Assembly: GCF_021533835.1 (NCBI RefSeq)
Contig: NZ_JAKFYQ010000001.1
Coordinates: forward strand, 654,079 to 718,078
Reading direction: 5' to 3'
Length of the DNA: 64,000 bases
Source of the DNA: Synechococcus sp. Nb3U1
Lineage (GTDB): Bacteria; Cyanobacteriota; Cyanobacteriia; Thermostichales; Thermostichaceae
Under the pieces are notes generated by a model. It searched no databases, was not told the origin of the DNA, and saw only the letters and a list, made by a program, of their open reading frames with translations. The position numbers and the translations under genes were made by a program. Below are positions 1-64,000 of this stretch, in pieces. Each line of letters opens with the position of its first letter. Position 1 is the stretch's first letter.

Positions 1-384
1 AAATGTCAAGAATTATTTTTTAATTAACAGTTATTTGGCCTCTCTTAATAAAAAGCTATCACGCTAATTAAAAATATTGATTTTTGTTCAGGATCAATTG
101 GGGATATCATTTTGTTAAGTTGGAGAACCTTCCTCTGGGTCATCCTGATCGATTTTGTATGATCGGTTTTGTGCAAGAAAGATATGGATTTTGGCTCAGA
201 GCTGGCATTTTTGTCCTCCTGTTGGGTGGTCGAGGTTTAGCCAAGATAGCCTTCTGATCAAGGTTTGGGCAAAAGTTCCTCTCTGATGAGATTGCATAAG
301 CGAACCCAATAAGCGAGATAAAATTGCCTCATTGCTTGGTTTTGCGACGTTCAGGAACTCAATGTTCAAAAGTGGAGAGTTGAT
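1..384 (+). promoter_or_regulatory. AT-rich leader upstream of the ccm operon
   Basis: No gene is visible here. The first 120 bases are AT-rich compared with the genes that follow, as expected of a promoter region, but I cannot point to a convincing -10/-35 pair or a specific regulator site. The last bases carry a GGAG Shine-Dalgarno element seven bases before the ccmK2 ATG at 385, so at least the 3' end is the translated leader of the carboxysome operon. Confidence 0.45.
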
Positions 385-693
385 ATGCCTATCGCAGTAG
401 GAATGATCGAAACCCGCGGGTTTCCGGCAGTGGTGGAAGCCGCCGATGCCATGGTGAAGGCCGCTCGGGTTACCTTGGTGGGTTACGAAAAAATTGGCAG
501 TGGTCGGGTCACGGTGATCGTGCGGGGCGACGTCTCGGAAGTACAGGCTTCGGTGGCCGCCGGTTTGGAGTCAGCCAAGCGGGTCAGTGGCGGTGAGATC
601 CTATCCCACCACATCATTGCCCGTCCTCACGAAAACCTAGAATTTGTATTGCCCATTCGCTACACCGAAGCCGTCGAGCAGTTCCGCACCTAG
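385..693 (+). CDS. ccmK2: Carboxysome shell hexamer CcmK2
   Basis: This is a 102-residue single-domain BMC (Pfam BMC) protein. It starts [20 protein letters not shown] and carries the pore-loop residues KIGSG at 36-40, the usual pore of the major beta-carboxysome hexamer. CcmK2 hexamers tile the facets of the shell and let bicarbonate and RuBP pass. The length matches CcmK2 of other cyanobacteria. The start is supported by GGAG seven bases upstream. It is the first gene of a colinear ccmK2-ccmK1-ccmL-ccmM-ccmN-ccmO operon. A 54-base stretch is identical at DNA level with the next gene, third positions included, which suggests gene conversion. Assignment as K2 rather than K1 rests on gene order and length. 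Confidence 0.95.
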
Positions 694-740
694 AGGTTGG
701 ACGTCCTCAGGGATCCCTGGAGGGATGCCAGCGCGGCAAT

Positions 741-753
741 GGGGCTAGGCCCC
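741..753 (+). promoter_or_regulatory. Hairpin between ccmK2 and ccmK1
   Basis: In the 128-base gap between the two ccmK genes the sequence GGGGC-TAG-GCCCC forms a perfect 5-bp GC stem. Just upstream (about 711-727) GGGATCCCT and AGGGATG can form a second weaker stem. There is no U-run, so this is not a classical terminator. A processing or stability element that sets the ratio of the two shell proteins is inference. Confidence 0.4.
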
Positions 754-821
754 TCAATCTCAATGTTGGTGTTGAGTTTACATTCGCACCCTATCCTCGA
801 ATTTCAGCATAAGGAGTACAT

Positions 822-1163
822 ATGGCTATTGCAGTCGGCATGATTGAAACCTTGGGCTTTCCCGCGGTGGTGGAAGCCGCCGATGCCATGGTGAAGGCCG
901 CTCGGGTTACCTTGGTGGGCTACGAAAAAATCAGCAGTGGCCGGGTCACGGTGATCGTACGGGGCGATGTCTCGGAAGTGCAGGCTTCGGTGTCTGCCGG
1001 GATCGATTCTGTGAAGCGGGTCAATGGCGGTCAACTGCTCTCCTGGCACATCATCGCCCGTCCCCACGAAAACTTGGAGTATGTTCTCCCGATTCGGTAT
1101 ACGGAAGATGTGGCCCAGTTCCGCGAAGGGGTGAATGCCATCCGTCCCTTCACCCGTCCCTGA
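822..1163 (+). CDS. ccmK1: Carboxysome shell hexamer CcmK1
   Basis: This 113-residue BMC-domain shell protein is nearly identical to the preceding CcmK2 over the first 95 residues. It has a longer C-terminal tail (after residue 100, ending IRPFTRP), which is typical of CcmK1. Its pore loop reads KISSG (residues 36-40) where the neighbour has KIGSG, so the pore is slightly different. AAGGAG lies upstream of the ATG at a normal distance. The stop codon overlaps the ccmL start by one base (TGATG), which implies translational coupling to the pentamer gene. It forms facets of the beta-carboxysome with CcmK2. Confidence 0.95.
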
Positions 1164-1462
1164 TGCGTATCGCCATCGTCCGGGGCACCGTTACCAGCAC
1201 CCAGAAGGATCCCAGCCTGACGGGCGTGAAGTTTCTGTTGGTGCAGTATGTCGATCTCCAGGGGCAGCCGCAACCGGACTACGAAGTGGCCGCCGATCCC
1301 GTGGGGGCCGGAACCGAAGAGTGGGTACTGGTCAGCCAGGGCAGTGCTGCCCGTCAACCGCAGGGGAATGAAACTCGTCCTCTAGATGCGGTGGTGATGG
1401 CGATCATCGATACTGTCAGCGTTGGCGGTCGCTCCCTCTATAACAAGCGAGATCAACGCTAG
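1163..1462 (+). CDS. ccmL: Carboxysome vertex pentamer CcmL
   Basis: This 99-residue protein of the CcmL/EutN family starts [19 protein letters not shown], the family signature, and forms the pentamers that cap the twelve vertices of the shell. The characteristic segment with Gly-Ala-Gly and the 'WVLVSQGSAAR' strand is present around residues 48-63, and 'IIDTVSVGG' lies near the C-terminus. The start codon overlaps the stop of ccmK1 (TGATG), so the low-copy pentamer is probably translated by coupling. Length is normal for the family. Confidence 0.97.
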   Translation: MRIAIVRGTVTSTQKDPSLTGVKFLLVQYVDLQGQPQPDYEVAADPVGAGTEEWVLVSQGSAARQPQGNETRPLDAVVMAIIDTVSVGGRSLYNKRDQR

Positions 1463-1518
1463 CTGGGATCCACCCTTTTTCTTTCCTCCCCCCTGATACG
1501 CTTTAGAGGCTCATGGTT

Positions 1519-3492
1519 ATGCCTGTTCGTACCTATGCTGCGCCGCCGACCCCTTGGTCTCGTGAATTGGCGGAGCCCGATATTGACCCGTCCGCCTATG
1601 TACATTCCTTCTCCAATTTGATTGGGGATGTGCGGGTGGAAGCACAGGTTTTGATCGCTCCAGGCACTTCGATTCGAGCCGACGAGGGATCCCCTTTTCA
1701 TATTGGTGAGGGATCCAACATCCAAGATGGGGTGGTGATCCACGGCCTCGAGCAAGGAAGGGTCGTGGGGGAAGATGGTGAACCCTACTCCGTCTGGATC
1801 GGCAGGAATACCTCCATCGCTCACATGTCCCTGATTCACGGGCCAGCCTATGTGGGCAACGACTGCTTTATCGGCTTTCGCTCAACGGTGTTCAATGCTC
1901 GGGTTGGGGATGGCTGCATCGTCATGTTGCACTGCCTAATTCAGGATGTGGAGATTCCCCCCGGCAAATATGTGCCCTCTGGTTCCATCATCACCACCCA
2001 AGCCGAGGCAGATCGGCTGCCTAACGTGCAGGACAGCGATGCCAAGTTTGCCCAGCATGTGATTGGTATTAACCAAGCGCTGCGAGAGGGCTACCAATGC
2101 AGCGAAAACCTAGTCTGCATTGCCCCGATCCGCAATGAACTGCAATCGAGCACCCATAAAACGGCTACGGAGACTGCACCCATGACCTATTCCTCCCATC
2201 GTGCCAACGGATGGAACGGCGGCGGATCCCATCTCAAGCCTGAGGTGGTGGAGCAAATTCGCGCCCTATTGGCCCAGGGATATCGAGTTGGCCTTGAATA
2301 TGCCGATGCGCGTCGTTTCCGCACCTCCTCCTGGCAAAGTGAAAGCCCAATCACCAGTACCCGCGAAGCTGAGGTGATGCAGTCGTTGGGGGCAATTCTG
2401 GCTGAGCACCAAGGGGAATACGTGCGCCTGTTGGGGATCGATCCGAAGGCCAAGCGGCGGGTCTTGGAGCAGATCATCCAAACTCCTGATGGGCCGGCCC
2501 AAGTTGCTGGAGGGTCATCTCGGATCCCGTCAGCCCCCAGCTCAAGTGCTGCACCCGCTGTCCCTTCTGGTGATGGCCTGAACTTGGAAGATCAGATCCG
2601 TTCTCTTCTGGCGCAAGGGTACCGGGTTGGGTTAGAAGCGGCCGATGCCCGTCGTTACCGTACCTCCTCCTGGCAAACGCTGGGCAACCTGAGTGGCCAA
2701 CCCCGCGAGATTCTCGCTTCCATCCAAATCGCTTTGGCGGAGCACCCAGGGGAGTATGTGCGGTTGTTGGGGATCGATCCAAAGGCCAAACGGCGGGTGC
2801 TGGAGTTGGTGATTCAAACCCCGCAAGGGCAGGTGAGTCGCGGTTCTACTGGTGTGGGTAAGGCTGCTGGGGCTGCTGCGTCGGCAGGGAGCGTTGCCGG
2901 GTTGGAGCTAGGGCTGCAGGAGGAAGTTCATCGTCTCTTGGCCCAGGGTTATCGGATTGGCTACGAATATGCGGATGAGCGCCGCTTTAAGACCTCTTCC
3001 TGGAAGAGTGGCCCCACCATTCGCGCCACCCGTGGGCCGGAGGTGCTGGCGAAGCTCACAGCTGCCTTGGCTGAACATCAAGGGGAATATGTACGCCTGA
3101 TCGGCATCGACTCCAAGGCCAAAAAACGGGTCTTTGAGCAAATCATCCAAACCCCCGGCAATAAACCGGCGGGATCCCCCTCCACCCCCGCTGTCCCATC
3201 TTCTGCCAGTGCCTCCCATACCCCCTCCACTCGCCTCGATGCCGAGGTCTTGACGCAGGTACAACAGCTGTTGAGCCAGGGCTATCGCATTGGTACCGAA
3301 CATGCCGATAAGCGTCGCTTCCGCACCTCCTCTTGGCAAAGCTGTAGCCCCATCGAAGCCACCCAGATACCTCAGGTGGTGGCTGCTCTAGAGGCCTGTC
3401 TAGAGGAACATCGCGGCGAATATGTGCGCCTGCTCGGCATTGATGCCAAGGCGAAACGGCGGGTGTTGGAGCAAATCATCCAAACCCCCTAG
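1519..3492 (+). CDS. ccmM: Carboxysome scaffold CcmM: gamma-carbonic anhydrase domain plus four RbcS-like domains
   Basis: CcmM condenses Rubisco in the beta-carboxysome and recruits CcmN. Residues 1 to about 210 form a left-handed beta-helix gamma-carbonic anhydrase domain. Cysteines fall at 194 and 200 when counting from the ATG at 1519; this pair forms the activating disulfide in the Thermosynechococcus protein. Four Rubisco small-subunit-like repeats follow. Each contains a variant of '[17 protein letters not shown]' and ends near 'IIQTP', and the linkers are rich in Pro, Ser and Ala. Total length is 657 residues. The ATG at 1519 is preferred over 1513 because GAGG (1506-1509) is nine bases from it but only three from the earlier one. 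A short form probably starts internally (see 2169-2184). Confidence 0.96.
2169..2184 (+). promoter_or_regulatory. Internal ribosome binding site for a short CcmM
   Basis: Inside ccmM, right after the carbonic anhydrase domain, GGAG (2169-2172) stands nine bases before an in-frame ATG at 2182. Translation from there would give a 436-residue protein with only the four RbcS-like repeats. This matches the known short CcmM (M35-type) that cyanobacteria make from an internal start. The match of site and domain boundary is seen; use of the site is inferred. Confidence 0.65.
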
Positions 3493-3545
3493 GGATCCCT
3501 ATTGTTTGATTAACCTCTGTTCGGTTCAAGCCCGACCCCCTAGCG

Positions 3546-4220
3546 ATGAGGAGCATCTTGGCCTCTACTCTGCCAAACCTACTGACGCTTAGCGCCTTGC
3601 CTGGTCAAGTCAGCGAAGCCCATTATTTCGTCAGCGGTGAGGTGCATGTCGAGGCAGGGGCCGGAATTGGGGCGGGGGTGCTGTTGCGGGCCAATCCCGG
3701 CTGTCGCATTCAAATCGGGCGGGGGGTGTGCATTGGTATGGGATCCATCCTGCATGCCCATGGGGGCTCCTTAATTATCGAAGCGGGGGCAACTTTGGGA
3801 ACGGGAGTATTGATCATCGGGCAGGGCACCATTGGCAGGCATGCCTGTATCGGCTCCGAAACCACCCTACTGGATTGCTCGATTCTAAGCCAACAGGTGA
3901 TCCCCCCCGGCTCTTTAATTGGGGATCCCACCTATGTCGATCCTACCCATATCGAAGCGGCCAACGCTGGCGACACTCAGACAGAACCTGGAGAAGCAAC
4001 AGCCGCCCCAGAACCCACGCCACCTCCACCCCCCAATTCCCCGGTGGCCAATGTGGAAAAACAAACCCGTCTTTGGCAAGAATCTGCTCAGCAAGCCCAA
4101 GAAAAGCCTCGTTCCAAGAAGATCCGGAAACTGAACGGGATCCCGGGACACTCGGAGCTGGATCGACTGCTGGGCAAGATTTACCCCCATCGACAGGCGC
4201 TCTCCTCCAACGATGGCTAG
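3546..4220 (+). CDS. ccmN: Carboxysome assembly protein CcmN
   Basis: This 224-residue protein has an N-terminal hexapeptide-repeat (left-handed beta-helix) domain to about residue 130 and a Pro-rich linker (about 145-165). An amphipathic C-terminal helix containing 'ELDRLLGKIYPHRQAL' is the encapsulation peptide that binds CcmK shell proteins. CcmN bridges the CcmM-Rubisco core and the shell. It lies directly after ccmM in the operon with a 53-base gap and precedes ccmO. All three expected parts are visible. Confidence 0.94.
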   Translation: MRSILASTLPNLLTLSALPGQVSEAHYFVSGEVHVEAGAGIGAGVLLRANPGCRIQIGRGVCIGMGSILHAHGGSLIIEAGATLGTGVLIIGQGTIGRHACIGSETTLLDCSILSQQVIPPGSLIGDPTYVDPTHIEAANAGDTQTEPGEATAAPEPTPPPPPNSPVANVEKQTRLWQESAQQAQEKPRSKKIRKLNGIPGHSELDRLLGKIYPHRQALSSNDG

Positions 4221-4239
4221 ACTGGCATGAGTAAGTAGG

Positions 4240-4962
4240 ATGCCGATGTCAACTTCTCTGGGCCTGATTCAAACCCGCAGCTTCCCGGTGATCGTGCGCA
4301 TCGCCGATGCCATGACCAAATCAGCCGGGGTGACTCTGATCGGCTTCGAGAAAACCTCCGGGGGCTACTGTACGGCGATTGTGCGGGGGGGCATTGCCGA
4401 TGTGCGGATTGCCATCGAAGAGGGGATCGAGCTAGCCCGCCATTTCGACCAGGAGGATCTCTCCAGTTTGGTGATCCCGCGCCCTCTGCCCAATCTGGAG
4501 GTGGTGCTGCCGATTAGCAACAAGCTTTCTCAACTGGCGCAAAATCGCGGTTATAGCCGCCTCAGCAACTTAGCGGTGGGTCTGCTAGAAACACGGGGCT
4601 TCCCAGCCATGGTGGGGGCTGCCGATACCATGCTAAAAACCGCTGATGTGCAACTGGCTGCCTACGAAACCATTGGGGATGGCCTTTGTACGGCAATTGT
4701 ACGGGGCACAGTGGCCAATGTGGCCATTGCCATCGATGCCGGCATGTACGAAGCAGAGCGCATCGGAGAATTACACGCGATTGCCGTGATCCCACGCCCC
4801 CTCGACGAGCTGGAGCAAGCCCTGCCCGTAGCCAGTTGTTTTGTTGCTCAGCCCGTCAGCCTGCCGGTGGCCATTCCCCAGGCCCAAGAACAAGAGGTAC
4901 AACGCAGCGATACTGCTGTGGAGCGGATCCCTGTTTATTTGGAACCCCCTGAACCCCCTTGA
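4240..4962 (+). CDS. ccmO: Tandem-BMC carboxysome shell protein CcmO
   Basis: This 240-residue protein contains two BMC domains in tandem. The first (about residues 4-95) has 'LIQTRSFPVIV' and 'YCTAIVRGGIADV'; the second (about 108-200) has 'LLETRGFPAMV' and 'LCTAIVRGTVANV'. The double domain makes trimeric pseudohexamers needed for shell closure. Residues after about 205 are a low-complexity tail. It ends the ccm operon 19 bases after ccmN. Cysteine replaces the usual residue before 'TAIVRG' in both halves, as in other CcmO proteins. Confidence 0.94.
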   Translation: MPMSTSLGLIQTRSFPVIVRIADAMTKSAGVTLIGFEKTSGGYCTAIVRGGIADVRIAIEEGIELARHFDQEDLSSLVIPRPLPNLEVVLPISNKLSQLAQNRGYSRLSNLAVGLLETRGFPAMVGAADTMLKTADVQLAAYETIGDGLCTAIVRGTVANVAIAIDAGMYEAERIGELHAIAVIPRPLDELEQALPVASCFVAQPVSLPVAIPQAQEQEVQRSDTAVERIPVYLEPPEPP

Positions 4963-5076
4963 ATCCGTAAATAGGCTGCTGCTTCCGGGTGGGTTTCCTA
5001 GCCCCAGTCCGACACCCTACAAAAAGCGGGATCCCACCCAACAGCCCAGCGGGAAAAGTGCTAGGCTACTTAAAGA

Positions 5077-5167
5077 CCTGGGTCCGTGCGGCTCCGACGC
5101 CTAAATCGTGTCAGGATCGGAAGGTAGCAGCACCACGGGATGCTCTGAGCAGGCGCGTTAACCCGGG
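5077..5167 (+). ncRNA. ffs: Small signal recognition particle RNA (4.5S type)
   Basis: The conserved SRP apical loop is present at about 5108-5130, with GTCAGG, CGGAAGG and AGCAGCAC as in E. coli 4.5S RNA and cyanobacterial SRP RNAs. The outer ends pair: CCTGGGT at 5077-5083 with ACCCGGG at 5161-5167. The length of about 91 bases is normal for the bacterial small SRP RNA. It pairs with Ffh to target membrane proteins. A strong terminator follows at once. Confidence 0.88.
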
Positions 5168-5177
5168 TCGCCCGTTA

Positions 5178-5214
5178 TCACTCAGTCTCTCTGCACTGGG
5201 TGAGCCTGTTTTTA
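5178..5214 (+). terminator. Rho-independent terminator of the SRP RNA
   Basis: TCACTCAGT (5178-5186) pairs perfectly, with one G-U, with ACTGGGTGA (5195-5203) across an 8-base loop. It is followed shortly by TTTTT. The position 10 bases after the SRP RNA end fits termination of that transcript. Confidence 0.8.
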
Positions 5215-5249
5215 AGTCCATCCACCATTGCACTGGCAACGCACCACGC

Positions 5250-5654
5250 ATGGCTGAGACAGACAATCCCATCGCCAATTTTGCCCAGAGAGCCCTCTAT
5301 CTCGGCATGGGTTTAGCCGCTGTGGCGGCGGACAATGCTGCCAAAGTGGCGGGTAAGGCTGGCACCCGTCTGTATGAATTGCGCAAGCAGGCCCAAACCT
5401 TGGTGGATGAGTTGGTGGAGCGAGGAGCCATGAGCGCTGAAGAAGCGCGGGTATTTATGGACACCCTGGCTGCCAATGCCAACCGCAAAGTGGAACCGGG
5501 CCAAACCGGCGGCCCCCGCAAGATCAACATTGATGACATTGGCGACGAAACAGATGAGGCCAGCACCGCCATTGAGCTTTCGGAAGCAGCCCGCCTTCGC
5601 CAGCAGATTGCAGACTTACAAGCGGAATTGGATCGAATCAAAGGTAGGTCTTAA
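5250..5654 (+). CDS. Phasin-like small acidic protein, conserved unknown
   Basis: This 134-residue protein starts MAETDNPIANFAQRALYLGM. A helical, Ala-rich region (about residues 15-80) has the look of phasin-like/poly(hydroxyalkanoate) granule-associated helical proteins. A C-terminal heptad-like segment (about 108-132, 'RLRQQIADLQAELDRI') should be a short coiled coil. No catalytic motif is visible. The ATG at 5250 lies after the SRP RNA terminator, so an upstream in-frame start that would run through the RNA gene is unlikely. Function unknown. Confidence 0.7.
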   Translation: MAETDNPIANFAQRALYLGMGLAAVAADNAAKVAGKAGTRLYELRKQAQTLVDELVERGAMSAEEARVFMDTLAANANRKVEPGQTGGPRKINIDDIGDETDEASTAIELSEAARLRQQIADLQAELDRIKGRS

Positions 5655-5694
5655 TCCTAACTTAACCCTGGGAGATAGTCAGAAATGACCAAGG

Positions 5695-5840
5695 CATTTG
5701 ACATCCTCCCCACCGTGGGCGGATGGAGGTTCTTGGCACATCATTACGGGTAGATAGTTTGTGCAGGAAATCTTGACGGGTATCGGCAATCTCGTTACGG
5801 GCTAGGTCTCGGATTCGCCGATTCCCGTTGAATCTTCTAG
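5695..5840 (-). mobile_element. Remnant of an IS200/IS605-type element (tnpB fragment plus right end)
   Basis: On the minus strand about 5750-5830 encodes 'RDLARNEIADTRQDFLHKLS', which matches the 'H..iadqR.dFLHKlS' signature of TnpB (OrfB) of IS200/IS605 elements. At about 5697-5730 lies a short GC hairpin followed by TTTGACATCCTCCCC-type sequence, a common right-end motif of these elements. The middle and the rest of tnpB are missing, so this is an inactive internally deleted relic. Confidence 0.6.
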
Positions 5841-5959
5841 TCCGCCATAGCCAAAATCTCTTAGCCGTTTCTTAACCTCGACTTAACTGTGGCGAAATCT
5901 ATTCAAGATTTCTGATCAGCTAGCATTTCGGTATCGTTCTTGACTTGGAGGCTGGGCTG

Positions 5960-6998
5960 ATGAGTGGCTGGATGATTGCCGGGCTCCTATTTCTGGGGGG
6001 AGCAGTTGCGCTATTTTTTGAGTACCTGAAGTTGCAGCGGTTAATCCGCCAACTGGAGAAAACCAAAGTATACAAAACAGGCTCTAGTTCGCAGTAGACA
6101 GCGGTCCGAATCTCCCCTGCTGGTGCAAGTTGCTGGCAAAGTTGTGTGTGCTCAACCCCTATTTGCCGAGCTGTCTCAGCGACCCTGCGTCTACTACACC
6201 TCAGAAGTGACCTGGGACTACGAGGAAACAAGGTATTGCCGCAAAACTCTAGATGACAAGGGAAATGTGATCCGGGAAGAGTATATGCGGGATCGCCCTG
6301 GGCCTTCTGATTACAGTTATGGGACTAGCTATTCTTCTTACAAAAGTTCTAGCTGGAAACCTAACAGAGAGAAGTTGAACATTGAAAGGAAGAAATCTAG
6401 TATTGAAAGATCTGATATTGAAAGGAAGAAGTCTGACTTTCAATCAGATCTGCTGCGTTCTCCAACTGTTGGTTATCAATACACCGAAGACGGTTACACC
6501 TATTGGGTTGTTGAAGAAAATGAAAGGGGTAGCGAAACTATCCATAAAATGACTCGCTCAACCCCCTTTTATGTTCAAGATGAAACAGGTCGCCTGCGAG
6601 TAGATATAACGGGAGGAGAAATCGAGTCTGTTGTCGTTGTAGATGAACAAACAAATGCTCCTTCCAATATTTTAACAATTAACTATGGCACCTTTAGCAT
6701 GAGCCTTGCCAATTATTCTGCTGCTAGCAGTAAAGGCTACCGAAAACCCAGGAGATTTAACTACAAAGAGTCGCTCCTTCCCTTAGATACTTTCGTGACT
6801 ATCACAGGACAAGTTGCCTCTGAAGGGGGAGAAGCGGTTATCCGCAAACCTCAAGCAGGTGGACAGCTACTGGTATCCCTCCAGTCTGGCAATGAGCTGT
6901 TAGAAAAAAAGAAGAATGAGGGTCAAGCTAGCCTGGGTGGCTCAGCTATAAGCTTGGTCATAGGGATCATCTGTCTAATGATTGCATGGTCTAGGTGA
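5960..6998 (+). pseudogene. GIDE-domain membrane protein, frameshifted
   Basis: An ATG at 5960 opens a 45-codon frame with one transmembrane segment ('MIAGLLFLGGAVALFFEYL') that stops at 6097. A second frame, open from before 6063 to 6998, continues with 'VQVAGKVVCAQPLFAELSQR' and 'PCVYYTSEVTWDYEE', then a C-terminal membrane helix ('AISLVIGIICLMIAW'). TM - GIDE domain - TM is the layout of MULAN/GIDE-like proteins. Dropping one A from the AAAA run at about 6074-6077 joins the frames exactly into 345 codons. So this is one gene with a one-base insertion, or a homopolymer sequencing error. The second part alone could start at GTG 6123. Confidence 0.65.
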
Positions 6999-7009
6999 TT
7001 GAGTCCGAT

Positions 7010-8122
7010 TCAATCCAGCAAAGCCAGATTATCGCGGTGAATAGCCGTATCGACTCCTTCATAGCCAAGAATATGGGGGATCTCGGCGGTTTTTTTGCCC
7101 TTGATTTGCTGCAACTCCTCGGCACTGTAGTTCACTAGGCCCCGCGCCACCTCTTGCCCGGTCGCATCGCACAAGCGCACGGCTGCCCCCGCTTCAAACT
7201 CTCCTGAAATGGCGGTTATCCCGGCGGGTAATACCGATCGCCCCTGCTGACACACAGCCCGTACTGCCCCCGCATCCAAAGTCAGGGATCCCTCCGGTAC
7301 CAACCCATAGGCAATCCATCGTTTGCGGGCACTAGCCGGTTGCGGAGCGGGATCAAAACGGGTGCCAATCGCTTCTCCAGCCAAAATCGCCGGGATCTGT
7401 TCTGGTCGTTTGCCATTGGTGATCACCACCGTCACCCCCGCGGCGGTGGCAATTTGGGCTGCTGTCAATTTGGTGGCCATGCCGCCGGTGCCCCAACCGC
7501 TTTTGCCCTGCACCTCCGCCTTCACTTGTAAGGGGATCCCGCGCAATACCCGCTCGATGGGCTCAGCAGAGGGATCCCGATTGGGATCCGCCGAATAGAG
7601 TTTGTCCACATCTGTCAACAAAATCAGCCATTGCGCCTGCACCATGCTGGCCACTAGCGCCGAGAGAGAGTCGTTATCGCCAAACTTCAGCTCCTCTACC
7701 GCGACCGTGTCATTCTCATTCACGATGGGGATCACCCCCATCTGCAAAAGCTGCGCAAAGGTGCGATTGGCATTGACATAGCGGGTGCGCTCCACCAAAT
7801 CGGCACGGGTGAGCAAAACCTGGGCAATCGGTTGGTTCAATGCCGAGAACAAATCATCGTAAAGACGCATCAGCCGCCCCTGCCCTACCGCTGCCACCGC
7901 CTGCTTTTCCGCAATAGCCGTCGGTCGTTGTCGCAACCCTAGGCGGGCACAACCCACCCCCACTGCTCCCGAAGACACCAAGATCACCGCATGCCCCTGG
8001 CTACGCAAGCGGGTGAGCACCTCTACCAAAGGCCCTAAAACCGAAAGTCGCAACGAACCACTCTGAGCATCTGTCAGACTGGAGGTGCCGATTTTTACCA
8101 CCACCGTTACTGCTGCCACCAT
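7010..8122 (-). CDS. proB: Glutamate 5-kinase
   Basis: ProB phosphorylates glutamate in the first step of proline synthesis. The 370-residue protein has an amino-acid kinase domain (about 1-255) with 'VVKIGTSSL', 'VSSGAVGVG', '[17 protein letters not shown]' and '[12 protein letters not shown]', and a C-terminal PUA domain (about 275-355). The start at 8122 ([12 protein letters not shown]) is chosen because the upstream open frame lacks family similarity. It is divergent from thf1. Confidence 0.95.
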
Positions 8123-8284
8123 CGCCCTATTCACCTGCCCACAAGGGATCCCAGCCAATATCCCACCATACCGGAGCTGAGTCTCTGTTGCTACGAGAGA
8201 AAGTTGGCTTGCTGTCGGGGTCGCTGCAAGGGAGAATGGGAGAGTAAATGAACAAAATCTTAAGCTGCCGTTCCTCTTCTGCCT

Positions 8285-9004
8285 GTGAATCCTGTCCGTA
8301 CCCTCTCCGCTAGTAAAGCTGCCTTTTTCAGCGCCTACCCCCGCCCGATCAACTCCGTTTACCGTCGGGTGGTGGAAGAGCTGTTGGTAGAACTGCACTT
8401 GGCCACCGTCAACAGTGCCTTTATTTACGATCCCTTTTTTGCCCTGGGGCTGGTAACCATCTACGACGGGTTGATGGAAGCCTACCAGCCGCTTGAGCAA
8501 CGAGAGGGGATCTTTAATGCCCTCTGTAAAGCTCTACAGCTAAAACCAGAGGTCTTGCGCAAGAATGCCCGCGATTTGCTGGAGTTGATGCGTAGCGGGG
8601 ATCCCAGGCAACGATTGAACCTACTTTGTCTGAAGCCAGAAGCAGAAGATGTGGGTGGATTAAAAGGGATCCTGGAACGGATGACTCAGCCCCCCTACGC
8701 CTACAGCCGGGTATTGGCGGTTGGTCTGTACACCGCCTATGAAGAGGTGGCGATCCCTCTTTACGCGGATGTGGAGGAGCGTACCCGCCGCTTTTTGGAG
8801 GATGTGGTAGGCAAGCTACAGTTTTCAGCAGAACGAGTCAAAAAAGACCTGGAGCTGTACCGTAACAGCTTAGATCGCATGAAACAGGCCCGTGCCGTGG
8901 TAGAAGAAATGGTGAAAGCGGCCCGCCGCCAGCAGGAACGCCGCCAACCGACAGCCACCCTGCCCGAAACTCCGATAGCGGATCCCAGTGAACCCACAAC
9001 CTAA
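8285..9004 (+). CDS. thf1: Psb29/Thf1, thylakoid formation and photosystem II biogenesis protein
   Basis: This 239-residue protein starts at GTG ([20 protein letters not shown]). It contains the Thf1 core '[20 protein letters not shown]' and '[19 protein letters not shown]', and a charged coiled-coil C-terminus (about 185-225). Thf1 is found in oxygenic phototrophs, where it stabilises FtsH protease complexes and affects PSII assembly. It is followed by cutA and coaD on the same strand with very short gaps, probably one transcript. A short Pro/Thr tail ends the protein. Confidence 0.95.
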
Positions 9005-9007
9005 TTG

Positions 9008-9361
9008 ATGAGTTCCTTGGCTACACCTCAAGAACCCACAGAACAGCCTCACTTGATGGTGGTCATGACCACCGTCGGCTCCGCTGCCACCGCCCAGCAG
9101 TTGGCCCATACTTTGGTGGCAGAACGCTGTGTGGCTTGTGCACAGGTGCTGCCTAGCATCACTTCTTTTTATCGCTGGCAGGGATCCCTGCAGACCGATT
9201 CCGAAACGCTGATTTTGTTCAAACTGCCGGCAGGGGCCTATTCCCAACTGGAGCAACGCCTGCGAGAGTTGCACCCTTACGATGAACCGGAGATCGTGGC
9301 TCTGGCTGCTGCCCAAGTCAGCCCGACCTATTTGGCATGGGCTTTAGAGCAGGTAGGGTGA
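9008..9361 (+). CDS. cutA: Divalent cation tolerance protein CutA1
   Basis: This 117-residue protein of the CutA1 family has 'VVMTTVGSAATAQQLAHTLV', the Cys-Ala-Cys stretch 'RCVACAQVLP', 'SFYRWQG' and the C-terminal 'HPYDEPEIVAL', all family signatures. It forms small ferredoxin-like-fold trimers; the link to copper tolerance in E. coli does not fix its role here. The ATG at 9008 is preferred over TTG 9005. It lies three bases after the thf1 stop. Confidence 0.93.
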   Translation: MSSLATPQEPTEQPHLMVVMTTVGSAATAQQLAHTLVAERCVACAQVLPSITSFYRWQGSLQTDSETLILFKLPAGAYSQLEQRLRELHPYDEPEIVALAAAQVSPTYLAWALEQVG

Positions 9362-9386
9362 GGGATAGCAACGCTCTGGATTGGCC

Positions 9387-9866
9387 ATGATCGCCCTTTA
9401 CCCCGGTAGCTTTGACCCGATCACGCTTGGGCATCTCGACATCATCGAGCGAGCCAGTCCTCTGTTTACCCGAGTGATTGTTGCCGTCTTGAAGAACCCT
9501 AATAAAACCCCTCTGTTTACCCCCGAACAACGGCAAGCCCAGATCGGGCTGGCAACCGCCCATCTGAAAAATGTTGAGGTAGATACTTTTGCCGGACTCA
9601 CGGTTGCTTATGCCCGTCAGCGGGGTGCGAAGGTGATCGTGCGCGGCTTGCGAGTCTTGTCGGATTTTGACGGTGAGCTGCAAATGGCTCATACCAACAA
9701 ACTCTTAGCCCCTGAACTGGAAACCCTATTCTTGGCTACCGCGAGTGAACACAGTTTTGTCAGCAGTAGTCTTGTCAAGGAGGTCGCCAAGCTGGGCGGC
9801 CCGATCGACCATTTGGTGCCCGTTAATGTGATTCAGGATTTGCGAGAGTGCTTTCCGGCAGGATAG
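9387..9866 (+). CDS. coaD: Phosphopantetheine adenylyltransferase
   Basis: CoaD converts 4'-phosphopantetheine and ATP to dephospho-CoA. The 159-residue protein begins [20 protein letters not shown] with the nucleotidyltransferase 'T.GH' motif, and contains '[17 protein letters not shown]' and '[15 protein letters not shown]' (the ISSS.vre-type motif). Length is typical. An in-frame TTG at 9381 is possible but ATG 9387 starts exactly at the conserved N-terminus. It is the last gene of the thf1-cutA-coaD run. Confidence 0.96.
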
Positions 9867-9903
9867 TTCTGACGGTTTCCTGCGGGATTCCCTGTACTTG
9901 GTA

Positions 9904-10275
9904 TTATTCAAACAATTGCATACCCGCCGCCACTGGATCGAACCCTAGGGAGAAGCAGGTGTTGTGGTCGTAATGGGATCCGCTTAAATTTGCCCCCTCC
10001 AGACAAGCTCCTTCCAAGTCGGCATAGCGCAGATCCGCACAGCGTAGGTCGGCATCAGCCAGATTGCTGCCCCGCAAATTGGCATAGCGCAGATTGGCCC
10101 CGTGCAGGTCGGATCCCTGTAGGTTGGCTCGCCGCAGATCGGCCCCCCGCAAAAAGGCATATTGCAGGCAAGACCGAGGAAACGAGCGATCTCCCTGTTG
10201 GTAACGGGCCAGCAGTTCAGAGGCTCCCTGCAAAGCCAATTTAGAAAGGGTTTGGGCAGAAAGAGTTTGGATCAT
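9904..10275 (-). CDS. Pentapeptide-repeat protein
   Basis: This 123-residue protein has an N-terminal helical part (to about residue 40) followed by about twelve tandem A(D/N)Lxx pentapeptides, for example 'ADLRRANLQGSDLHGANL', which fold as a right-handed quadrilateral beta-helix. Such proteins are abundant in cyanobacteria and mostly of unknown role. The start at 10275 is chosen for GGAG seven bases upstream. It is convergent with coaD and probably monocistronic. Confidence 0.85.
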   Translation of the reverse strand: MIQTLSAQTLSKLALQGASELLARYQQGDRSFPRSCLQYAFLRGADLRRANLQGSDLHGANLRYANLRGSNLADADLRCADLRYADLEGACLEGANLSGSHYDHNTCFSLGFDPVAAGMQLFE

Positions 10276-10543
10276 GACGGTTCTCCATAGGATTAGCTCC
10301 CGATATCTCATCTCTATCGGATCGAATTTGTTTTGATCAAGCGTCTTTAACAAATGATTTCAGTTTTTACAGAAACTGTCCCCTAACAGTGATTTTTTGA
10401 AACATCCATCCTGATTGCCAGAGAAAACGGCAGGAACTCTGCCGTTTGAAATCCTGCTACCGCTTTTTCCTGGGCTTCGTGTTCAGGCTTTCTGGCGAAA
10501 GGTACAACCTTGCCCCACAGAGCACCTACCTATTAACCAACCC
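10276..10543. other. Intergenic region without a visible gene
   Basis: The stretch is AT-richer between 10330 and 10400, consistent with a promoter for the leftward pentapeptide gene. The remainder is the 3' flank of clpB. No clear terminator, repeat or small gene was seen. Confidence 0.4.
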
Positions 10544-13195
10544 TTAACCAACCCTCTCCGCCGGGATCGGAGCCGGGGGATCTTTGCGAGTTGTGGAGCC
10601 GAGCTTACGGAAAGAGAGGCGTTCGTTGGCTACATCCACCTGGATCGTATCTCCCGGCAGGAACTCGTTTTCTAGCAGCTTGGTGGCGATCGGGTTTTCG
10701 ATTTCCCGTTGGATCACTCGTTTCAGGGGGCGGGCCCCAAACACAGGGTCGTAGCCCACCTCAGCAATGTAGTCTTTGGCCTCATCAGTGAGGAGGATCT
10801 CAATCTGTTGATCCGAGAGCAGTTGCTCCACCCGCCGCATTTGCAGGCTGACGATCTGGCGAATTTCGGCTTTCGTGAGAGCGTGGAAGATAATCAATTC
10901 ATCCACCCGGTTCAAAAATTCAGGCCGGAAATTGTGCCGCAACATGGCCAATACCTGCGTTTTCATTTCCTCATAACGGCTTTCATCCCCACCAATTTCT
11001 AGGATTAAATCGCTACCAATGTTGCTGGTCATGATGATGATTGTATTTTTGAAATCCACCGTTCGCCCTTGCGAGTCGGTAATGCGGCCATCATCCAGCA
11101 CCTGCAACAGGATATTGAACACATCCGGGTGGGCTTTTTCCACCTCGTCGAAGAGCACCACTGAGTAGGGCCGCCGCCGCACCGTTTCTGAGAGCTGGCC
11201 CCCTTCTTCGTAGCCCACATAGCCCGGAGGTGCCCCCACCAGCCGCGAGACGGAGTGTTTTTCCATGTATTCGGACATGTCGATGCGCACCATCGCCTCG
11301 GAGGTGTCGAAGAGGAACTCCGCCAGGGCACGGGCGAGCTCGGTTTTGCCCACCCCCGTTGGCCCCATGAACAGAAATGAGCCGATCGGGCGGTTGGGAT
11401 CCTTCATGCCGGCCCTGGCCCGTCGGATCGCCGCTGCCACGGCTGCGACTGCTTCGTCTTGGCCGATCACCCGTTTGTGCAGATGGGCTTCCAATTGCAG
11501 CAGCTTTTGCTTCTCCGATTCCATCAGGCTGGTGACCGGGATCCCTGTCCAGCGGGAAACGATCTCGGCGATATCCTCCTGGGTGACCTGCTCTCGCAAA
11601 AGGGGCTCCCCGCTGCTCTGCTGGCTGGCTAGGTGGGCTTCTTGTTCCTGAATTTGCCGTTCTAGCTCCATCAATTTGCCGTACTTCAGCTCGGCAGCCC
11701 GGTTGAGATCATATTTTTGTTCGGCTTGTTCGATTTGTAGCTTCACGGCATCTCGCTCTGATTTGAGGGTTTGCAGTTGCTCGAGGCCCTCTTTTTCAAA
11801 TTGCCAGCGGGCGTTCAATTCCCGTTGTCGTTCCGTCAGGTTGGCCAATTCCTGCTCGATTTTGCTGAGGCGATCTTTGGAAGCGACATCATCCTCTTTT
11901 TTCAGGGAGAGTTCCTCCATTTGCAGTTGCATGATGCGCCGGTCAATTTCATCCAATTCCACCGGCTTGGAGGTGATCTCCATTTTCAGCTTGGCGGCGG
12001 CTTCATCCACCAAGTCGATGGCTTTATCCGGCAGAAATCGTTCGGAAATGTAGCGGTTGGAGAGCACGGCGGCGGCCACCAAGGCGGAGTCGGCAATTTT
12101 CACCCCGTGGTGCAATTCATAGCGCTCCTTGAGGCCCCGTAAAATAGAAATGGTATCTTCCACCGAGGGCTGATCCACAAACACCTGCTGAAAGCGGCGT
12201 TCTAGGGCGGCATCTTTTTCGATGTGCTTGCGGTATTCGTCTAGGGTGGTGGCGCCAATACACCGCAGTTCCCCACGGGCCAACATCGGCTTAAGCAGGT
12301 TGCCGGCATCCATCGCCCCCTCTCCGGCTCCAGCCCCGACGACGGTGTGCAGTTCGTCGATGAACAGCACAATCTGCCCTTCCGATTCGGTCACTTCCTT
12401 GAGCACTGCTTTGAGGCGATCTTCAAACTCGCCCCGATATTTGGCCCCGGCGATCATGGATCCCATATCCAGCGAGATCACCCGCCGATTTTTCAGGGAT
12501 TCCGGCACATCGCCCCGATTGATCCGTTGGGCTAAGCCTTCGACAATGGCGGTTTTACCCACGCCCGGCTCCCCAATCAAAACTGGGTTATTTTTGGTGC
12601 GGCGAGACAGAACCTGAATCACGCGGCGAATTTCTTCATCTCGCCCAATCACCGGATCCAGTTTGCCCTCGCGGGCGGCCTGGGTCAGATCGCGGCCATA
12701 GCGTTCTAGGGCTTCATAGCGGGATTCTGGGTTTTTGTCCGTGACCCGTTGCTTGCCCCGCACCTCTTGAATGATGGGCTTGAGGCGCTCCACCGTCAGG
12801 CCCAGAGGAGCTAAGACCCGCTTGCCAACCCGCTCATCCTGCAGGGATCCCAACAACAAATGCTCGACAGAGATGAAGTCATCTTCGTAGTCTTTGCGGA
12901 ACTCCTCGGCGCGATCCAGGGTGGTTTCTAGGCCCCGGCCCAGATAGAGTTGATCCACCCGCGCCAATTTGGGTTGCTGGTTGATGAAGCTCTCTAGCTT
13001 ATCCCGCAGCAGCTTTGGATCAGTGCCAGCCCGCCGCAAAATCGTCTGGGTCAACCCCCCCTCTTGATCGATTAGGGAGAGGAGCAGATGCTCGGTTTCC
13101 AGTTGCTGCTGTTGGCGCTGACGAGCTACATCCTGAGATTTGACGATGGCATCCCAGGCTTTTTCGGTAAATTGATTGGGGTTGGTGGGCTGCAT
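10544..13195 (-). CDS. clpB: ATP-dependent disaggregase ClpB
   Basis: ClpB works with DnaK to dissolve protein aggregates. The 883-residue protein has a Clp-N domain (1-150), AAA1 with Walker A '[10 protein letters not shown]' near residue 205, the long coiled-coil middle domain (about 410-525) with '[18 protein letters not shown]', AAA2 with '[14 protein letters not shown]' near 608, and a C-terminal D2-small domain. There is no ClpP-binding IGF-type loop evident, consistent with ClpB rather than ClpC. No CIRCE element was seen upstream. Confidence 0.97.
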
Positions 13196-13441
13196 AGAAG
13201 TTTGGGAGGAGCTTGGTGTTACTTGGTATTTGGTATTCAGTATAGGGAGCGGCTTAGGTCAATAGCTTTGGCCGCACCAGTTGCGGGATCCTTTCCAGGC
13301 GGGATCCCATTGATCTGTCCCATGATTTATTGATCATCTATTGATCTAGGTATCGCCCATTTTGTAACATCCAGCGTTCCAGAGAACCGTCCCCACCCAC
13401 CCAGCTCTGTGGAGGGATCCCCGCCTTGGGCTGTATCGGGG

Positions 13442-15781
13442 TTAGTCCTCCTCTTCGTAGGGCCGCCCTTCCCCGATCACTGCCAGATCAATTTGCTGTC
13501 GGTAGTAGTCCACATTTTTGATCTGTACCTCCACCCGATCTCCGAGGCGAAACTGCTGTCGGCTTTTGCGGCCCACTAGGGCCTGTTGGCGGTTGCGATA
13601 TTCGTACCAATCGTTTTTCAAAGAGCTGACCCGTACCAACCCTTCCGCCAGGATCGGGTCTACCTGGACGAAAAAGCCATAGTTTTGCACGCCGATGATC
13701 AGGCCGGGGAACGACTCGCCCAAGTGTTTTTGCATGAATTCGGAGCGCTTCAGACCCATCAGCTCCTGCTCCGCCTTGAACCGTATCTGATGCCCCTCCC
13801 GCAGGGTTTCCAGTTGAGCCTGGAGAAATGCCTGCCATTCCTCTTGCACCTTCGGCGGCAACACGTTCCAGTTGATCTGGCCGTGACAGGTGTGACTGTG
13901 CAGATCCACGCCGGTTTTCACCCGTGTGCTGCGGCGATCCCGTCCTTTGCTGAGAGCCAGATGTAGAGCACGCAGGTTGAGCAGATCTCCATAGCGGCGC
14001 AGGGGGGCGGTAAAGGTGGCGTAGGGTTCCGTCAGGCCCAGGCCAAAATGCCCGAGAGATTCCCCTTCTGGCAGGGGCTGCAGGCGATATTCCACCGGGG
14101 GCAAGGTGGCCAACATCTGCGCCACCAAAGCCGGACTAGCCCCAGAAGCTAAGACATCCGGGGCGGTGATGCGGGCACAAATCCGTTGCCAGTCCGACAG
14201 CGTCACGGTTTCGGGATCCTGCAAATTCAGATCCAGCTTCATGGAGTTGGTCAGGCGCAAAAAGCCCTGTAGCGCTTCGGCACTTGGAGCAGGCTGGACT
14301 CGAGCCAAGGAGGGGATCCCCAACTGGCGCAAATGGTTACCAAGGGTCTGGTTGGCCAGCAACAGTATCTCCGTCATCAGGGCATGGGCACTGAGGCGGT
14401 CGCTCACCAACAGGGATCCATAGCTGCTTTCATCAGCGGAGTGGGGGGTGAGCAAATCCAACAGGGGCAGATCGAACCCGCCCGCTTGGTGGCGTTTCAC
14501 CCGCAGAATTTGGCTAAGGCGCAGCAGGTTTTGCAGCAGCGCCATCAACTCCGGTACTTCTTCCTCGGGGTTGAAGTCGGCGGCGGTGGCTAGAAGGGCT
14601 TGCACCTGCCCGTAGGACAAGTGCGCCCGCGACTGCACAATGCTGGGCTGAATCTCAAAGCCTTCTGATACTCCTTCTGAGCTCATGTTCAGGAGCAGGG
14701 AGTAGGCCAGTCGCTCCTGTTGGGGCAACAGGGCCAGGCGGGTATGGGCCTCAGGAGGAAACAGCGGCAGCACCATTGTATCCAGATAAACGGTAGCAGT
14801 GCGCTGCTGGGCTTCTTGCTCGAGGGGGTGTAAGGACTCGGTGCCCCCCGTGCGGGTTGGTTCCAGCCAATGGGGAATATCGGCGATGTGGATCCCCAGT
14901 AGCCACCCCCCTTCTGGCCGAGCTTGTAAGGACACCGCTACATTCGGCTCTAGGCCATGGGGATGTTGCAAGTCGAGGGGCTCTAGAGTGACACAAAGCC
15001 AATCCCGCAGGTCACGGCGACCCTTTTGGTCGGCACGGCTGAGCTTTTTCGGCAGAGCGGTAGCTGCCTCCACCACTGTGGAAGAAAACTCCTGCGGCAG
15101 GTTGTACTTGCAGCAAACTAGGTCAGCATCGATGGAAGCATCGGGGCCATTGCCCAAAAGTTTGCGAATGGTGCCGGTGGGGGGCAGATCCGCCAGAGGG
15201 TAACGCTCCACTTCCACGTAGGCGACACGGCCTTCCACCAGCTCCGTCGGGGATCCCTCTGAAGAGGTCGGGATCCCGGATTCGGGGAGAGCCAGCTCGA
15301 AGAGCAACCGATCGTCCAAGGGCACCACTCGGAAGCCCTGTTCCGTTTTTTTCAGGCGGCCCACCAAGGTGGAGTTGACCCGCTCGATCACCGCTGCCAC
15401 TTCTCCCTCCGGGCTACGGCGACGATTGCCATCTTTGGTGACTCGTGCCAACACCTGGTCACCATTCCAAGCACCACTCAAGTTGCTGCCGTGAATATAA
15501 ACATCCTCTACCCCCGGTTCATCTCGAATGGCAAAGCAAAACCCTTTGCTGGAGCAGCGCAAACGCCCCACCACCAACGACTCATCCGGCTGCCGACGAT
15601 AGCGGGGCGGATCCCCAGATTGCTCTAAGAAACCCGCCCGCACCAAGCCATCGAGGGCGATCTCCAGCATGTCTTGCGCTTCTGGGTCATGGGCTTGCAG
15701 GAGAGCAAAAAGAGCGTCTTTATCGGTGAATTGGTCAGGCGCTTGGGAGAGAAAATGTTGAAAAAGCCGAGAGAAATCCAT
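13442..15781 (-). CDS. RNase II/R (RNB) family protein, Zam-like, with a degenerate active site
   Basis: This 779-residue protein has cold-shock-like N-terminal domains, a central RNB domain with 'GIHIADIPHWLEP' and 'LRRYGDLLNLRALHL', and a C-terminal S1 domain ('FPGLIIGVQNYGFFVQVD'). In active RNase R the segment after 'VTID' carries an Asp cluster (DGEDARDFDDA). Here the same place reads 'VTLEPLDLQHPHGLEPNVAV', so the metal-binding aspartates appear replaced by E, H, H and G. Size and architecture recall the cyanobacterial Zam protein (acetazolamide resistance). It may bind RNA without hydrolysing it. The family call is firm; inactivity is inferred. Confidence 0.85.
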   Translation of the reverse strand: MDFSRLFQHFLSQAPDQFTDKDALFALLQAHDPEAQDMLEIALDGLVRAGFLEQSGDPPRYRRQPDESLVVGRLRCSSKGFCFAIRDEPGVEDVYIHGSNLSGAWNGDQVLARVTKDGNRRRSPEGEVAAVIERVNSTLVGRLKKTEQGFRVVPLDDRLLFELALPESGIPTSSEGSPTELVEGRVAYVEVERYPLADLPPTGTIRKLLGNGPDASIDADLVCCKYNLPQEFSSTVVEAATALPKKLSRADQKGRRDLRDWLCVTLEPLDLQHPHGLEPNVAVSLQARPEGGWLLGIHIADIPHWLEPTRTGGTESLHPLEQEAQQRTATVYLDTMVLPLFPPEAHTRLALLPQQERLAYSLLLNMSSEGVSEGFEIQPSIVQSRAHLSYGQVQALLATAADFNPEEEVPELMALLQNLLRLSQILRVKRHQAGGFDLPLLDLLTPHSADESSYGSLLVSDRLSAHALMTEILLLANQTLGNHLRQLGIPSLARVQPAPSAEALQGFLRLTNSMKLDLNLQDPETVTLSDWQRICARITAPDVLASGASPALVAQMLATLPPVEYRLQPLPEGESLGHFGLGLTEPYATFTAPLRRYGDLLNLRALHLALSKGRDRRSTRVKTGVDLHSHTCHGQINWNVLPPKVQEEWQAFLQAQLETLREGHQIRFKAEQELMGLKRSEFMQKHLGESFPGLIIGVQNYGFFVQVDPILAEGLVRVSSLKNDWYEYRNRQQALVGRKSRQQFRLGDRVEVQIKNVDYYRQQIDLAVIGEGRPYEEED

Positions 15782-15858
15782 TGCGGGTATTGGCGAAAGA
15801 AGAGGTGGAGAATAAAGATGTATCAGAGCAGGGTGGGGCGGGCCAACCTCGGATAGAG

Positions 15859-16500
15859 TTAATCGCGGTGGCCGGTAACGATAAAAGCCACCCGCTGACC
15901 GATGTTGGTGCTGTGGTCAGCCAGACGTTCGAGGTAGCGGATCGACAGCAACATCAACAGAATAGGCTCGATCGATCCCTTAATGTCAGTCTGCTGCGCC
16001 AACGTATTGTAGAGGCTTGTGTAGTCCTCATCAACCGCGTCATCCTCGCGCTTCAGCTGTAGGCCCAGATCCGCATCCAGTTCCGTCAGGGCCACCAGGC
16101 TGTGGCTGAGCATTTTCTGGCAACGCTGCATCATCACCTGAATCCGTCCCAACTCCGGCGGCGGTGGATACATCACCAGACGCAGGGCCACTTCTGCCAA
16201 GTCTTTGGAGTAGTCGCCAATCCGCTCCAGATCCCGTATTAGCTGCATTAGGGTGCTAATCCAGCGCAGATCCCGCGCCACAGGAGATCGCAAAGCAATC
16301 AAACTGATACAATCTTTCTCGATCTGGCGATAGAGATGATCGATCTGTTTGTCTTGGGTCATCACCTGTTCAGCCGCCGCTAGGTTTTGCTCAAACAGGG
16401 CCTGTTGGGCCAGCACCACCGATTTTTCTGCCAAAGCTCCCATGCGCAGCACATCCTGCTGCACCCGTTTGATGTGGAGTTGAAGCTCGATTTGCCCCAT
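15859..16500 (-). CDS. phoU: Phosphate signalling regulator PhoU
   Basis: PhoU links the Pst phosphate transporter to the sensor kinase and restrains phosphate uptake. The 213-residue all-helical protein has two PhoU repeats with the metal-binding 'ERIGDYSKDLAE' and 'ERLADHSTNIGQ' motifs (E..aD...n-type). It starts MGQIELQLHIKRVQQDVLRM at 16500; a longer start near 16557 is possible but adds no conserved sequence. No pst genes are adjacent in the window. Confidence 0.94.
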   Translation of the reverse strand: MGQIELQLHIKRVQQDVLRMGALAEKSVVLAQQALFEQNLAAAEQVMTQDKQIDHLYRQIEKDCISLIALRSPVARDLRWISTLMQLIRDLERIGDYSKDLAEVALRLVMYPPPPELGRIQVMMQRCQKMLSHSLVALTELDADLGLQLKREDDAVDEDYTSLYNTLAQQTDIKGSIEPILLMLLSIRYLERLADHSTNIGQRVAFIVTGHRD

Positions 16501-16724
16501 TGTTCTCCCCAGCAAGGGTGATATTGACGGGGAATCCCGGCTGAAGCCAAAATTCCCCATTATGATGATGATGACAAATTCTTCTAGTCTAGGGCGCGGG
16601 AATGACCGCAAATTTGAGGGAGGATGAAAAAGAATCCGCATTCTGGTCAGAGGGAACGGATTTTCGGTGGTTTTTTCGCTGCATCTTCTTTCTTTACATT
16701 TCTTTCATCGCTGAAGCCTGTCTC

Positions 16725-18056
16725 ATGACCCTTCCCCCAATCATTGTTTTGGATGATGACCCAACGGGATCCCAAACCGTTCACAGTTGCTTGCTCCTTA
16801 CCCGCTGGGATCCAGATACGTTAAGGCTGGGCTTGCAGGATGGATCCCCGATTCGTTTTATCCTTACCAACACCCGTGCCCTCTCCCCAACAGAGGCAGT
16901 ACAGGTGACCCAATCGGTCTGCCAAGCCTTGAAAGAGGTGATGGACGAGTTGGGGCATCCTGGGGGGATCTTTGTCAGTCGTTCCGACTCGACCCTGCGT
17001 GGGCACTACCCCCTAGAGACCGATGTGATGGCGGCGGAATTGGGGCCGTTTGATGCCCATTTTTTGGTGCCGGCCTTTTTCGAGGGGGGGCGGATCACGC
17101 GGGAGAGCGTGCATTATCTGCGGGTAGCCGGGGAATGGGTGCCCGTTCACGAGACCGAATTTGCCCGAGATTCCGTTTTTGCCTACCACCACAGCTATTT
17201 GCCCGATTATGTTCAGGAGAAAACCCAGGGCCGCATTCCTGCTCAGCAGGTGGAACGGTTCACCCTAGAGCAGATTCGTTCCGGCTGTTTGGAACGGTTG
17301 CTGGCGTTGCAGGGAAATGTCTGCTGTGTGGTGGATGGAGAAAACCAGGCGGATTTGGATCGCTTTGCCGAGGATGTCTTGGCGGCGGCCTCCCAGGGCA
17401 AGCGCTTTTTGTTTCGCAGTGCCGCCAGCCTGTTGACGGCTTTGGCCCAGTTGCCCCCACAACCTGTTCCCCCAGAGCAGATGGGGCGGTTTGTCCGGTC
17501 GGCTCAGCCGGGGGTGGTGATCGTCGGATCCCATGTGAAAAAGTCAAGTCAGCAACTGAGCCAACTGTTGCAGGAGTCCGGGATCCAAGCCATTGAAGTG
17601 GAGGTGAAGCGGCTGTTGCAGCCCGGTAGCGAAACAGATCTGTTACAGGACATTCTCGCCCAAGTGCATGGCGCTCATGGGGCTGGGCTCACCTCCGTGG
17701 TTTATACCAGCCGGGAAGAACTGACCTTTGATACCCATGGAGCCTCAGCGATAGAAACGCGCCTGGCTTTCGGGCAAAAAGTTTCGGGGCTGTTGATGCA
17801 GGTGGTGCAGGGGTTACCTGCCGAGATCAGCTACTTGATCAGCAAAGGAGGCATCACCTCCAACGATACCCTCAGCGTGGGCTTGAACCTGCCGGCTGTG
17901 CGTTTGCTGGGGCAGATCTACCCGGGGGTCTCGATGGTGATCACACCGGCGGATCACCCGCGCTTTCCCCAGTTGCCGGTGGTATTGTTTCCGGGCAATG
18001 TTGGCGAGGCAGATACGCTGACGTTGATCTATCGTCGCCTGTCCAGCCTGGTTTAG
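16725..18056 (+). CDS. Four-carbon acid sugar kinase family protein (DUF1537)
   Basis: This 443-residue protein has an N-terminal domain beginning 'MTLPPIIVLDDDPTGSQTVH' with the conserved DDPTG and 'SRSDSTLRGHYPLE' motifs. Its C-terminal nucleotide-binding domain has 'VVGSHVKKSSQQL' and 'SKGGITSND', both family signatures. Characterised members phosphorylate four-carbon acid sugars (OtnK/DtnK). No matching aldolase or dehydrogenase is next to it, so the substrate is unknown here. The start at 16725 begins the conserved domain; upstream in-frame sequence looks non-coding and overlaps the phoU promoter region. A CruP-like gene follows 11 bases later. Confidence 0.85.
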   Translation: MTLPPIIVLDDDPTGSQTVHSCLLLTRWDPDTLRLGLQDGSPIRFILTNTRALSPTEAVQVTQSVCQALKEVMDELGHPGGIFVSRSDSTLRGHYPLETDVMAAELGPFDAHFLVPAFFEGGRITRESVHYLRVAGEWVPVHETEFARDSVFAYHHSYLPDYVQEKTQGRIPAQQVERFTLEQIRSGCLERLLALQGNVCCVVDGENQADLDRFAEDVLAAASQGKRFLFRSAASLLTALAQLPPQPVPPEQMGRFVRSAQPGVVIVGSHVKKSSQQLSQLLQESGIQAIEVEVKRLLQPGSETDLLQDILAQVHGAHGAGLTSVVYTSREELTFDTHGASAIETRLAFGQKVSGLLMQVVQGLPAEISYLISKGGITSNDTLSVGLNLPAVRLLGQIYPGVSMVITPADHPRFPQLPVVLFPGNVGEADTLTLIYRRLSSLV

Positions 18057-18067
18057 GCTGAAGGGGA

Positions 18068-19633
18068 GTGTCTTCCCTGCTACCCTCCTACACCCCTCCG
18101 ATGGCCGAACTCGTCACGCCTGAACTCGTTGCTCCTCCCGAAGTCTTGCCCAACTTGGATCGCTGGTGGGGATCCCTGCGTCGCCGAGAGTTAAGTTCCT
18201 CCCCATCTGTGGTGCAGTCGTCGGCCCAACTGCTGGGATCCCTGGATGAGGTCGATGTGGTGATCGCCGGGGGCACCTTGGGGATCCTCTTGGGGGCAGC
18301 CTTGGCGAAGCGCGGCTGGCGGGTGATCCTAATCGAACGTGGGATCCTGCGGGGGCGAGATCAAGAGTGGAACATTTCCGGGCAGGAATTGCAGGTTTTA
18401 CTGGCCCTGGAGCTGCTCAGCCCGGCAGAACTGGAACAGGTGAAGGTGACTCACTATCCCTCAGGGCGGATTGGCTTTGCAGGGGGGCCTAGTTGGTGGG
18501 TGGAGGATGTGTTGAATGTGGGGGTGGATCCGGTGGGGCTGCTGGAGCGCTTGAAGAGCCGCTTCCTGGAATGGGGCGGCCAGTTGGTGGAACAGCAAGC
18601 CTTTGTGGGCGCGACTGTTCACCCCGATGGGATCCACATCCAGACAGATACAGACCGGATCCGCGCCCAAGTGCTGCTGGATGCGATGGGGCACCGATCC
18701 CCTGTGGTGGCGCAAGCAAGAAAGGGACAACTGCCGGATAGCGTCTGTTTGGTGGTGGGATCCTGCGCTCGGGGGTTGCCAGCTCAGCCGACAGGAGATC
18801 TATTTTATAGTTTTGCCCCGGCACAATCGGGGTATCAGCCCTTCTGGGAAGCCTTCCCTGCTCGAGATGGGCGCACCACCTACCTGTTCACCTACTGCGA
18901 TCTGCACCCGGCCCGCCCCAGCCTCAGTACTCTCTGGCAAGACTATTTGCAGGGTCTGCCCACTTATCAAGGGGTGGATTTGGCGCAGATCACCTGGGTG
19001 CGGAAGCTGTGTGGGGTTTTCCCGGCCTACCGCTGCAGCCCTTTGCAAATGCCTTGGGATCGCATCTTGGCAGTGGGAGATAGCAGTGGCAGCCAGTCCC
19101 CCCTCAGTTTTGGCGGATTTGGGGCGATGCTACGCCATCTGGAGCGCCTACAACAAGGAATCCACGAGGCCCTATCCCTTCGGCAGCTCGACCGAGCGGC
19201 TCTAGCCCTTTTGCAACCTTACCAACCCAACTTAGCCGTGACTGGGTTGTTTCAGAAAGCGATGATTCCGCCGCTCAAAGAGAGCCATTGGGATCCCCAG
19301 AGCATTAACCGCCTATTGAGCAGCGTGTTTGGGGCGATGTTTGCGGCTGGCCCCCAGGTGGTGAAGCCCTTTTTGCAGGATGTGGTGCAGTTTGGCGGGT
19401 TAGCGCAGGCGTTGCTGGGGGTGATGGGCCGGGATCCCCTCTTGGTTGCAAGCCTCCTGAAGCAGATCGGGCCTTGGGAGCTGATACAGTGGATGGGCCA
19501 TTTGGGCTCGCTAGGGGCCTACGACCTGCTGAATCGAATCCCTGTGGGTTGGGAAGGGGCAGCCTCCAACTATTTCTGGAAACGCCGCCGCGAAGCTTGG
19601 CAATACGGCTCTGGAGGGGATCATGGAGGCTAG
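18068..19633 (+). CDS. cruP: FAD-dependent oxidoreductase, CruA/CruP lycopene cyclase family
   Basis: This 521-residue flavoprotein has a dinucleotide-binding motif 'VVIAGGTLGILLGAALAKRG' near residue 65 followed by 'VILIERG', and a second flavin-contact region with 'ILAVGDSSGSQSPLSFGGFG' near residue 335. Family and size fit CruP, the paralogue of the CruA lycopene cyclase found in cyanobacteria and plants, which is implicated in limiting carotenoid oxidation rather than strong cyclase activity. CruA proteins are usually longer. It probably sits in an operon with the DUF1537 gene. Confidence 0.7.
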   Translation: MSSLLPSYTPPMAELVTPELVAPPEVLPNLDRWWGSLRRRELSSSPSVVQSSAQLLGSLDEVDVVIAGGTLGILLGAALAKRGWRVILIERGILRGRDQEWNISGQELQVLLALELLSPAELEQVKVTHYPSGRIGFAGGPSWWVEDVLNVGVDPVGLLERLKSRFLEWGGQLVEQQAFVGATVHPDGIHIQTDTDRIRAQVLLDAMGHRSPVVAQARKGQLPDSVCLVVGSCARGLPAQPTGDLFYSFAPAQSGYQPFWEAFPARDGRTTYLFTYCDLHPARPSLSTLWQDYLQGLPTYQGVDLAQITWVRKLCGVFPAYRCSPLQMPWDRILAVGDSSGSQSPLSFGGFGAMLRHLERLQQGIHEALSLRQLDRAALALLQPYQPNLAVTGLFQKAMIPPLKESHWDPQSINRLLSSVFGAMFAAGPQVVKPFLQDVVQFGGLAQALLGVMGRDPLLVASLLKQIGPWELIQWMGHLGSLGAYDLLNRIPVGWEGAASNYFWKRRREAWQYGSGGDHGG

Positions 19634-19946
19634 CTTCTCTCAAAAAACGTTTGCGACCGCCTCGGAAAATCACTGAAACAACCTATTTGTCTTGACCTGC
19701 TCATTTCGGCAAGTCCGTGGCCAACTTGATCCTGTTCCTCGGTCAGGGACGCGACGGCGTTGAAGTGTCTCCACCACTCCCTACAAATGGAAGCAAATAG
19801 GTAACAGGAACTAGGGATAGAGGACAGGCAGTCTCCACTCTGTGGGGATCCCTATAGGTTGGAAGTAAACAAGCGAAGAATCCACCTCAGTTTTGTGCAC
19901 AGAAGGCTAAAGAGTCGCCGCCTTAGGAGTAGGAGCTGTGGTATAG
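19634..19946. other. Intergenic region, nothing recognisable
   Basis: 313 bases after the CruP-like gene. There is one GGGATCCC-like site (about 19845) but no convincing gene, RNA or terminator. The end merges into the damaged start of the next pseudogene. Confidence 0.35.
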
Positions 19947-20587
19947 GCCAGATTAATCGCTGCACTTCTTTTTGCATCTGCCAGCTTAAGTCCTGCGGGC
20001 ACTATCACCATCCAGGGTGATCCCAATGAGTGGGTGATTGTTGATCAGGTGGACAACGAGCGTGTGAATACGACCGTTTTGCTCCGACCAGATGAGAGCC
20101 TAGCCAGTTGGTACGAGATGCTGACTTTTATGAGATTAAAGGATCGGATGTGCCGCGGATCCTCGCCAACAATCTTCGGGATCGGCTGCTCACGAACTGC
20201 CCCGAGAGCAGCTTCAAGTTCCACCGTGAGGCTAGCACTGATGTTCTCTACAAGACCCTCCACGAGATGCAGGGGGATGGCTCCGTAGGAGCACCGACGA
20301 GCGAGTTCAAAAGTGCCGACAGTGGTATGTGGGCCTTGATGCCTTTGTCAACCCGTAGCGGTGCTGATGTACGGGTGCGTTGGATCTACAAAGAGGGTGA
20401 GTTCGGTAGCGAGCAACTTTTACGTGAGTTCTCTATCATTTGGGATCAAGCCTACGACACTGTCCGTTCCCTTTTGCAACCCAATGACTTGATTCCGGTG
20501 GGTCGTTATCGCCTTGAAATCATCGTAGATGGCCAGCAGGTGGGAGTTGGCCGCTTCAGTGTGCGCCGCGCTGGTCGGTTTGGTTGA
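19947..20587 (+). pseudogene. Putative secreted protein, start lost and frameshifted
   Basis: From 19947 a frame without start codon encodes a signal-peptide-like 'ARLIAALLFASASLSPAG' followed by 'TITIQGDPNEWVIVDQVDNE'. At about 20120-20130 the plausible reading moves to another frame ('DFYEIKGSDVPRILANNLRD' onwards) which stays open to 20587. Together the two parts read as one exported protein of about 210 residues. The frame change corresponds to one missing base. A stop codon precedes the signal sequence, and no ATG/GTG/TTG lies at its head. No family was recognised. Confidence 0.45.
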
Positions 20588-20940
20588 CATCTTCCCCAGC
20601 CTGTAGGTCGTAAAGCCGCGTTTGCAACAGGGGGGCTTGCTGCGCGGTTCGGTAAGGTTCAGCCTTGAAGTAACCAGATCAAGCAACTGAGGTCGAGCCT
20701 GTAGTTCAGAGATCCTCAGCCAAATGAACTCGAGGCGACTATCTCGTCAAGACAGCTCAAACCGAATTGCAGGGATCCCTGCAGATTGGCAACTTTCCAA
20801 GCGGCGGATCCCTTGCAACCTCAACTTCTTTAGCAGTATGTAAGTTCTTGCCTTGTAGGAACGTATACAGAACCGTATCCTAAAAAGCATGCAAACTTAG
20901 AGCATCTTTATTCGCCTCTTGTAAAATGCACAGAGAGTTG
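20588..20940. other. Intergenic region
   Basis: About 350 bases with two GGGATCCC-type sites (about 20773 and 20806). The last 100 bases are AT-richer, as expected of the promoter of the binding-protein gene. No small gene or RNA was recognised. Confidence 0.35.
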
Positions 20941-21933
20941 ATGCCCATAAGAACACTCCGCAATCGCCGAACAGTTCTTGCAACTGGAACAGCCGCGCTC
21001 GCGACGCTCATGCTGCCGCGGTTGGCATCTGCAACAACAACACTGACATTCCAGCTCGATTGGAAATACAACGCTCAGTTTGCGGGCCTTTTCCTTGCCG
21101 AAGCAGAAGGTCTCTACGCTGCCTCCAACCTATCTGTGCAAATCCGTGAGTGGTCAGATGGTTTGAACGTGATCAATGCTGTAGCTGAGGGAACCGTAGA
21201 CATGGCCTGCGCCGAGCAAAACCTTATCATCGCAGCCCAAGCTGCTGGTGCTCCGGTGAAGGCAGTAGCCACGATGTTCCATGCCTCACCCTACGGCCTG
21301 ATGACAGTACCAGAAGCTGCCCTTGAAAGCCTCACGGATCTCGTCGGCAAGCGCGTCGGTGTTCATGTGGATGGGATCAAAGTGATGGAGTTGGTTAAAG
21401 GGGTCAACGGGATCACCGACATCGACGTGATGGAGATTCCTTATGGTGACAAGTTTGATCGTGTCATCTCTGGCGAGTTCGCAGCTGTGCAGTGCTATGT
21501 TATCGACGAACCCATTGGAGTGGCGGCAAAGTATGGTTTTGAACCCAAGGTTCTACGCTTGAGCGAGCACGGATTCTTGTCCACTGCCCAGACAATTGTT
21601 GCCTCAGAACGCCTGTTGACTGAAAAACCGGAAGTAGTGCGTGCCTTTCTAGCAGCCACTTTCGAGGGTTGGGCCAGGGCTCTTGCAGACAAGCCGCGCA
21701 CGGCTGCTCTTGTCGTAGAGCGCTTCGTGCCCGAGGGGTCACCCTACAAAGATGTAGCCTACCAGACCCGAACACTCGAATTGCTAGAGCCTTATGTGCG
21801 AGGTAAAGGTGAGCCACTTGGTGTCATCGACGCTGAGGTCTGGGCCGAAGCAGCACGTCTGATGCTTGCCTATGACATTGTATCGGCGTTGCCAGATTTG
21901 CAGTCCTCGCTAGCTCCAGGTTTTATCAGTTAA
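20941..21933 (+). CDS. NMT1/THI5-like ABC transporter substrate-binding protein
   Basis: The 330-residue exported protein has a twin-arginine-type leader ('RNRRTVLATGTAALATLML') ending ASA. It continues 'LTFQLDWKYNAQFAGLFLAE', the NMT1/THI5 signature of periplasmic proteins for pyrimidine precursors, riboflavin-like compounds, nitrate or sulfonates. The start at 20941 gives a normal leader; ATG 20926 is possible. The cognate ATPase and permease genes lie next to it but on the opposite strand. The substrate cannot be read from the sequence. Confidence 0.85.
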   Translation: MPIRTLRNRRTVLATGTAALATLMLPRLASATTTLTFQLDWKYNAQFAGLFLAEAEGLYAASNLSVQIREWSDGLNVINAVAEGTVDMACAEQNLIIAAQAAGAPVKAVATMFHASPYGLMTVPEAALESLTDLVGKRVGVHVDGIKVMELVKGVNGITDIDVMEIPYGDKFDRVISGEFAAVQCYVIDEPIGVAAKYGFEPKVLRLSEHGFLSTAQTIVASERLLTEKPEVVRAFLAATFEGWARALADKPRTAALVVERFVPEGSPYKDVAYQTRTLELLEPYVRGKGEPLGVIDAEVWAEAARLMLAYDIVSALPDLQSSLAPGFIS

Positions 21934-21998
21934 CGGAAAGAGCGACAATGCTTTCACAAGCTTGAGCAGCAGCGTGGCAAACCTGCCTACAGTACCAA

Positions 21999-23360
21999 CT
22001 ACTCCCCTGTGTTTGAGCCAACCTTATCTGGGATATCTGAGGTCGTTTCCGTCAGATACAGCCGTTCTTCAAAAGCATCATATTCAAACAACTCCGCATA
22101 ACGGCCCCAGTCGACGGCAGTGGCAAACTGCCGTTCCGCCTCCGCATGGGGGAAATGTTCATCCCACAGATCCAAAAAGAAATCTCCCCGCATCGAGCGG
22201 CTGCGCTTTTCCTCCAGAGTTTGCAGAATACTCTTAAACACGGGTACCCGCTCCAAAACTTGCTGCCGGAAGAGATCCTTACTGCGCAAAATGGTGGTAG
22301 TGGCAAAGTCTCGGCCAATCTCTGTGAGGTAAACCTCCCCTTCGGAAACCTGAGCAAACCCCAGCAATACTGCTGCATCCAAAATCGGCAGCAGATCGTC
22401 TACCGCCAGTCGGATCCGCTCTGCCAGATGGGCAATATCCACCTTGCCTTCCGGATGCTCCACGATCAATTCCAGCAGACCGCTGATCCCACCTACCCGC
22501 GCATAGGGCAGCGGACGGGCATAAGGAGAGAGCACTTTCTCCACCACCGGGGCTGGCGCCGCCACCTCCCCGGTCACTTCGATCTCCGGGTTGGTCATGA
22601 TCGTGTAGATGTAGTCCACCAAGGACTTAAACCGGGGATCCGATCGATCGTGGGGCCGGGGTAGGTCAATCTTCACCTCCCCCCGCACCCGCCCTGGATT
22701 GGCCCCCAAAATCACCACCCGATCCGCCAGAAAGACCGCCTCTTCGATGTTGTGGGTAACGATCAAAATGCTTTGGGACGGAAAGGCGCTGGCATTCCAG
22801 AGATCGTCAACTTCCCCCCGCAAATTTTCTGCCGTTAGCACATCCAGAGCGCTAAAGGGCTCATCCATAAACAGCACCTTTGGCTCCAATACAAAGGCAC
22901 GGGCAAACCCCACCCGCTGCTTCATGCCTCCGGAAAGTTCCTTAGGATAGGCACTTTCAAAGCCATCCAACCCTACCAAGTCGATTGCTTTGAGGGCCCG
23001 CTGCCGTCGTTCTTCCCGTGGGATCCCTTGAGCCTGCAACCCCAGCTCCACATTTTCCTGCACCGTTAACCAGGGCAACAGAGCAAAACTCTGAAACACC
23101 ATCGCCACATCCGGATTAGCCCCCCGCAGGAGCTTACCATTGCTCAGCACCTGCCCTTGGCTGGGGGGGATCAACCCCGCCATAATCCGCAGCAGGGTGC
23201 TTTTGCCACTGCCGCTACGGCCCAAAAGCGCCAGCACTTCCCCCGCCTTCACCTCCAGACTGACCTGGCTTAAGACCGTAAACTCCCCTTTCCCTTCCGG
23301 CAGAGGAAAGTGTTTATGGACGTTTTCGACGGCAATGAGGATTTCGGGCCCTGGAGTCAT
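21999..23360 (-). CDS. ABC transporter ATPase of the nitrate/sulfonate type with C-terminal AAA-associated domain
   Basis: This 453-residue protein has an ATPase domain (1-250) with Walker A 'GRSGSGKSTLLRI', Q-loop, signature 'LSGGMKQRVGFARA' and Walker B 'VLFMDEPFSALD'. A C-terminal domain (about 290-440) is of the AAA-associated, winged-helix-like type often fused to this ATPase class. AGGA lies nine bases before the ATG at 23360. It faces the binding-protein gene convergently, and its permease partner lies upstream at 24197-25924 with a dead DUF29 gene in between. Confidence 0.9.
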   Translation of the reverse strand: MTPGPEILIAVENVHKHFPLPEGKGEFTVLSQVSLEVKAGEVLALLGRSGSGKSTLLRIMAGLIPPSQGQVLSNGKLLRGANPDVAMVFQSFALLPWLTVQENVELGLQAQGIPREERRQRALKAIDLVGLDGFESAYPKELSGGMKQRVGFARAFVLEPKVLFMDEPFSALDVLTAENLRGEVDDLWNASAFPSQSILIVTHNIEEAVFLADRVVILGANPGRVRGEVKIDLPRPHDRSDPRFKSLVDYIYTIMTNPEIEVTGEVAAPAPVVEKVLSPYARPLPYARVGGISGLLELIVEHPEGKVDIAHLAERIRLAVDDLLPILDAAVLLGFAQVSEGEVYLTEIGRDFATTTILRSKDLFRQQVLERVPVFKSILQTLEEKRSRSMRGDFFLDLWDEHFPHAEAERQFATAVDWGRYAELFEYDAFEERLYLTETTSDIPDKVGSNTGE

Positions 23361-23596
23361 AGTGTCTTTCCTGGCTCAACCTGCTCTTGAGAATGCCACT
23401 TAATAAGAGGTCAAATTTAAAGGTCAAACAGATGACAGCTACATCCTCTGATATCCAGCCTCTAAAGTCCAGATCTCCACTGCAGCCCTTTCATGGGTTT
23501 CCTGTACGATGACTGTACTTGCCTGAGCAACTGATTGGCAAGACTTACAGTACCAGGTAGATGACCAAAGCGAACACTACAAACTTGAGTCGGGTT

Positions 23597-24058
23597 TCAG
23601 GGAAGCCAGTCTTCACACAGGGCTTGCTCCAGATTAAATTCAGGCTCTTCAGGTACCAAACTAGCATTCAGCTTGCTTGCTTTGAGGAGAATCTTTTTAG
23701 CACTAGAATATTCAGCAAAGTTGTCATCGAGATACTTTTTAAGGCTGGAGTTATCTTTAAAGAAAGATTGCTTGAATCTGTAGACGGAAGCTAGCAACTT
23801 CTAAGTCCCACTGCCTAAAATAGGTTTCTCGTTCAGTTTCCCAATACTTCAGTACTTCAATTTGAGTAAATGTTCGCACAGTCGCATCAAGTAACTAGCA
23901 ATCGCTCGCTTGTCTCTTTTTCCCAGGCCTTCGCTCTCCTCGATCAAATTTTCCAAGTCAAGATGGTTAAAATCATGGGTACGCAACTGTACCACTGTTT
24001 GATCTAACCAAAGTTGATAGTCTGTTTCATATAATGCAAGGTAATGCAAGGGATTCAT
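23597..24058 (-). pseudogene. DUF29 family protein, broken by two frameshifts
   Basis: The N-terminal part (24058-23849) reads 'LYETDYQLWLDQTVVQLRTH' and 'DLENLIEESEGLGKRDKRAI', the DUF29 signature. It stops at an 8-base near-duplication (23843-23858, AATACTTC/AGTACTTC). The reading then continues 'YWETERETYFRQWDLEVAS' in another frame and shifts again near 23757-23765 into 'FFKDNSSLKKYLDDNFAEYS' ending 'EQALCEDWLP'. Removing 8 bases and one base restores exactly 151 codons, a normal DUF29 length. DUF29 has no known function and is abundant in cyanobacteria. Confidence 0.75.
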
Positions 24059-24196
24059 CTTTAACTTCAGATTTCATGATTAAATGCCTCCATCACTACG
24101 AACCTAGAGAGCTACGGTTTCAAAGGCGATGCGTAGAGGATTACCGGAAGGTGGTAAAAGGACTACGAGCGTATGCTGACATCGCTGCAGCCCCCA

Positions 24197-25924
24197 TCAC
24201 AGGTGATATTTGTCTTCAGCCAACTGATAGAGCCGTCGCCAAAACAGGCGATTAAGGCCCACCACAAACAAACTCATCATGCCAATTCCCAAGGTGATGC
24301 GGGGCCAATCCCCCACCGCCGTGGCTTCAGCAATATAGGTGCCCAGCCCGGTTGCCGTCAGGGTGGTGGATCCCCAGGAAACAACTTCCGAGACAATGCT
24401 GGCGTTCCAGGCACCGCCACTGGCGGTGACCCCGCCGGTGACCCAAGCAGAAAAGATCCCTGGAATGATCAGCCGTCGCCAGCGCTGCCACCCTTTCAGC
24501 CCCACATCCACCGCCATTTCCCGCAGATCGGTAGGAATGCTCTGGGCCCCCGCAATGGAATTGAAGAGAATATACCACTGGGCGCCCAAAGACATGAGCA
24601 GAATGCTGCCCCACTCGATGCTGATGTGGCTACGAATAAAAAATAACGTGGCGAAGGGAAAGATGAAGTTGGCCGGAAAGGCCGCCAAAAATTGCACCAC
24701 CGGCTGCAGCAAACGGGCCAGTTGAGGGTTAAACCCAATGGCCACCCCAACTGGGGTCCAGATTACTGTGGCCACAACCAACAGCAATGCCACCCGCATC
24801 AAGGTGAGAAGGCCCAGCCCAAAGGTGAGCACAACCTCGCCCAACCCCACCGTGGTGCTGATGAAGTTGAGGATCCACACCACAATCGCGCCGATCAGCA
24901 CCAGTAAACTCTGGGTCAACAGCCGCTCTCGTCGCTGTTGCCGTTGTGGATCCGAAGGAGCCATCGGGTGAGGTCGGCTCAAGCCAGACAAAATCCGATC
25001 CCCCAGTTCCCGCACCGGACTGAGCCCAGTGTTGAGTAAGCGCGGGATCCGAGCCGTGGTTAACAGGTCGTAGAGCCAGGATTCCGGGGCAGCCACCCCA
25101 GCGCTCTGCTCCAAGCGGAACTTGTCCGACCAGGCGATCAAAGGCCGCCAAAACAGTTGATCCACCAACACAATCACAATGGCAATGGTCAACAAAGCCC
25201 AACCCAGCTTGGGCAGATCTTCGGCACGAATGGCTGCTTCCACATAGGATCCGATTCCGGGTAGGGTGTAGTCCTGGTTAAGCACACTGATCGCCTCGCT
25301 AGCGGCCACAAAAAACCATCCTCCGCCAAAGCTCATCATGGCGTTCCAGAGGAGGCCGACCATGGCCGCAGGCACTTCCAACTGGGTAAAGCGCTGCCAA
25401 CCGGAAAGACGATAAAGGGTGGTGGCTTCCGATAATTCCTGGGGAATGGTACGTAGGGACTGATAAAAAGAGAAGGTCATATTCCAGACCTGGCTGGTGA
25501 AGATGGCGAAAATAGAGGCCGCCTCCAGCCCCAGCAAGCTGCCTGGAAAAAGAGCAATAAACCCGGTAACTGTAATCGACAAAAACCCCAAAACCGGCAC
25601 CGATTGCAGAATGTCCAGTAGCGGGATCAAGATCCGCTCGGCCCAGTGGCTTTTGGCAGCGATGTAGCCGTAGATCAGGGTAAAGAGGGTGGAAACCCCC
25701 AGGGCGATGAACATGCGCAGGGTGGAACGCGCCGCATAGTAGGGCAAATTGCGCGGATCCAGGTCGATCTGGGGCACCACGGCGGGGGGCCGAAACTGCA
25801 CAAAAGCCCCCGTCCCCACCTGGGCAACCAACGCCAGCAGCACTAGGGTGCCAAAGATAATGGCCACATCGGCAACCCCAGCTGGCAGCCGCCGTAACGC
25901 TTCAGGGGAGGGAAAGGTTCGCAT
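24197..25924 (-). CDS. Fused double ABC transporter permease
   Basis: This protein of about 575 residues consists of two binding-protein-dependent permease domains in tandem. Each has several membrane helices and an EAA-type loop ('ELSEATTLYRLSGWQRFTQL' near 175; 'DLREMAVDVGLKGWQRWRRL' near 475), joined by a charged linker (about 280-340). The fusion means one polypeptide could supply both halves of the channel. With the ATPase at 21999-23360 and the NMT1-like binding protein it forms a complete importer. The start at 25924 (MRTFPSPEAL) is preferred over GTG 25939. Confidence 0.88.
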   Translation of the reverse strand: MRTFPSPEALRRLPAGVADVAIIFGTLVLLALVAQVGTGAFVQFRPPAVVPQIDLDPRNLPYYAARSTLRMFIALGVSTLFTLIYGYIAAKSHWAERILIPLLDILQSVPVLGFLSITVTGFIALFPGSLLGLEAASIFAIFTSQVWNMTFSFYQSLRTIPQELSEATTLYRLSGWQRFTQLEVPAAMVGLLWNAMMSFGGGWFFVAASEAISVLNQDYTLPGIGSYVEAAIRAEDLPKLGWALLTIAIVIVLVDQLFWRPLIAWSDKFRLEQSAGVAAPESWLYDLLTTARIPRLLNTGLSPVRELGDRILSGLSRPHPMAPSDPQRQQRRERLLTQSLLVLIGAIVVWILNFISTTVGLGEVVLTFGLGLLTLMRVALLLVVATVIWTPVGVAIGFNPQLARLLQPVVQFLAAFPANFIFPFATLFFIRSHISIEWGSILLMSLGAQWYILFNSIAGAQSIPTDLREMAVDVGLKGWQRWRRLIIPGIFSAWVTGGVTASGGAWNASIVSEVVSWGSTTLTATGLGTYIAEATAVGDWPRITLGIGMMSLFVVGLNRLFWRRLYQLAEDKYHL

Positions 25925-26010
25925 GCACTCACTCGGCACTACCCAGGCGTTATTATCGGCTTTCTCGCGGCCCTTGGCTATGGCAGGCTAAAGATAGGCC
26001 TATGTGCTGG

Positions 26011-26289
26011 CTAGCCTTCTGGCAAATCTGGCGGTGGCTCATTCCACTGCGGGTCATCCAGAATCGCTTTTTTGGTCTCCTTCAGTTGTTTCCACAACTC
26101 TTTGATCTGGCGATAAGCCTCTTCGGGCTTCAGCTTTCCACCGGTTTCTAAGCTACAAATCAGGGCCACTTTATTGCTAAATTCCTGTAAATTGGCGTCA
26201 AAAATCAAATTCTGGGGCTTCACCTCGCCCCAGTAGGGATAGCGAGGGGAGAGAAACTCATCTTTTCGGGGAGGATTTGATTCCGGCAC
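26011..26289 (-). CDS. Conserved cyanobacterial small protein (DUF7219-like)
   Basis: This 92-residue soluble protein has a conserved-looking core 'YPYWGEVKPQNLIFDANLQE' and 'LICSLETGGKLKPEEAYRQI', mostly helical, with a Pro-rich tail. I recognise the pattern as a cyanobacterial protein of unknown function, possibly DUF7219. There are no catalytic motifs. It lies 53 bases downstream of the next leftward gene. Confidence 0.6.
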   Translation of the reverse strand: MPESNPPRKDEFLSPRYPYWGEVKPQNLIFDANLQEFSNKVALICSLETGGKLKPEEAYRQIKELWKQLKETKKAILDDPQWNEPPPDLPEG

Positions 26290-26342
26290 GGCTAAACCAG
26301 GGTAAAAGGAGCATTCACCAAGAAAATCTCAATCTACAAAGA

Positions 26343-27308
26343 TTATGGGCGTTTTTTCTTAATCGGTTTGGGAACTTGAGCGGGATCCCGTGGAGAATAA
26401 AACTGCTCAGGAATGGACTCTCCGCTGCTGGCGGGTTTGCTGAGGGCTTTCTTGATTTGTGGGCGCGGGGTTGAGCGTTTCAGGCGTGGGCGTGGGGGCG
26501 TTTTGATCACGGGGCCAATCGGGGTGCCTGCTTCCACATAGAGCAGGGATCCCTGGCGGCGCACCTGTAAATCCCAGAAACTTCCTACCCCTTTGCTGGG
26601 CAGGGATCCGATCAGGCGCAGCTTGAAAGCTTGGGGTTTGCTGTTGGCCAAGGCAGCCTCGTTGCGGTTGGAGGGAGATTTTTTCCCGGCCTGACGAATT
26701 TTGACGATGATGAACCCCTTTTCTTGGGACTGAAACACCACCTCGCCACGAATGGAAAACCAATCGGGCACGACAGGAGAACGGGATCCCTCGGGTAGCG
26801 GCTGCCCCATTTCTTCTGGTGCCCAGACTCCCATCAACTGCACATGCAGATCCTCAGTTTTCTCGCGGGTGCGAGGATAGACCACCCACAGGTAGTTGCG
26901 TTCCGGCTCCAAATGCTTGCGTACCAGGCTCATCACCCGGCCTAGCAGCACCGCATCCAAATCCAGTCCATCCGGTGTGCGCAAAATCCCACGGGTAAAT
27001 TGCTCGGGGGAGGGGATATATTGCCCTTCGATCAGCCCAATGGCCCGATATTGCATTTCTTCCCCAGGCGGTGGAATCGGTTCCAAATAGGTTCGTTCTG
27101 TCTCCGCGTCTTCTTGTGCTGCTTTGACTTCCTCAGCAGGGGCTGGGCTACTGAGCTGAGCAGGAGTAGAAGGTTCTGGAAAGCGTTGGGAATCTTCTGG
27201 AGAGTCTAGCCCCCTACGGCTACTGTCGGTCTGGTGCGACGACAGCTTCCCCTTGGCTGAGCTGGGTTTGGGGGGCCGGCGAAAAGGGGGTCTCAGATCA
27301 GAGGACAT
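26343..27308 (-). CDS. Conserved cyanobacterial protein of unknown function
   Basis: The 321-residue protein has a disordered Pro/Ser-rich N-terminus (1-80), a conserved-looking globular core (about 85-250) with 'YRAIGLIEGQYIPSPEQFTR' and 'LDAVLLGRVMSLVRKHL', 'LWVVYPRTRE' and 'LHVQLMGVW', and a basic Lys/Arg/Pro-rich C-terminus. The basic tail suggests nucleic-acid or ribosome association, but that is inference. It lies upstream of the small gene at 26011, possibly in one transcript. Confidence 0.65.
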   Translation of the reverse strand: MSSDLRPPFRRPPKPSSAKGKLSSHQTDSSRRGLDSPEDSQRFPEPSTPAQLSSPAPAEEVKAAQEDAETERTYLEPIPPPGEEMQYRAIGLIEGQYIPSPEQFTRGILRTPDGLDLDAVLLGRVMSLVRKHLEPERNYLWVVYPRTREKTEDLHVQLMGVWAPEEMGQPLPEGSRSPVVPDWFSIRGEVVFQSQEKGFIIVKIRQAGKKSPSNRNEAALANSKPQAFKLRLIGSLPSKGVGSFWDLQVRRQGSLLYVEAGTPIGPVIKTPPRPRLKRSTPRPQIKKALSKPASSGESIPEQFYSPRDPAQVPKPIKKKRP

Positions 27309-27750
27309 TGTGACGGTTCCGTTGCAGTCAATCGAGAATGCTTAGCGGTGGGCAACAACATTCGCATGAGCGGTGCAAAGCACTTTCTGCCACAAGTAAC
27401 AGGAATGAGCCTGAGCTTTACCCAAGATCTACTCAACACACCACTCAGCCTAACCACCCGTTCCTAATTCTGCCTACGCTAGCCTGCCAGAGACCCATCA
27501 GGCCACCTTGCCAGCAACCAGGGATCCAGGGGTTGTCAACACTGTAGCCGATGATAGCAACTGCTTCAGAAATATCTCCGGAAGTGGGATCCCGAAGGTA
27601 ATACTGCAATCAATCGCCTTGATGTCGGAGGGCAGCTCGCCGTCATGCTCTCACATGCTGAGCAGTTATGGGAAGAAAAAACTAGGCTGAGAGCTACAGC
27701 CCCCCATGCCTATTCGGTTTTTGGGCCAGAGTAGCTGTATCCCTTCTCGG
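27309..27750. other. Intergenic region without a visible gene
   Basis: 440 bases lie between two leftward genes. Two GGGATCCC-like sites occur (about 27524 and 27586). Open frames here are short and lack ribosome sites. The left end should hold the promoter of the unknown gene at 26343-27308, but no clear box was found. Confidence 0.35.
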
Positions 27751-28299
27751 TCAAATGGTGCTTAGTTCCTTTTCTTTCTCCGCTAGCAGCTCATCCACCT
27801 TCTTGATGTAGCGGTCGGTCAGTTTTTGGATGTCATCCTGCAAGCCTTTGGACTCATCTTCGGAAAGCTCGCCGTTTTTCTCCTGTTTGCGTACCGAATC
27901 GATCCCATCCCGGCGGATGTTGCGAATCGAGACTCGGCCTTCTTCCGCTAGTTTGGCCACCTGTTTGCTGAGTTCTTTGCGGCGCTCCTCCGTGAGGGGT
28001 GGGATATTGAGGCGTATCACCTTGCCATCGTTGCTAGGGTTTAACCCCAAGTCAGAAGCCACGATCGCCCGTTCGATCGCTGCCAAAGTGGAAGGATCAA
28101 AAGGTTGGATCAAGAGGGTGCTGGAGTCAGGAGTGGTGAGGCTGGCCAAGGCTTTCAGGGGAGTGGGAACGCCATAATACTCCACCTGAATACGATCCAG
28201 CAGGCTGGAATTGGCCCGCCCAGTGCGCACCGTATTAAAGGATCGCTGCGTGGCCTGCACAGCTTTACCCATCAGCTCTTCAACTTCAGCTAGCTCCAC
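27751..28299 (-). CDS. frr: Ribosome recycling factor
   Basis: RRF splits post-termination ribosomes with EF-G. The 182-residue protein begins at GTG 28299 ([20 protein letters not shown]), supported by AAGGAG five bases upstream. It has the family signatures '[15 protein letters not shown]', '[12 protein letters not shown]', '[14 protein letters not shown]' and 'RNIRRDG'. pyrH, its common neighbour, is not next to it in this window. Confidence 0.96.
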
Positions 28300-28697
28300 G
28301 GGGGCTCCTTCGCATTCAAGACACACAAGACACAGTTGGGCTCAGAGACCCCAGCCTAGATGACCAAACAACAAACAATAAGTAACATCGTCAGTAAGCC
28401 TACCCTGAGCCCGAACTTAATTTTACTGCCTTGTCGGGATCTACAGGGGATCCAGTGCGGGATTCCGTTCGATCCGGAGTGCACTTTTGACGCTCATCTC
28501 ACTAACGCTGAACCTACGGCAGGCTTCCGCCAACGCAGTATGGGCAAAAGTATTGCGACGGATCTGGGTAGAGCAGAAATCTCCAGAAATCTAAAAAAGA
28601 AGATCCTAAATTTATCGCCAAAATGCCCCCTGGCAGGATGGTACGGACTCAAAGTATTTTCTAAGCTGCTGAGCAGTAAACTTCTCAACTCAGTTCT
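28300..28697. other. Intergenic region between divergent frr and a secreted-protein gene
   Basis: About 400 bases, probably holding both divergent promoters. An open frame 28360-28725 exists but has no ribosome site, an unconvincing composition and no recognisable domain. No RNA structure was recognised. Confidence 0.35.
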
Positions 28698-29288
28698 ATG
28701 TTTTTTGGTCAAGTTTTTCCTCTAACCGCTCTCGCTGGCTTGCTTGGCAGCTTAAGCCTCTTTGGTTTTAGCTCCCCAGCGGGGGCTTTGGAGTTGCAGA
28801 TTGTATCCCCCAATGCCTATAAAGTGCCCTACTTGGGAGTCGATGGCACCTTCACCCTCGATACCTCCCTAGCAGAGTCCGCTAATGATCCGCGCAACCC
28901 GAAGCGGGTCAAGTTTGAGAAAATGGAGTTCTTTTCCTTTTATGCGGATTTGCAAGGCTCAGAACCTCTGGCGGAGAACTGCCGCTATGTCTATCGGGGG
29001 GCAGCTGCGGATCCCTTCTTTTTCCCTGAGCGTTCTTTGGGATCCATTTGGGATCTGTTTCAATTGCGCGGGGGGGATAATCCTGGGGATAATCCTGGTT
29101 GTGAGGCCTTCAAATACGTAATTTTGCGAGCTCCCCACGGGGATCCGATCCACATGCACATGCGCTATGGCGACGACAGCACGGGTTTTCAGGCGCTCTT
29201 GGAGAACAGTACCTTGCCAGAAGATGCCGCCAGCTTCAACCCCTGGTGGAGCACCTACTGTGCAGAAGGGGTAACCGCCTGCGACTGA
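28698..29288 (+). CDS. Secreted protein of unknown function
   Basis: This 196-residue protein has an N-terminal signal peptide ('LTALAGLLGSLSLFGFSSPA', cleavage after about AGA). The mature part includes 'ELQIVSPNAYKVPYLGVDGT' and four cysteines spread over the protein (around 'ENCRYVYRG', 'NPGCEAFKY', 'STYCAEGVTACD'), which could form two disulfides in the periplasm. No known family recognised. It is convergent with recR at a 7-base gap. Confidence 0.65.
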   Translation: MFFGQVFPLTALAGLLGSLSLFGFSSPAGALELQIVSPNAYKVPYLGVDGTFTLDTSLAESANDPRNPKRVKFEKMEFFSFYADLQGSEPLAENCRYVYRGAAADPFFFPERSLGSIWDLFQLRGGDNPGDNPGCEAFKYVILRAPHGDPIHMHMRYGDDSTGFQALLENSTLPEDAASFNPWWSTYCAEGVTACD

Positions 29289-29295
29289 GCCCAGG

Positions 29296-29895
29296 TTATA
29301 GCTCTCGGCGGGCTTCTAGGGCACGGGCCAGGGTGACTTCATCGGCGTATTCTAGGTCGGATCCCATCGGCAAGCCAAAGGCCAGACGGGTCATGTGCAA
29401 ACTGGGGGAGACCTGCTTTAGGAAGTCCTTGATCACGTGCATAGTCACCTCTCCCTCCACGCTGGGGCTGATGGCGAAGATCAGCTCACGGGGTTTCTCC
29501 TGGGCCACTCGTGCCACCAGCTTCCGGATGTGTAGCTGATCTGCCCCAATGCCATTCATCGGGGAAATGAGGCCTCCCAAAACGTGATAACGGCCCTTGA
29601 ACTCGCGGGTTCGCTCTAAGGCGATCAAATCCTTCACCTCCGCCACCACGCACCACAGGGAGGGATCCCGTTGCGGTGAGCGACAGATCTCACAGGGATC
29701 CTCCGCCGACCAGTTAAAGCAGATGGAGCAATGCTTAACGGTTTGCCTGGCTTCCAGGAGGGCTTGAGCTAAGGCTTCGATCTCGGTGACAGGCCGATTG
29801 ATCAAATGCAAAGCTAGGCGCTGAGCAGTCTTGGAGCCAATGCCGGGTAGCCGTTGCAATTCCTCGATCAGGCGAGCGAGCGGGCGGGTGTACAT
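29296..29895 (-). CDS. recR: Recombination protein RecR
   Basis: RecR acts with RecF/RecO to load RecA at gaps. The 199-residue protein has the helix-hairpin-helix '[17 protein letters not shown]', the four-cysteine zinc motif ('[20 protein letters not shown]') and a Toprim domain ('[16 protein letters not shown]', '[17 protein letters not shown]'). Length is standard. ebfC lies just upstream on the same strand, the common bacterial recR-ybaB arrangement. Confidence 0.97.
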
Positions 29896-29916
29896 AAGGG
29901 CTTAGGGTAGGAGGGA

Positions 29917-30252
29917 TCAGCCCAATCCCAGCCCCGGCAAGCTGATGTCCCCTGTCAACTCTTCCATCCGTTTGCGCATGGTTTCGGCAGATTGGGTATA
30001 GGCGTTCACCATCGCGGTCAGGATCAGATCTTCGAGTACATCCGGGGCTTCTTTTAAGGCTTCAGGATCCAGAGAGACCTTCAGGGGCTCTTGGTTGCCA
30101 TTCACGGTGACCTTAACCAGCCCGTTGCCGGCTTCCCCGACGATCTCCATTTCTTCGAGCTCTTTCTGGAGCTTTTGAGCGCCATCGCGCACCTGTTGGG
30201 CTTTCTTGAGCGCTTCTTGGATTTTGCCGAATGGGCCAAAGCCTCGGGTCAT
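29917..30252 (-). CDS. ebfC: YbaB/EbfC family nucleoid-associated protein
   Basis: This 111-residue YbaB/EbfC DNA-binding protein has 'GKIQEALKKAQQVRDGAQKL' at the N-terminus, the beta core 'GLVKVTVNGNQEPLKVSLDP' and a C-terminal helix with 'DLILTAMVNAYTQSAETMR'. It binds DNA as a tweezer-like dimer. The start at 30252 is chosen for AGAGG about five bases upstream. It is paired with recR downstream (21-base gap). Confidence 0.93.
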   Translation of the reverse strand: MTRGFGPFGKIQEALKKAQQVRDGAQKLQKELEEMEIVGEAGNGLVKVTVNGNQEPLKVSLDPEALKEAPDVLEDLILTAMVNAYTQSAETMRKRMEELTGDISLPGLGLG

Positions 30253-30454
30253 GGGATCCTCTTCTTTATTCCAGATCACTGCTGTACTACTCTACCCGTT
30301 TCCTCCCGTCGGTAAAAGCACCTGAAAATTCGAGGAAGAATCGGATCCCTTAGGTTGCAGTTAACCCTGGCGGATTATCCTCAACAAATAAGCCTCTCAT
30401 CAGCATCTCAAATCAGCATCACCCATCAGCGACAGCGCTTTGGCAGGAGGAACG

Positions 30455-31354
30455 ATGGCCCAACTTTTGCAGGATCCCCAACAATCCCACTCTCCCCCCC
30501 ACAGCCTCAGCCAACCCAGCCACCGCGCCCCCCGAACCTGGCGCTGGATCCCGGAGCGTTGGTATGTGCATTTGGGCCTGTTACTGGCCTGTTTGGTGCT
30601 GGGTTTCCCGGTGTTGTATGCCCTGATCGTCAGTACCCAGAACAATGCGGAAGTGTTTCGCTATCAATTTACCTTTGGCTCCTCCTTTGGCTTCAACTGG
30701 CGGCAGGTGATGGTATCGCGGCACCTGGGGAGCTACATGCTCAACAGTACGATCATGGCGGTGGCGATCACCGTCGGCAAAACCATTCTGTCGTTGTTGG
30801 CGGGCTTGGCCTTTGTCTACTTTCGTTTTCCGGGCAAATGGCTGGTGTTTGGCTTTGTGCTGATCACGCTGATGATGCCCACCGAAATTTTGATCATCGC
30901 CCTGCTGCGTTTTGTCACCGGATTGGGCTGGGGCTCCACCTACTACGCCCTGATTGTGCCCTTTCTGGCCAGTGCCACCGCCACGTTTTTATTCCGGCAA
31001 CATTTTTCCAACATTCCCAGCGAACTCTCGGAGGCAGCCCAATTGGATGGGGCCAACCCGCTGCAATTCCTCACCCAGGTGCTGATCCCCCTCAGTTGGA
31101 ACGCCATCGGGGCCCAAGCGGTGATTCACTTCGTCTACGCTTGGAATATGTACCTGTGGCCGCGTCTGATCGTGCAGGGACGGGAAAACCAGGTGGTGCA
31201 AGTGGGGTTGCAATCGCTGCTCAACCTGGATAGCTCCGCCTCCTATGGCCCGATGATGTTGGGGGCGATCATCGCCAGCATCCCGCCGGTGGTGGTGTTC
31301 ATCGCCCTGCAGAAACCGTTCATGAGCGGTTTTGCCCTCGCCCGCGACAAGTGA
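30455..31354 (+). CDS. Carbohydrate-type ABC transporter permease (MalG/UgpE family)
   Basis: The 299-residue membrane protein has a Pro/Ser-rich N-terminal tail, six membrane helices and the EAA loop 'ELSEAAQLDGANPLQFLTQV' near 195-215. It is typical of the second permease of sugar or glycerol-3-phosphate importers (UgpE/MalG). A very strong AGGAGG lies four bases before the ATG at 30455. Its partner permease, binding protein and ATPase are not next to it, so they must be encoded elsewhere. Substrate unknown. Confidence 0.85.
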   Translation: MAQLLQDPQQSHSPPHSLSQPSHRAPRTWRWIPERWYVHLGLLLACLVLGFPVLYALIVSTQNNAEVFRYQFTFGSSFGFNWRQVMVSRHLGSYMLNSTIMAVAITVGKTILSLLAGLAFVYFRFPGKWLVFGFVLITLMMPTEILIIALLRFVTGLGWGSTYYALIVPFLASATATFLFRQHFSNIPSELSEAAQLDGANPLQFLTQVLIPLSWNAIGAQAVIHFVYAWNMYLWPRLIVQGRENQVVQVGLQSLLNLDSSASYGPMMLGAIIASIPPVVVFIALQKPFMSGFALARDK

Positions 31355-31405
31355 GCCTGTCCCCGATGCCATGGGAACACCCGCCCTGTTTGAGTGCTTG
31401 CCTTC

Positions 31406-32914
31406 ATGCCCAGAGATTTGCGTCGCTTCATCACCCTATTAGAATCCCGTGGCCAGCTCCGCCGCATTACAGCGGCAGTGGATCCCGACCTAGAAATTGC
31501 CGAGATTGCCGATCGCCTCTTGGCCTGTGGGGGGCCAGCCCTGCTGTTTGAGCGGGTGAAGGGATCCCGTATGCCCCTGTTGATCAATGCCCTGGGTACG
31601 GTGGAGCGCATCTGCTGGGCCATGGGCATGGAGCAGCCGCAGGAGCTAGAAACCCTGGGCAAAAAATTGGCCTTGCTCTATCAGCCGCGACCTCCGAAAA
31701 AGTTCTCCCAGGCGGTGGAACTAGGGCAGGCTCTATTTAGCGTGCTCAAGGCCAAACCCAGCCGGGATCTGTTGCCCCCCTGCCAGCAGGTGGTGGTGCA
31801 GGGAGAAGAAGTGGATCTGACTCAATTGCCACTGTTGCGGGTCTATCCGGGGGATGCCGGACGGGTACTCACCCTGGGGCTGATGGTGACCAAAGACCCG
31901 GAAAATGGGATCCCCAATGTGGGGGTTTATCGTCTACAGTTGCAAAGCCGCAACACCATGACGGTGCAATGGCTGTCGGTGCGGGGGGCAACCCGGCATT
32001 TGCGCAAAGCGGCGGCCTTGGGCAAAAAGTTGGAAGTAGCAGTAGCGGTGGGGGTGGATCCCTTGGTGATTATGGCAGCGGCGACTCCGGTGCCGGTGGA
32101 TCTGTCGGAATGGCTGTTTGCCGGCCTCTACGCGGGGGAAGGGCTCCACCTGGCCCAATGCAAGACCGTGGATTTGCAGGTGCCAGCCCAATCGGAGATC
32201 GTCTTGGAAGGCACGATCACCCCCGGAGAAGTGGCCCCTGACGGCCCCGCCGGAGATCACATTGGCTACTATGGCCCCCGCAACGAGCAAGCCCCCCTGA
32301 TCCGCTTTCACTGCCTCACCCACCGCCGGGATCCGATCTATCTCACCACCTTCAGTGGCAAGCCCCCGAAGGAAAACGACATGATGGCCCTGGCCCTGAA
32401 CCGGGTTTACACCCCCATCTTGAGACAACAGGTGCCGGAAATCGTTGATTTCTTTTTGCCGATGGAGGCTCTGGGCTACAAAGCGGCGATTCTTTCGATT
32501 GACAAAGCTTACCCTGGCCAAGCGCGGCGAGCGGCCCTGGCCTTCTGGAGCGCCCTGCCCCAGTTCAGCTACACCAAATTTGTGATCGTGGTGGACAAAG
32601 ACATCAATGTCCGGGATCCACGGGCGGTGGTTTGGTGCCTCTGTTCACGGGTGGATCCGCAGCGGGATGTGTTTATTCTGCCAGATAACCCCTTCGACTC
32701 CCTCGATTTCGCCACTGAAAAACGCGGCCTTGGGGGCAAAATGGGCATCGATGCTACCACCAAGATCCCCCCGGAAACCGATTCCCTCTGGCGGGATCCC
32801 CTCACGTCTGATCCTGAGGTGGCCAAGCTGGTCGAGCGCCGCTGGGCGGAGTACGGCCTCTCGGACGTGAACTTGCAGGCCGCGGATCCCCGTTTGTTTG
32901 GCTATGAACTCTAG
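31406..32914 (+). CDS. ubiD: UbiD family (prenylated-FMN) decarboxylase
   Basis: The 502-residue protein belongs to the UbiD family of decarboxylases, which in cyanobacteria serve plastoquinone synthesis (4-hydroxy-3-prenylbenzoate decarboxylation). It shows 'PRDLRRFITLLESRGQL' at the start, 'PNVGVYRLQL', 'GDHIGYYGP', 'IYLTTFSGKPPKENDMM' and the C-terminal 'GGKMGIDATTK' segment. The conserved Glu of the 'EIVLEGTI' and 'DHIGYYG' regions is present. ATG 31406 is preferred over GTG 31394. Its 3' end overlaps the convergent MacB-like gene by four bases. Confidence 0.93.
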   Translation: MPRDLRRFITLLESRGQLRRITAAVDPDLEIAEIADRLLACGGPALLFERVKGSRMPLLINALGTVERICWAMGMEQPQELETLGKKLALLYQPRPPKKFSQAVELGQALFSVLKAKPSRDLLPPCQQVVVQGEEVDLTQLPLLRVYPGDAGRVLTLGLMVTKDPENGIPNVGVYRLQLQSRNTMTVQWLSVRGATRHLRKAAALGKKLEVAVAVGVDPLVIMAAATPVPVDLSEWLFAGLYAGEGLHLAQCKTVDLQVPAQSEIVLEGTITPGEVAPDGPAGDHIGYYGPRNEQAPLIRFHCLTHRRDPIYLTTFSGKPPKENDMMALALNRVYTPILRQQVPEIVDFFLPMEALGYKAAILSIDKAYPGQARRAALAFWSALPQFSYTKFVIVVDKDINVRDPRAVVWCLCSRVDPQRDVFILPDNPFDSLDFATEKRGLGGKMGIDATTKIPPETDSLWRDPLTSDPEVAKLVERRWAEYGLSDVNLQAADPRLFGYEL

Positions 32915-34122
32915 GCCCGCAGCGCTTCGATCGGATCCAATTGTGCCGCTTTCCGGGCCGGGAAAATGCCGAAGACCAGCCCAATTGCCGTCGAGAGGCT
33001 GAAAGAAACCGCCACTGCCACCGGATCGATCGTGGTTGCCAAGGGGGTAAAAACCTGTACCACCACCAGAAGGCCACTGCTGAAGAGGATGCCGATCACC
33101 CCCCCCGTCACGGCAATAAAAATGGCTTCTGTGGCAAATTGCTGCAAAATCTGGCGGCTATCGGCCCCAATCGCCTTGCGTACCCCGATCTCATGGGTGC
33201 GTTCGGCCACCGAGATCAACATCACATTCATGATCCCTACGCCCCCCACCAGCAGGGAGAGGGCCGCTGTGCCCGTCAGCAACACCCGCAGCAGGCCCAG
33301 GATCGTGGCCGCCCCATCCAGCAACACCTTTTGGTTACGGATGATGAAGTCATCTTCCCCCACCAGTTGATGCCGTTGCCGCAGCAGGTTGCGAATTTGA
33401 AACTCGGCAGCGGGTAGATCTTCCACCGAGCGGGCTGAGGCGAAAATCGCCGTCAACTCCGTGCCGTAGGGAGATCTGCGCCCAACAAACTGATTGGCCA
33501 CCACATCCACCGGCAGAAATACCCCAGCATCGCTGTTGCCAAACACCGTCGGTTTGGAGCGCAGGGTGCCGATCACCTCAAAGGGCAAATTGTTCAGCAA
33601 CACGGTCTGCCCGAGAGCACTGGCGGGATCCAGCCCAAACAGTTGGCTAGCCGCCTCACTACCCAGTACCACCACTGAGCGTTGTTCCTTAATATCTGCT
33701 GGCGAAAGAAAGCGACCGTGTTCCATCTCCAAATTCAATACCGACAAATACTCTGGCCAGGTGCCCGTCGCTTCATAGCGGCGATCTACTCCCCCCCGCA
33801 CCGCGCGCACATTGGTGCCGATGCTGGGCACGGCTGCCGATACGGCGGGCACCTCCTGCTCGATCGCCATCAGATCATCCAGGGTAATCGGGCGGGTATT
33901 GCTGGCATCCGCTAGGCCCAAGCTGGACGAAAAAACAATTAACAAATTGGTGCCCAAGGAACGGAACTGATCCACCGCCATCTCTTGGGCCGCATTGCCA
34001 AACCCGGCGATCGCCACCACCGCTGCATTGCCGATCAGGATCCCGAGCATGGTGAGGCCCGTGCGCAGCCGATGCCGTTGCACCATTTGCCAGGCCATTT
34101 TGGCAGAGGTAACCAGACTCAT
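32911..34122 (-). CDS. MacB/DevC-type ABC exporter permease (FtsX-like)
   Basis: The 403-residue protein has an N-terminal helix, a large MacB periplasmic domain (about 45-240) and three C-terminal FtsX helices with 'GGVGIMNVMLISVAERTHEI' and 'GVRKAIGA', which are family signatures. There is no ATPase domain, so a separate ATPase is needed as in DevBCA. It starts two bases after the stop of the MFP gene, so the two are certainly co-translated partners. The likely role is export across the outer membrane with a TolC-type channel; substrate unknown. Confidence 0.9.
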   Translation of the reverse strand: MSLVTSAKMAWQMVQRHRLRTGLTMLGILIGNAAVVAIAGFGNAAQEMAVDQFRSLGTNLLIVFSSSLGLADASNTRPITLDDLMAIEQEVPAVSAAVPSIGTNVRAVRGGVDRRYEATGTWPEYLSVLNLEMEHGRFLSPADIKEQRSVVVLGSEAASQLFGLDPASALGQTVLLNNLPFEVIGTLRSKPTVFGNSDAGVFLPVDVVANQFVGRRSPYGTELTAIFASARSVEDLPAAEFQIRNLLRQRHQLVGEDDFIIRNQKVLLDGAATILGLLRVLLTGTAALSLLVGGVGIMNVMLISVAERTHEIGVRKAIGADSRQILQQFATEAIFIAVTGGVIGILFSSGLLVVVQVFTPLATTIDPVAVAVSFSLSTAIGLVFGIFPARKAAQLDPIEALRA

Positions 34123-34124
34123 GC

Positions 34125-35516
34125 TTATGGCTCCGCTTTGATCAACGTATCTAGGGTCATCCCTGGCGGCAAGGAGGTAAAAACGCGATCTCCCGGCTCT
34201 AGCCCTGAGAGAATCTGGGTTACCCCGCTTTGGGTAATCCCCGTTTCCACCTGCCGATAGACGGGCCGTTGGGTTTGCGGATCCAGCAGGATCACCCCCT
34301 CTTGGCCTCGCTCGTAGGTGACGGCAACTGAGGGGACGGTCAGGGCTTGCGGCTGGGGATCCCCGATGAAATCCACCGAAACATTCATGCCCGTCCGCAA
34401 AAAGTCTGCCCCTGGCTCCGGTTCCACGATCACCCGAAAGACCGTCACTTCCCGTACCACCACCGTTGCCGGAGCAATCCGTTTCACCTGGCCCTGCACC
34501 ACTTGGTCAGGATAGGCGAGGGAGCGAATCTCCACCGGTTGCCCCACCTGGACTTGCGCAATTTGGGCTTCGGGCACTTCCGCCCGCACTTCGATCCCTT
34601 GCGCCAGGGCCAAAATCGAGCTGGAAGAGGCGGCTGTAGCGTCAGAAGCCGCTGTGGTGGGGGCCACAAAAGAACCAATTTCGGCAAAACGTTGCACCAC
34701 GATCCCTGTGAAGGGAGCACGAACTTCTGTATCGGCAACCCGGGATTGCCGTTGGGCCAGATCTGCCTGCGCTTGGGCGATCTGGGCTTGGGTTTGCTGA
34801 ATCGCTTCCGGGCGGCTCCCTAGCTGTAGCCGCTCCAGTTCCTGTTGGGCAGAACGCAGTTCCGCTTGGGCCTGCTCCAGACGAGCCAATCGTTGATCCA
34901 ACTCGTTGCGGGCCACCACCCCCTCTTGTACCAAGGCTTGAATGCGATCCCACTCGGTTTGGGCTAAGTCCACCTGGGATTGGGCCGCATCCACCCTCGC
35001 TTGGGCACCGGCAATGACTTGGGTACGTTCCCCCGCTTGTTGCTCCGCCAGACGGGCTTGCAATTCTTGAATGCGGGCTTGGGCCTGTTGAATGCTGCTG
35101 GTCAGATCCCCATAATCCATGCGGGCGAGTAACTGCCCTTCTGTCACTTCATCCCCTTGATCCACGAATAATTCCAGCAAACGCCCCGACTCCCGCGGGC
35201 TGACATTCACCTGGCGAATGGGCTGCACCTGCCCACTCACCCGCAGGCGTTGGGTGAGATCCGCCACCTGTACGGGCACAGTCAGGGCTTGGAACCGTTG
35301 TGCCATCTGTTGCTGGAACTGCCGCTGGAGAAAATATCCTCCTGTACCTAAACCCGCCAACAGCAAGCCGGCAACCATCCAGCCGATGGGCAATCCTCTT
35401 TTTTTCCGGGATCCGGCCTGCGCAGGGGGCAGGGGCGGTTCTAAGGGTTTGGGAAGGGATTGGGATCCCGTCTTTGGCTCATCCGTATGCAGGATCACAG
35501 AATGTCTCCCATTCAT
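34125..35516 (-). CDS. Membrane fusion protein (HlyD/DevB/MacA family)
   Basis: The 463-residue periplasmic adaptor has a short basic cytoplasmic N-terminus, one membrane helix ('IGWMVAGLLLAGLGTGGYFL', about 40-62), a biotinyl-lipoyl-like hairpin, a long coiled coil rich in Gln/Ala (about 125-230), and the beta-barrel and membrane-proximal domains. It pairs with the MacB-like permease two bases downstream. Its first 114 codons are copied in tandem just upstream, and the ATG at 35516 now overlaps the stop of that truncated copy (ATGA). It must therefore be transcribed through the copy from the original promoter. Confidence 0.92.
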   Translation of the reverse strand: MNGRHSVILHTDEPKTGSQSLPKPLEPPLPPAQAGSRKKRGLPIGWMVAGLLLAGLGTGGYFLQRQFQQQMAQRFQALTVPVQVADLTQRLRVSGQVQPIRQVNVSPRESGRLLELFVDQGDEVTEGQLLARMDYGDLTSSIQQAQARIQELQARLAEQQAGERTQVIAGAQARVDAAQSQVDLAQTEWDRIQALVQEGVVARNELDQRLARLEQAQAELRSAQQELERLQLGSRPEAIQQTQAQIAQAQADLAQRQSRVADTEVRAPFTGIVVQRFAEIGSFVAPTTAASDATAASSSSILALAQGIEVRAEVPEAQIAQVQVGQPVEIRSLAYPDQVVQGQVKRIAPATVVVREVTVFRVIVEPEPGADFLRTGMNVSVDFIGDPQPQALTVPSVAVTYERGQEGVILLDPQTQRPVYRQVETGITQSGVTQILSGLEPGDRVFTSLPPGMTLDTLIKAEP

Positions 35517-35863
35517 AACAAACGCCCCGACTCCCGCGGGCTGACATTCACCTGGCGAATGGGCTGCACCTGCCCACTCACCCGCAGGCGTTGGGTGAGA
35601 TCCGCCACCTGTACGGGCACAGTCAGGGCTTGGAACCGTTGTGCCATCTGTTGCTGGAACTGCCGCTGGAGAAAATATCCTCCTGTACCTAAACCCGCCA
35701 ACAGCAAGCCGGCAACCATCCAGCCGATGGGCAATCCTCTTTTTTTCCGGGATCCGGCCTGCGCAGGGGGCAGGGGCGGTTCTAAGGGTTTGGGAAGGGA
35801 TTGGGATCCCGTCTTTGGCTCATCCGTATGCAGGATCACAGAATGTCTCCCATTCATAACAAA
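35178..35863. repeat. 341-bp perfect tandem duplication
   Basis: Copy one (35178-35522) and copy two (35519-35863) read identical base for base at an offset of 341. The junction shows about four bases of shared sequence (CAAA). It duplicates the 5' end of the MFP gene. Because 341 is not a multiple of three the second copy ends out of frame. Complete identity suggests a very recent event or an assembly artefact. Confidence 0.92.
35513..35857 (-). pseudogene. Truncated duplicate of the membrane fusion protein gene
   Basis: This 114-codon copy has the MFP N-terminus (start MNGRHSVILHTDEPKTGSQS through the membrane helix to 'NVSPRESGR') followed by LL and TGA. It keeps the original promoter and leader. 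Its stop overlaps the ATG of the intact copy (TTATGA), so translation of the fragment may reinitiate on the full gene. Alone it would be a single-span membrane peptide without the coiled coil, with no evident function. Confidence 0.85.
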
Positions 35864-36041
35864 GGATTGACCTTTCTTTAGCCTATTGGAAAGATTCAGG
35901 GGGCGTAAACACGGTTTCCCGCATCTTAACTGGGTCGGGGATCCCTCGCTATGCTGACCCCCTGCAAACCCAAAAACAAACTCTGTACAAGGAGGAGGAT
36001 GGGTTGTTATTATGATTAACTGCCAGTAGCGCGGGAAGGCC

Positions 36042-36413
36042 ATGAACGCTCAAGAGATCATCCGCTCCATTGAAACGGAACAAATGAAATCGGATCTGCC
36101 GGAGATCCGTATTGGCGATCAGGTGCGAGTTGGGGTTCGCATTCAAGAAGGCGGCAAAGAGCGGGTACAAGCCTTTGAGGGCACGGTCATCGCTGCTCGC
36201 AATTCCAGATCCAATCGCACCATCACCGTGCGTAAAATCTTTCAGGGAGTGGGAGTGGAGCGAGTTTTCCTGATTCACTCTCCCCGCATTGAGTCGATTA
36301 AGGTGCTGCGTCGCGGTAAAGTGCGCCGGGCCAAGCTTTTTTACTTGCGGGATCGGGTGGGCAAAGCCACTCGCATCAAAGCCAAAGTGGATTACAAAGA
36401 GCAGTCGCTGTAA
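36042..36413 (+). CDS. rplS: 50S ribosomal protein L19
   Basis: L19 lies at the subunit interface. The 123-residue protein has the family signatures '[20 protein letters not shown]', '[10 protein letters not shown]' and '[20 protein letters not shown]', with a basic C-terminus. A tRNA-Trp gene follows 74 bases later. It is divergent from the MFP-MacB pair. Confidence 0.97.
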
Positions 36414-36487
36414 TGGGCTTGGGTGCGGCTGGTGTAGCTGCTAGACTGGGATGAGCTAGATGAAAAGCTGGTCAGTTTCCAGCCGAT

Positions 36488-36560
36488 GCGTCCTTAGTTC
36501 AGTTGGTAGAACGTCGGTCTCCAAAACCGGATGTCGTGGGTTCAAGTCCTACAGGACGCG
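36488..36560 (+). tRNA. trnW: tRNA-Trp (CCA anticodon)
   Basis: This is a 73-base cloverleaf. The acceptor stem GCGTCCT (36488-36494) pairs with AGGACGC (36553-36559), with discriminator G. The anticodon loop TCTCCAAAA contains CCA. The T arm GTGGGTTCAAGTCCTAC is canonical. CCA at the 3' end is not encoded. secE, a frequent neighbour in cyanobacteria, was not found after it. Confidence 0.95.
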
Positions 36561-36840
36561 CTGACTATCAAACCCTTTTGATCGAACCAACCGGTTCCAC
36601 TATTGACATCCAGCCTTTTCCAGTGTTATCTGACACAGCAGATTCAGGTCAATCCCTTGCTCCATCAGGTTTTTTGCCTAGCTCAAGGGTATGCGTAAAG
36701 TCGGAAAAGGCGGTAGATTCTATTGCGTCCGTCGCCGAGGGCTAGTTCAGCCCCCCAAGTTGCTGCATCCCAGATGGCGGCTGGATAACCGTACGGGTCA
36801 ATACCTCTACGTCCTGATGTCCTCGGATCCTACCGATATC

Positions 36841-36985
36841 CCCCTAGGGGGCTTGGTGAATACCAAGGGACAAGTTAACCTGAGTAACTCGGGCAGACTG
36901 GGGAAAGCGCGGTGCAACTCCGCCACTGTGACGCAACTGTGATGGGATCCCTCCCTCAGCCAGAACACCCACCTGCCCCTATCCC
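36841..36985 (+). promoter_or_regulatory. Cobalamin (B12) riboswitch upstream of cbiX
   Basis: The core reads GGGGAAAGCGCGGTG, then CAACTCCGCCACTGTG, CGCAACTGTGATG and a B12-box-like CAGCCAGAACACCC, in the order and spacing of cobalamin riboswitches. An expression-platform hairpin CCTTG (36991-36995)/CAAGG (37003-37007) follows, ending just before the GGAG of cbiX. So control is probably on translation or nearby termination. Core assignment is strong; exact 5' end is approximate. Confidence 0.85.
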
Positions 36986-37019
36986 ACATCCCTTGCGATT
37001 CACAAGGAACGGAGTTTTC

Positions 37020-38051
37020 GTGTTTGATCTGCTCAGTACCCCACCCCTGCCCCGTTCTACCCCTGATCCGTCGGGAGCAGCCCTGCCTCTGTTGCTGATT
37101 GGCCATGGATCCCGAGACTCAGAAGGGCGGCAAGCTTTTTTAGACTTGGCCCAAGCCTACCAAGCCCTCACCCCCCACCGGCCTGTGATCCCTTGCTTCT
37201 TGGAGTTGACCGAGCCAAGCATTGCCCAAGGGATCCAACAGTGCATCGCCCAAGGGTGGCAAGAAGTGGTGGCGTTGCCGCTGCTGTTGTTCGGGGCACG
37301 ACACAACAAGTTTGATGTGACGGTGGAATTGGATCGGCTGCAAAGCTTGTATCCGCAGCTGCGCATTCATTACGGTGGGCCACTAGGGATCCGCGTTGAA
37401 ATTCTGCAGCTGCTGCGAGACCGTTTGAGTGCTCTACTGGCCGCTCAACCTATTAAAATCCCGAACTCCGAAACGGTGCTGCTCTTTGTCGGTCGGGGAT
37501 CCAGCGATCCAGAAGCCAACGCCGAAACCTGTAAACTGGCCCGTCTGCTTTGGGAGGGATCCGGTTTTCGAGCCGTTGAGACCTGTTTTATCGGCATTAC
37601 CCATCCGCGCCTACCGATGGGGTTGGAACGGGCTTTGTTGTGGCAACCGCGGCGGGTGATCGTCTTGCCCTACTTTCTCTTTACCGGAGTGTTGGTGAAG
37701 AAAATTATGGCGACTCTAGAGGAACACCACCGCCTTCATCCAGAGATGGACTGGCTGGCTCTACCGGAACTGGGCATCGTCGATACGGTATTGCAGGGTC
37801 TGCACCAACTGGAACAAGAAGCCCGCCAGGGCCAAACCCAAATGAATTGTCACCTGTGCAAGTTTCGACTGGCAGTGAGCCAATCGGCAGGTGCCCAGCA
37901 TATCCACCACCCTCACGACAATGCTACGCATCGCTCACACGATCACAGCCATTCCCATAGCCACGGTCATCACAACCACAGCCACCCGGCGGCGGCGGAT
38001 CCCTATGCGCAGCTAGAGGATTATCATCAACGGGCTTGGCAAGTCCCCTAG
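37020..38051 (+). CDS. cbiX: Sirohydrochlorin cobaltochelatase CbiX, long form
   Basis: CbiX inserts cobalt into sirohydrochlorin at the entry to the anaerobic B12 pathway. The 343-residue protein has two CbiX-type halves ('LLLIGHGSRDSEGRQAFLDL' near 25; 'VLLFVGRGSSDPEANAETCK' near 160). It also has an 'MNCHLC' motif (MxCxxC, near 275) and a long His-rich tail (about 295-325), the marks of CbiX-long proteins, linked to a [4Fe-4S] cluster and metal storage. The start is GTG 37020 with GGAG five bases upstream. A cobalamin riboswitch precedes it. Confidence 0.92.
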   Translation: MFDLLSTPPLPRSTPDPSGAALPLLLIGHGSRDSEGRQAFLDLAQAYQALTPHRPVIPCFLELTEPSIAQGIQQCIAQGWQEVVALPLLLFGARHNKFDVTVELDRLQSLYPQLRIHYGGPLGIRVEILQLLRDRLSALLAAQPIKIPNSETVLLFVGRGSSDPEANAETCKLARLLWEGSGFRAVETCFIGITHPRLPMGLERALLWQPRRVIVLPYFLFTGVLVKKIMATLEEHHRLHPEMDWLALPELGIVDTVLQGLHQLEQEARQGQTQMNCHLCKFRLAVSQSAGAQHIHHPHDNATHRSHDHSHSHSHGHHNHSHPAAADPYAQLEDYHQRAWQVP

Positions 38052-38065
38052 TGGGGGCGGAACCC

Positions 38066-40468
38066 TTAAAGCAGCACCATCAACCCAACAGCAACCACCC
38101 CCCCAATCACACCCCACACCAACTGCCAGAAGGGATGATGACTGGTCACAACCTGGCCTTGGTGGTTTTGGAAGCGGGCCAGATCCATCCAGGAAGCCAC
38201 GCCACGCCGGAACCAACCCACGGCGGATCCCTGCTCACCGATCAACCCCTGCACCTGATTGGCCCCAAATAGGAAGTTGCCCAGAGGCCCAAAGCGAGAG
38301 GCATAGCGCAAGAAGATCATCCCTGACTCATCCTGAAACTTCAGATCTGAGCCAAACCGATAGCCAGCATCGCCTCGCCCGATCACCTGTCCTTTCAGTT
38401 GCATCGGCAAACCGCGCAAGGGGCTGGCATAGGGGTTGCTCATTGCCTTCAACACATTCAATGCCGGAGGATTATTGAGGCTGGGGTACATCACCGTCAT
38501 TTTCAGCAACTGCCCTACACTGCCTCCCATAACAATTAGCCCCACGAAAATGCCGAAGCGATCCGCCATCAACGCCGGGATCCCCAGCAGTGTCCCCAAA
38601 ATCATCCCCAACCAAACAGCATTCAGCAACACCACATCCAGTACAAAGCCCCCGTAAAGCTGTTGACGGTTCAGATGTTTGCCCTGCGCCGCCACCGTGG
38701 CCATATCAAATTCCACCGGCAAATCCAGTTGTTCGGCGTAGGTACCCAAGGCGCGAACCCGTTTGCCCGTTAGGGGATGGGTAGAATTCAACTCCATCCA
38801 CCAAGCCCAGGGGTTAAACAGATCCCACAAAAACACCTTGCCCACCTGCCCGGGATCCGCAGTCACCCGATAGGCGGTGCCGGCCGTTGTAGCAGCCTTG
38901 GCATCGTAAATGCCTAGGGCACGGGTACCTTCCAGGAGGCGCGAACTGCGCTGGAGGGCTTCCTCATCCTGTTCCCGTTCCCCTTCCTCCACAATGCCAT
39001 AGGCGATCTTCACCAAAGCCCGAGAAAGCGCATTGGGATTTCCCGTCACTTCAGCAGCAAAGTGATCGGCGAAGTATTCTCGTACCCGCGAGAGGTAAAG
39101 CAACAGGTAGGATCCGGCCACGTAAAAGATATAGGCAATGAAGGCGAGGGAGCGGATATTTTTGGCCGCTTTGCTGTTCTCCCGTACATCGCGCACATAG
39201 CTATAGATCAAGTAGGTGATTTGCACCAGCGTGGAAGCCAAGGTCATGACGGCAAAGTCCCAGTGGATCACGTGCCCCAGCTCGTGGGCGTACACCGTCG
39301 CCACTTCTTCATCTTCCAAATAGGTGAACAGCCCTTCGCTAACGACGATGCGGGCGGTGTCCGGCAAGCTGCCGTAGGTGAAGGCAGTGGGGTTTTGGTC
39401 GCGGATCAGCCCCAACTTCGGTTGCTTCAGCTTGTGTTTTTGACATACCCGTTCGATCACCTCCACCGCTTCTGGGCTACGCCGTTTGATCTCGGCTAGG
39501 CTCACCCATTCGGTGCCATAAAGCCAGCCCTGGGTTAAGTCCATCAAAAAGGGTGACAAAAAGAAGATCAGCCCATTAAAAGCAAGCGTGATCAGGATGG
39601 CGAAGATGAGATAGGCAAAGGAGAAGCCACCCTCCAAACTGGCAATTATTGCCAGTGAAAGCACAAACACCATCCCCAACAACAGGCCCACCGTCACTGC
39701 TGAGGCCGCTGTGAGGTTACCGGCAAAACTGGCTAAGGTGAGCGAGATCCCCATCTGAGGGGCACGATGGCTGCGTTTCAACTGTCCTGTAGTACGGTTG
39801 GGAGTAGGCGGCACAGATTCCAATTCCGTCAGGGTGGTGCTGGGGTTAAAGCAGTATCGGCTTAGCCAAATGCTCAATAGGCGCAGTTGGTGCTGATTTA
39901 GGGTTTTCAGAGGTTCTAGCCACAAAGCTGCCTCCACAGACAGCATCACCGTCGAGACCGAGGTGGGGTTCTCAAACAGCGTGGGCAGCAGGGGCAAGAT
40001 CTCGCGCTTCTGTTCGGCAGTGAGGCGGTGAAAAGCCAGGATGGCCTGACAGAGCAAACCCGGCGGCTTGGGCAAATCGGTGGTGAGGAGCAATCGATTG
40101 TCAGTAAAGCAAAAGCGGCTTAGATCTAGAGGCTCGTCAGGCTCCACCTTCACAGCTACGGGATCCGGGGCGGGGGGCTGTTGGAGCTTGACCTGAGTTT
40201 TCCAGTCGGCGGCGTGTTGGCCGATCGGGCGACTGTAGAGGGCTAACCTTTTGACCTGTGGATAGTGCGTAGAGACCGTGATTTGGAACCAGGAGGTGAG
40301 TTCTTCGTAGTCGAGGATGAGATCAGCAGGACGATTGATCATCACCACCACGGCGTAGGCCTCTGATTCACTGTCCCGAATCGGCTGGGTTTTGACCTGG
40401 AGTTTCAGGTGTGGGTTTTGTAGCGCTTGTTCTAGCCACTGAGTGATCTGCAGCTCGTTCATAGCCAT
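38066..40468 (-). CDS. M48 family (HtpX-like) membrane zinc metalloprotease with extensions
   Basis: This 800-residue protein has an N-terminal cytoplasmic domain of unknown type (1-260), membrane helices (about 265-335), a peptidase M48 domain with the zinc motif 'HELGH' near 395, 'YFADHFAAEVTGNP' (second zinc ligand) near 470 and 'STHPLTGKRV', then further helices and a C-terminal domain ending in a membrane anchor. It is far longer than HtpX (about 290) because of both flanking domains. Likely role is membrane protein quality control. It is convergent with cbiX. Confidence 0.85.
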   Translation of the reverse strand: MAMNELQITQWLEQALQNPHLKLQVKTQPIRDSESEAYAVVVMINRPADLILDYEELTSWFQITVSTHYPQVKRLALYSRPIGQHAADWKTQVKLQQPPAPDPVAVKVEPDEPLDLSRFCFTDNRLLLTTDLPKPPGLLCQAILAFHRLTAEQKREILPLLPTLFENPTSVSTVMLSVEAALWLEPLKTLNQHQLRLLSIWLSRYCFNPSTTLTELESVPPTPNRTTGQLKRSHRAPQMGISLTLASFAGNLTAASAVTVGLLLGMVFVLSLAIIASLEGGFSFAYLIFAILITLAFNGLIFFLSPFLMDLTQGWLYGTEWVSLAEIKRRSPEAVEVIERVCQKHKLKQPKLGLIRDQNPTAFTYGSLPDTARIVVSEGLFTYLEDEEVATVYAHELGHVIHWDFAVMTLASTLVQITYLIYSYVRDVRENSKAAKNIRSLAFIAYIFYVAGSYLLLYLSRVREYFADHFAAEVTGNPNALSRALVKIAYGIVEEGEREQDEEALQRSSRLLEGTRALGIYDAKAATTAGTAYRVTADPGQVGKVFLWDLFNPWAWWMELNSTHPLTGKRVRALGTYAEQLDLPVEFDMATVAAQGKHLNRQQLYGGFVLDVVLLNAVWLGMILGTLLGIPALMADRFGIFVGLIVMGGSVGQLLKMTVMYPSLNNPPALNVLKAMSNPYASPLRGLPMQLKGQVIGRGDAGYRFGSDLKFQDESGMIFLRYASRFGPLGNFLFGANQVQGLIGEQGSAVGWFRRGVASWMDLARFQNHQGQVVTSHHPFWQLVWGVIGGVVAVGLMVLL

Positions 40469-40602
40469 CTCCCAAGTCTAAAAGAGCAGCCATTCGCCAC
40501 CATCGGCCTTTACAGTGGCTATTGTGACATTTCCCCTTGCAAGTGGGATCCCTCCCAGATCACAGACGACCTGTACACCTCTGCGGCCCTATTGGGTGAA
40601 CG

Positions 40603-41817
40603 ATGCCTTTCTCCTCTAACAGTATGGGATTTGATTCTTTCGGATTTGGTAGTGCTATTCGTTCTCTGTGGGGGTTGGAGCCGCAGGCAATTTTTTTGAA
40701 TCACGGCTCCTACGGTGCAGCCCCAAAAAGGGTGTTGCAAGCTCAGAGTGCTTGGCGAGAACGCCTTGAGGCTCAACCGGTACGGTTTATGGGAGAGGAA
40801 CTCCCCCAAGCTTTGCGGAGGGCAGCAGCAGAGTTGGCCCATTTTGTCGGGGCTGAACCTGAAAATCTGGTGTTTGTGGAAAATGCCACCAGCGGGGTGA
40901 ATGCTGTCTTGCGCTCCCTCTCTTTTCAGCCGGGGGATGAGATCGCTTTTGCCAACCAGGGCTATGGAGCGGTACAGCAAACGATTCGGTGGGTGTGTGG
41001 CAGAACGGGATCCCTTCCGGTTGAGGCGCAGATCCCCTTTCCGATTGCGGGCCCGGAACAGGTCATTGCAGCCTTCGAGGCGATCCTCAGTCCACAAACT
41101 CGTTTGGCGATCTTGGATCACATCACATCACCCACAGCCCTGATTTACCCATTACCTGAGCTGATCAGCCTCTGTCGGGAGCGCGGGATCCCTGTTTTGG
41201 TGGATGGTGCCCATGCCCCAGGGATCCTCCCTCTAAAGCTGGAAAACCTGGGGGCCGATTGGTATACCGGCAATGCCCATAAGTGGTTGTTTGCCCCGAA
41301 AGGCTGTGCTTTTTTGTGGGTGGCTCCTCATCAACAGGCCCAAACCCACCCGACGGTGATCTCTCACGGGTATGGGCAAGGGTTCACAGCCGAATTCGAT
41401 TGGGTGGGTACACGGGATCCCAGCGCTTGGCTGGCGATCTCGGCGGCATTACAGTTCATTCAGGAGTTGGGGGTTGAGCGGATACGGCAGCACAATCACA
41501 CTCTGATGAAGCAGGCGCGGCAGTTGCTTCTAGATCGTCTCCAGGAGATCCCGCCTGTTCCAGAGGACATGTTGGGTTTTATGGCCACCCTTCCTTTGCC
41601 GCCGGTTTGGCAGCAATGGATGCCGGAGCAGCTTTTGTCGATCCGGGCCCGCCAGTTGCACGATTACCTTTGGCACACGCACCACATCGAAGTCCCGATC
41701 ATCCCCTTCGGAGGGCAGCTTTGGGTTCGCATCTCTGCTCAGCTCTACAACTATTTGGCGGAGTATGAACAGTTGGCACTGGCATTGGAACGGCTGCCCG
41801 ATGGTTTTGCGGTGTAA
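40603..41817 (+). CDS. Class V aminotransferase, isopenicillin N epimerase-like
   Basis: This 404-residue PLP enzyme has 'IFLNHGSYGAAPKRVLQAQ' near 30, the substrate segment 'VENATSGVNAVLR', the PLP Asp in 'VLVDGAHAPG' near 200 and the Schiff-base lysine in 'YTGNAHKWLFAPKGCAF' near 227. Family members include CefD-like epimerases and cysteine desulfurase-like lyases; the substrate is unknown. The gene stands alone, divergent from the M48 protease. Confidence 0.82.
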   Translation: MPFSSNSMGFDSFGFGSAIRSLWGLEPQAIFLNHGSYGAAPKRVLQAQSAWRERLEAQPVRFMGEELPQALRRAAAELAHFVGAEPENLVFVENATSGVNAVLRSLSFQPGDEIAFANQGYGAVQQTIRWVCGRTGSLPVEAQIPFPIAGPEQVIAAFEAILSPQTRLAILDHITSPTALIYPLPELISLCRERGIPVLVDGAHAPGILPLKLENLGADWYTGNAHKWLFAPKGCAFLWVAPHQQAQTHPTVISHGYGQGFTAEFDWVGTRDPSAWLAISAALQFIQELGVERIRQHNHTLMKQARQLLLDRLQEIPPVPEDMLGFMATLPLPPVWQQWMPEQLLSIRARQLHDYLWHTHHIEVPIIPFGGQLWVRISAQLYNYLAEYEQLALALERLPDGFAV

Positions 41818-41873
41818 CGTGGTGCAAAGTCAGAAAACCTTAGAACCTCTGTGAAGTCGGAAAAGGCTGTATC

Positions 41874-43058
41874 TCAAACTCCGGCCCAGTGCCACCAGGC
41901 CCAGCCCAGCCCCACCAACAGTGCCGTCATCCCGTACAGGAATCCCACCACCCGTACCTCCGACCAACCCCCCAGTTCCAGATGATGGTGCAACGGAGAC
42001 ATGCGCAGCAAACGTTTGCCTTCACCCGTTTTGCGTTTGGTGTACTTAAAGTAGCTCACCTGCAGGATCACCGACAGCGCCTCTACCACCAGTACCCCGC
42101 CCATCAAGGCCAAGGCCCACAGTTGATCTCCCAGCAGGGCCAAACCCGCTAGCGCTCCTCCCAAACCCAGAGATCCGGTATCGCCCATAAATACCCGCGC
42201 CTTGTGGTGATTGTGGGCCAAAAACCCCAGACAGGCTCCGCTCAACCCAAAGGCCAGCACCGATAACTCCGGATCCCTGTGGATCAGCCCCAATCCAAAC
42301 AGCAGGATAGCCACTACCCCTGCCGCCAAGCCATCCATGCCATCCGTCAGGTTCACGGCATTGTTGGTTCCCACCAGCACAAACACTGCCAACGGCCAAA
42401 ACAGCCCACCCAAAGAGAGGGTACCCAGCCCCGGCAACGTTAGCCCAGTCGGGATTCCTTGCCAGGCCAAATAGCCACAAAACAGCGCCGCGATCCCCAA
42501 CTGCAAAAACAGCTTTTGTTGGGGGGATAACCCCTTGTTGGATTGCTGCCGGATCACCTGCCAATCATCCAGCCAACCGACAAACCCAGAGGCCAAAGTG
42601 AGTACTCCAATCGCCAGCACCTGGGGATCCCAACCCGTCCACCCCCAGGCCACCAGTAGCCCCACAGGTAGAAAGCTGATCCCCCCCATCGTTGGTGTGC
42701 CCGCCTTTTTCAGGTGAGATTGGGGTCCTTCCTGGCGAATCACCTGCCCCGCTTTCCACCGCCGCAACCAGGGGATCAACAGGGATCCCAGCACACCAGA
42801 GGCCAAGACACTCGCCCCAAAGGGGACGAGCACCCACAGACGTACTCCGACCAACAGGCCCGTGAGCGCCAAGCCCAACCCCAAGGAGAGCAGCATTCCC
42901 CCCCCCGCAGCCGATCCCCCAGGCGGCTCCACTGGCCCCACAGACTCTGGGGTAGACCAGGACTCCGTCTCGCTGACACCCACGGGATCAGCAGAGGGAT
43001 CCGTGAGGGGATCGGACAAATCAGGCCCAGAGACAGGTACAGGATCCTTCACAGCCAT
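41874..43058 (-). CDS. mraY: Phospho-N-acetylmuramoyl-pentapeptide transferase MraY, with extended N-terminus
   Basis: MraY makes lipid I in peptidoglycan synthesis. The core (about residue 60 on) has ten predicted membrane helices and the motifs 'HLKKAGTPTMGGISFL', 'WLDDWQ', 'NAVNLTDGMDGLA', 'MGDTGSLGLGGAL' and 'SPLHHHLELGGWSE'. Before it lies an unusual acidic, Pro/Ser-rich stretch of about 50 residues with no membrane segment. The start at 43058 (MAVKDPVPVSG) is uncertain: GGAGG is only two bases away, and TTG 43088 is an alternative. Confidence 0.92.
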   Translation of the reverse strand: MAVKDPVPVSGPDLSDPLTDPSADPVGVSETESWSTPESVGPVEPPGGSAAGGGMLLSLGLGLALTGLLVGVRLWVLVPFGASVLASGVLGSLLIPWLRRWKAGQVIRQEGPQSHLKKAGTPTMGGISFLPVGLLVAWGWTGWDPQVLAIGVLTLASGFVGWLDDWQVIRQQSNKGLSPQQKLFLQLGIAALFCGYLAWQGIPTGLTLPGLGTLSLGGLFWPLAVFVLVGTNNAVNLTDGMDGLAAGVVAILLFGLGLIHRDPELSVLAFGLSGACLGFLAHNHHKARVFMGDTGSLGLGGALAGLALLGDQLWALALMGGVLVVEALSVILQVSYFKYTKRKTGEGKRLLRMSPLHHHLELGGWSEVRVVGFLYGMTALLVGLGWAWWHWAGV

Positions 43059-43178
43059 AGCCTCCAACACACCCCAACAGCCCCCCAAAAACTCCGGCGG
43101 GAGAGCCCAGAAAAACTCTATCTCGCCAGAGGCTCAGATGCGAACGTCGGTTGTGAAGGATCCCTTAGAGTGCACCCC

Positions 43179-45572
43179 TCAATAGGGCCATTTCCAATTG
43201 CGCACCTCCGGTAGATCCTCCCCGTGCTCCTGGATATAGTGTTTGTGCTCGACGAACTTGTTATGGATGATCTGCTTGATGTGAGCCCGCTCGTACTTGA
43301 AGCGCTCCACCCGATCCAACACATCATCTGCCAAGCTAAAGCGATCTACCTCGTTGAGGACACACATATCAAAAGGTGTGGTGGTCGTACCTTCCTCCTT
43401 GTAGCCGCGCACGTGTAGGTTGTTGTGGTTGGGACGGCGGTACGTGAGGCGGTGAATTAACCAAGGATAGCCGTGGAAGGCGAACACAATCGGCTTATCG
43501 GGGGTGAAGATGCTGGCGTAATCCACATCGCTAATGCTGTGGGGGTGTTCGCCAGGGGGCTGCAACTTCATCAAGTTCACCACATTCACCACCCGAATCT
43601 TGATATCCGGTAGGTGCTGTCGCAAAAAGTCCACCGCCGCCAAGGTTTCCATCGTCGGCACATCGCCACAGCAAGCCATAACCACATCCGGCTCGGATCC
43701 CTGGTCATTGCTGGCCCATTCCCAAATGCCCAGACCTTGGGTGCAGTGCTTGATGGCTGCATCCATATCTAGGTATTGCAGGGCCGGCTGTTTGCCCGCC
43801 ACCACCACATTCACGTAGTGGCGACTGCGCAGACAGTGATCCGTAACCGAGAGCAGGGTGTTGGCATCCGGGGGCAAGTAGACGCGAATCACATCGGCTT
43901 TTTTGTTGATCACATGATCCAAAAAGCCGGGATCCTGATGGCTAAACCCGTTGTGATCCTGCCGCCACACATGGGAGGTGAGCAGGTAGTTCAAAGAGGG
44001 GATTGGCCGCCGCCAGGGAATATGACGAGTGGTTTTCAGCCATTTGGCGTGCTGGTTGAACATGGAGTCTACCAGATGGATAAAAGCTTCGTAACAGGAG
44101 AAGAATCCATGCCGCCCCGTTAAGAGGTAGCCCTCCAGCCAACCCTGGCAGGTATGCTCACTGAGAATCTCCATCACCCGCCCATCGGGGGAAAGGTGAT
44201 CGTCGTAGTCGTAGGTTTCTGCCACCCAGGTGCGGTCACTGGCTTCAAACACCGCATTCCAGCGGTTGGAGGCGGTTTCGTCCGGGCCAAAGATGCGGAA
44301 GTTACGCTGATCCTGGTTGATCTTCATCACATCCCGCAAAAATTGTCCCATGACACGGGTGGCTTCCGCCTCGGTGGTGCCGGGGTGAGGCACAGGTACT
44401 CCATAGCGGCGGAAATCCGGCATTTTCAGATCCCGCGTCAGCAGGCCACCGTTGGCGTAGGGTAGTGCCCCCATGCGCTTTTCCCCTTGAGGAGCCAGTT
44501 CTTGCAACTCGGGGATCAGGCGACCCTTTTCATCGAAGAGTTCTTCCGGTTTGTAGCTGCGCATCCAGCTTTCTAGCAGTTGCACATGCTCGGGCTTGGA
44601 GGCCATTTCCGAGAAGGGTACTTGGTGAGAGCGCCAGTAGTCTTCGGTTTTTTGGCCATCTACTTCTTTGGGACCTGTCCACCCTTTGGGGGTTCTCAGG
44701 ATAATCATTGGCCACTGGGGACGAGTGGGATCCCCTTTGCTGCGGGCGTTATGCTGGATTTCCTGGATTTCATGGATGACGGTATCCAGGGTGGCAGCCA
44801 TCAGCTGGTGCATTTCCGCCGGCTCGGAGCCTTCCACAAAGTAGGGCTTGTAGCCATAGCCCACAAACAGGCTTTGCAATTCCTCATGGCTGAGACGGGC
44901 CAAAACGGTGGGATTGGCGATCTTGTAGCCGTTTAGGTGCAAAATCGGCAGCACCGCCCCATCGTGGATCGGGTTGAGAAACTTGTTGGAATGCCAAGAG
45001 GTGGCCAGGGGGCCGGTTTCCGCTTCGCCATCCCCCACTACGCAGGCCACCAGCAAGTCGGGGTTATCGAAAGCAGCTCCAAAGGCATGGGAGAGAGCAT
45101 AGCCCAATTCGCCTCCTTCGTGGATGGAGCCAGGGGTTTCCGGGGCCACATGACTCGGGATCCCGCCAGGGAAGGAGAACTGCTTGAAGAGCTTTTGGAT
45201 CCCTTCTGTGTCTTGGCCGATATTCGGGTACACCTCGCTGTAGGTGCCCTCGAGGTAGGTATTGGCCACCAAGCCGGGACCACCATGGCCAGGGCCAGTG
45301 ATGTAAAGGATGTTGAGGTTATCCCGTTTGATGATGCGGTTCAGGTGGACATAAATGAAGTTCAATCCTGGTGTGGTGCCCCAATGCCCCAAAAGACGGG
45401 GTTTGATGTGCTCGAGCTTCAGGGGTTCCCGCAACAGAGGGTTTTTCATTAGATAGATTTGCCCAACGGACAAGTAGTTGGCGGCCCGCCAGTAGGCATC
45501 GATTTTCTGCAGTTGGTCAGCGCTAAGGGGTTTTGTTGAGAGCTGTTCTGCCAGAACCATAACCAGACCCAT
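43179..45572 (-). CDS. xfp: Phosphoketolase (xylulose-5-P/fructose-6-P)
   Basis: This 797-residue thiamine diphosphate enzyme cleaves xylulose-5-phosphate or fructose-6-phosphate to acetyl phosphate. It shows '[20 protein letters not shown]', '[20 protein letters not shown]' (ThDP/Mg site) and '[12 protein letters not shown]', all characteristic. Length is normal. In cyanobacteria it supports acetyl-P/acetyl-CoA formation at night or under excess carbon. It stands alone after a 660-base gap. Confidence 0.96.
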
Positions 45573-45817
45573 AGGTATCTATACCCTCATGGTGGTTCAG
45601 GTTTCATGAATTCTGCGGGGATCTTGTGATCTCTTTTGAATTGGGATTTAGCCCGCAAGGGAACTGCCGCTGGGATCATGCCAATTGGGATCCCTAGAGG
45701 ATGGATGAGAAATTCAAGCCAGCCGCCTGAGCATCAATCTCACCATGCCCAGATAGACCCAGGCTTCCGTAATTATTCCCAGTGGCTCATTATCTCGACT
45801 CAACCGCCGGTTCATAC

Positions 45818-45839
45818 TTAGCCAAGCCTTAGCCAAGCC
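45818..45839. repeat. 11-bp tandem duplication
   Basis: The unit TTAGCCAAGCC occurs twice in direct tandem with no mismatch. It is followed by a related AATGTTCTCTTTCTC repeat-like tract, suggesting replication slippage. Confidence 0.85.
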
Positions 45840-46200
45840 AATGTTCTCTTTCTCTAATGTTCTCTCCTCCACGGACTCTCCCGTGTACAGCCCTTTCTCT
45901 AGTCATCTAGCACAGCCAATCTTACCTATCCGTTACTCGGCCAAGGACACAACTCCAGCCATCATCACAGGAAACTCCTGAAAGGGCTATATTTCTCTTT
46001 CATCACTTTCGGGAATTTGATGAGTTTGTGTCATTTCAGCCTACGAGAAATCAAGCCTTTCTCCCAATTTGACAGAAGAGGAATATCTCACCCTGTCTAT
46101 CAATTTCCTGCTACATACCTTTGGAATTTCTATCATCCTCTATTATCCATAGAATCCGACACAAATAGTATACAGGTTTGTATCGTTACGCTGTTCACAC

Positions 46201-46230
46201 TTTTTGTCGCAGGTCTTTTTGTCGCAGGTC
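46201..46230. repeat. 15-bp tandem duplication
   Basis: The unit TTTTTGTCGCAGGTC occurs twice in perfect tandem, ten bases before the end of the membrane-protein gene at 46240. Confidence 0.88.
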
Positions 46231-46239
46231 ATTCTAATT

Positions 46240-46836
46240 TTAGATGCTCCTTATTTTCAACCACACCCATAAAGAATGAATACCGATCCACAATCCCGTC
46301 CAAATCCAGTTATCTAGCCAGATTTTGCCCAAGACTGGCAATGTTAAGCCATGAGTGCCGCCTAAGAATAATCCTGCCAAGAAAATCATAGTTTGAAATC
46401 CCAAGAAACCCAACAATAGCATCAAGGGGATCCAGATATAATTCATCCGCAATTGATCTGGCTTAAAAAGAGGTCGATAGCTAGCCATAAGAGTAACGCT
46501 CAGTGTACTAATTCCTAGAACAATACCCCAGGCAAAAGAATCCGGTGTGCGAGGATAATTGTGAAGCAGATAACCGAAGATTTGATTGGAAAACCAGATC
46601 ATCAAAGTGCTTACTATGGCTTTTGAACGGGTCAGAGTTGTTCCTGTCAGGATTCCAATAGTTACAAAAGGTAAGGTGCACGTGTAGGTGATATTACCCA
46701 AGCAGCCAATGGTGGTGAGTAGGCTTGCCCAGAAGTAACCTTGAGCCATTTGCTGACAGGTTTGGATCCAAACGTGGGCTGGGAGCCAAGCAGGTTTTTG
46801 CAAAACAAACGAGGTGGATGATTGTAAGCTGGTCAT
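46240..46836 (-). CDS. Multispan membrane protein in a B12-riboswitch operon, unknown
   Basis: This 198-residue protein has five or six hydrophobic segments, for example 'GYFWASLLTTIGCLGNITYT', 'IWIPLMLLLGFLGFQTMIFL' and a C-terminal 'IWTGLWIGIHSLWVWL'. It has no ABC or ECF motif that I recognise. It is the last gene of a four-gene leftward operon led by a cobalamin riboswitch and a BtuB-type receptor, so a part in cobalt or corrinoid passage across the inner membrane is the likeliest guess (inference from context only). Confidence 0.6.
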   Translation of the reverse strand: MTSLQSSTSFVLQKPAWLPAHVWIQTCQQMAQGYFWASLLTTIGCLGNITYTCTLPFVTIGILTGTTLTRSKAIVSTLMIWFSNQIFGYLLHNYPRTPDSFAWGIVLGISTLSVTLMASYRPLFKPDQLRMNYIWIPLMLLLGFLGFQTMIFLAGLFLGGTHGLTLPVLGKIWLDNWIWTGLWIGIHSLWVWLKIRSI

Positions 46837-46865
46837 CGTTTATTCTCCTGGAAAAAGATGAGACT

Positions 46866-47381
46866 TTAGGGGACAATGATGAACCAGATGGCTTTGCACA
46901 ATTTGCTCGGCAACTTGAGGGGTGACTCGTGTGTACCAGGTACGGTTCCCAGAATAGAAGACCACTGGACTTGGATCCCCCACATACGGGGTTTGCCCTC
47001 AGGATTAAGCCGTTGATAAAGGGCAGCTCGGCTCACCAACCGTTGCTTACGTAGCCCAGACGAGGTTTTATTGTAGGGGCCGCCTAAGTGTTCTTCTAAG
47101 CATAAATGCAAATGCCAAGTTTCAGTGGCAACCGTCAAATAGCCATCATAGAGCACGCATAAAGAGGGAGGATCTTTAAAGGCAAGTTCCAGCACACCTC
47201 CCTCGACAACGTGTCCCAATTGCACCTGTGCCCAGTGCTCCTGAAAGAGGCTGTACAGCAATGGCCCTAAGCAGTCGATGTGGGTAGAGATCCCTTCATA
47301 GCTCAGGATCCAGCCCGTAGGAGAAAGATCCTGCCAGGATTGGTAAATTGGGGTAACCCAAGGACTAAAGGCAGCCATCAC
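46866..47381 (-). CDS. Unknown protein in the B12-riboswitch operon
   Basis: This 171-residue soluble protein has no signal peptide. Features: 'SPTGWILSYEGISTHIDCLG', 'VLYDGYLTVATETWHLHLCL' and a His-rich 'WHLHLCLEEHLGG' stretch, with several scattered His and Cys. These might bind metal. No family is confidently recognised. It lies between a DUF1636 gene (28-base gap) and a membrane-protein gene (29-base gap), all leftward. Confidence 0.6.
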   Translation of the reverse strand: MMAAFSPWVTPIYQSWQDLSPTGWILSYEGISTHIDCLGPLLYSLFQEHWAQVQLGHVVEGGVLELAFKDPPSLCVLYDGYLTVATETWHLHLCLEEHLGGPYNKTSSGLRKQRLVSRAALYQRLNPEGKPRMWGIQVQWSSILGTVPGTHESPLKLPSKLCKAIWFIIVP

Positions 47382-47409
47382 TGTTCTCCAGTTAGCTCAA
47401 TTTGAAGGA

Positions 47410-47820
47410 CTATTCAATCTCAATCGGTGGGATCCGAGCAATCACACCTTTTTTAAGAGGACGTTCAGCCCAGGGCAGGATCCCATCGGACTTGGTGAGA
47501 TACAACTCTGCAGTTTTGAGGATTGAATCGACATCTTTTTCTGGATCCAAATCTCCAAAAATATAGGTGGTCTTTGTGAGGGCAGCCAGCCCAATCACAC
47601 AGGCATGACTACATCCACTCATGCAGGCTACGGGTTTGAGCTTGAGTTGGGGATTCAGGGGTTGGGATCGCAATTTTTCGAGAAGAATCTCTCCTTGACT
47701 GACTCCCTCTCTTTTGCCATTCACCCACTGGGATCCACAGGTGGTGCAGACCCAAAGGTAATGGGTGAGGCTGGGTTGAGATTGAACTTGAGCTTGAGGA
47801 TCTTGAAGGATCTGGGTCAT
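47410..47820 (-). CDS. DUF1636 putative metal-binding protein
   Basis: This protein of about 136 residues has the DUF1636 pattern: 'LWVCTTCGSQWVNG' (CxxC), 'KPVACMSGCSHACVIGL' (CxxxCxxxC) and 'TYIFGDLDPEKDVDSIL'. The fold recalls a thioredoxin-like ferredoxin, and the family often sits beside cobalt/B12 genes. ATG 47820 begins the more conserved part. GTG 47892, overlapping the receptor stop codon region, would add 24 residues and allow translational coupling. It belongs to the riboswitch-led operon. Confidence 0.82.
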   Translation of the reverse strand: MTQILQDPQAQVQSQPSLTHYLWVCTTCGSQWVNGKREGVSQGEILLEKLRSQPLNPQLKLKPVACMSGCSHACVIGLAALTKTTYIFGDLDPEKDVDSILKTAELYLTKSDGILPWAERPLKKGVIARIPPIEIE

Positions 47821-47891
47821 GGTAGGTTTGGGTTGTAAAGGATGTAAGAAAGCTGGGATCCTTCCTAAGCGTTGATAGTAAAAATGCACCA

Positions 47892-49856
47892 CTAAAATTG
47901 ACCCCGCAGATTAACTCTCAGGGTACGGCCAACACCGGGATAACCTGGGAATACTTCGTACTGTTGATCCAGGAGGTTATCTACTCCCATTTCTAGGATT
48001 AAAGTATCTGAGATGGGGATCCCTCCTTTGAGGGAAAGAAGGGTATAACCAGGGAGAGATTCACTATTGTTATTGTTGGTAAAAAAGTTACCAACTTGAT
48101 GTAGCAACAGGGATCCATGCCAACCCTCGAAGGAATGATAAGTTAGCCCCAAGTTGAAACTATCCGCCCCGACAAAAGCCAGCTCCTTACCTAGTGTGGC
48201 TGAGTTTAGAGCCTCACGAATCCTGGGATTATTGAGAGTATAGTTGACAAAAGCTCTCCAATTTGAATCGAAACGTAGATCCAAGGCGGCTTCCAAGCCG
48301 GTATATTCCACTAAACCGATGTTTTCGTAGGATCCTGACGTTTCACTTGTGCTGACAAATGTAATGCCATCTCGGATTCGATTTTGAGAAAAAGTTAGAC
48401 GAAGAAGACCAATATCTCCCAAAGTCTGATCAAGTCCAATATCAAAACTCTCCCCCCGTTCTGGTCGCAAGCTAGGATTGCCATTCACTTCAAAAAAACC
48501 CCGCAACCGAAAGAACAATTCTGAAATCAAGGGGGTACGAAAGCTGCTGGCATAGTTAGCTCGGAGGGTGGTGCCATCCCCCACAGACCAACGGATCCCG
48601 ATGGCCGGAGAGGTGGCTGAGCCATTCACCAAACTATTAAAATCCTGACGGATCCCTAGGTTGAGATTCAAATTGGATGCTGAATCGTAGTCCAAGCGAG
48701 CAAACAGTGCCTGCTGATTGACCCTGTTGTTGTAGTTGACATTGGTGGATCCCTCAGTAAATGAAAACGTGGTATTGCGTCCCGCAATGGAGCGGTAGTC
48801 GGCTCCCACTACCCATCGGAGGGTATCACTTGCTTGCCAATCGTATTGCACCTGGGATCCCCAGCCGGTTCTGGCAATAACATCACGGGATCCCTGGGTT
48901 TCGGGAGAGCTAAACTGATAGTTGAGATCGTCAAAAAAGACTCTAGCCCGTAGGGATCCATCTCCCTGATCCCAAAGCCAATCTAGATCCAACAACACAT
49001 CATGGGTGTCTTGAACCGCATCAGGTGAAGGGAAGTTGATACTGCCAGGGACTTGAAATTGCTTATTTAGATATAATCCATTCAAGCTGAAACTGTGATT
49101 TTCACTGACTTGCCAGGTGAGCTTAGTCTGGAGATTGTTGTACTCTACTGCTGAGTTTTCTCGGATTCCGGATTGCTCCAACCGAGCAATTTCAAAGGGA
49201 AAATCATTAGCACCCTCTAGGCGGCGATAGCTGATCACCCAGCCCAGATTCTCTGCTTGGCCGCGATGCTGGATCCCTTGCTCATTGAGGCCATAGCTGC
49301 CAACAGCCGTTTCCAGCAGGGTCTCTGACTCGGATGTGGGAGTTACCGTCACGATGTTGATCACCCCGCCGATGGCATCGGAACCGTACAGGGTGGATCC
49401 ACCCCCTGGTGCAACCTCAATTTGCTCGATGACATCGCTGCTGATCTGGGACAGATCAAACCCGCCCAAAAAGCCCAAATCGTTGATGGGCCGACCATCC
49501 AACAGCACCAATACCTGAGCCGTGCGCCCCCCGCGCATGAATTGAGAGCTGAGTGCTCCCAATTGAGTCCCGGCAGTACCATCGCTGAGGATCCCCGGCA
49601 AATAACGCAGAGCTTCCTGAGCAGTTCTAGCTCCCTGCTCCTGGATCTGCTGGCGGGTGATGACATATACAGGCCGAGAAGAATCCCGCAATAACCCCGG
49701 GCGACGAAAGGGACTAGTCACCGTCTGGTTGAGAATCTCAGCACTGATACCAGTCTCCAAAACCTCTTCTGGATCCAGTGCTTGCCCCCACACCGGAATC
49801 CCAATAACCAAACCTCCCAGCCCAAGGCTGAGAAAAAAAACTTTATTCACAGTCAA
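47892..49856 (-). CDS. btuB: TonB-dependent outer-membrane receptor, BtuB-like
   Basis: This 654-residue protein has a signal peptide ('VFFLSLGLGGLVIGIPVWGQ'), a plug domain with 'RPVYVITRQQIQEQGARTAQ' and 'VAPGGGSTLYGSDAIGGVIN', and a 22-strand-type barrel ending 'VGRTLRVNLRGQF'. It lacks the extra N-terminal AMIN-type domain of many cyanobacterial siderophore receptors. The size suits vitamin receptors. A textbook cobalamin riboswitch stands directly upstream, so B12 or another corrinoid is the likely substrate. The downstream genes are closely spaced. Confidence 0.9.
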   Translation of the reverse strand: MTVNKVFFLSLGLGGLVIGIPVWGQALDPEEVLETGISAEILNQTVTSPFRRPGLLRDSSRPVYVITRQQIQEQGARTAQEALRYLPGILSDGTAGTQLGALSSQFMRGGRTAQVLVLLDGRPINDLGFLGGFDLSQISSDVIEQIEVAPGGGSTLYGSDAIGGVINIVTVTPTSESETLLETAVGSYGLNEQGIQHRGQAENLGWVISYRRLEGANDFPFEIARLEQSGIRENSAVEYNNLQTKLTWQVSENHSFSLNGLYLNKQFQVPGSINFPSPDAVQDTHDVLLDLDWLWDQGDGSLRARVFFDDLNYQFSSPETQGSRDVIARTGWGSQVQYDWQASDTLRWVVGADYRSIAGRNTTFSFTEGSTNVNYNNRVNQQALFARLDYDSASNLNLNLGIRQDFNSLVNGSATSPAIGIRWSVGDGTTLRANYASSFRTPLISELFFRLRGFFEVNGNPSLRPERGESFDIGLDQTLGDIGLLRLTFSQNRIRDGITFVSTSETSGSYENIGLVEYTGLEAALDLRFDSNWRAFVNYTLNNPRIREALNSATLGKELAFVGADSFNLGLTYHSFEGWHGSLLLHQVGNFFTNNNNSESLPGYTLLSLKGGIPISDTLILEMGVDNLLDQQYEVFPGYPGVGRTLRVNLRGQF

Positions 49857-49899
49857 GGCTCCCTTTTCCGTGCAACGCGGAACATCAAGGACACGAGCA

Positions 49900-50045
49900 A
49901 AGACCGTAGGCGGGCATCCTGACTGAGAGCTAAGCAGACACCTAACTCATCACAGTTGCGGCACAGCGCCGGATTTACACCGGACTTTCCCCCTCACTCA
50001 CCGTGGCTGATCCCCACAGTGACCTAGCGGTAGACTTGCACTATA
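49900..50045 (-). promoter_or_regulatory. Cobalamin (B12) riboswitch upstream of btuB
   Basis: Read leftward the region contains GGGGGAAAGTCCGGTG, TAAATCCGGCGCTGTG, CCGCAACTGTGATGAG and the B12 box AGTCAGGATGCCCGCC, in canonical order and spacing. It ends about 45 bases before the receptor ATG. With B12 bound, expression of the uptake operon should fall (known behaviour of the class). Confidence 0.93.
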
Positions 50046-50083
50046 CCTCCAAACCTAGAGGATTCCTATCCACCCTGGGGGGA

Positions 50084-50742
50084 CTAAGGCGTAACAGTCA
50101 CCTCAAAAATCTCCTCATCCGCTAGCCTCAAAACCCGTTGCCCTGCTGCTAACAACTCTTCTCGCGGCAAATCTCGATACTCTTCCAAAAAGGTGCCCAG
50201 CACGCGAAATTCCACCTGCTTGCCACTCTCCCGATGAATAACTAGACTAACCATTTCTGTAACGGATCCCACCTCCACCAGCTTCAGATTCATTTTTCCT
50301 AAACTGGCACCGGTTCCGGCGTGAAGACCATCTACTATAGAAGTAAACTGGATCTCCTTGGGTGACTTGTGAATCACCTCCACCGCAAAGCGATTTACAG
50401 AAGTGTGAGGGGTAGGGCTAAGCAAATCCAGTTCTTTCAGAGCTCTCAGTCCCATGCGATAGCCAGCGACAGCCCAAGGCCCCGCTCCCCCATGAATATC
50501 TGTTACCCGCTCTCTCCCCCATGAATATCTGTTACCCGCTCTGCTGTTGCTGACAGCGAGAAAGAAGGCTGCTCCTGCAAAGTTGGAATGGGGCCCCCGT
50601 GAGGATGTGCCAGAACAAATAATTGGCCTCCAGGTAAGCTGAGACTAAACAGAAACCCCGATAATGACAGGCAAGACCCTACACTCAAAATCCTAAGCAA
50701 GCTAATCATAGGCAGCGGGAAAGCTTGAATGCCCCCTGACAC
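50084..50742 (-). pseudogene. Exported FmdE-like protein, broken by a 29-bp tandem duplication
   Basis: The 5' part (50742-50503) encodes a signal peptide ('MISLLRILSVGSCLSLSGFL') and 'SFSLSATAERVTDIHGG', then stops. The 3' part continues 'AGPWAVAGYRMGLRALKELD' and 'FTSIVDGLHAGTGASLGKMN', an FmdE-domain pattern (PF02663-like). A 29-bp tandem duplication (50485-50542) separates them. Removing one copy gives exactly 210 codons in one frame. A shorter product could start at ATG 50455. FmdE-domain proteins bind metals; the place just upstream of the B12 receptor operon hints at a metal or corrinoid role (inference). Confidence 0.78.
50485..50542. repeat. 29-bp perfect tandem duplication in the FmdE-like gene
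   Basis: Copies 50485-50513 and 50514-50542 are identical. 29 is not a multiple of three, so the gene is put out of frame. No other change is needed to restore it. Confidence 0.93.
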
Positions 50743-51186
50743 TTGACAATACTATGCTACACTATCTCATCTCATCTGTGGAACTATAACCCTGGCGCTT
50801 CAACCTGTCCATACCAGGACAGGGTTTACCAATACTATCTCTTCAAGTCAATATACAAAAATTATTTAGGCTTAAAAAATAAATATAAATTTGCAAAACT
50901 CTCTGGATTGTTGTCTGTCATGTCTATTGTAGAATTTGTTTAACTTGATTTGTTACTGCAAGCATTTTCCTGAGATTACAGGATCTACAGTATCTATTGT
51001 CTTGGCATCATGTAGCAATGGAGATTGAGAAAAGAGATTAGGGAATAGAATCGGTAGAGAGCTTCGTTGCGACATACATTTTTTGCCTTTCTGTTAGGAT
51101 TCTGTAAGCTAGAGAGTTTCTGGCACGGCAGTGAAGGAAGTTATTAGGGTTTATTTGCTTAAGCTCGGTAGACTTGGAGGAGCCTT
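50743..51186. other. AT-rich intergenic region
   Basis: About 440 bases, clearly AT-richer than the neighbouring genes (about 50850-50950 especially) and without GGGATCCC sites. It probably carries the promoter of the mechanosensitive-channel-like gene, whose start is preceded by GGAGGAGCC. No RNA or small gene was recognised. Confidence 0.4.
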
Positions 51187-52836
51187 ATGGATACCCCAGG
51201 AAACATTCAGGATAACGCGATTTCTATGCTGAGTAATCTTTGGTCTCGGCTGCTAGATTTCATGCCAAATTTACTGGCTGCTATTGCTATTTTGATTTTG
51301 GGTTGGCTGTTGGCTACAATTATTGCTTCTACGACCAAGAAGCTACTTAAAAAGACTCAACTGGATAATCGAATTGCTGGCTGGATCCTTGGGAAAAAGG
51401 AAGGCAGTAAATTGCCTGAGGTAGAAAAATGGCTGCCAGCAACTATCTATTGGTTTATTTTACTATTTGTCTTGGTAGCAGTCCTAAATGCTCTGAAGCT
51501 GGAGGTGGTTTCAGCTCCTCTGAATAACTTTTTAGGAGCCATTTTTACTTATTTACCACGAATAGGAGGAGCTACTTTATTGCTGGGTGTTGCTTGGTTG
51601 GTGGCTACAGTTGCTCGGTTTGCTGTAGTGCAAGGGTTAAAGCGTTTTAATCTAGATGATCAGTTGGCGCTTGTCTCTAAGGACAGTGCAACTGAAGAAG
51701 CGACCCCTCAAGATGCAGGAGCAAAAGTATCTCCAGAGGTTAGCAGAGCTGACGCGACAGCAGGGACTGCAGAGGGTAAAGTTGCTGGAGCTTTTTTGCT
51801 GAATGAGACTCTCGGAAACATTCTCTACTGGCTGATCTTGCTATTTTTCTTGCCACTCATTTTAGATGCTCTTGATTTACAGGCGCCTTTACAGCCCTTA
51901 CAGAATCTAATCAACCAGTTACTCTCAGTATTGCCACGGATTTTTGGAGCTGTAATTATTGGGGCAATTGGTTGGTTTGTTGCTCGGATTGTGCGAGGTA
52001 TTATCACGAACCTATTGATAGCTGCTGGGGCAAATTCTCTTGGTTCTCGCTTAGGAATGTCGCAACTGGCCCAAAATATCGGCATGGTGGTTTACCTACT
52101 GGTTCTAATTCCAGCGGTGATTGCAGCCTTCAATGCTCTTGATATCCGGGCTATTTCTGATCCGGCTGTGGCAATGCTGGAGCAGGTGCTGCGGGCAGTG
52201 CCTTTACTGGTGGGAGCGGGTTTCATTTTGGCGGTCTTTTATTTTGTTGGCCAAGTGTTGTCTAATATCGTGACTCAGGCACTACAGGCAATGGGCTTTG
52301 ACAACATCCTCACCTGGCTGGGTTTGCCTCCTCTGCAGGCAATAGCTCCTGTGGAATCTGAGAATGAATCGAATGAACCGGTTGTGAAACAGCGTACCCC
52401 TTCTGAAGTTGTGGGATTGGTGGCATGGGTTGGGGTGGTGCTCCTAGGAGCTATTCCTGCTACAGAGCTGCTGCAATTTGCTGCCCTGACAGATATTGTT
52501 CAAGGGATCCTGTTGATTGCTGGGCGAGTCTTAATTGGTGTTTTGGTATTCAGTATTGGCTTGTACTTGGCAAACTTAGCCCACTCATTGGTGCATGGAC
52601 TGGGGGGACAATCTTCTCAGGTGGTGGCTCAGGCAGCTCGCATTGCTATTTTGATCTTTGTGGGAGCAATGGCTCTGCAGCAAATGGGGGTGGCCACCGA
52701 TATCGTGGTACTGGCTTTTAGCCTGATTTTGGGAGCAATTGCAGTGGCGGTTGCTCTGGCTTTTGGGCTGGGGGGGCGAGATGTTGCGGCTGAGCAACTT
52801 CGTCAGTGGCTCAAGACTTTTGAGAAGAAAGAGTGA
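51187..52836 (+). CDS. Mechanosensitive ion channel-like membrane protein (TM_helix repeats)
   Basis: This 549-residue protein has a recurring membrane unit: 'MPNLLAAIAILILGWLLATI', 'YLPRIGGATLLLGVAWLVAT', 'VLPRIFGAVIIGAIGWFVAR' and 'AVPLLVGAGFILAVFYFVGQ'. Each is followed by a basic or amphipathic stretch, as in the TM_helix (PF05552) family related to MscS. It ends with 'LGAIAVAVALAFGLGGRDVA', also an MscS-family-like segment, but no full MscS beta domain follows. Its DNA is AT-richer and poorer in GGATCC than its neighbours. It may be involved in osmotic response. Confidence 0.8.
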   Translation: MDTPGNIQDNAISMLSNLWSRLLDFMPNLLAAIAILILGWLLATIIASTTKKLLKKTQLDNRIAGWILGKKEGSKLPEVEKWLPATIYWFILLFVLVAVLNALKLEVVSAPLNNFLGAIFTYLPRIGGATLLLGVAWLVATVARFAVVQGLKRFNLDDQLALVSKDSATEEATPQDAGAKVSPEVSRADATAGTAEGKVAGAFLLNETLGNILYWLILLFFLPLILDALDLQAPLQPLQNLINQLLSVLPRIFGAVIIGAIGWFVARIVRGIITNLLIAAGANSLGSRLGMSQLAQNIGMVVYLLVLIPAVIAAFNALDIRAISDPAVAMLEQVLRAVPLLVGAGFILAVFYFVGQVLSNIVTQALQAMGFDNILTWLGLPPLQAIAPVESENESNEPVVKQRTPSEVVGLVAWVGVVLLGAIPATELLQFAALTDIVQGILLIAGRVLIGVLVFSIGLYLANLAHSLVHGLGGQSSQVVAQAARIAILIFVGAMALQQMGVATDIVVLAFSLILGAIAVAVALAFGLGGRDVAAEQLRQWLKTFEKKE

Positions 52837-52933
52837 AGGGATCCCTGGGTTGTGGTTTGTGATCTCTGCAACAATTTTCGGCTGAACCTTTTGTGTCTAA
52901 AATAGGGATCGGAGCAGAAAATCTATGTTTGCT

Positions 52934-54115
52934 TTAGAGTGGGAAGAAGCCAAGACCATTGTGAACTCTAGGTAGAAGCCGGCGGGGCAATCCACTATCC
53001 GCTGGATTCTCAGGGTTGCTGACTTCTAAGAATGGGCGCTCCCAATTCACAGCTTCTCCCTCTAGCACTAACGTAGTAGAAGAATTGCCTCCATCCAAAT
53101 TCAAAGCATGTCGACAGCCCAACTGCAGCATCAACTGAGCCATCTCCTGCAGGGTAATCCCTTGGTTTTCCTGAGCATTGCCTGCTGTAACCCACAACAG
53201 ATGTCCGCTCTCCAACAGGCCAATGGCGCTACGAGCTGCTCGCTGAGTGCGAAAAGCAGGCTGAAACTGCTCCCGTTCGGCATCTAACACCACCTGTCCA
53301 TCCAAAAGCAGCAAAGGCCCGGCCCCCAGGAGGTGAGGATAGGCTTCTAGCTCCGGCGGATCCAAAGCCAAGTGAATGCTGAGACGATCTCCGACAACCA
53401 GTTTTTGGGCTTCCAGGGATCCTTCTAACTCCCGTGCCGCCAACACATAGCCCCCCACTGGAATTGGCACACTGACACTGCCCGCCAAGCCCGCCGAAAG
53501 AATGGCCTGTACCTGTCCCTCTTGCACCTGGAGAACGGTTTCATTGTCGGTTTGGGTGGTGTAGGTGGATCCCCAATCGGAAGTAAATTGCGAGATCCCA
53601 GCCACGATATAGCCTGTGTTGATGCCCATGAGCGGGATCCGATCCCCGATACCATTGCGCAGTTCTGCTTGCATCCGCAGCCGCCCGAAGCGCACTTTTC
53701 GCGTCAGCGGGACGGAGTCCTTGCCCTGATCCGACCAAGCTACGACTCCACGGCCCAAAATCGGGCTGGAAATCCAGCGGCCATCCAAGCGGATTGTCCC
53801 CAGCGGCTGCCGGGTATTGCGGTTAAAAAAGCCCCCATTAATGGCAGCCAAAGCGCCTTGTTCGCTGGCAAAGGAGGATAATTCTCGTAAACCCACCAAC
53901 CCTGTCGGTTCAGCCCAAATCGGGCGCAGGCGACCGGCCGATGGCGAAAGGGTCAAAATAGAAACTGGGATCCGATTCCCCCCAACCCACATTTCCTCCT
54001 GATACAACGGGATCCCTTGCACCATGCGGACAGGAACCATCTGGGCTTGTGCCGGAGCCGAGTGAATCAGCACCACAGCCATTGCCGCCAGCCAGTCTTG
54101 AGTTTTGTTGAACAT
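52934..54115 (-). CDS. Exported phosphodiester glycosidase-family (NAGPA-like) protein
   Basis: This 393-residue protein has a signal peptide ('[17 protein letters not shown]'). The NAGPA-type domain (PF09992-like) shows '[20 protein letters not shown]' near 90, '[17 protein letters not shown]' near 295 and '[20 protein letters not shown]' near 335, the conserved ALNLDGGGS-type motif. Members cleave phosphodiester-linked sugars in envelope polymers; substrate unknown here. The start at 54115 has GGAGG seven bases upstream. It is divergent from nifB with a 38-base gap. Confidence 0.85.
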
Positions 54116-54153
54116 GTCTTTACCTCCCTGCCCTAAGGTACACCCAACCCCAG

Positions 54154-55584
54154 GTGGGATCCCCTGCATCCTCCCAGCCTCCCCAACCGGGGAGTGCCTG
54201 TGCCTGTAGCAGCAGCTCCGGCCAGACCCTATCCCCCAGTCTGCAGCAGCGCATCGCCACCCACCCCTGCTACAGCCAAGCGGCTCACCATCACTACGCC
54301 CGGATGCACGTAGCGGTGGCCCCCGCCTGCAACATCCAGTGCAACTACTGCAACCGCAAGTTTGACTGTGCCAACGAAAGCCGCCCCGGTGTGGTCAGCG
54401 AATTGCTCACCCCGGCTGAAGCCGCCCACAAGGTTTTGGTGATTGCTGGCAAAATCCCTCAGTTGACGGTGGTGGGCATCGCCGGGCCAGGGGATCCCTT
54501 GGCCAACCCCAAACACACCTTCGAGACCTTTGCCCGCATCGCCGAGCAAGCCCCCGATATCAAGTTGTGCCTTTCCACCAATGGCTTGATGCTGCCGGAG
54601 CACATCGACACCATCAAACGGCTCAACATCGACCACGTCACCCTGACCATCAACATGGTGGATCCCGAAATCGGGGTGAAGATCTACCCCTGGATCCGCT
54701 GGCAGCGCAAACGCATCACCGGGGTGGAAGCGGCTCGCATCCTGCACGAGCGCCAGATGGAGAGCCTGGATCTCTTGCGTCAGGCAGATATCCTCTGCAA
54801 GGTCAACTCCGTCATGATCCCCGGCATCAACGACACCCACCTGCCGGAGGTGAATCGAGTTATCCAGGCCAAAGGGGCCTTTTTGCACAACATCATGCCC
54901 CTGATTTCAGCCCCCGAACACGGCACCTATTTCGGCCTGACCGGGCAACGGGGTCCTACCCCCAAAGAGCTAAAAGCCCTGCAAGATCAGTGCTCCGGCA
55001 ATATGAAAATGATGCGCCATTGCCGTCAGTGCCGGGCGGATGCGGTGGGGCTTTTGGGGGAAGACCGCAGCCAGGAGTTCACCAAAGATCGCTTTTTGTC
55101 CATGAAGCCTGAGTATGACCCCGACCAACGTCGCCAAGTACAGGCGGGTATTGCCCAGTTGCAAGCTCAGCAGCAGGTGACCCAAGACAGCCTGACGACG
55201 GCGGCACCCTCGGATAGTCCGGCCATTTTGGTGGCGGTAGCCAGCAAGGGCGGCGGTTTGGTGAATCGACACTTCGGGCATGCCCAGGAATTTTTGATCT
55301 ACGAAGTCAACGCCCGCGGTGCCCAATTCGTCAGCCACCGCAAGATTCCGCAGTACTGCCACGGCGGCACCGGTGAAGACAACAATCTGGATCAGATCCT
55401 GGACTTGCTCCGCGATTGCAAGGCAGTGTTGGTCTCCAAGATCGGCGACTGCCCCATGAAACGGATCCGCCAGGCGGGCATCGAGGTGGTGGAAGACTAC
55501 GACCTAATCGAAACCGTCGCCCTCAAGTTTTACCAAACCTGGCTGGTGAACCAGGCTATTGAGCACAAGCCCCTTCAGCACTAG
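54154..55584 (+). CDS. nifB: Nitrogenase cofactor maturase NifB
   Basis: NifB is a radical-SAM enzyme that builds the NifB-co carbide cluster for FeMo-co. The 476-residue protein has the SAM motif '[14 protein letters not shown]' near 58, the conserved '[20 protein letters not shown]', '[10 protein letters not shown]' and '[20 protein letters not shown]', and a C-terminal NifX-like domain (about 345-460) with '[15 protein letters not shown]'. It appears full length. It starts at GTG 54154. It is the first gene of the nif cluster. Confidence 0.96.
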
Positions 55585-55678
55585 TCAGGCTCACTGGCTG
55601 CTGACTCAGTGTGGATCCCTCCCACAAGTTCCCTCTCAGATGCTTTCCACAGACCCCCATCCTTTTGGAGACCCCGTT

Positions 55679-55972
55679 ATGGCCACCTTGACTGCTCTGA
55701 CCAAAGGCGGATCCCCTTGGATCCCTCAGTTCATTGAAAGCCTAGATATCACCTACTGCCTGGGCTGTAGCCGCTGTCTGAAAGTCTGTGGTCGTGGGGT
55801 CTTTGCCCTCAAAGCCCTCAATGAAGAGGGCGAATTTGTCGAGGACGAAGAGGAGGAGGAGAGCGAGCGCAAGGTGATGACCATCGTCAATGCCGCCCTC
55901 TGCATCGGTTGCCAAGCCTGCTCCCGCATTTGTCCGAAAAAATGCCATTCCTACGCCCCCCGAACGACTTGA
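55679..55972 (+). CDS. fdxB: Nif-specific ferredoxin III (2[4Fe-4S])
   Basis: This 97-residue ferredoxin has two cluster motifs, '[14 protein letters not shown]' near 27 and '[15 protein letters not shown]' near 76, separated by a very acidic loop of Glu/Asp (about 48-61). It matches the nif-associated ferredoxin III (FdxB) family that gives electrons for cofactor assembly. The start at 55679 has GGAG eight bases upstream. It sits between nifB and nifS, as in other cyanobacterial nif clusters, where this position is often labelled fdxN. Confidence 0.9.
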
Positions 55973-56057
55973 AGCCCCAGAAGATCCGCTGCTGCCCGTC
56001 CTTTGAACGTTCGTCGAACCCTCGATTTGAAGCCTGAGTATCTCACCCGGAGCTGCT

Positions 56058-57257
56058 ATGTCCCCCGTCATCTACCTAGACAACAACGCCACCACCGCCG
56101 TGGATCCCCTAGTGTTGGAGGCCATGCTGCCCTATTTGCAAGCGTTTTACGGCAATCCCTCCTCCATGCACAGCTTTGGCGGACAGGTGGGGCGTGCCCT
56201 CACCCAGGCCCGCGAACAGGTGGCCGCCCTGCTGGGATCCGATCCGACGGAAATTTTGTTCACCAGTTGTGGCAGTGAGGGCAACAATACCGCCATCCGA
56301 GCCGCTTTGGCCGCCCAGCCGGACAAACGCCACATCATCACCACCCAGGTGGAACATGCCTCGGTGCTCAATCTTTGTAAACATCTGGAAAAGCAGGGCT
56401 ACCGGGTGACCTATCTGTCGGTGGATGGGCAGGGCTGTCTGGATCTGCTGGAGCTGGAGGCCGCCCTCACCGGTGATACCGCCTTGGTCACCTTTATGGC
56501 TGCCAACAACGAAACCGGGGTGCTCTTCCCGATTGAGCCGGTGGGATCCCTGGCCCAAGACTACGGGGCTATCGTCCATGTGGATGCGGTGCAAGCAGTG
56601 GGCAAGATCCCGCTAGCTCTGCACAATCTGCCAGTGGATCTGCTGACCCTATCGAGCCATAAGCTTCATGCCCCTAAGGGGATCGGGGCTTTGTATATCC
56701 GGCGGGGTTTTCGCTTTCGTCCACTGCTGCTCGGAGGGCATCAGGAGCGAGGCCGCCGCGCCGGCACCGAAAATGTGCCTGGTATTGTCGCCCTGGGCAA
56801 AGCGGCGGAACTGGCCCAAGCCTATCTCGGGGATCCCCAGGAGCGGCACCTACGAGATGCTCTGGAACAGGGAATCTTGCAGCGGATCCCCGACACCCAA
56901 GTCAACGGCCACCCCAGCCAACGGCTGCCCAACACCACCAACCTGGGCTTCAAGTTCGTGGAAGGGGAGGCGATCCTCTTTGGGCTGAACAAATACGGTA
57001 TCTGTGCCTCCTCCGGCTCCGCCTGCACCTCGGGATCCCTGGAACCCTCCCATGTGTTGCGGGCCATGCACCTGCCCTACACCGTCCTGCACGGCTCTAT
57101 TCGCTTTAGCCTTTCCCGCTTTACCCAGCAGGCGGACGTGGATCGGGTGCTGGAAGTATTACCCGAGATCATCCGTCACCTGCGGGCGATTTCTCCCTTC
57201 AACAGCGAAGCCGAAGGGTGGTTGCAACAGCAGGAACGGGAACTGGCTCTGCGTTAG
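56058..57257 (+). CDS. nifS: Cysteine desulfurase NifS
   Basis: NifS takes sulfur from cysteine for Fe-S clusters of nitrogenase. The 399-residue PLP enzyme has 'YLDNNATTAVDPLVLEAM' at the start, the substrate His in 'QVEHASVLN', the PLP Asp in 'HVDAVQAVGKI', the Schiff-base lysine in 'SSHKLHAPKGIGALY' near 204 and the active-site Cys loop 'SSGSACTSGSLEPSHVL' near 325. Complete and in frame, upstream of nifU. Confidence 0.96.
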   Translation: MSPVIYLDNNATTAVDPLVLEAMLPYLQAFYGNPSSMHSFGGQVGRALTQAREQVAALLGSDPTEILFTSCGSEGNNTAIRAALAAQPDKRHIITTQVEHASVLNLCKHLEKQGYRVTYLSVDGQGCLDLLELEAALTGDTALVTFMAANNETGVLFPIEPVGSLAQDYGAIVHVDAVQAVGKIPLALHNLPVDLLTLSSHKLHAPKGIGALYIRRGFRFRPLLLGGHQERGRRAGTENVPGIVALGKAAELAQAYLGDPQERHLRDALEQGILQRIPDTQVNGHPSQRLPNTTNLGFKFVEGEAILFGLNKYGICASSGSACTSGSLEPSHVLRAMHLPYTVLHGSIRFSLSRFTQQADVDRVLEVLPEIIRHLRAISPFNSEAEGWLQQQERELALR

Positions 57258-57327
57258 CTCCCTATCCTTTCAACCCTCACACCTCCCCTCCCCCAGCCAT
57301 TACTCAGCATCACCTAAGGATCCAGCC

Positions 57328-58203
57328 ATGTGGGACTACAGCGAAAAAGTTTTAGACCTCTTCTACCACCCCAAAAACCAGGGGGCGATGGATCCCACCC
57401 CTGAGCCTGGGATCCGGGTGGTCACGGGCGAAGTGGGCAGCATCACTTGCGGCGATGCCCTGCGGCTCCACCTGAAAGTGGAAGAATCGACAGAACGGAT
57501 CTTGGCGGCCAGCTTTCAAACCTTCGGCTGCACCAGTGCCATCGCCTCCTCCTCGGCTTTGACGGAGCTGATCACAGGATTAACCCTGGATCAAGCCCTC
57601 AAAATCAGCAACCGGGATATAGCTAACTACCTGGGGGGGCTGCCCCCCGCCAAGATGCACTGCTCCGTCATGGGGCAAGAGGCTCTAGAAGCCGCCATTT
57701 ACAACTACCGCGGCATCCCCTTACCCGTCCATGCCGAGGATGATGGCTCCTTGATCTGCTCCTGCTTTGGTATCAGCGAGACCAAAATTCGCCGACTCGT
57801 TCAGGACAACCACCTGACCACAGTCGAAGAGGTCACTGCTTACAGCAAAGCCGGTGGTGGCTGCGGCTCCTGTCTGGTGGAGATCGAGGATCTGATCGCG
57901 ACGGTTTTGGCGGAAACCCGAATGAAAACCCAGCCGGATCCGCTTCCAGCCCAACCCTCTCCCCCCCTCACTACCCTGCAGAAGATCACCCGCATTCAGG
58001 CGGTGTTGGAGGAGCAAGTCCGCCCCCTGCTGATCGCCGATGGCGGCGACGTGGAGCTGCACGATGTGGACGGGGATCAGGTGTGGCTGCGCCTCAAGGG
58101 AGCCTGCACCAGTTGTGCCAGCAGCCAGGCCACCCTGCAACACCTGATCGAAACCCGCCTGCAAGAGCAGGTGTGGCCCAGCCTCACGGTGCAAGCTGTT
58201 TAA
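57328..58203 (+). CDS. nifU: Fe-S scaffold protein NifU
   Basis: The 291-residue three-domain scaffold has an IscU-like N-domain ('SFQTFGCTSAIASSSALTEL', 'KMHCSVMGQEAL'), a central [2Fe-2S] BFD-type domain ('ICSCFGISETKIRRLV', 'GGGCGSCLVEIEDLI') and a C-terminal Nfu domain with 'GACTSCASSQATL'. All cluster cysteines are present. AAGGA lies seven bases before the ATG. It works with NifS on clusters for NifH and NifDK. Confidence 0.96.
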   Translation: MWDYSEKVLDLFYHPKNQGAMDPTPEPGIRVVTGEVGSITCGDALRLHLKVEESTERILAASFQTFGCTSAIASSSALTELITGLTLDQALKISNRDIANYLGGLPPAKMHCSVMGQEALEAAIYNYRGIPLPVHAEDDGSLICSCFGISETKIRRLVQDNHLTTVEEVTAYSKAGGGCGSCLVEIEDLIATVLAETRMKTQPDPLPAQPSPPLTTLQKITRIQAVLEEQVRPLLIADGGDVELHDVDGDQVWLRLKGACTSCASSQATLQHLIETRLQEQVWPSLTVQAV

Positions 58204-58393
58204 TCCCCATTTTGGAGTTTCTCATGCTTACCTGTTTTCTCCTCCGTTCGTCTCCCTTAGCCCAATCCGAGAGAGCTCCACCTCTCGGTTGGCTGCGTCG
58301 GGATCCCTTGGCCCTGATGCCCATCTCACCCTCCATTTCTCGACCTCGAGTTCAACTTCAGACCCAAACACTCAGTCCCACTAGGAGACCTGA

Positions 58394-59276
<883 letters not shown>

Positions 59277-59375
59277 CCCTGACGGCTGGGTTGGGGGAAG
59301 GCGGCTGCAGCCGCTGCTCTTCCCTAACCCCCGCTCCCCGCCTCGCATCGCCCAGTTCGTTCCCCGGAGGATCCC

Positions 59376-60607
59376 ATGACTACTGTTGAAGAGACCCGAA
59401 AAATCGTGGCAGAGGTTTTAGAAACCTATCCCGAAAAGGCCCAAAAAAAGCGGGCCAAACACCTCAATGTTTATGAAGAAGGCAAATCCGATTGTGGGGT
59501 GAAATCCAACATCAAATCCGTGCCGGGCGTCATGACCACCCGCGGCTGTGCCTTTGCCGGGGCCAAAGGGGTGGTGTGGGGGCCGGTCAAGGATATGATT
59601 CACCTCAGCCATGGCCCGATTGGCTGTGGCTATTACTCCTGGTCAGGACGGCGGAACTACTACGTCGGGGTGACCGGAGTGGACACCTTCGGCACCATGC
59701 AGTTCACCTCCGATTTTCAGGAGCGGGATGTTGTTTTTGGGGGTGACAAAAAGCTGGCCAAACTGTTGCTGGAGGCCAACGAACTCTTTCCGTTGGCCAA
59801 AGGCATCACCATCGAGTCGGAGTGCCCCGTCGGCCTGATCGGCGATGATATCGAAGCGGCGATGCTTGGTCCTCCCGCATTTTGTTGGAGGAGATCGGCC
59901 TGCGGGTGGTGACCCAGTTTTCCGGCGATGGCACCTGGAATGAGGTGTTGCTCTCCACCCAGGTAAAGCTGAACCTGATCCACTGCTATCGGTCCATGAA
60001 CTATATCTGCCGCCATATGGAGGAAACCTACGGGATCCCGTGGCTGGAGTTCAACTTCTTCGGCCCCACCCACATTGCCGAATCCTTGCGGGCCATCGCT
60101 CGGCGGTTTGACGAGACCATCCAGGCCAAAGCCGAAGCGGTGATCGCCCGCTATCAGTCTCAGAGCGAGGCGGTGATCGCCAAATATCGCCCCCGTCTCG
60201 AAGGCAAGCGGGTGATGTTGATGGTGGGTGGGTTGCGGCCCCGCCATGTCATCCCGGCCTTTCGGGATCTGGGCATGGAGGTGATCGGCACGGGCTATGA
60301 GTTTGGCCACGGCGACGACTACAAGCGCACCACCGAGTACATCGACGATGGCACCCTGATCTACGACGACGTGTCGGGCTATGAGTTTGAGGAATTTGCC
60401 AAAAAGCTCAAGCCAGATCTGATCGCCGCTGGCATTAAAGAAAAATACGTCTTCCAGAAAATGGCCCTGCCCTTCCGGCAAATGCACTCCTGGGATTATT
60501 CCGGCCCCTACCACGGCTACGACGGCTTTGCGGTGTTTGCCCGCGATATGGATCTGGCTCTGAATAGTCCCACCTGGGGGTTGGTTCAGGCCCCCTGGAA
60601 GTCTTAG
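59376..60607 (+). pseudogene. nifD: Nitrogenase MoFe alpha subunit NifD, internal deletion
   Basis: The N-terminal part is normal: P-cluster Cys 58 ('[10 protein letters not shown]'), Cys 84 ('[10 protein letters not shown]') and Cys 150 ('[13 protein letters not shown]'). At about 59856-59860 it jumps directly to '[20 protein letters not shown]' in a different frame. Compared with known NifD about 70 residues are absent, including the 'RCEGFRGVSQSLGHHIAND' region with the catalytic Gln191/His195 (Azotobacter numbers). The rest to 60607 is intact, including the FeMo-co Cys in '[10 protein letters not shown]' and His in '[14 protein letters not shown]'. The unshifted product stops at 59912 (178 residues). 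The remaining length implies a deletion of about 210 bases. Confidence 0.9.
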
Positions 60608-60615
60608 CTTGCCCC

Positions 60616-60638
60616 CGGGATCCCGCAATGGGATCCCG
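60616..60638 (+). promoter_or_regulatory. Perfect hairpin made of two GGGATCCC sites between nifD and nifK
   Basis: CGGGATCCC (60616-60624) and GGGATCCCG (60630-60638) form a 9-bp perfect stem with a 5-base loop. It lies nine bases after the nifD stop and about 28 before the nifK ATG. There is no U-run, so a processing or mRNA-stability role is likelier than termination. Confidence 0.6.
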
Positions 60639-60666
60639 TTGTCTGCCCCCCATTTGGAGACCCACC

Positions 60667-62202
60667 ATGCCACAGAATATCGAAGACATCAAAGATCATG
60701 CCCGCCTGTTTCAGGATCCCGACTACCAGGCTCTGTTTCAAACCAAGCGCTCCTTTGAAGATGCCCCCAGCCCAGAGGAGGTGGCGCGAGTGGCGGAATG
60801 AACCCGATCTTGGGAATACCGCGAGAAGAACTTTCAGCGGGAGGCTCTGACGGTGAACCCGGCCAAAGCCTGTCAACCCCTAGGGGCAATCCTGGCGGCG
60901 GTCGGCTTTGAGGGAACCTTGCCCTTTGTGCACGGATCCCAGGGCTGTGTCGCCTATTTCCGCACCCATCTCACCCGCCACTTTAAGGAGCCGTTCTCGG
61001 CGGTTTCCTCCTCGATGACGGAAGATGCGGCGGTGTTTGGGGGCCTGAAAAATATGATCGAAGGCCTGCAAAACGCCTACACACTCTACCAACCCCAGAT
61101 GATCGCCGTCTGCACCACCTGCATGGCGGAAGTGATCGGGGATGATCTGGGGGCCTTCATCACCACCGCCAAAAATGAGGGATCCCTACCCCAAGACTTT
61201 CCGGTGCCCTATGCCCACACCCCCAGCTTTGTTGGATCCCATATCACCGGCTACGACAATATGCTCAGGGGCATCCTCACTACCTTGACCCAGCCGGTGG
61301 GTCGTACCGCCAGCAACGGCACCGTCAATGTTATCCCCGGCTTCGATACCTACATGGGCAATCTGCGGGAGATCAAGCGCATTTTCGGTCTGTTTGGGAT
61401 CCCGCTCACCCTGCTGGCGGACAACTCCGAGTACCTGGATTCCCCCAACGAAGGGGAGTTCCACATGTATCCGGGGGGAACTCCCTTAGCAGTAGCGGCC
61501 CAGTGCCTCAATGCGGATGCCAGCATCTCGCTGCAGCGCTACACCACCCCCAAAACTCTGGAGTTTCTGGCGGAAGGCACCGGCCAGCCCACCCTGACTG
61601 CCCGGCCTTTTGGCATCCGGGGTACCGATCACTTCTTGATGCAGCTATCGGAGCTGACGGGCAAACCCATTCCCCGCGAGCTGGAGATCGAGCGGGGCCG
61701 GGCGGTGGATGCCTTCACCGACTCCCAAGCTTGGCTCCACGGCAAACGGGTGGCCCTCTACGGGGATCCGGATCTGGTTATGGGCCTGCTGAGTCTCCTG
61801 CTGGAGATCGGGGCCGAGCCGGTACATATCGTGGTCACCAACAGCAACGAGGAGTTTGAAACCGAAGCCCGTACCCTGCTGGCCTCCAGTCCCTACGGAC
61901 AAGGTGCCACTGTCTGGGGGGGCAAAGATCTCTGGCATCTGCGCTCCCTAATGTTTACCGAACCGGTGGATCTGCTGATTGGTAACTCCTACGGCAAATA
62001 CCTCTGGCGGGATACGGGCACCCCGCTGGTGCGCATCGGCTACCCGATCTTCGATCGGCATCACCTGCACCGCTACCCCACCTACGGCTACCAGGGGGCG
62101 CTCAACCTGCTCAACTGGCTCGTCAACACCGTTTTGGATGAGGCTGACCGGCGCAGCTTTATCCCCGGCAAAACGGACATTTCCTTTGACTTGATCCGCT
62201 AA
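60667..62202 (+). pseudogene. nifK: Nitrogenase MoFe beta subunit NifK with an early stop codon
   Basis: From ATG 60667 the frame reads MPQNIEDIKDHARLFQDPDY and 'PSPEEVARVAE', then TGA at 60799-60801, where NifK proteins have Trp in 'SEWTKSWDYREKNF'. The same frame resumes as '[20 protein letters not shown]' and is open to 62202. The full length would be 511 residues. P-cluster residues are present ('AKACQPLGA', 'SQGCVAYF', '[12 protein letters not shown]', 'HTPSFVGSH'). Reinitiation at GTG 60853 could give 449 residues without the N-terminal 62, but no ribosome site was seen. TGG-to-TGA is a single substitution. Confidence 0.9.
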
Positions 62203-62391
62203 GCCAGCCCCAGAAGGGATCCTCCGACCCAACCCGACGGGATCCCTTGGCTCTCCCACTGCCTCATTCCACAGCTCCCAAATCCCAGTGAATTGGGATA
62301 AATGAATCGAATCTGTGGATTTTGGATGGCTTCGGGTTGGCTCACCTAGCCTGAAGACTGAGACCAACGTTCTCCCCTCGGAGGATAAATT

Positions 62392-63558
62392 GTGATGAAA
62401 CCCTCCATCATTCTCAACGACACCACCCTGCGGGATGGCGAGCAAGCGGCGGGTGTGGCGTTTCAAATTCCCGAGAAAATCTCTATTGCTGCCCTTCTAG
62501 ATGCCCTTGGTGTGCCCGAGATCGAAGTGGGGATCCCGGCCATGGGTGCTGTGGAAACTGAAGCCATCCGCGCCATCGTCAGCCTGGGGCTGCGGGCCCA
62601 GTTGCTGGGCTGGAACCGGGCGGTGCCCACCGATATTTTGGCCTCCATTCGCTGCGGCCTGAAGCGGGTTCACATTTCAGTGCCTGTGTCGGATCTCCAG
62701 ATCGCTGTCAAGTTTGGTGGAGATCGCTCGCGGCTGCTCAACCAACTGCGCCAATCTGTGCAGATGGCCACCGGGCAGGGGCTGTGGGTATCGGTCGGGG
62801 CGGAAGATGCCAGTCGAGCCACCCTTGAGCAAGTGATCGAGCTGGCTCGTCAGTCCCAAGCTTGGGGGGCGCAACGCTTTCGCTACTGCGACACAGTGGG
62901 CATTTTGGATCCCTTTAGCACTTACGACCAGATCAGCCGTCTGGTACAAGCCATCGACATTCCCGTCGAGATGCACACCCACGATGATCTGGGTATGGCC
63001 ACCGCCAACGCCCTGGCCGGGATCCGCGCCGGAGCTACCGCCGTCAACACTACCGTCAACGGCCTGGGGGAACGGGCCGGGAATGCCCCCCTCGAAGAAG
63101 TGGTGATGGCCCTGCGCCACAGCGCCGGAATTGATGTAGGCATTGATACCTGTCGCCTGCGGGAGCTATCTCAACAGGTGATCCGGGCCACGGGTACCCC
63201 CCTACCCCCCTGGAAGGCCATCGTGGGCGACAATGCCTTTGCCCACGAATCCGGGATCCACGCGGCAGGTGTCCTACGGGATCCGCAAACCTACGAGCCT
63301 TTTCCCCCCGAAGTGGTGGGCAGCCAGCGCCGCCTAGTGTTGGGCAAACACTCGGGTCGACATCTGCTATTGCAGGTGCTTCAGGAGCAAGGGATCCCGC
63401 TGGCGCAAATCCCAGCGGGGCATCTGGAAGCGCTTTTGGAACAGGTACGCCAGCACGTCACCCAGTCCAAGCAGCCCATCCCAATCGCCGAACTGGTTCA
63501 GTGGGTTCAGCACACCCTACAGCACACTTTCAAGGAGCCTCACTCCGATGTCTTCTAA
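62392..63558 (+). CDS. nifV: Homocitrate synthase NifV
   Basis: NifV makes homocitrate, the organic ligand of FeMo-co. The 388-residue DRE-TIM enzyme has '[17 protein letters not shown]' at the start, '[20 protein letters not shown]' near 165, '[21 protein letters not shown]' split by its metal His pair near 195, '[19 protein letters not shown]' and '[20 protein letters not shown]'. GGAGG lies seven bases before GTG 62392 and ten before ATG 62395; either start is possible. Its 3' end overlaps the next small gene by 11 bases. Confidence 0.94.
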
Positions 63559-63691
63559 CCCGTTACCCTTGGATCCCAAGTCCCAGCGAATTTTGGCGGC
63601 TGTGTATCAGCGAGCCCGCCAGGTGCGTCGGGGTCTGACTCGCCAGGAGCTTTGTCAACTGCTCACCAAAGCCAGAGGAGGTACCTCATGA
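63548..63691 (+). CDS. Small protein between nifV and nifZ, unknown
   Basis: This 47-residue open frame starts at ATG 63548 inside the end of nifV (11-base overlap). AAGGAG lies ten bases upstream. It ends TCATGA so that its stop overlaps the nifZ ATG. The peptide [20 protein letters not shown] continues with a basic helical 'QRARQVRRGLTRQELCQLL'. The overlaps on both sides suggest it is a real translated gene coupling nifV to nifZ. No family is recognised. Confidence 0.6.
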   Translation: MSSNPLPLDPKSQRILAAVYQRARQVRRGLTRQELCQLLTKARGGTS

Positions 63692-63951
63692 GCGACGAAC
63701 AGGAATTGGATCAGCGGCCTCGATTCGAACTGGGGGATAAGGTTCGCATTTGCCAGCCCATTCGCAATGATGGTACCTTTGTCGGCCAGCCGATGGGGAA
63801 AATTTTAGCCCTCCCCGGCGACGAAGGCTATGTGGTCTACATCAGCACCTTTCTGCAACGGTTTTATATCTACGCTGTCCATTGTCTGACGAAGGGTTTT
63901 GTGGTGGGGTGCCGCGCCAAAGAACTCGAGCTTGTGGAGAAAAACCCATGA
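63688..63951 (+). CDS. nifZ: Nitrogen fixation protein NifZ
   Basis: NifZ helps mature the P-clusters of MoFe protein. The 87-residue protein has 'FELGDKVRICQPIRNDGTFV', 'GDEGYVVYISTFLQRFYIYA' and 'GFVVGCRAKELELV', the family pattern. ATG 63688 is chosen because GGAGG lies six bases upstream and the ATG overlaps the stop of the small upstream gene. It overlaps nifT (ATGA). Confidence 0.92.
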   Translation: MSDEQELDQRPRFELGDKVRICQPIRNDGTFVGQPMGKILALPGDEGYVVYISTFLQRFYIYAVHCLTKGFVVGCRAKELELVEKNP

Positions 63952-64000
63952 AAGTCATTCTGCACCAAAGTGCCTACGGACATCTGATGGTCTATGTTCC
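63948..64000 (+). CDS. nifT: NifT (partial, runs off the window)
   Basis: ATG 63948 overlaps the nifZ stop (ATGA). The visible 17 residues MKVILHQSAYGHLMVYV fit the start of NifT/FixU ('MKVMIR..G.G.L.vYV'). The protein should be about 70 residues; the rest lies beyond the window. Confidence 0.75.
   Translation, partial: MKVILHQSAYGHLMVYV

Follow-up and report, generated by a model that had tools for sequence, protein, structure and literature searches.

At the 5′ end of an exporter adaptor gene in Synechococcus sp. Nb3U1, the assembly carries two adjacent copies of the same sequence, and the copy nearer the promoter encodes a truncated version of the gene. The question is whether this arrangement changed how the intact gene is translated. 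A sequence-only reading of the window (the whole stretch of 64,000 nucleotides analyzed here) had described a fresh 341-bp tandem duplication and proposed that the exporter is now translated only by reinitiation. We consider it probable that the locus as a whole is explained by one recent, microhomology-joined duplication that left a bicistronic 5′ region and an intact gene with its own start, and that is near-neutral and revertible.

Genes at the locus

The genome (3.49 Mb) is assembled into 4 contigs, and the window lies inside contig 1 (2.2 Mb). In the first 20 kb of this contig, 5000 bases are N and are perhaps masked. The following genes are found at the locus:

34125-35498, minus strand: intact MFP gene, encoding an HlyD/RND_mfp adaptor of 457 aa (start at the conserved GTG) or 463 aa (start at ATG 35516)
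32911-34122, minus strand: MacB/FtsX-type ABC permease gene, next downstream of the MFP gene (PF12704, E 1.5e-44; PF02687, E 2.2e-19)
36042-36413, plus strand: rplS (ribosomal protein L19), the divergent neighbor (TIGR01024, 151 bits)

Profile scores over curated cut-offs identify the product of the intact gene as an RND/HlyD-type membrane-fusion adaptor (PF16576 [HlyD_D23], E 1.3e-15, 57.7 versus a cut-off of 30; PF13437, 33.2 versus 22.2; TIGR01730 [RND_mfp], 161 versus 94.9 bits). MacA proper was rejected (NF008606, 86.3 bits versus a cut-off of 342). The MFP-permease pair was present in all genus members and in the two other family genomes. Its domains and gene order are those of systems that combine a MacA/HlyD-type adaptor with a MacB/FtsX-type permease, although an unsystematic look at the neighborhood recognized no ATPase gene beside the pair.

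Several other features of the window were recorded. A cobalamin riboswitch at 36855-36990 on the plus strand (Rfam RF00174; 34.3 bits, barely above the cut-off) lies upstream of a CbiX-like gene; because the CbiX ORF as listed, from GTG 36912, overlaps the riboswitch, the gene probably starts later (at about 37021). A second cobalamin riboswitch (44.1 bits) is found at 49892-50043 on the minus strand. Just upstream of carboxysome-type genes, two direct copies of ∼300 nt (377-1113; 82% alike, 437 nt apart) are probably ccmK paralogues, and the direct repeats within 1513-3492 on the plus strand are due to a CcmM-like ORF, identified by eye, that has four repeats of ∼111 codons.

A perfect head-to-tail repeat

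The repeat consists of these parts:

35178-35522, minus strand: repeat copy A, the beginning of the intact MFP gene and, ahead of the ATG position, 6 nt of its leader
35519-35863, minus strand: repeat copy B, nearer the promoter and containing the truncated ORF
35519-35522, no strand: CAAA microhomology, at both breakpoints

As assembled, the two copies were identical at 345 of 345 bp with a start-to-start distance of 341 bp, and TRF returned a period of 341, 2.0 copies, and a 100% match. Chance origin of a 345-bp match is impossible. The repeat unit begins at TTTGTT, directly 5′ of the ATG, and extends as far as the ESGR codons. The 4 bp common to both copies at the junction read CAAA on the plus strand (TTTG on the coding strand), and 1.7% of breakpoint pairs placed at random with this 341-bp spacing are expected to share a run of at least 4 bp. 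We scanned the window and 20 stretches of 20 kb from the same genome (464 kb) for tandem repeats, and no other perfect head-to-tail repeat reached 40 matching bases. The window also holds a perfect 29-bp tandem duplication in two copies (50485-50542).

It is important to ask whether the repeat is real, since a single-copy genome in which two overlapping contig ends had been joined unmerged would yield exactly such a perfect head-to-tail repeat. The absence of the duplication from every relative fits this origin as well. However, the locus is interior to a 2.2-Mb contig of a 4-contig assembly, and the microhomology at the junction would then be a chance match. Further, the assembly is not full of such joins, because no second repeat of this kind appeared in the 464 kb. 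We thus regard an assembly artefact as unlikely.

A genuine tandem duplication formed at short homology, whether by illegitimate recombination or by replication slippage, matches the locus in each respect that we compared: adjacent direct copies whose period equals the unit length, a few base pairs shared at the breakpoints (here CAAA), a single-copy ancestral state (one copy in 7/7 other family genomes), and a recent origin with perfect identity. The sole difference here is the location at a gene start. The type of event is already well known; a literature search on rates of repeat loss and on small bacterial tandem duplications with microhomology turned up no direct precedent.

Distribution and age of the duplication

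Using the unit and its leader as a query, we obtained two matches in this genome and one in each of seven other family genomes. A remnant of the truncated copy was sought in the relatives and was not found. The relatives with names were cyanobacterial, the only one named to genus being Synechococcus sp. M44_DOE_062, and a scan of the collection yielded two close relatives, both MAGs. With 0 differences over 341 bp, divergence between the copies is bounded at 0.87% (95%), versus ∼15.5% over the unit for the nearest relative. The duplication is therefore recent, unless the copies have been homogenized by gene conversion. Judged by these comparisons, it is private to this genome among the family genomes and young, and the earlier description of a fresh 341-bp duplication with copies identical over 345 bases agrees with the period and with the single copy in relatives.

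The conserved start codon

The features that bear on translation are as follows:

35513-35839, minus strand: truncated MFP ORF, 108 codons, from GTG 35839 to TGA 35515-35513
35513-35516, minus strand: ATGA overlap of the truncated-ORF TGA (35515-35513) with an ATG (35516-35514) found in this genome only
35506-35510, minus strand: Shine-Dalgarno (SD)-like GGGAG of the intact gene, copied with the unit, 2 nt past the TGA
35847-35851, minus strand: GGGAG in copy B, 5′ of the truncated ORF, a second instance of the motif

ATG 35516 and GTG 35498 are in one frame, so that a start at the ATG would add 6 residues. We aligned the start region of six genus members, this genome among them. The columns of the ATG (−18 to −16 from the GTG) read ATG here only and ACG, ACA, or AAA in the others. 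The GTG, six codons downstream, was invariant in 6/6 genomes, as were the seven bases after it (ATCCTGC). A GRGAGA motif preceding the GTG was likewise conserved in 6/6; in this genome it includes the GGGAG, 7 nt before the GTG. In two genus genomes the gap between motif and GTG is one base shorter, which shifts the position equivalent to the ATG into a different frame from the gene. These alignments indicate that the true start is most likely the GTG (35498 in the intact copy and 35839 in the truncated copy) and that the ATG is probably wrong as the gene start. The SD-like motif supports the GTG but falls short of proof: initiation without SD motifs is frequent in Cyanobacteria (PMC6728339). 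Pattern searches of the genome sequence for a 16S rRNA gene, sought for its anti-SD, found no rRNA.

Translation of the intact gene

Since the repeat unit includes the GTG together with its SD-like motif, the intact gene and the truncated ORF each have a complete site for initiation. Measured from the stop of the truncated ORF, the conserved GTG of the intact gene lies at +14 nt, versus −4 for the ATGA overlap. In fold predictions at 37°C, the unpaired fraction from −20 to +15 was 0.50 for the intact gene versus 0.49 for the single-copy leader, and the GGGAG was predicted to be mostly paired in every context folded. Ordinary initiation should be about as feasible as before, since predicted pairing around the start differs little from that in the single-copy leader.

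The proposal that the intact gene is translated only by ribosomes that leave the truncated ORF and restart at the ATGA draws on known systems. Gene pairs with an ATGA (−4) overlap show tightly coupled translation in bacteria and archaea (Huber et al. 2023, PMC10666635), and Cyanobacteria reportedly make greater use of SD motifs in reinitiation than in first initiation (Huber et al. 2019, PMC6728339). As in the termination-reinitiation pairs of these studies, the stop here overlaps an ATG in frame with the intact gene. The locus differs from them in that the start conserved among the genus members is a GTG, which lies 14 nt past the stop and has its own GGGAG; the ATG occurs in this genome only. 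Reinitiation drops steeply with distance and is nearly abolished at ∼20 nt (PMC10666635); the distances tested in Escherichia coli included +14 nt, and effects at shorter distances were variable and pair specific. The overlap that had been described is thus present, but its ATG is probably not the start codon of the gene. Given the retained GGGAG and GTG, the unconserved ATG, and the predicted accessibility of the start, like that of the single-copy form, we consider obligate reinitiation quite improbable, and the idea that the duplication rewires expression in this way depends on a start codon for which the relatives give no support. Ordinary initiation at the GTG most likely still yields the exporter; reinitiation at the ATGA may add some protein as an extra route, with nothing obligatory about it.

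The promoter and the truncated ORF

One element lies upstream of the repeat:

35880-35909, minus strand: promoter-like element TTTACG-18 nt-TAGGCT, upstream of copy B and outside the unit

This element is largely conserved, ungapped, and at the same position in 6 genus members, and it precedes the truncated copy only. A strict promoter consensus scan of the minus strand over 35100-36100 found no promoter, and the assignment is therefore based on conservation. On that basis, the earlier statement that the truncated copy retains the original promoter holds.

The truncated ORF covers the N-terminal tail, a hydrophobic segment, and the first part of the barrel/lipoyl region but lacks the remainder; it gave no Pfam match. 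With these parts and a good start, its product might in principle be functional, for instance by disturbing adaptor assembly and damping the exporter. Against this, incomplete protein domains are usually degraded, the copy is too young for selection to be visible, and none of the seven other family genomes has a counterpart. A functional role therefore appears highly improbable, and the product is most likely a nonfunctional membrane-anchored fragment.

Proposed history and significance

We propose that a single tandem duplication at the 4-bp CAAA copied the end of the leader and the first 108 codons of the adaptor gene. The original promoter would now transcribe a bicistronic 5′ region, with the truncated ORF followed by the intact gene 14 nt past its stop. 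The intact gene would be made by ordinary initiation from the copied GGGAG and GTG, perhaps with help from ribosomes that complete the truncated ORF and begin again either at the GTG or at the in-frame ATG overlapping its stop. We would expect the mRNA to be longer, the N-terminal fragment to be useless, and exporter output to be somewhat altered. Loss of one repeat would restore the single-copy gene, and the change is probably near-neutral and easily reverted. Frequent repeat loss could in theory make the duplication a reversible expression switch, mixing cells with altered and full exporter expression, but we think this very unlikely. The locus looks like an ordinary recent accident and not like new expression control.

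As it stands, the significance of this locus is little. If confirmed in reads, it would be a clean, recent case of a truncated ORF inserted between a promoter and a gene that kept its own start. A chance in-frame ATG can suggest a coupling that relatives do not support, and genus-wide comparison of start codons reveals such cases.
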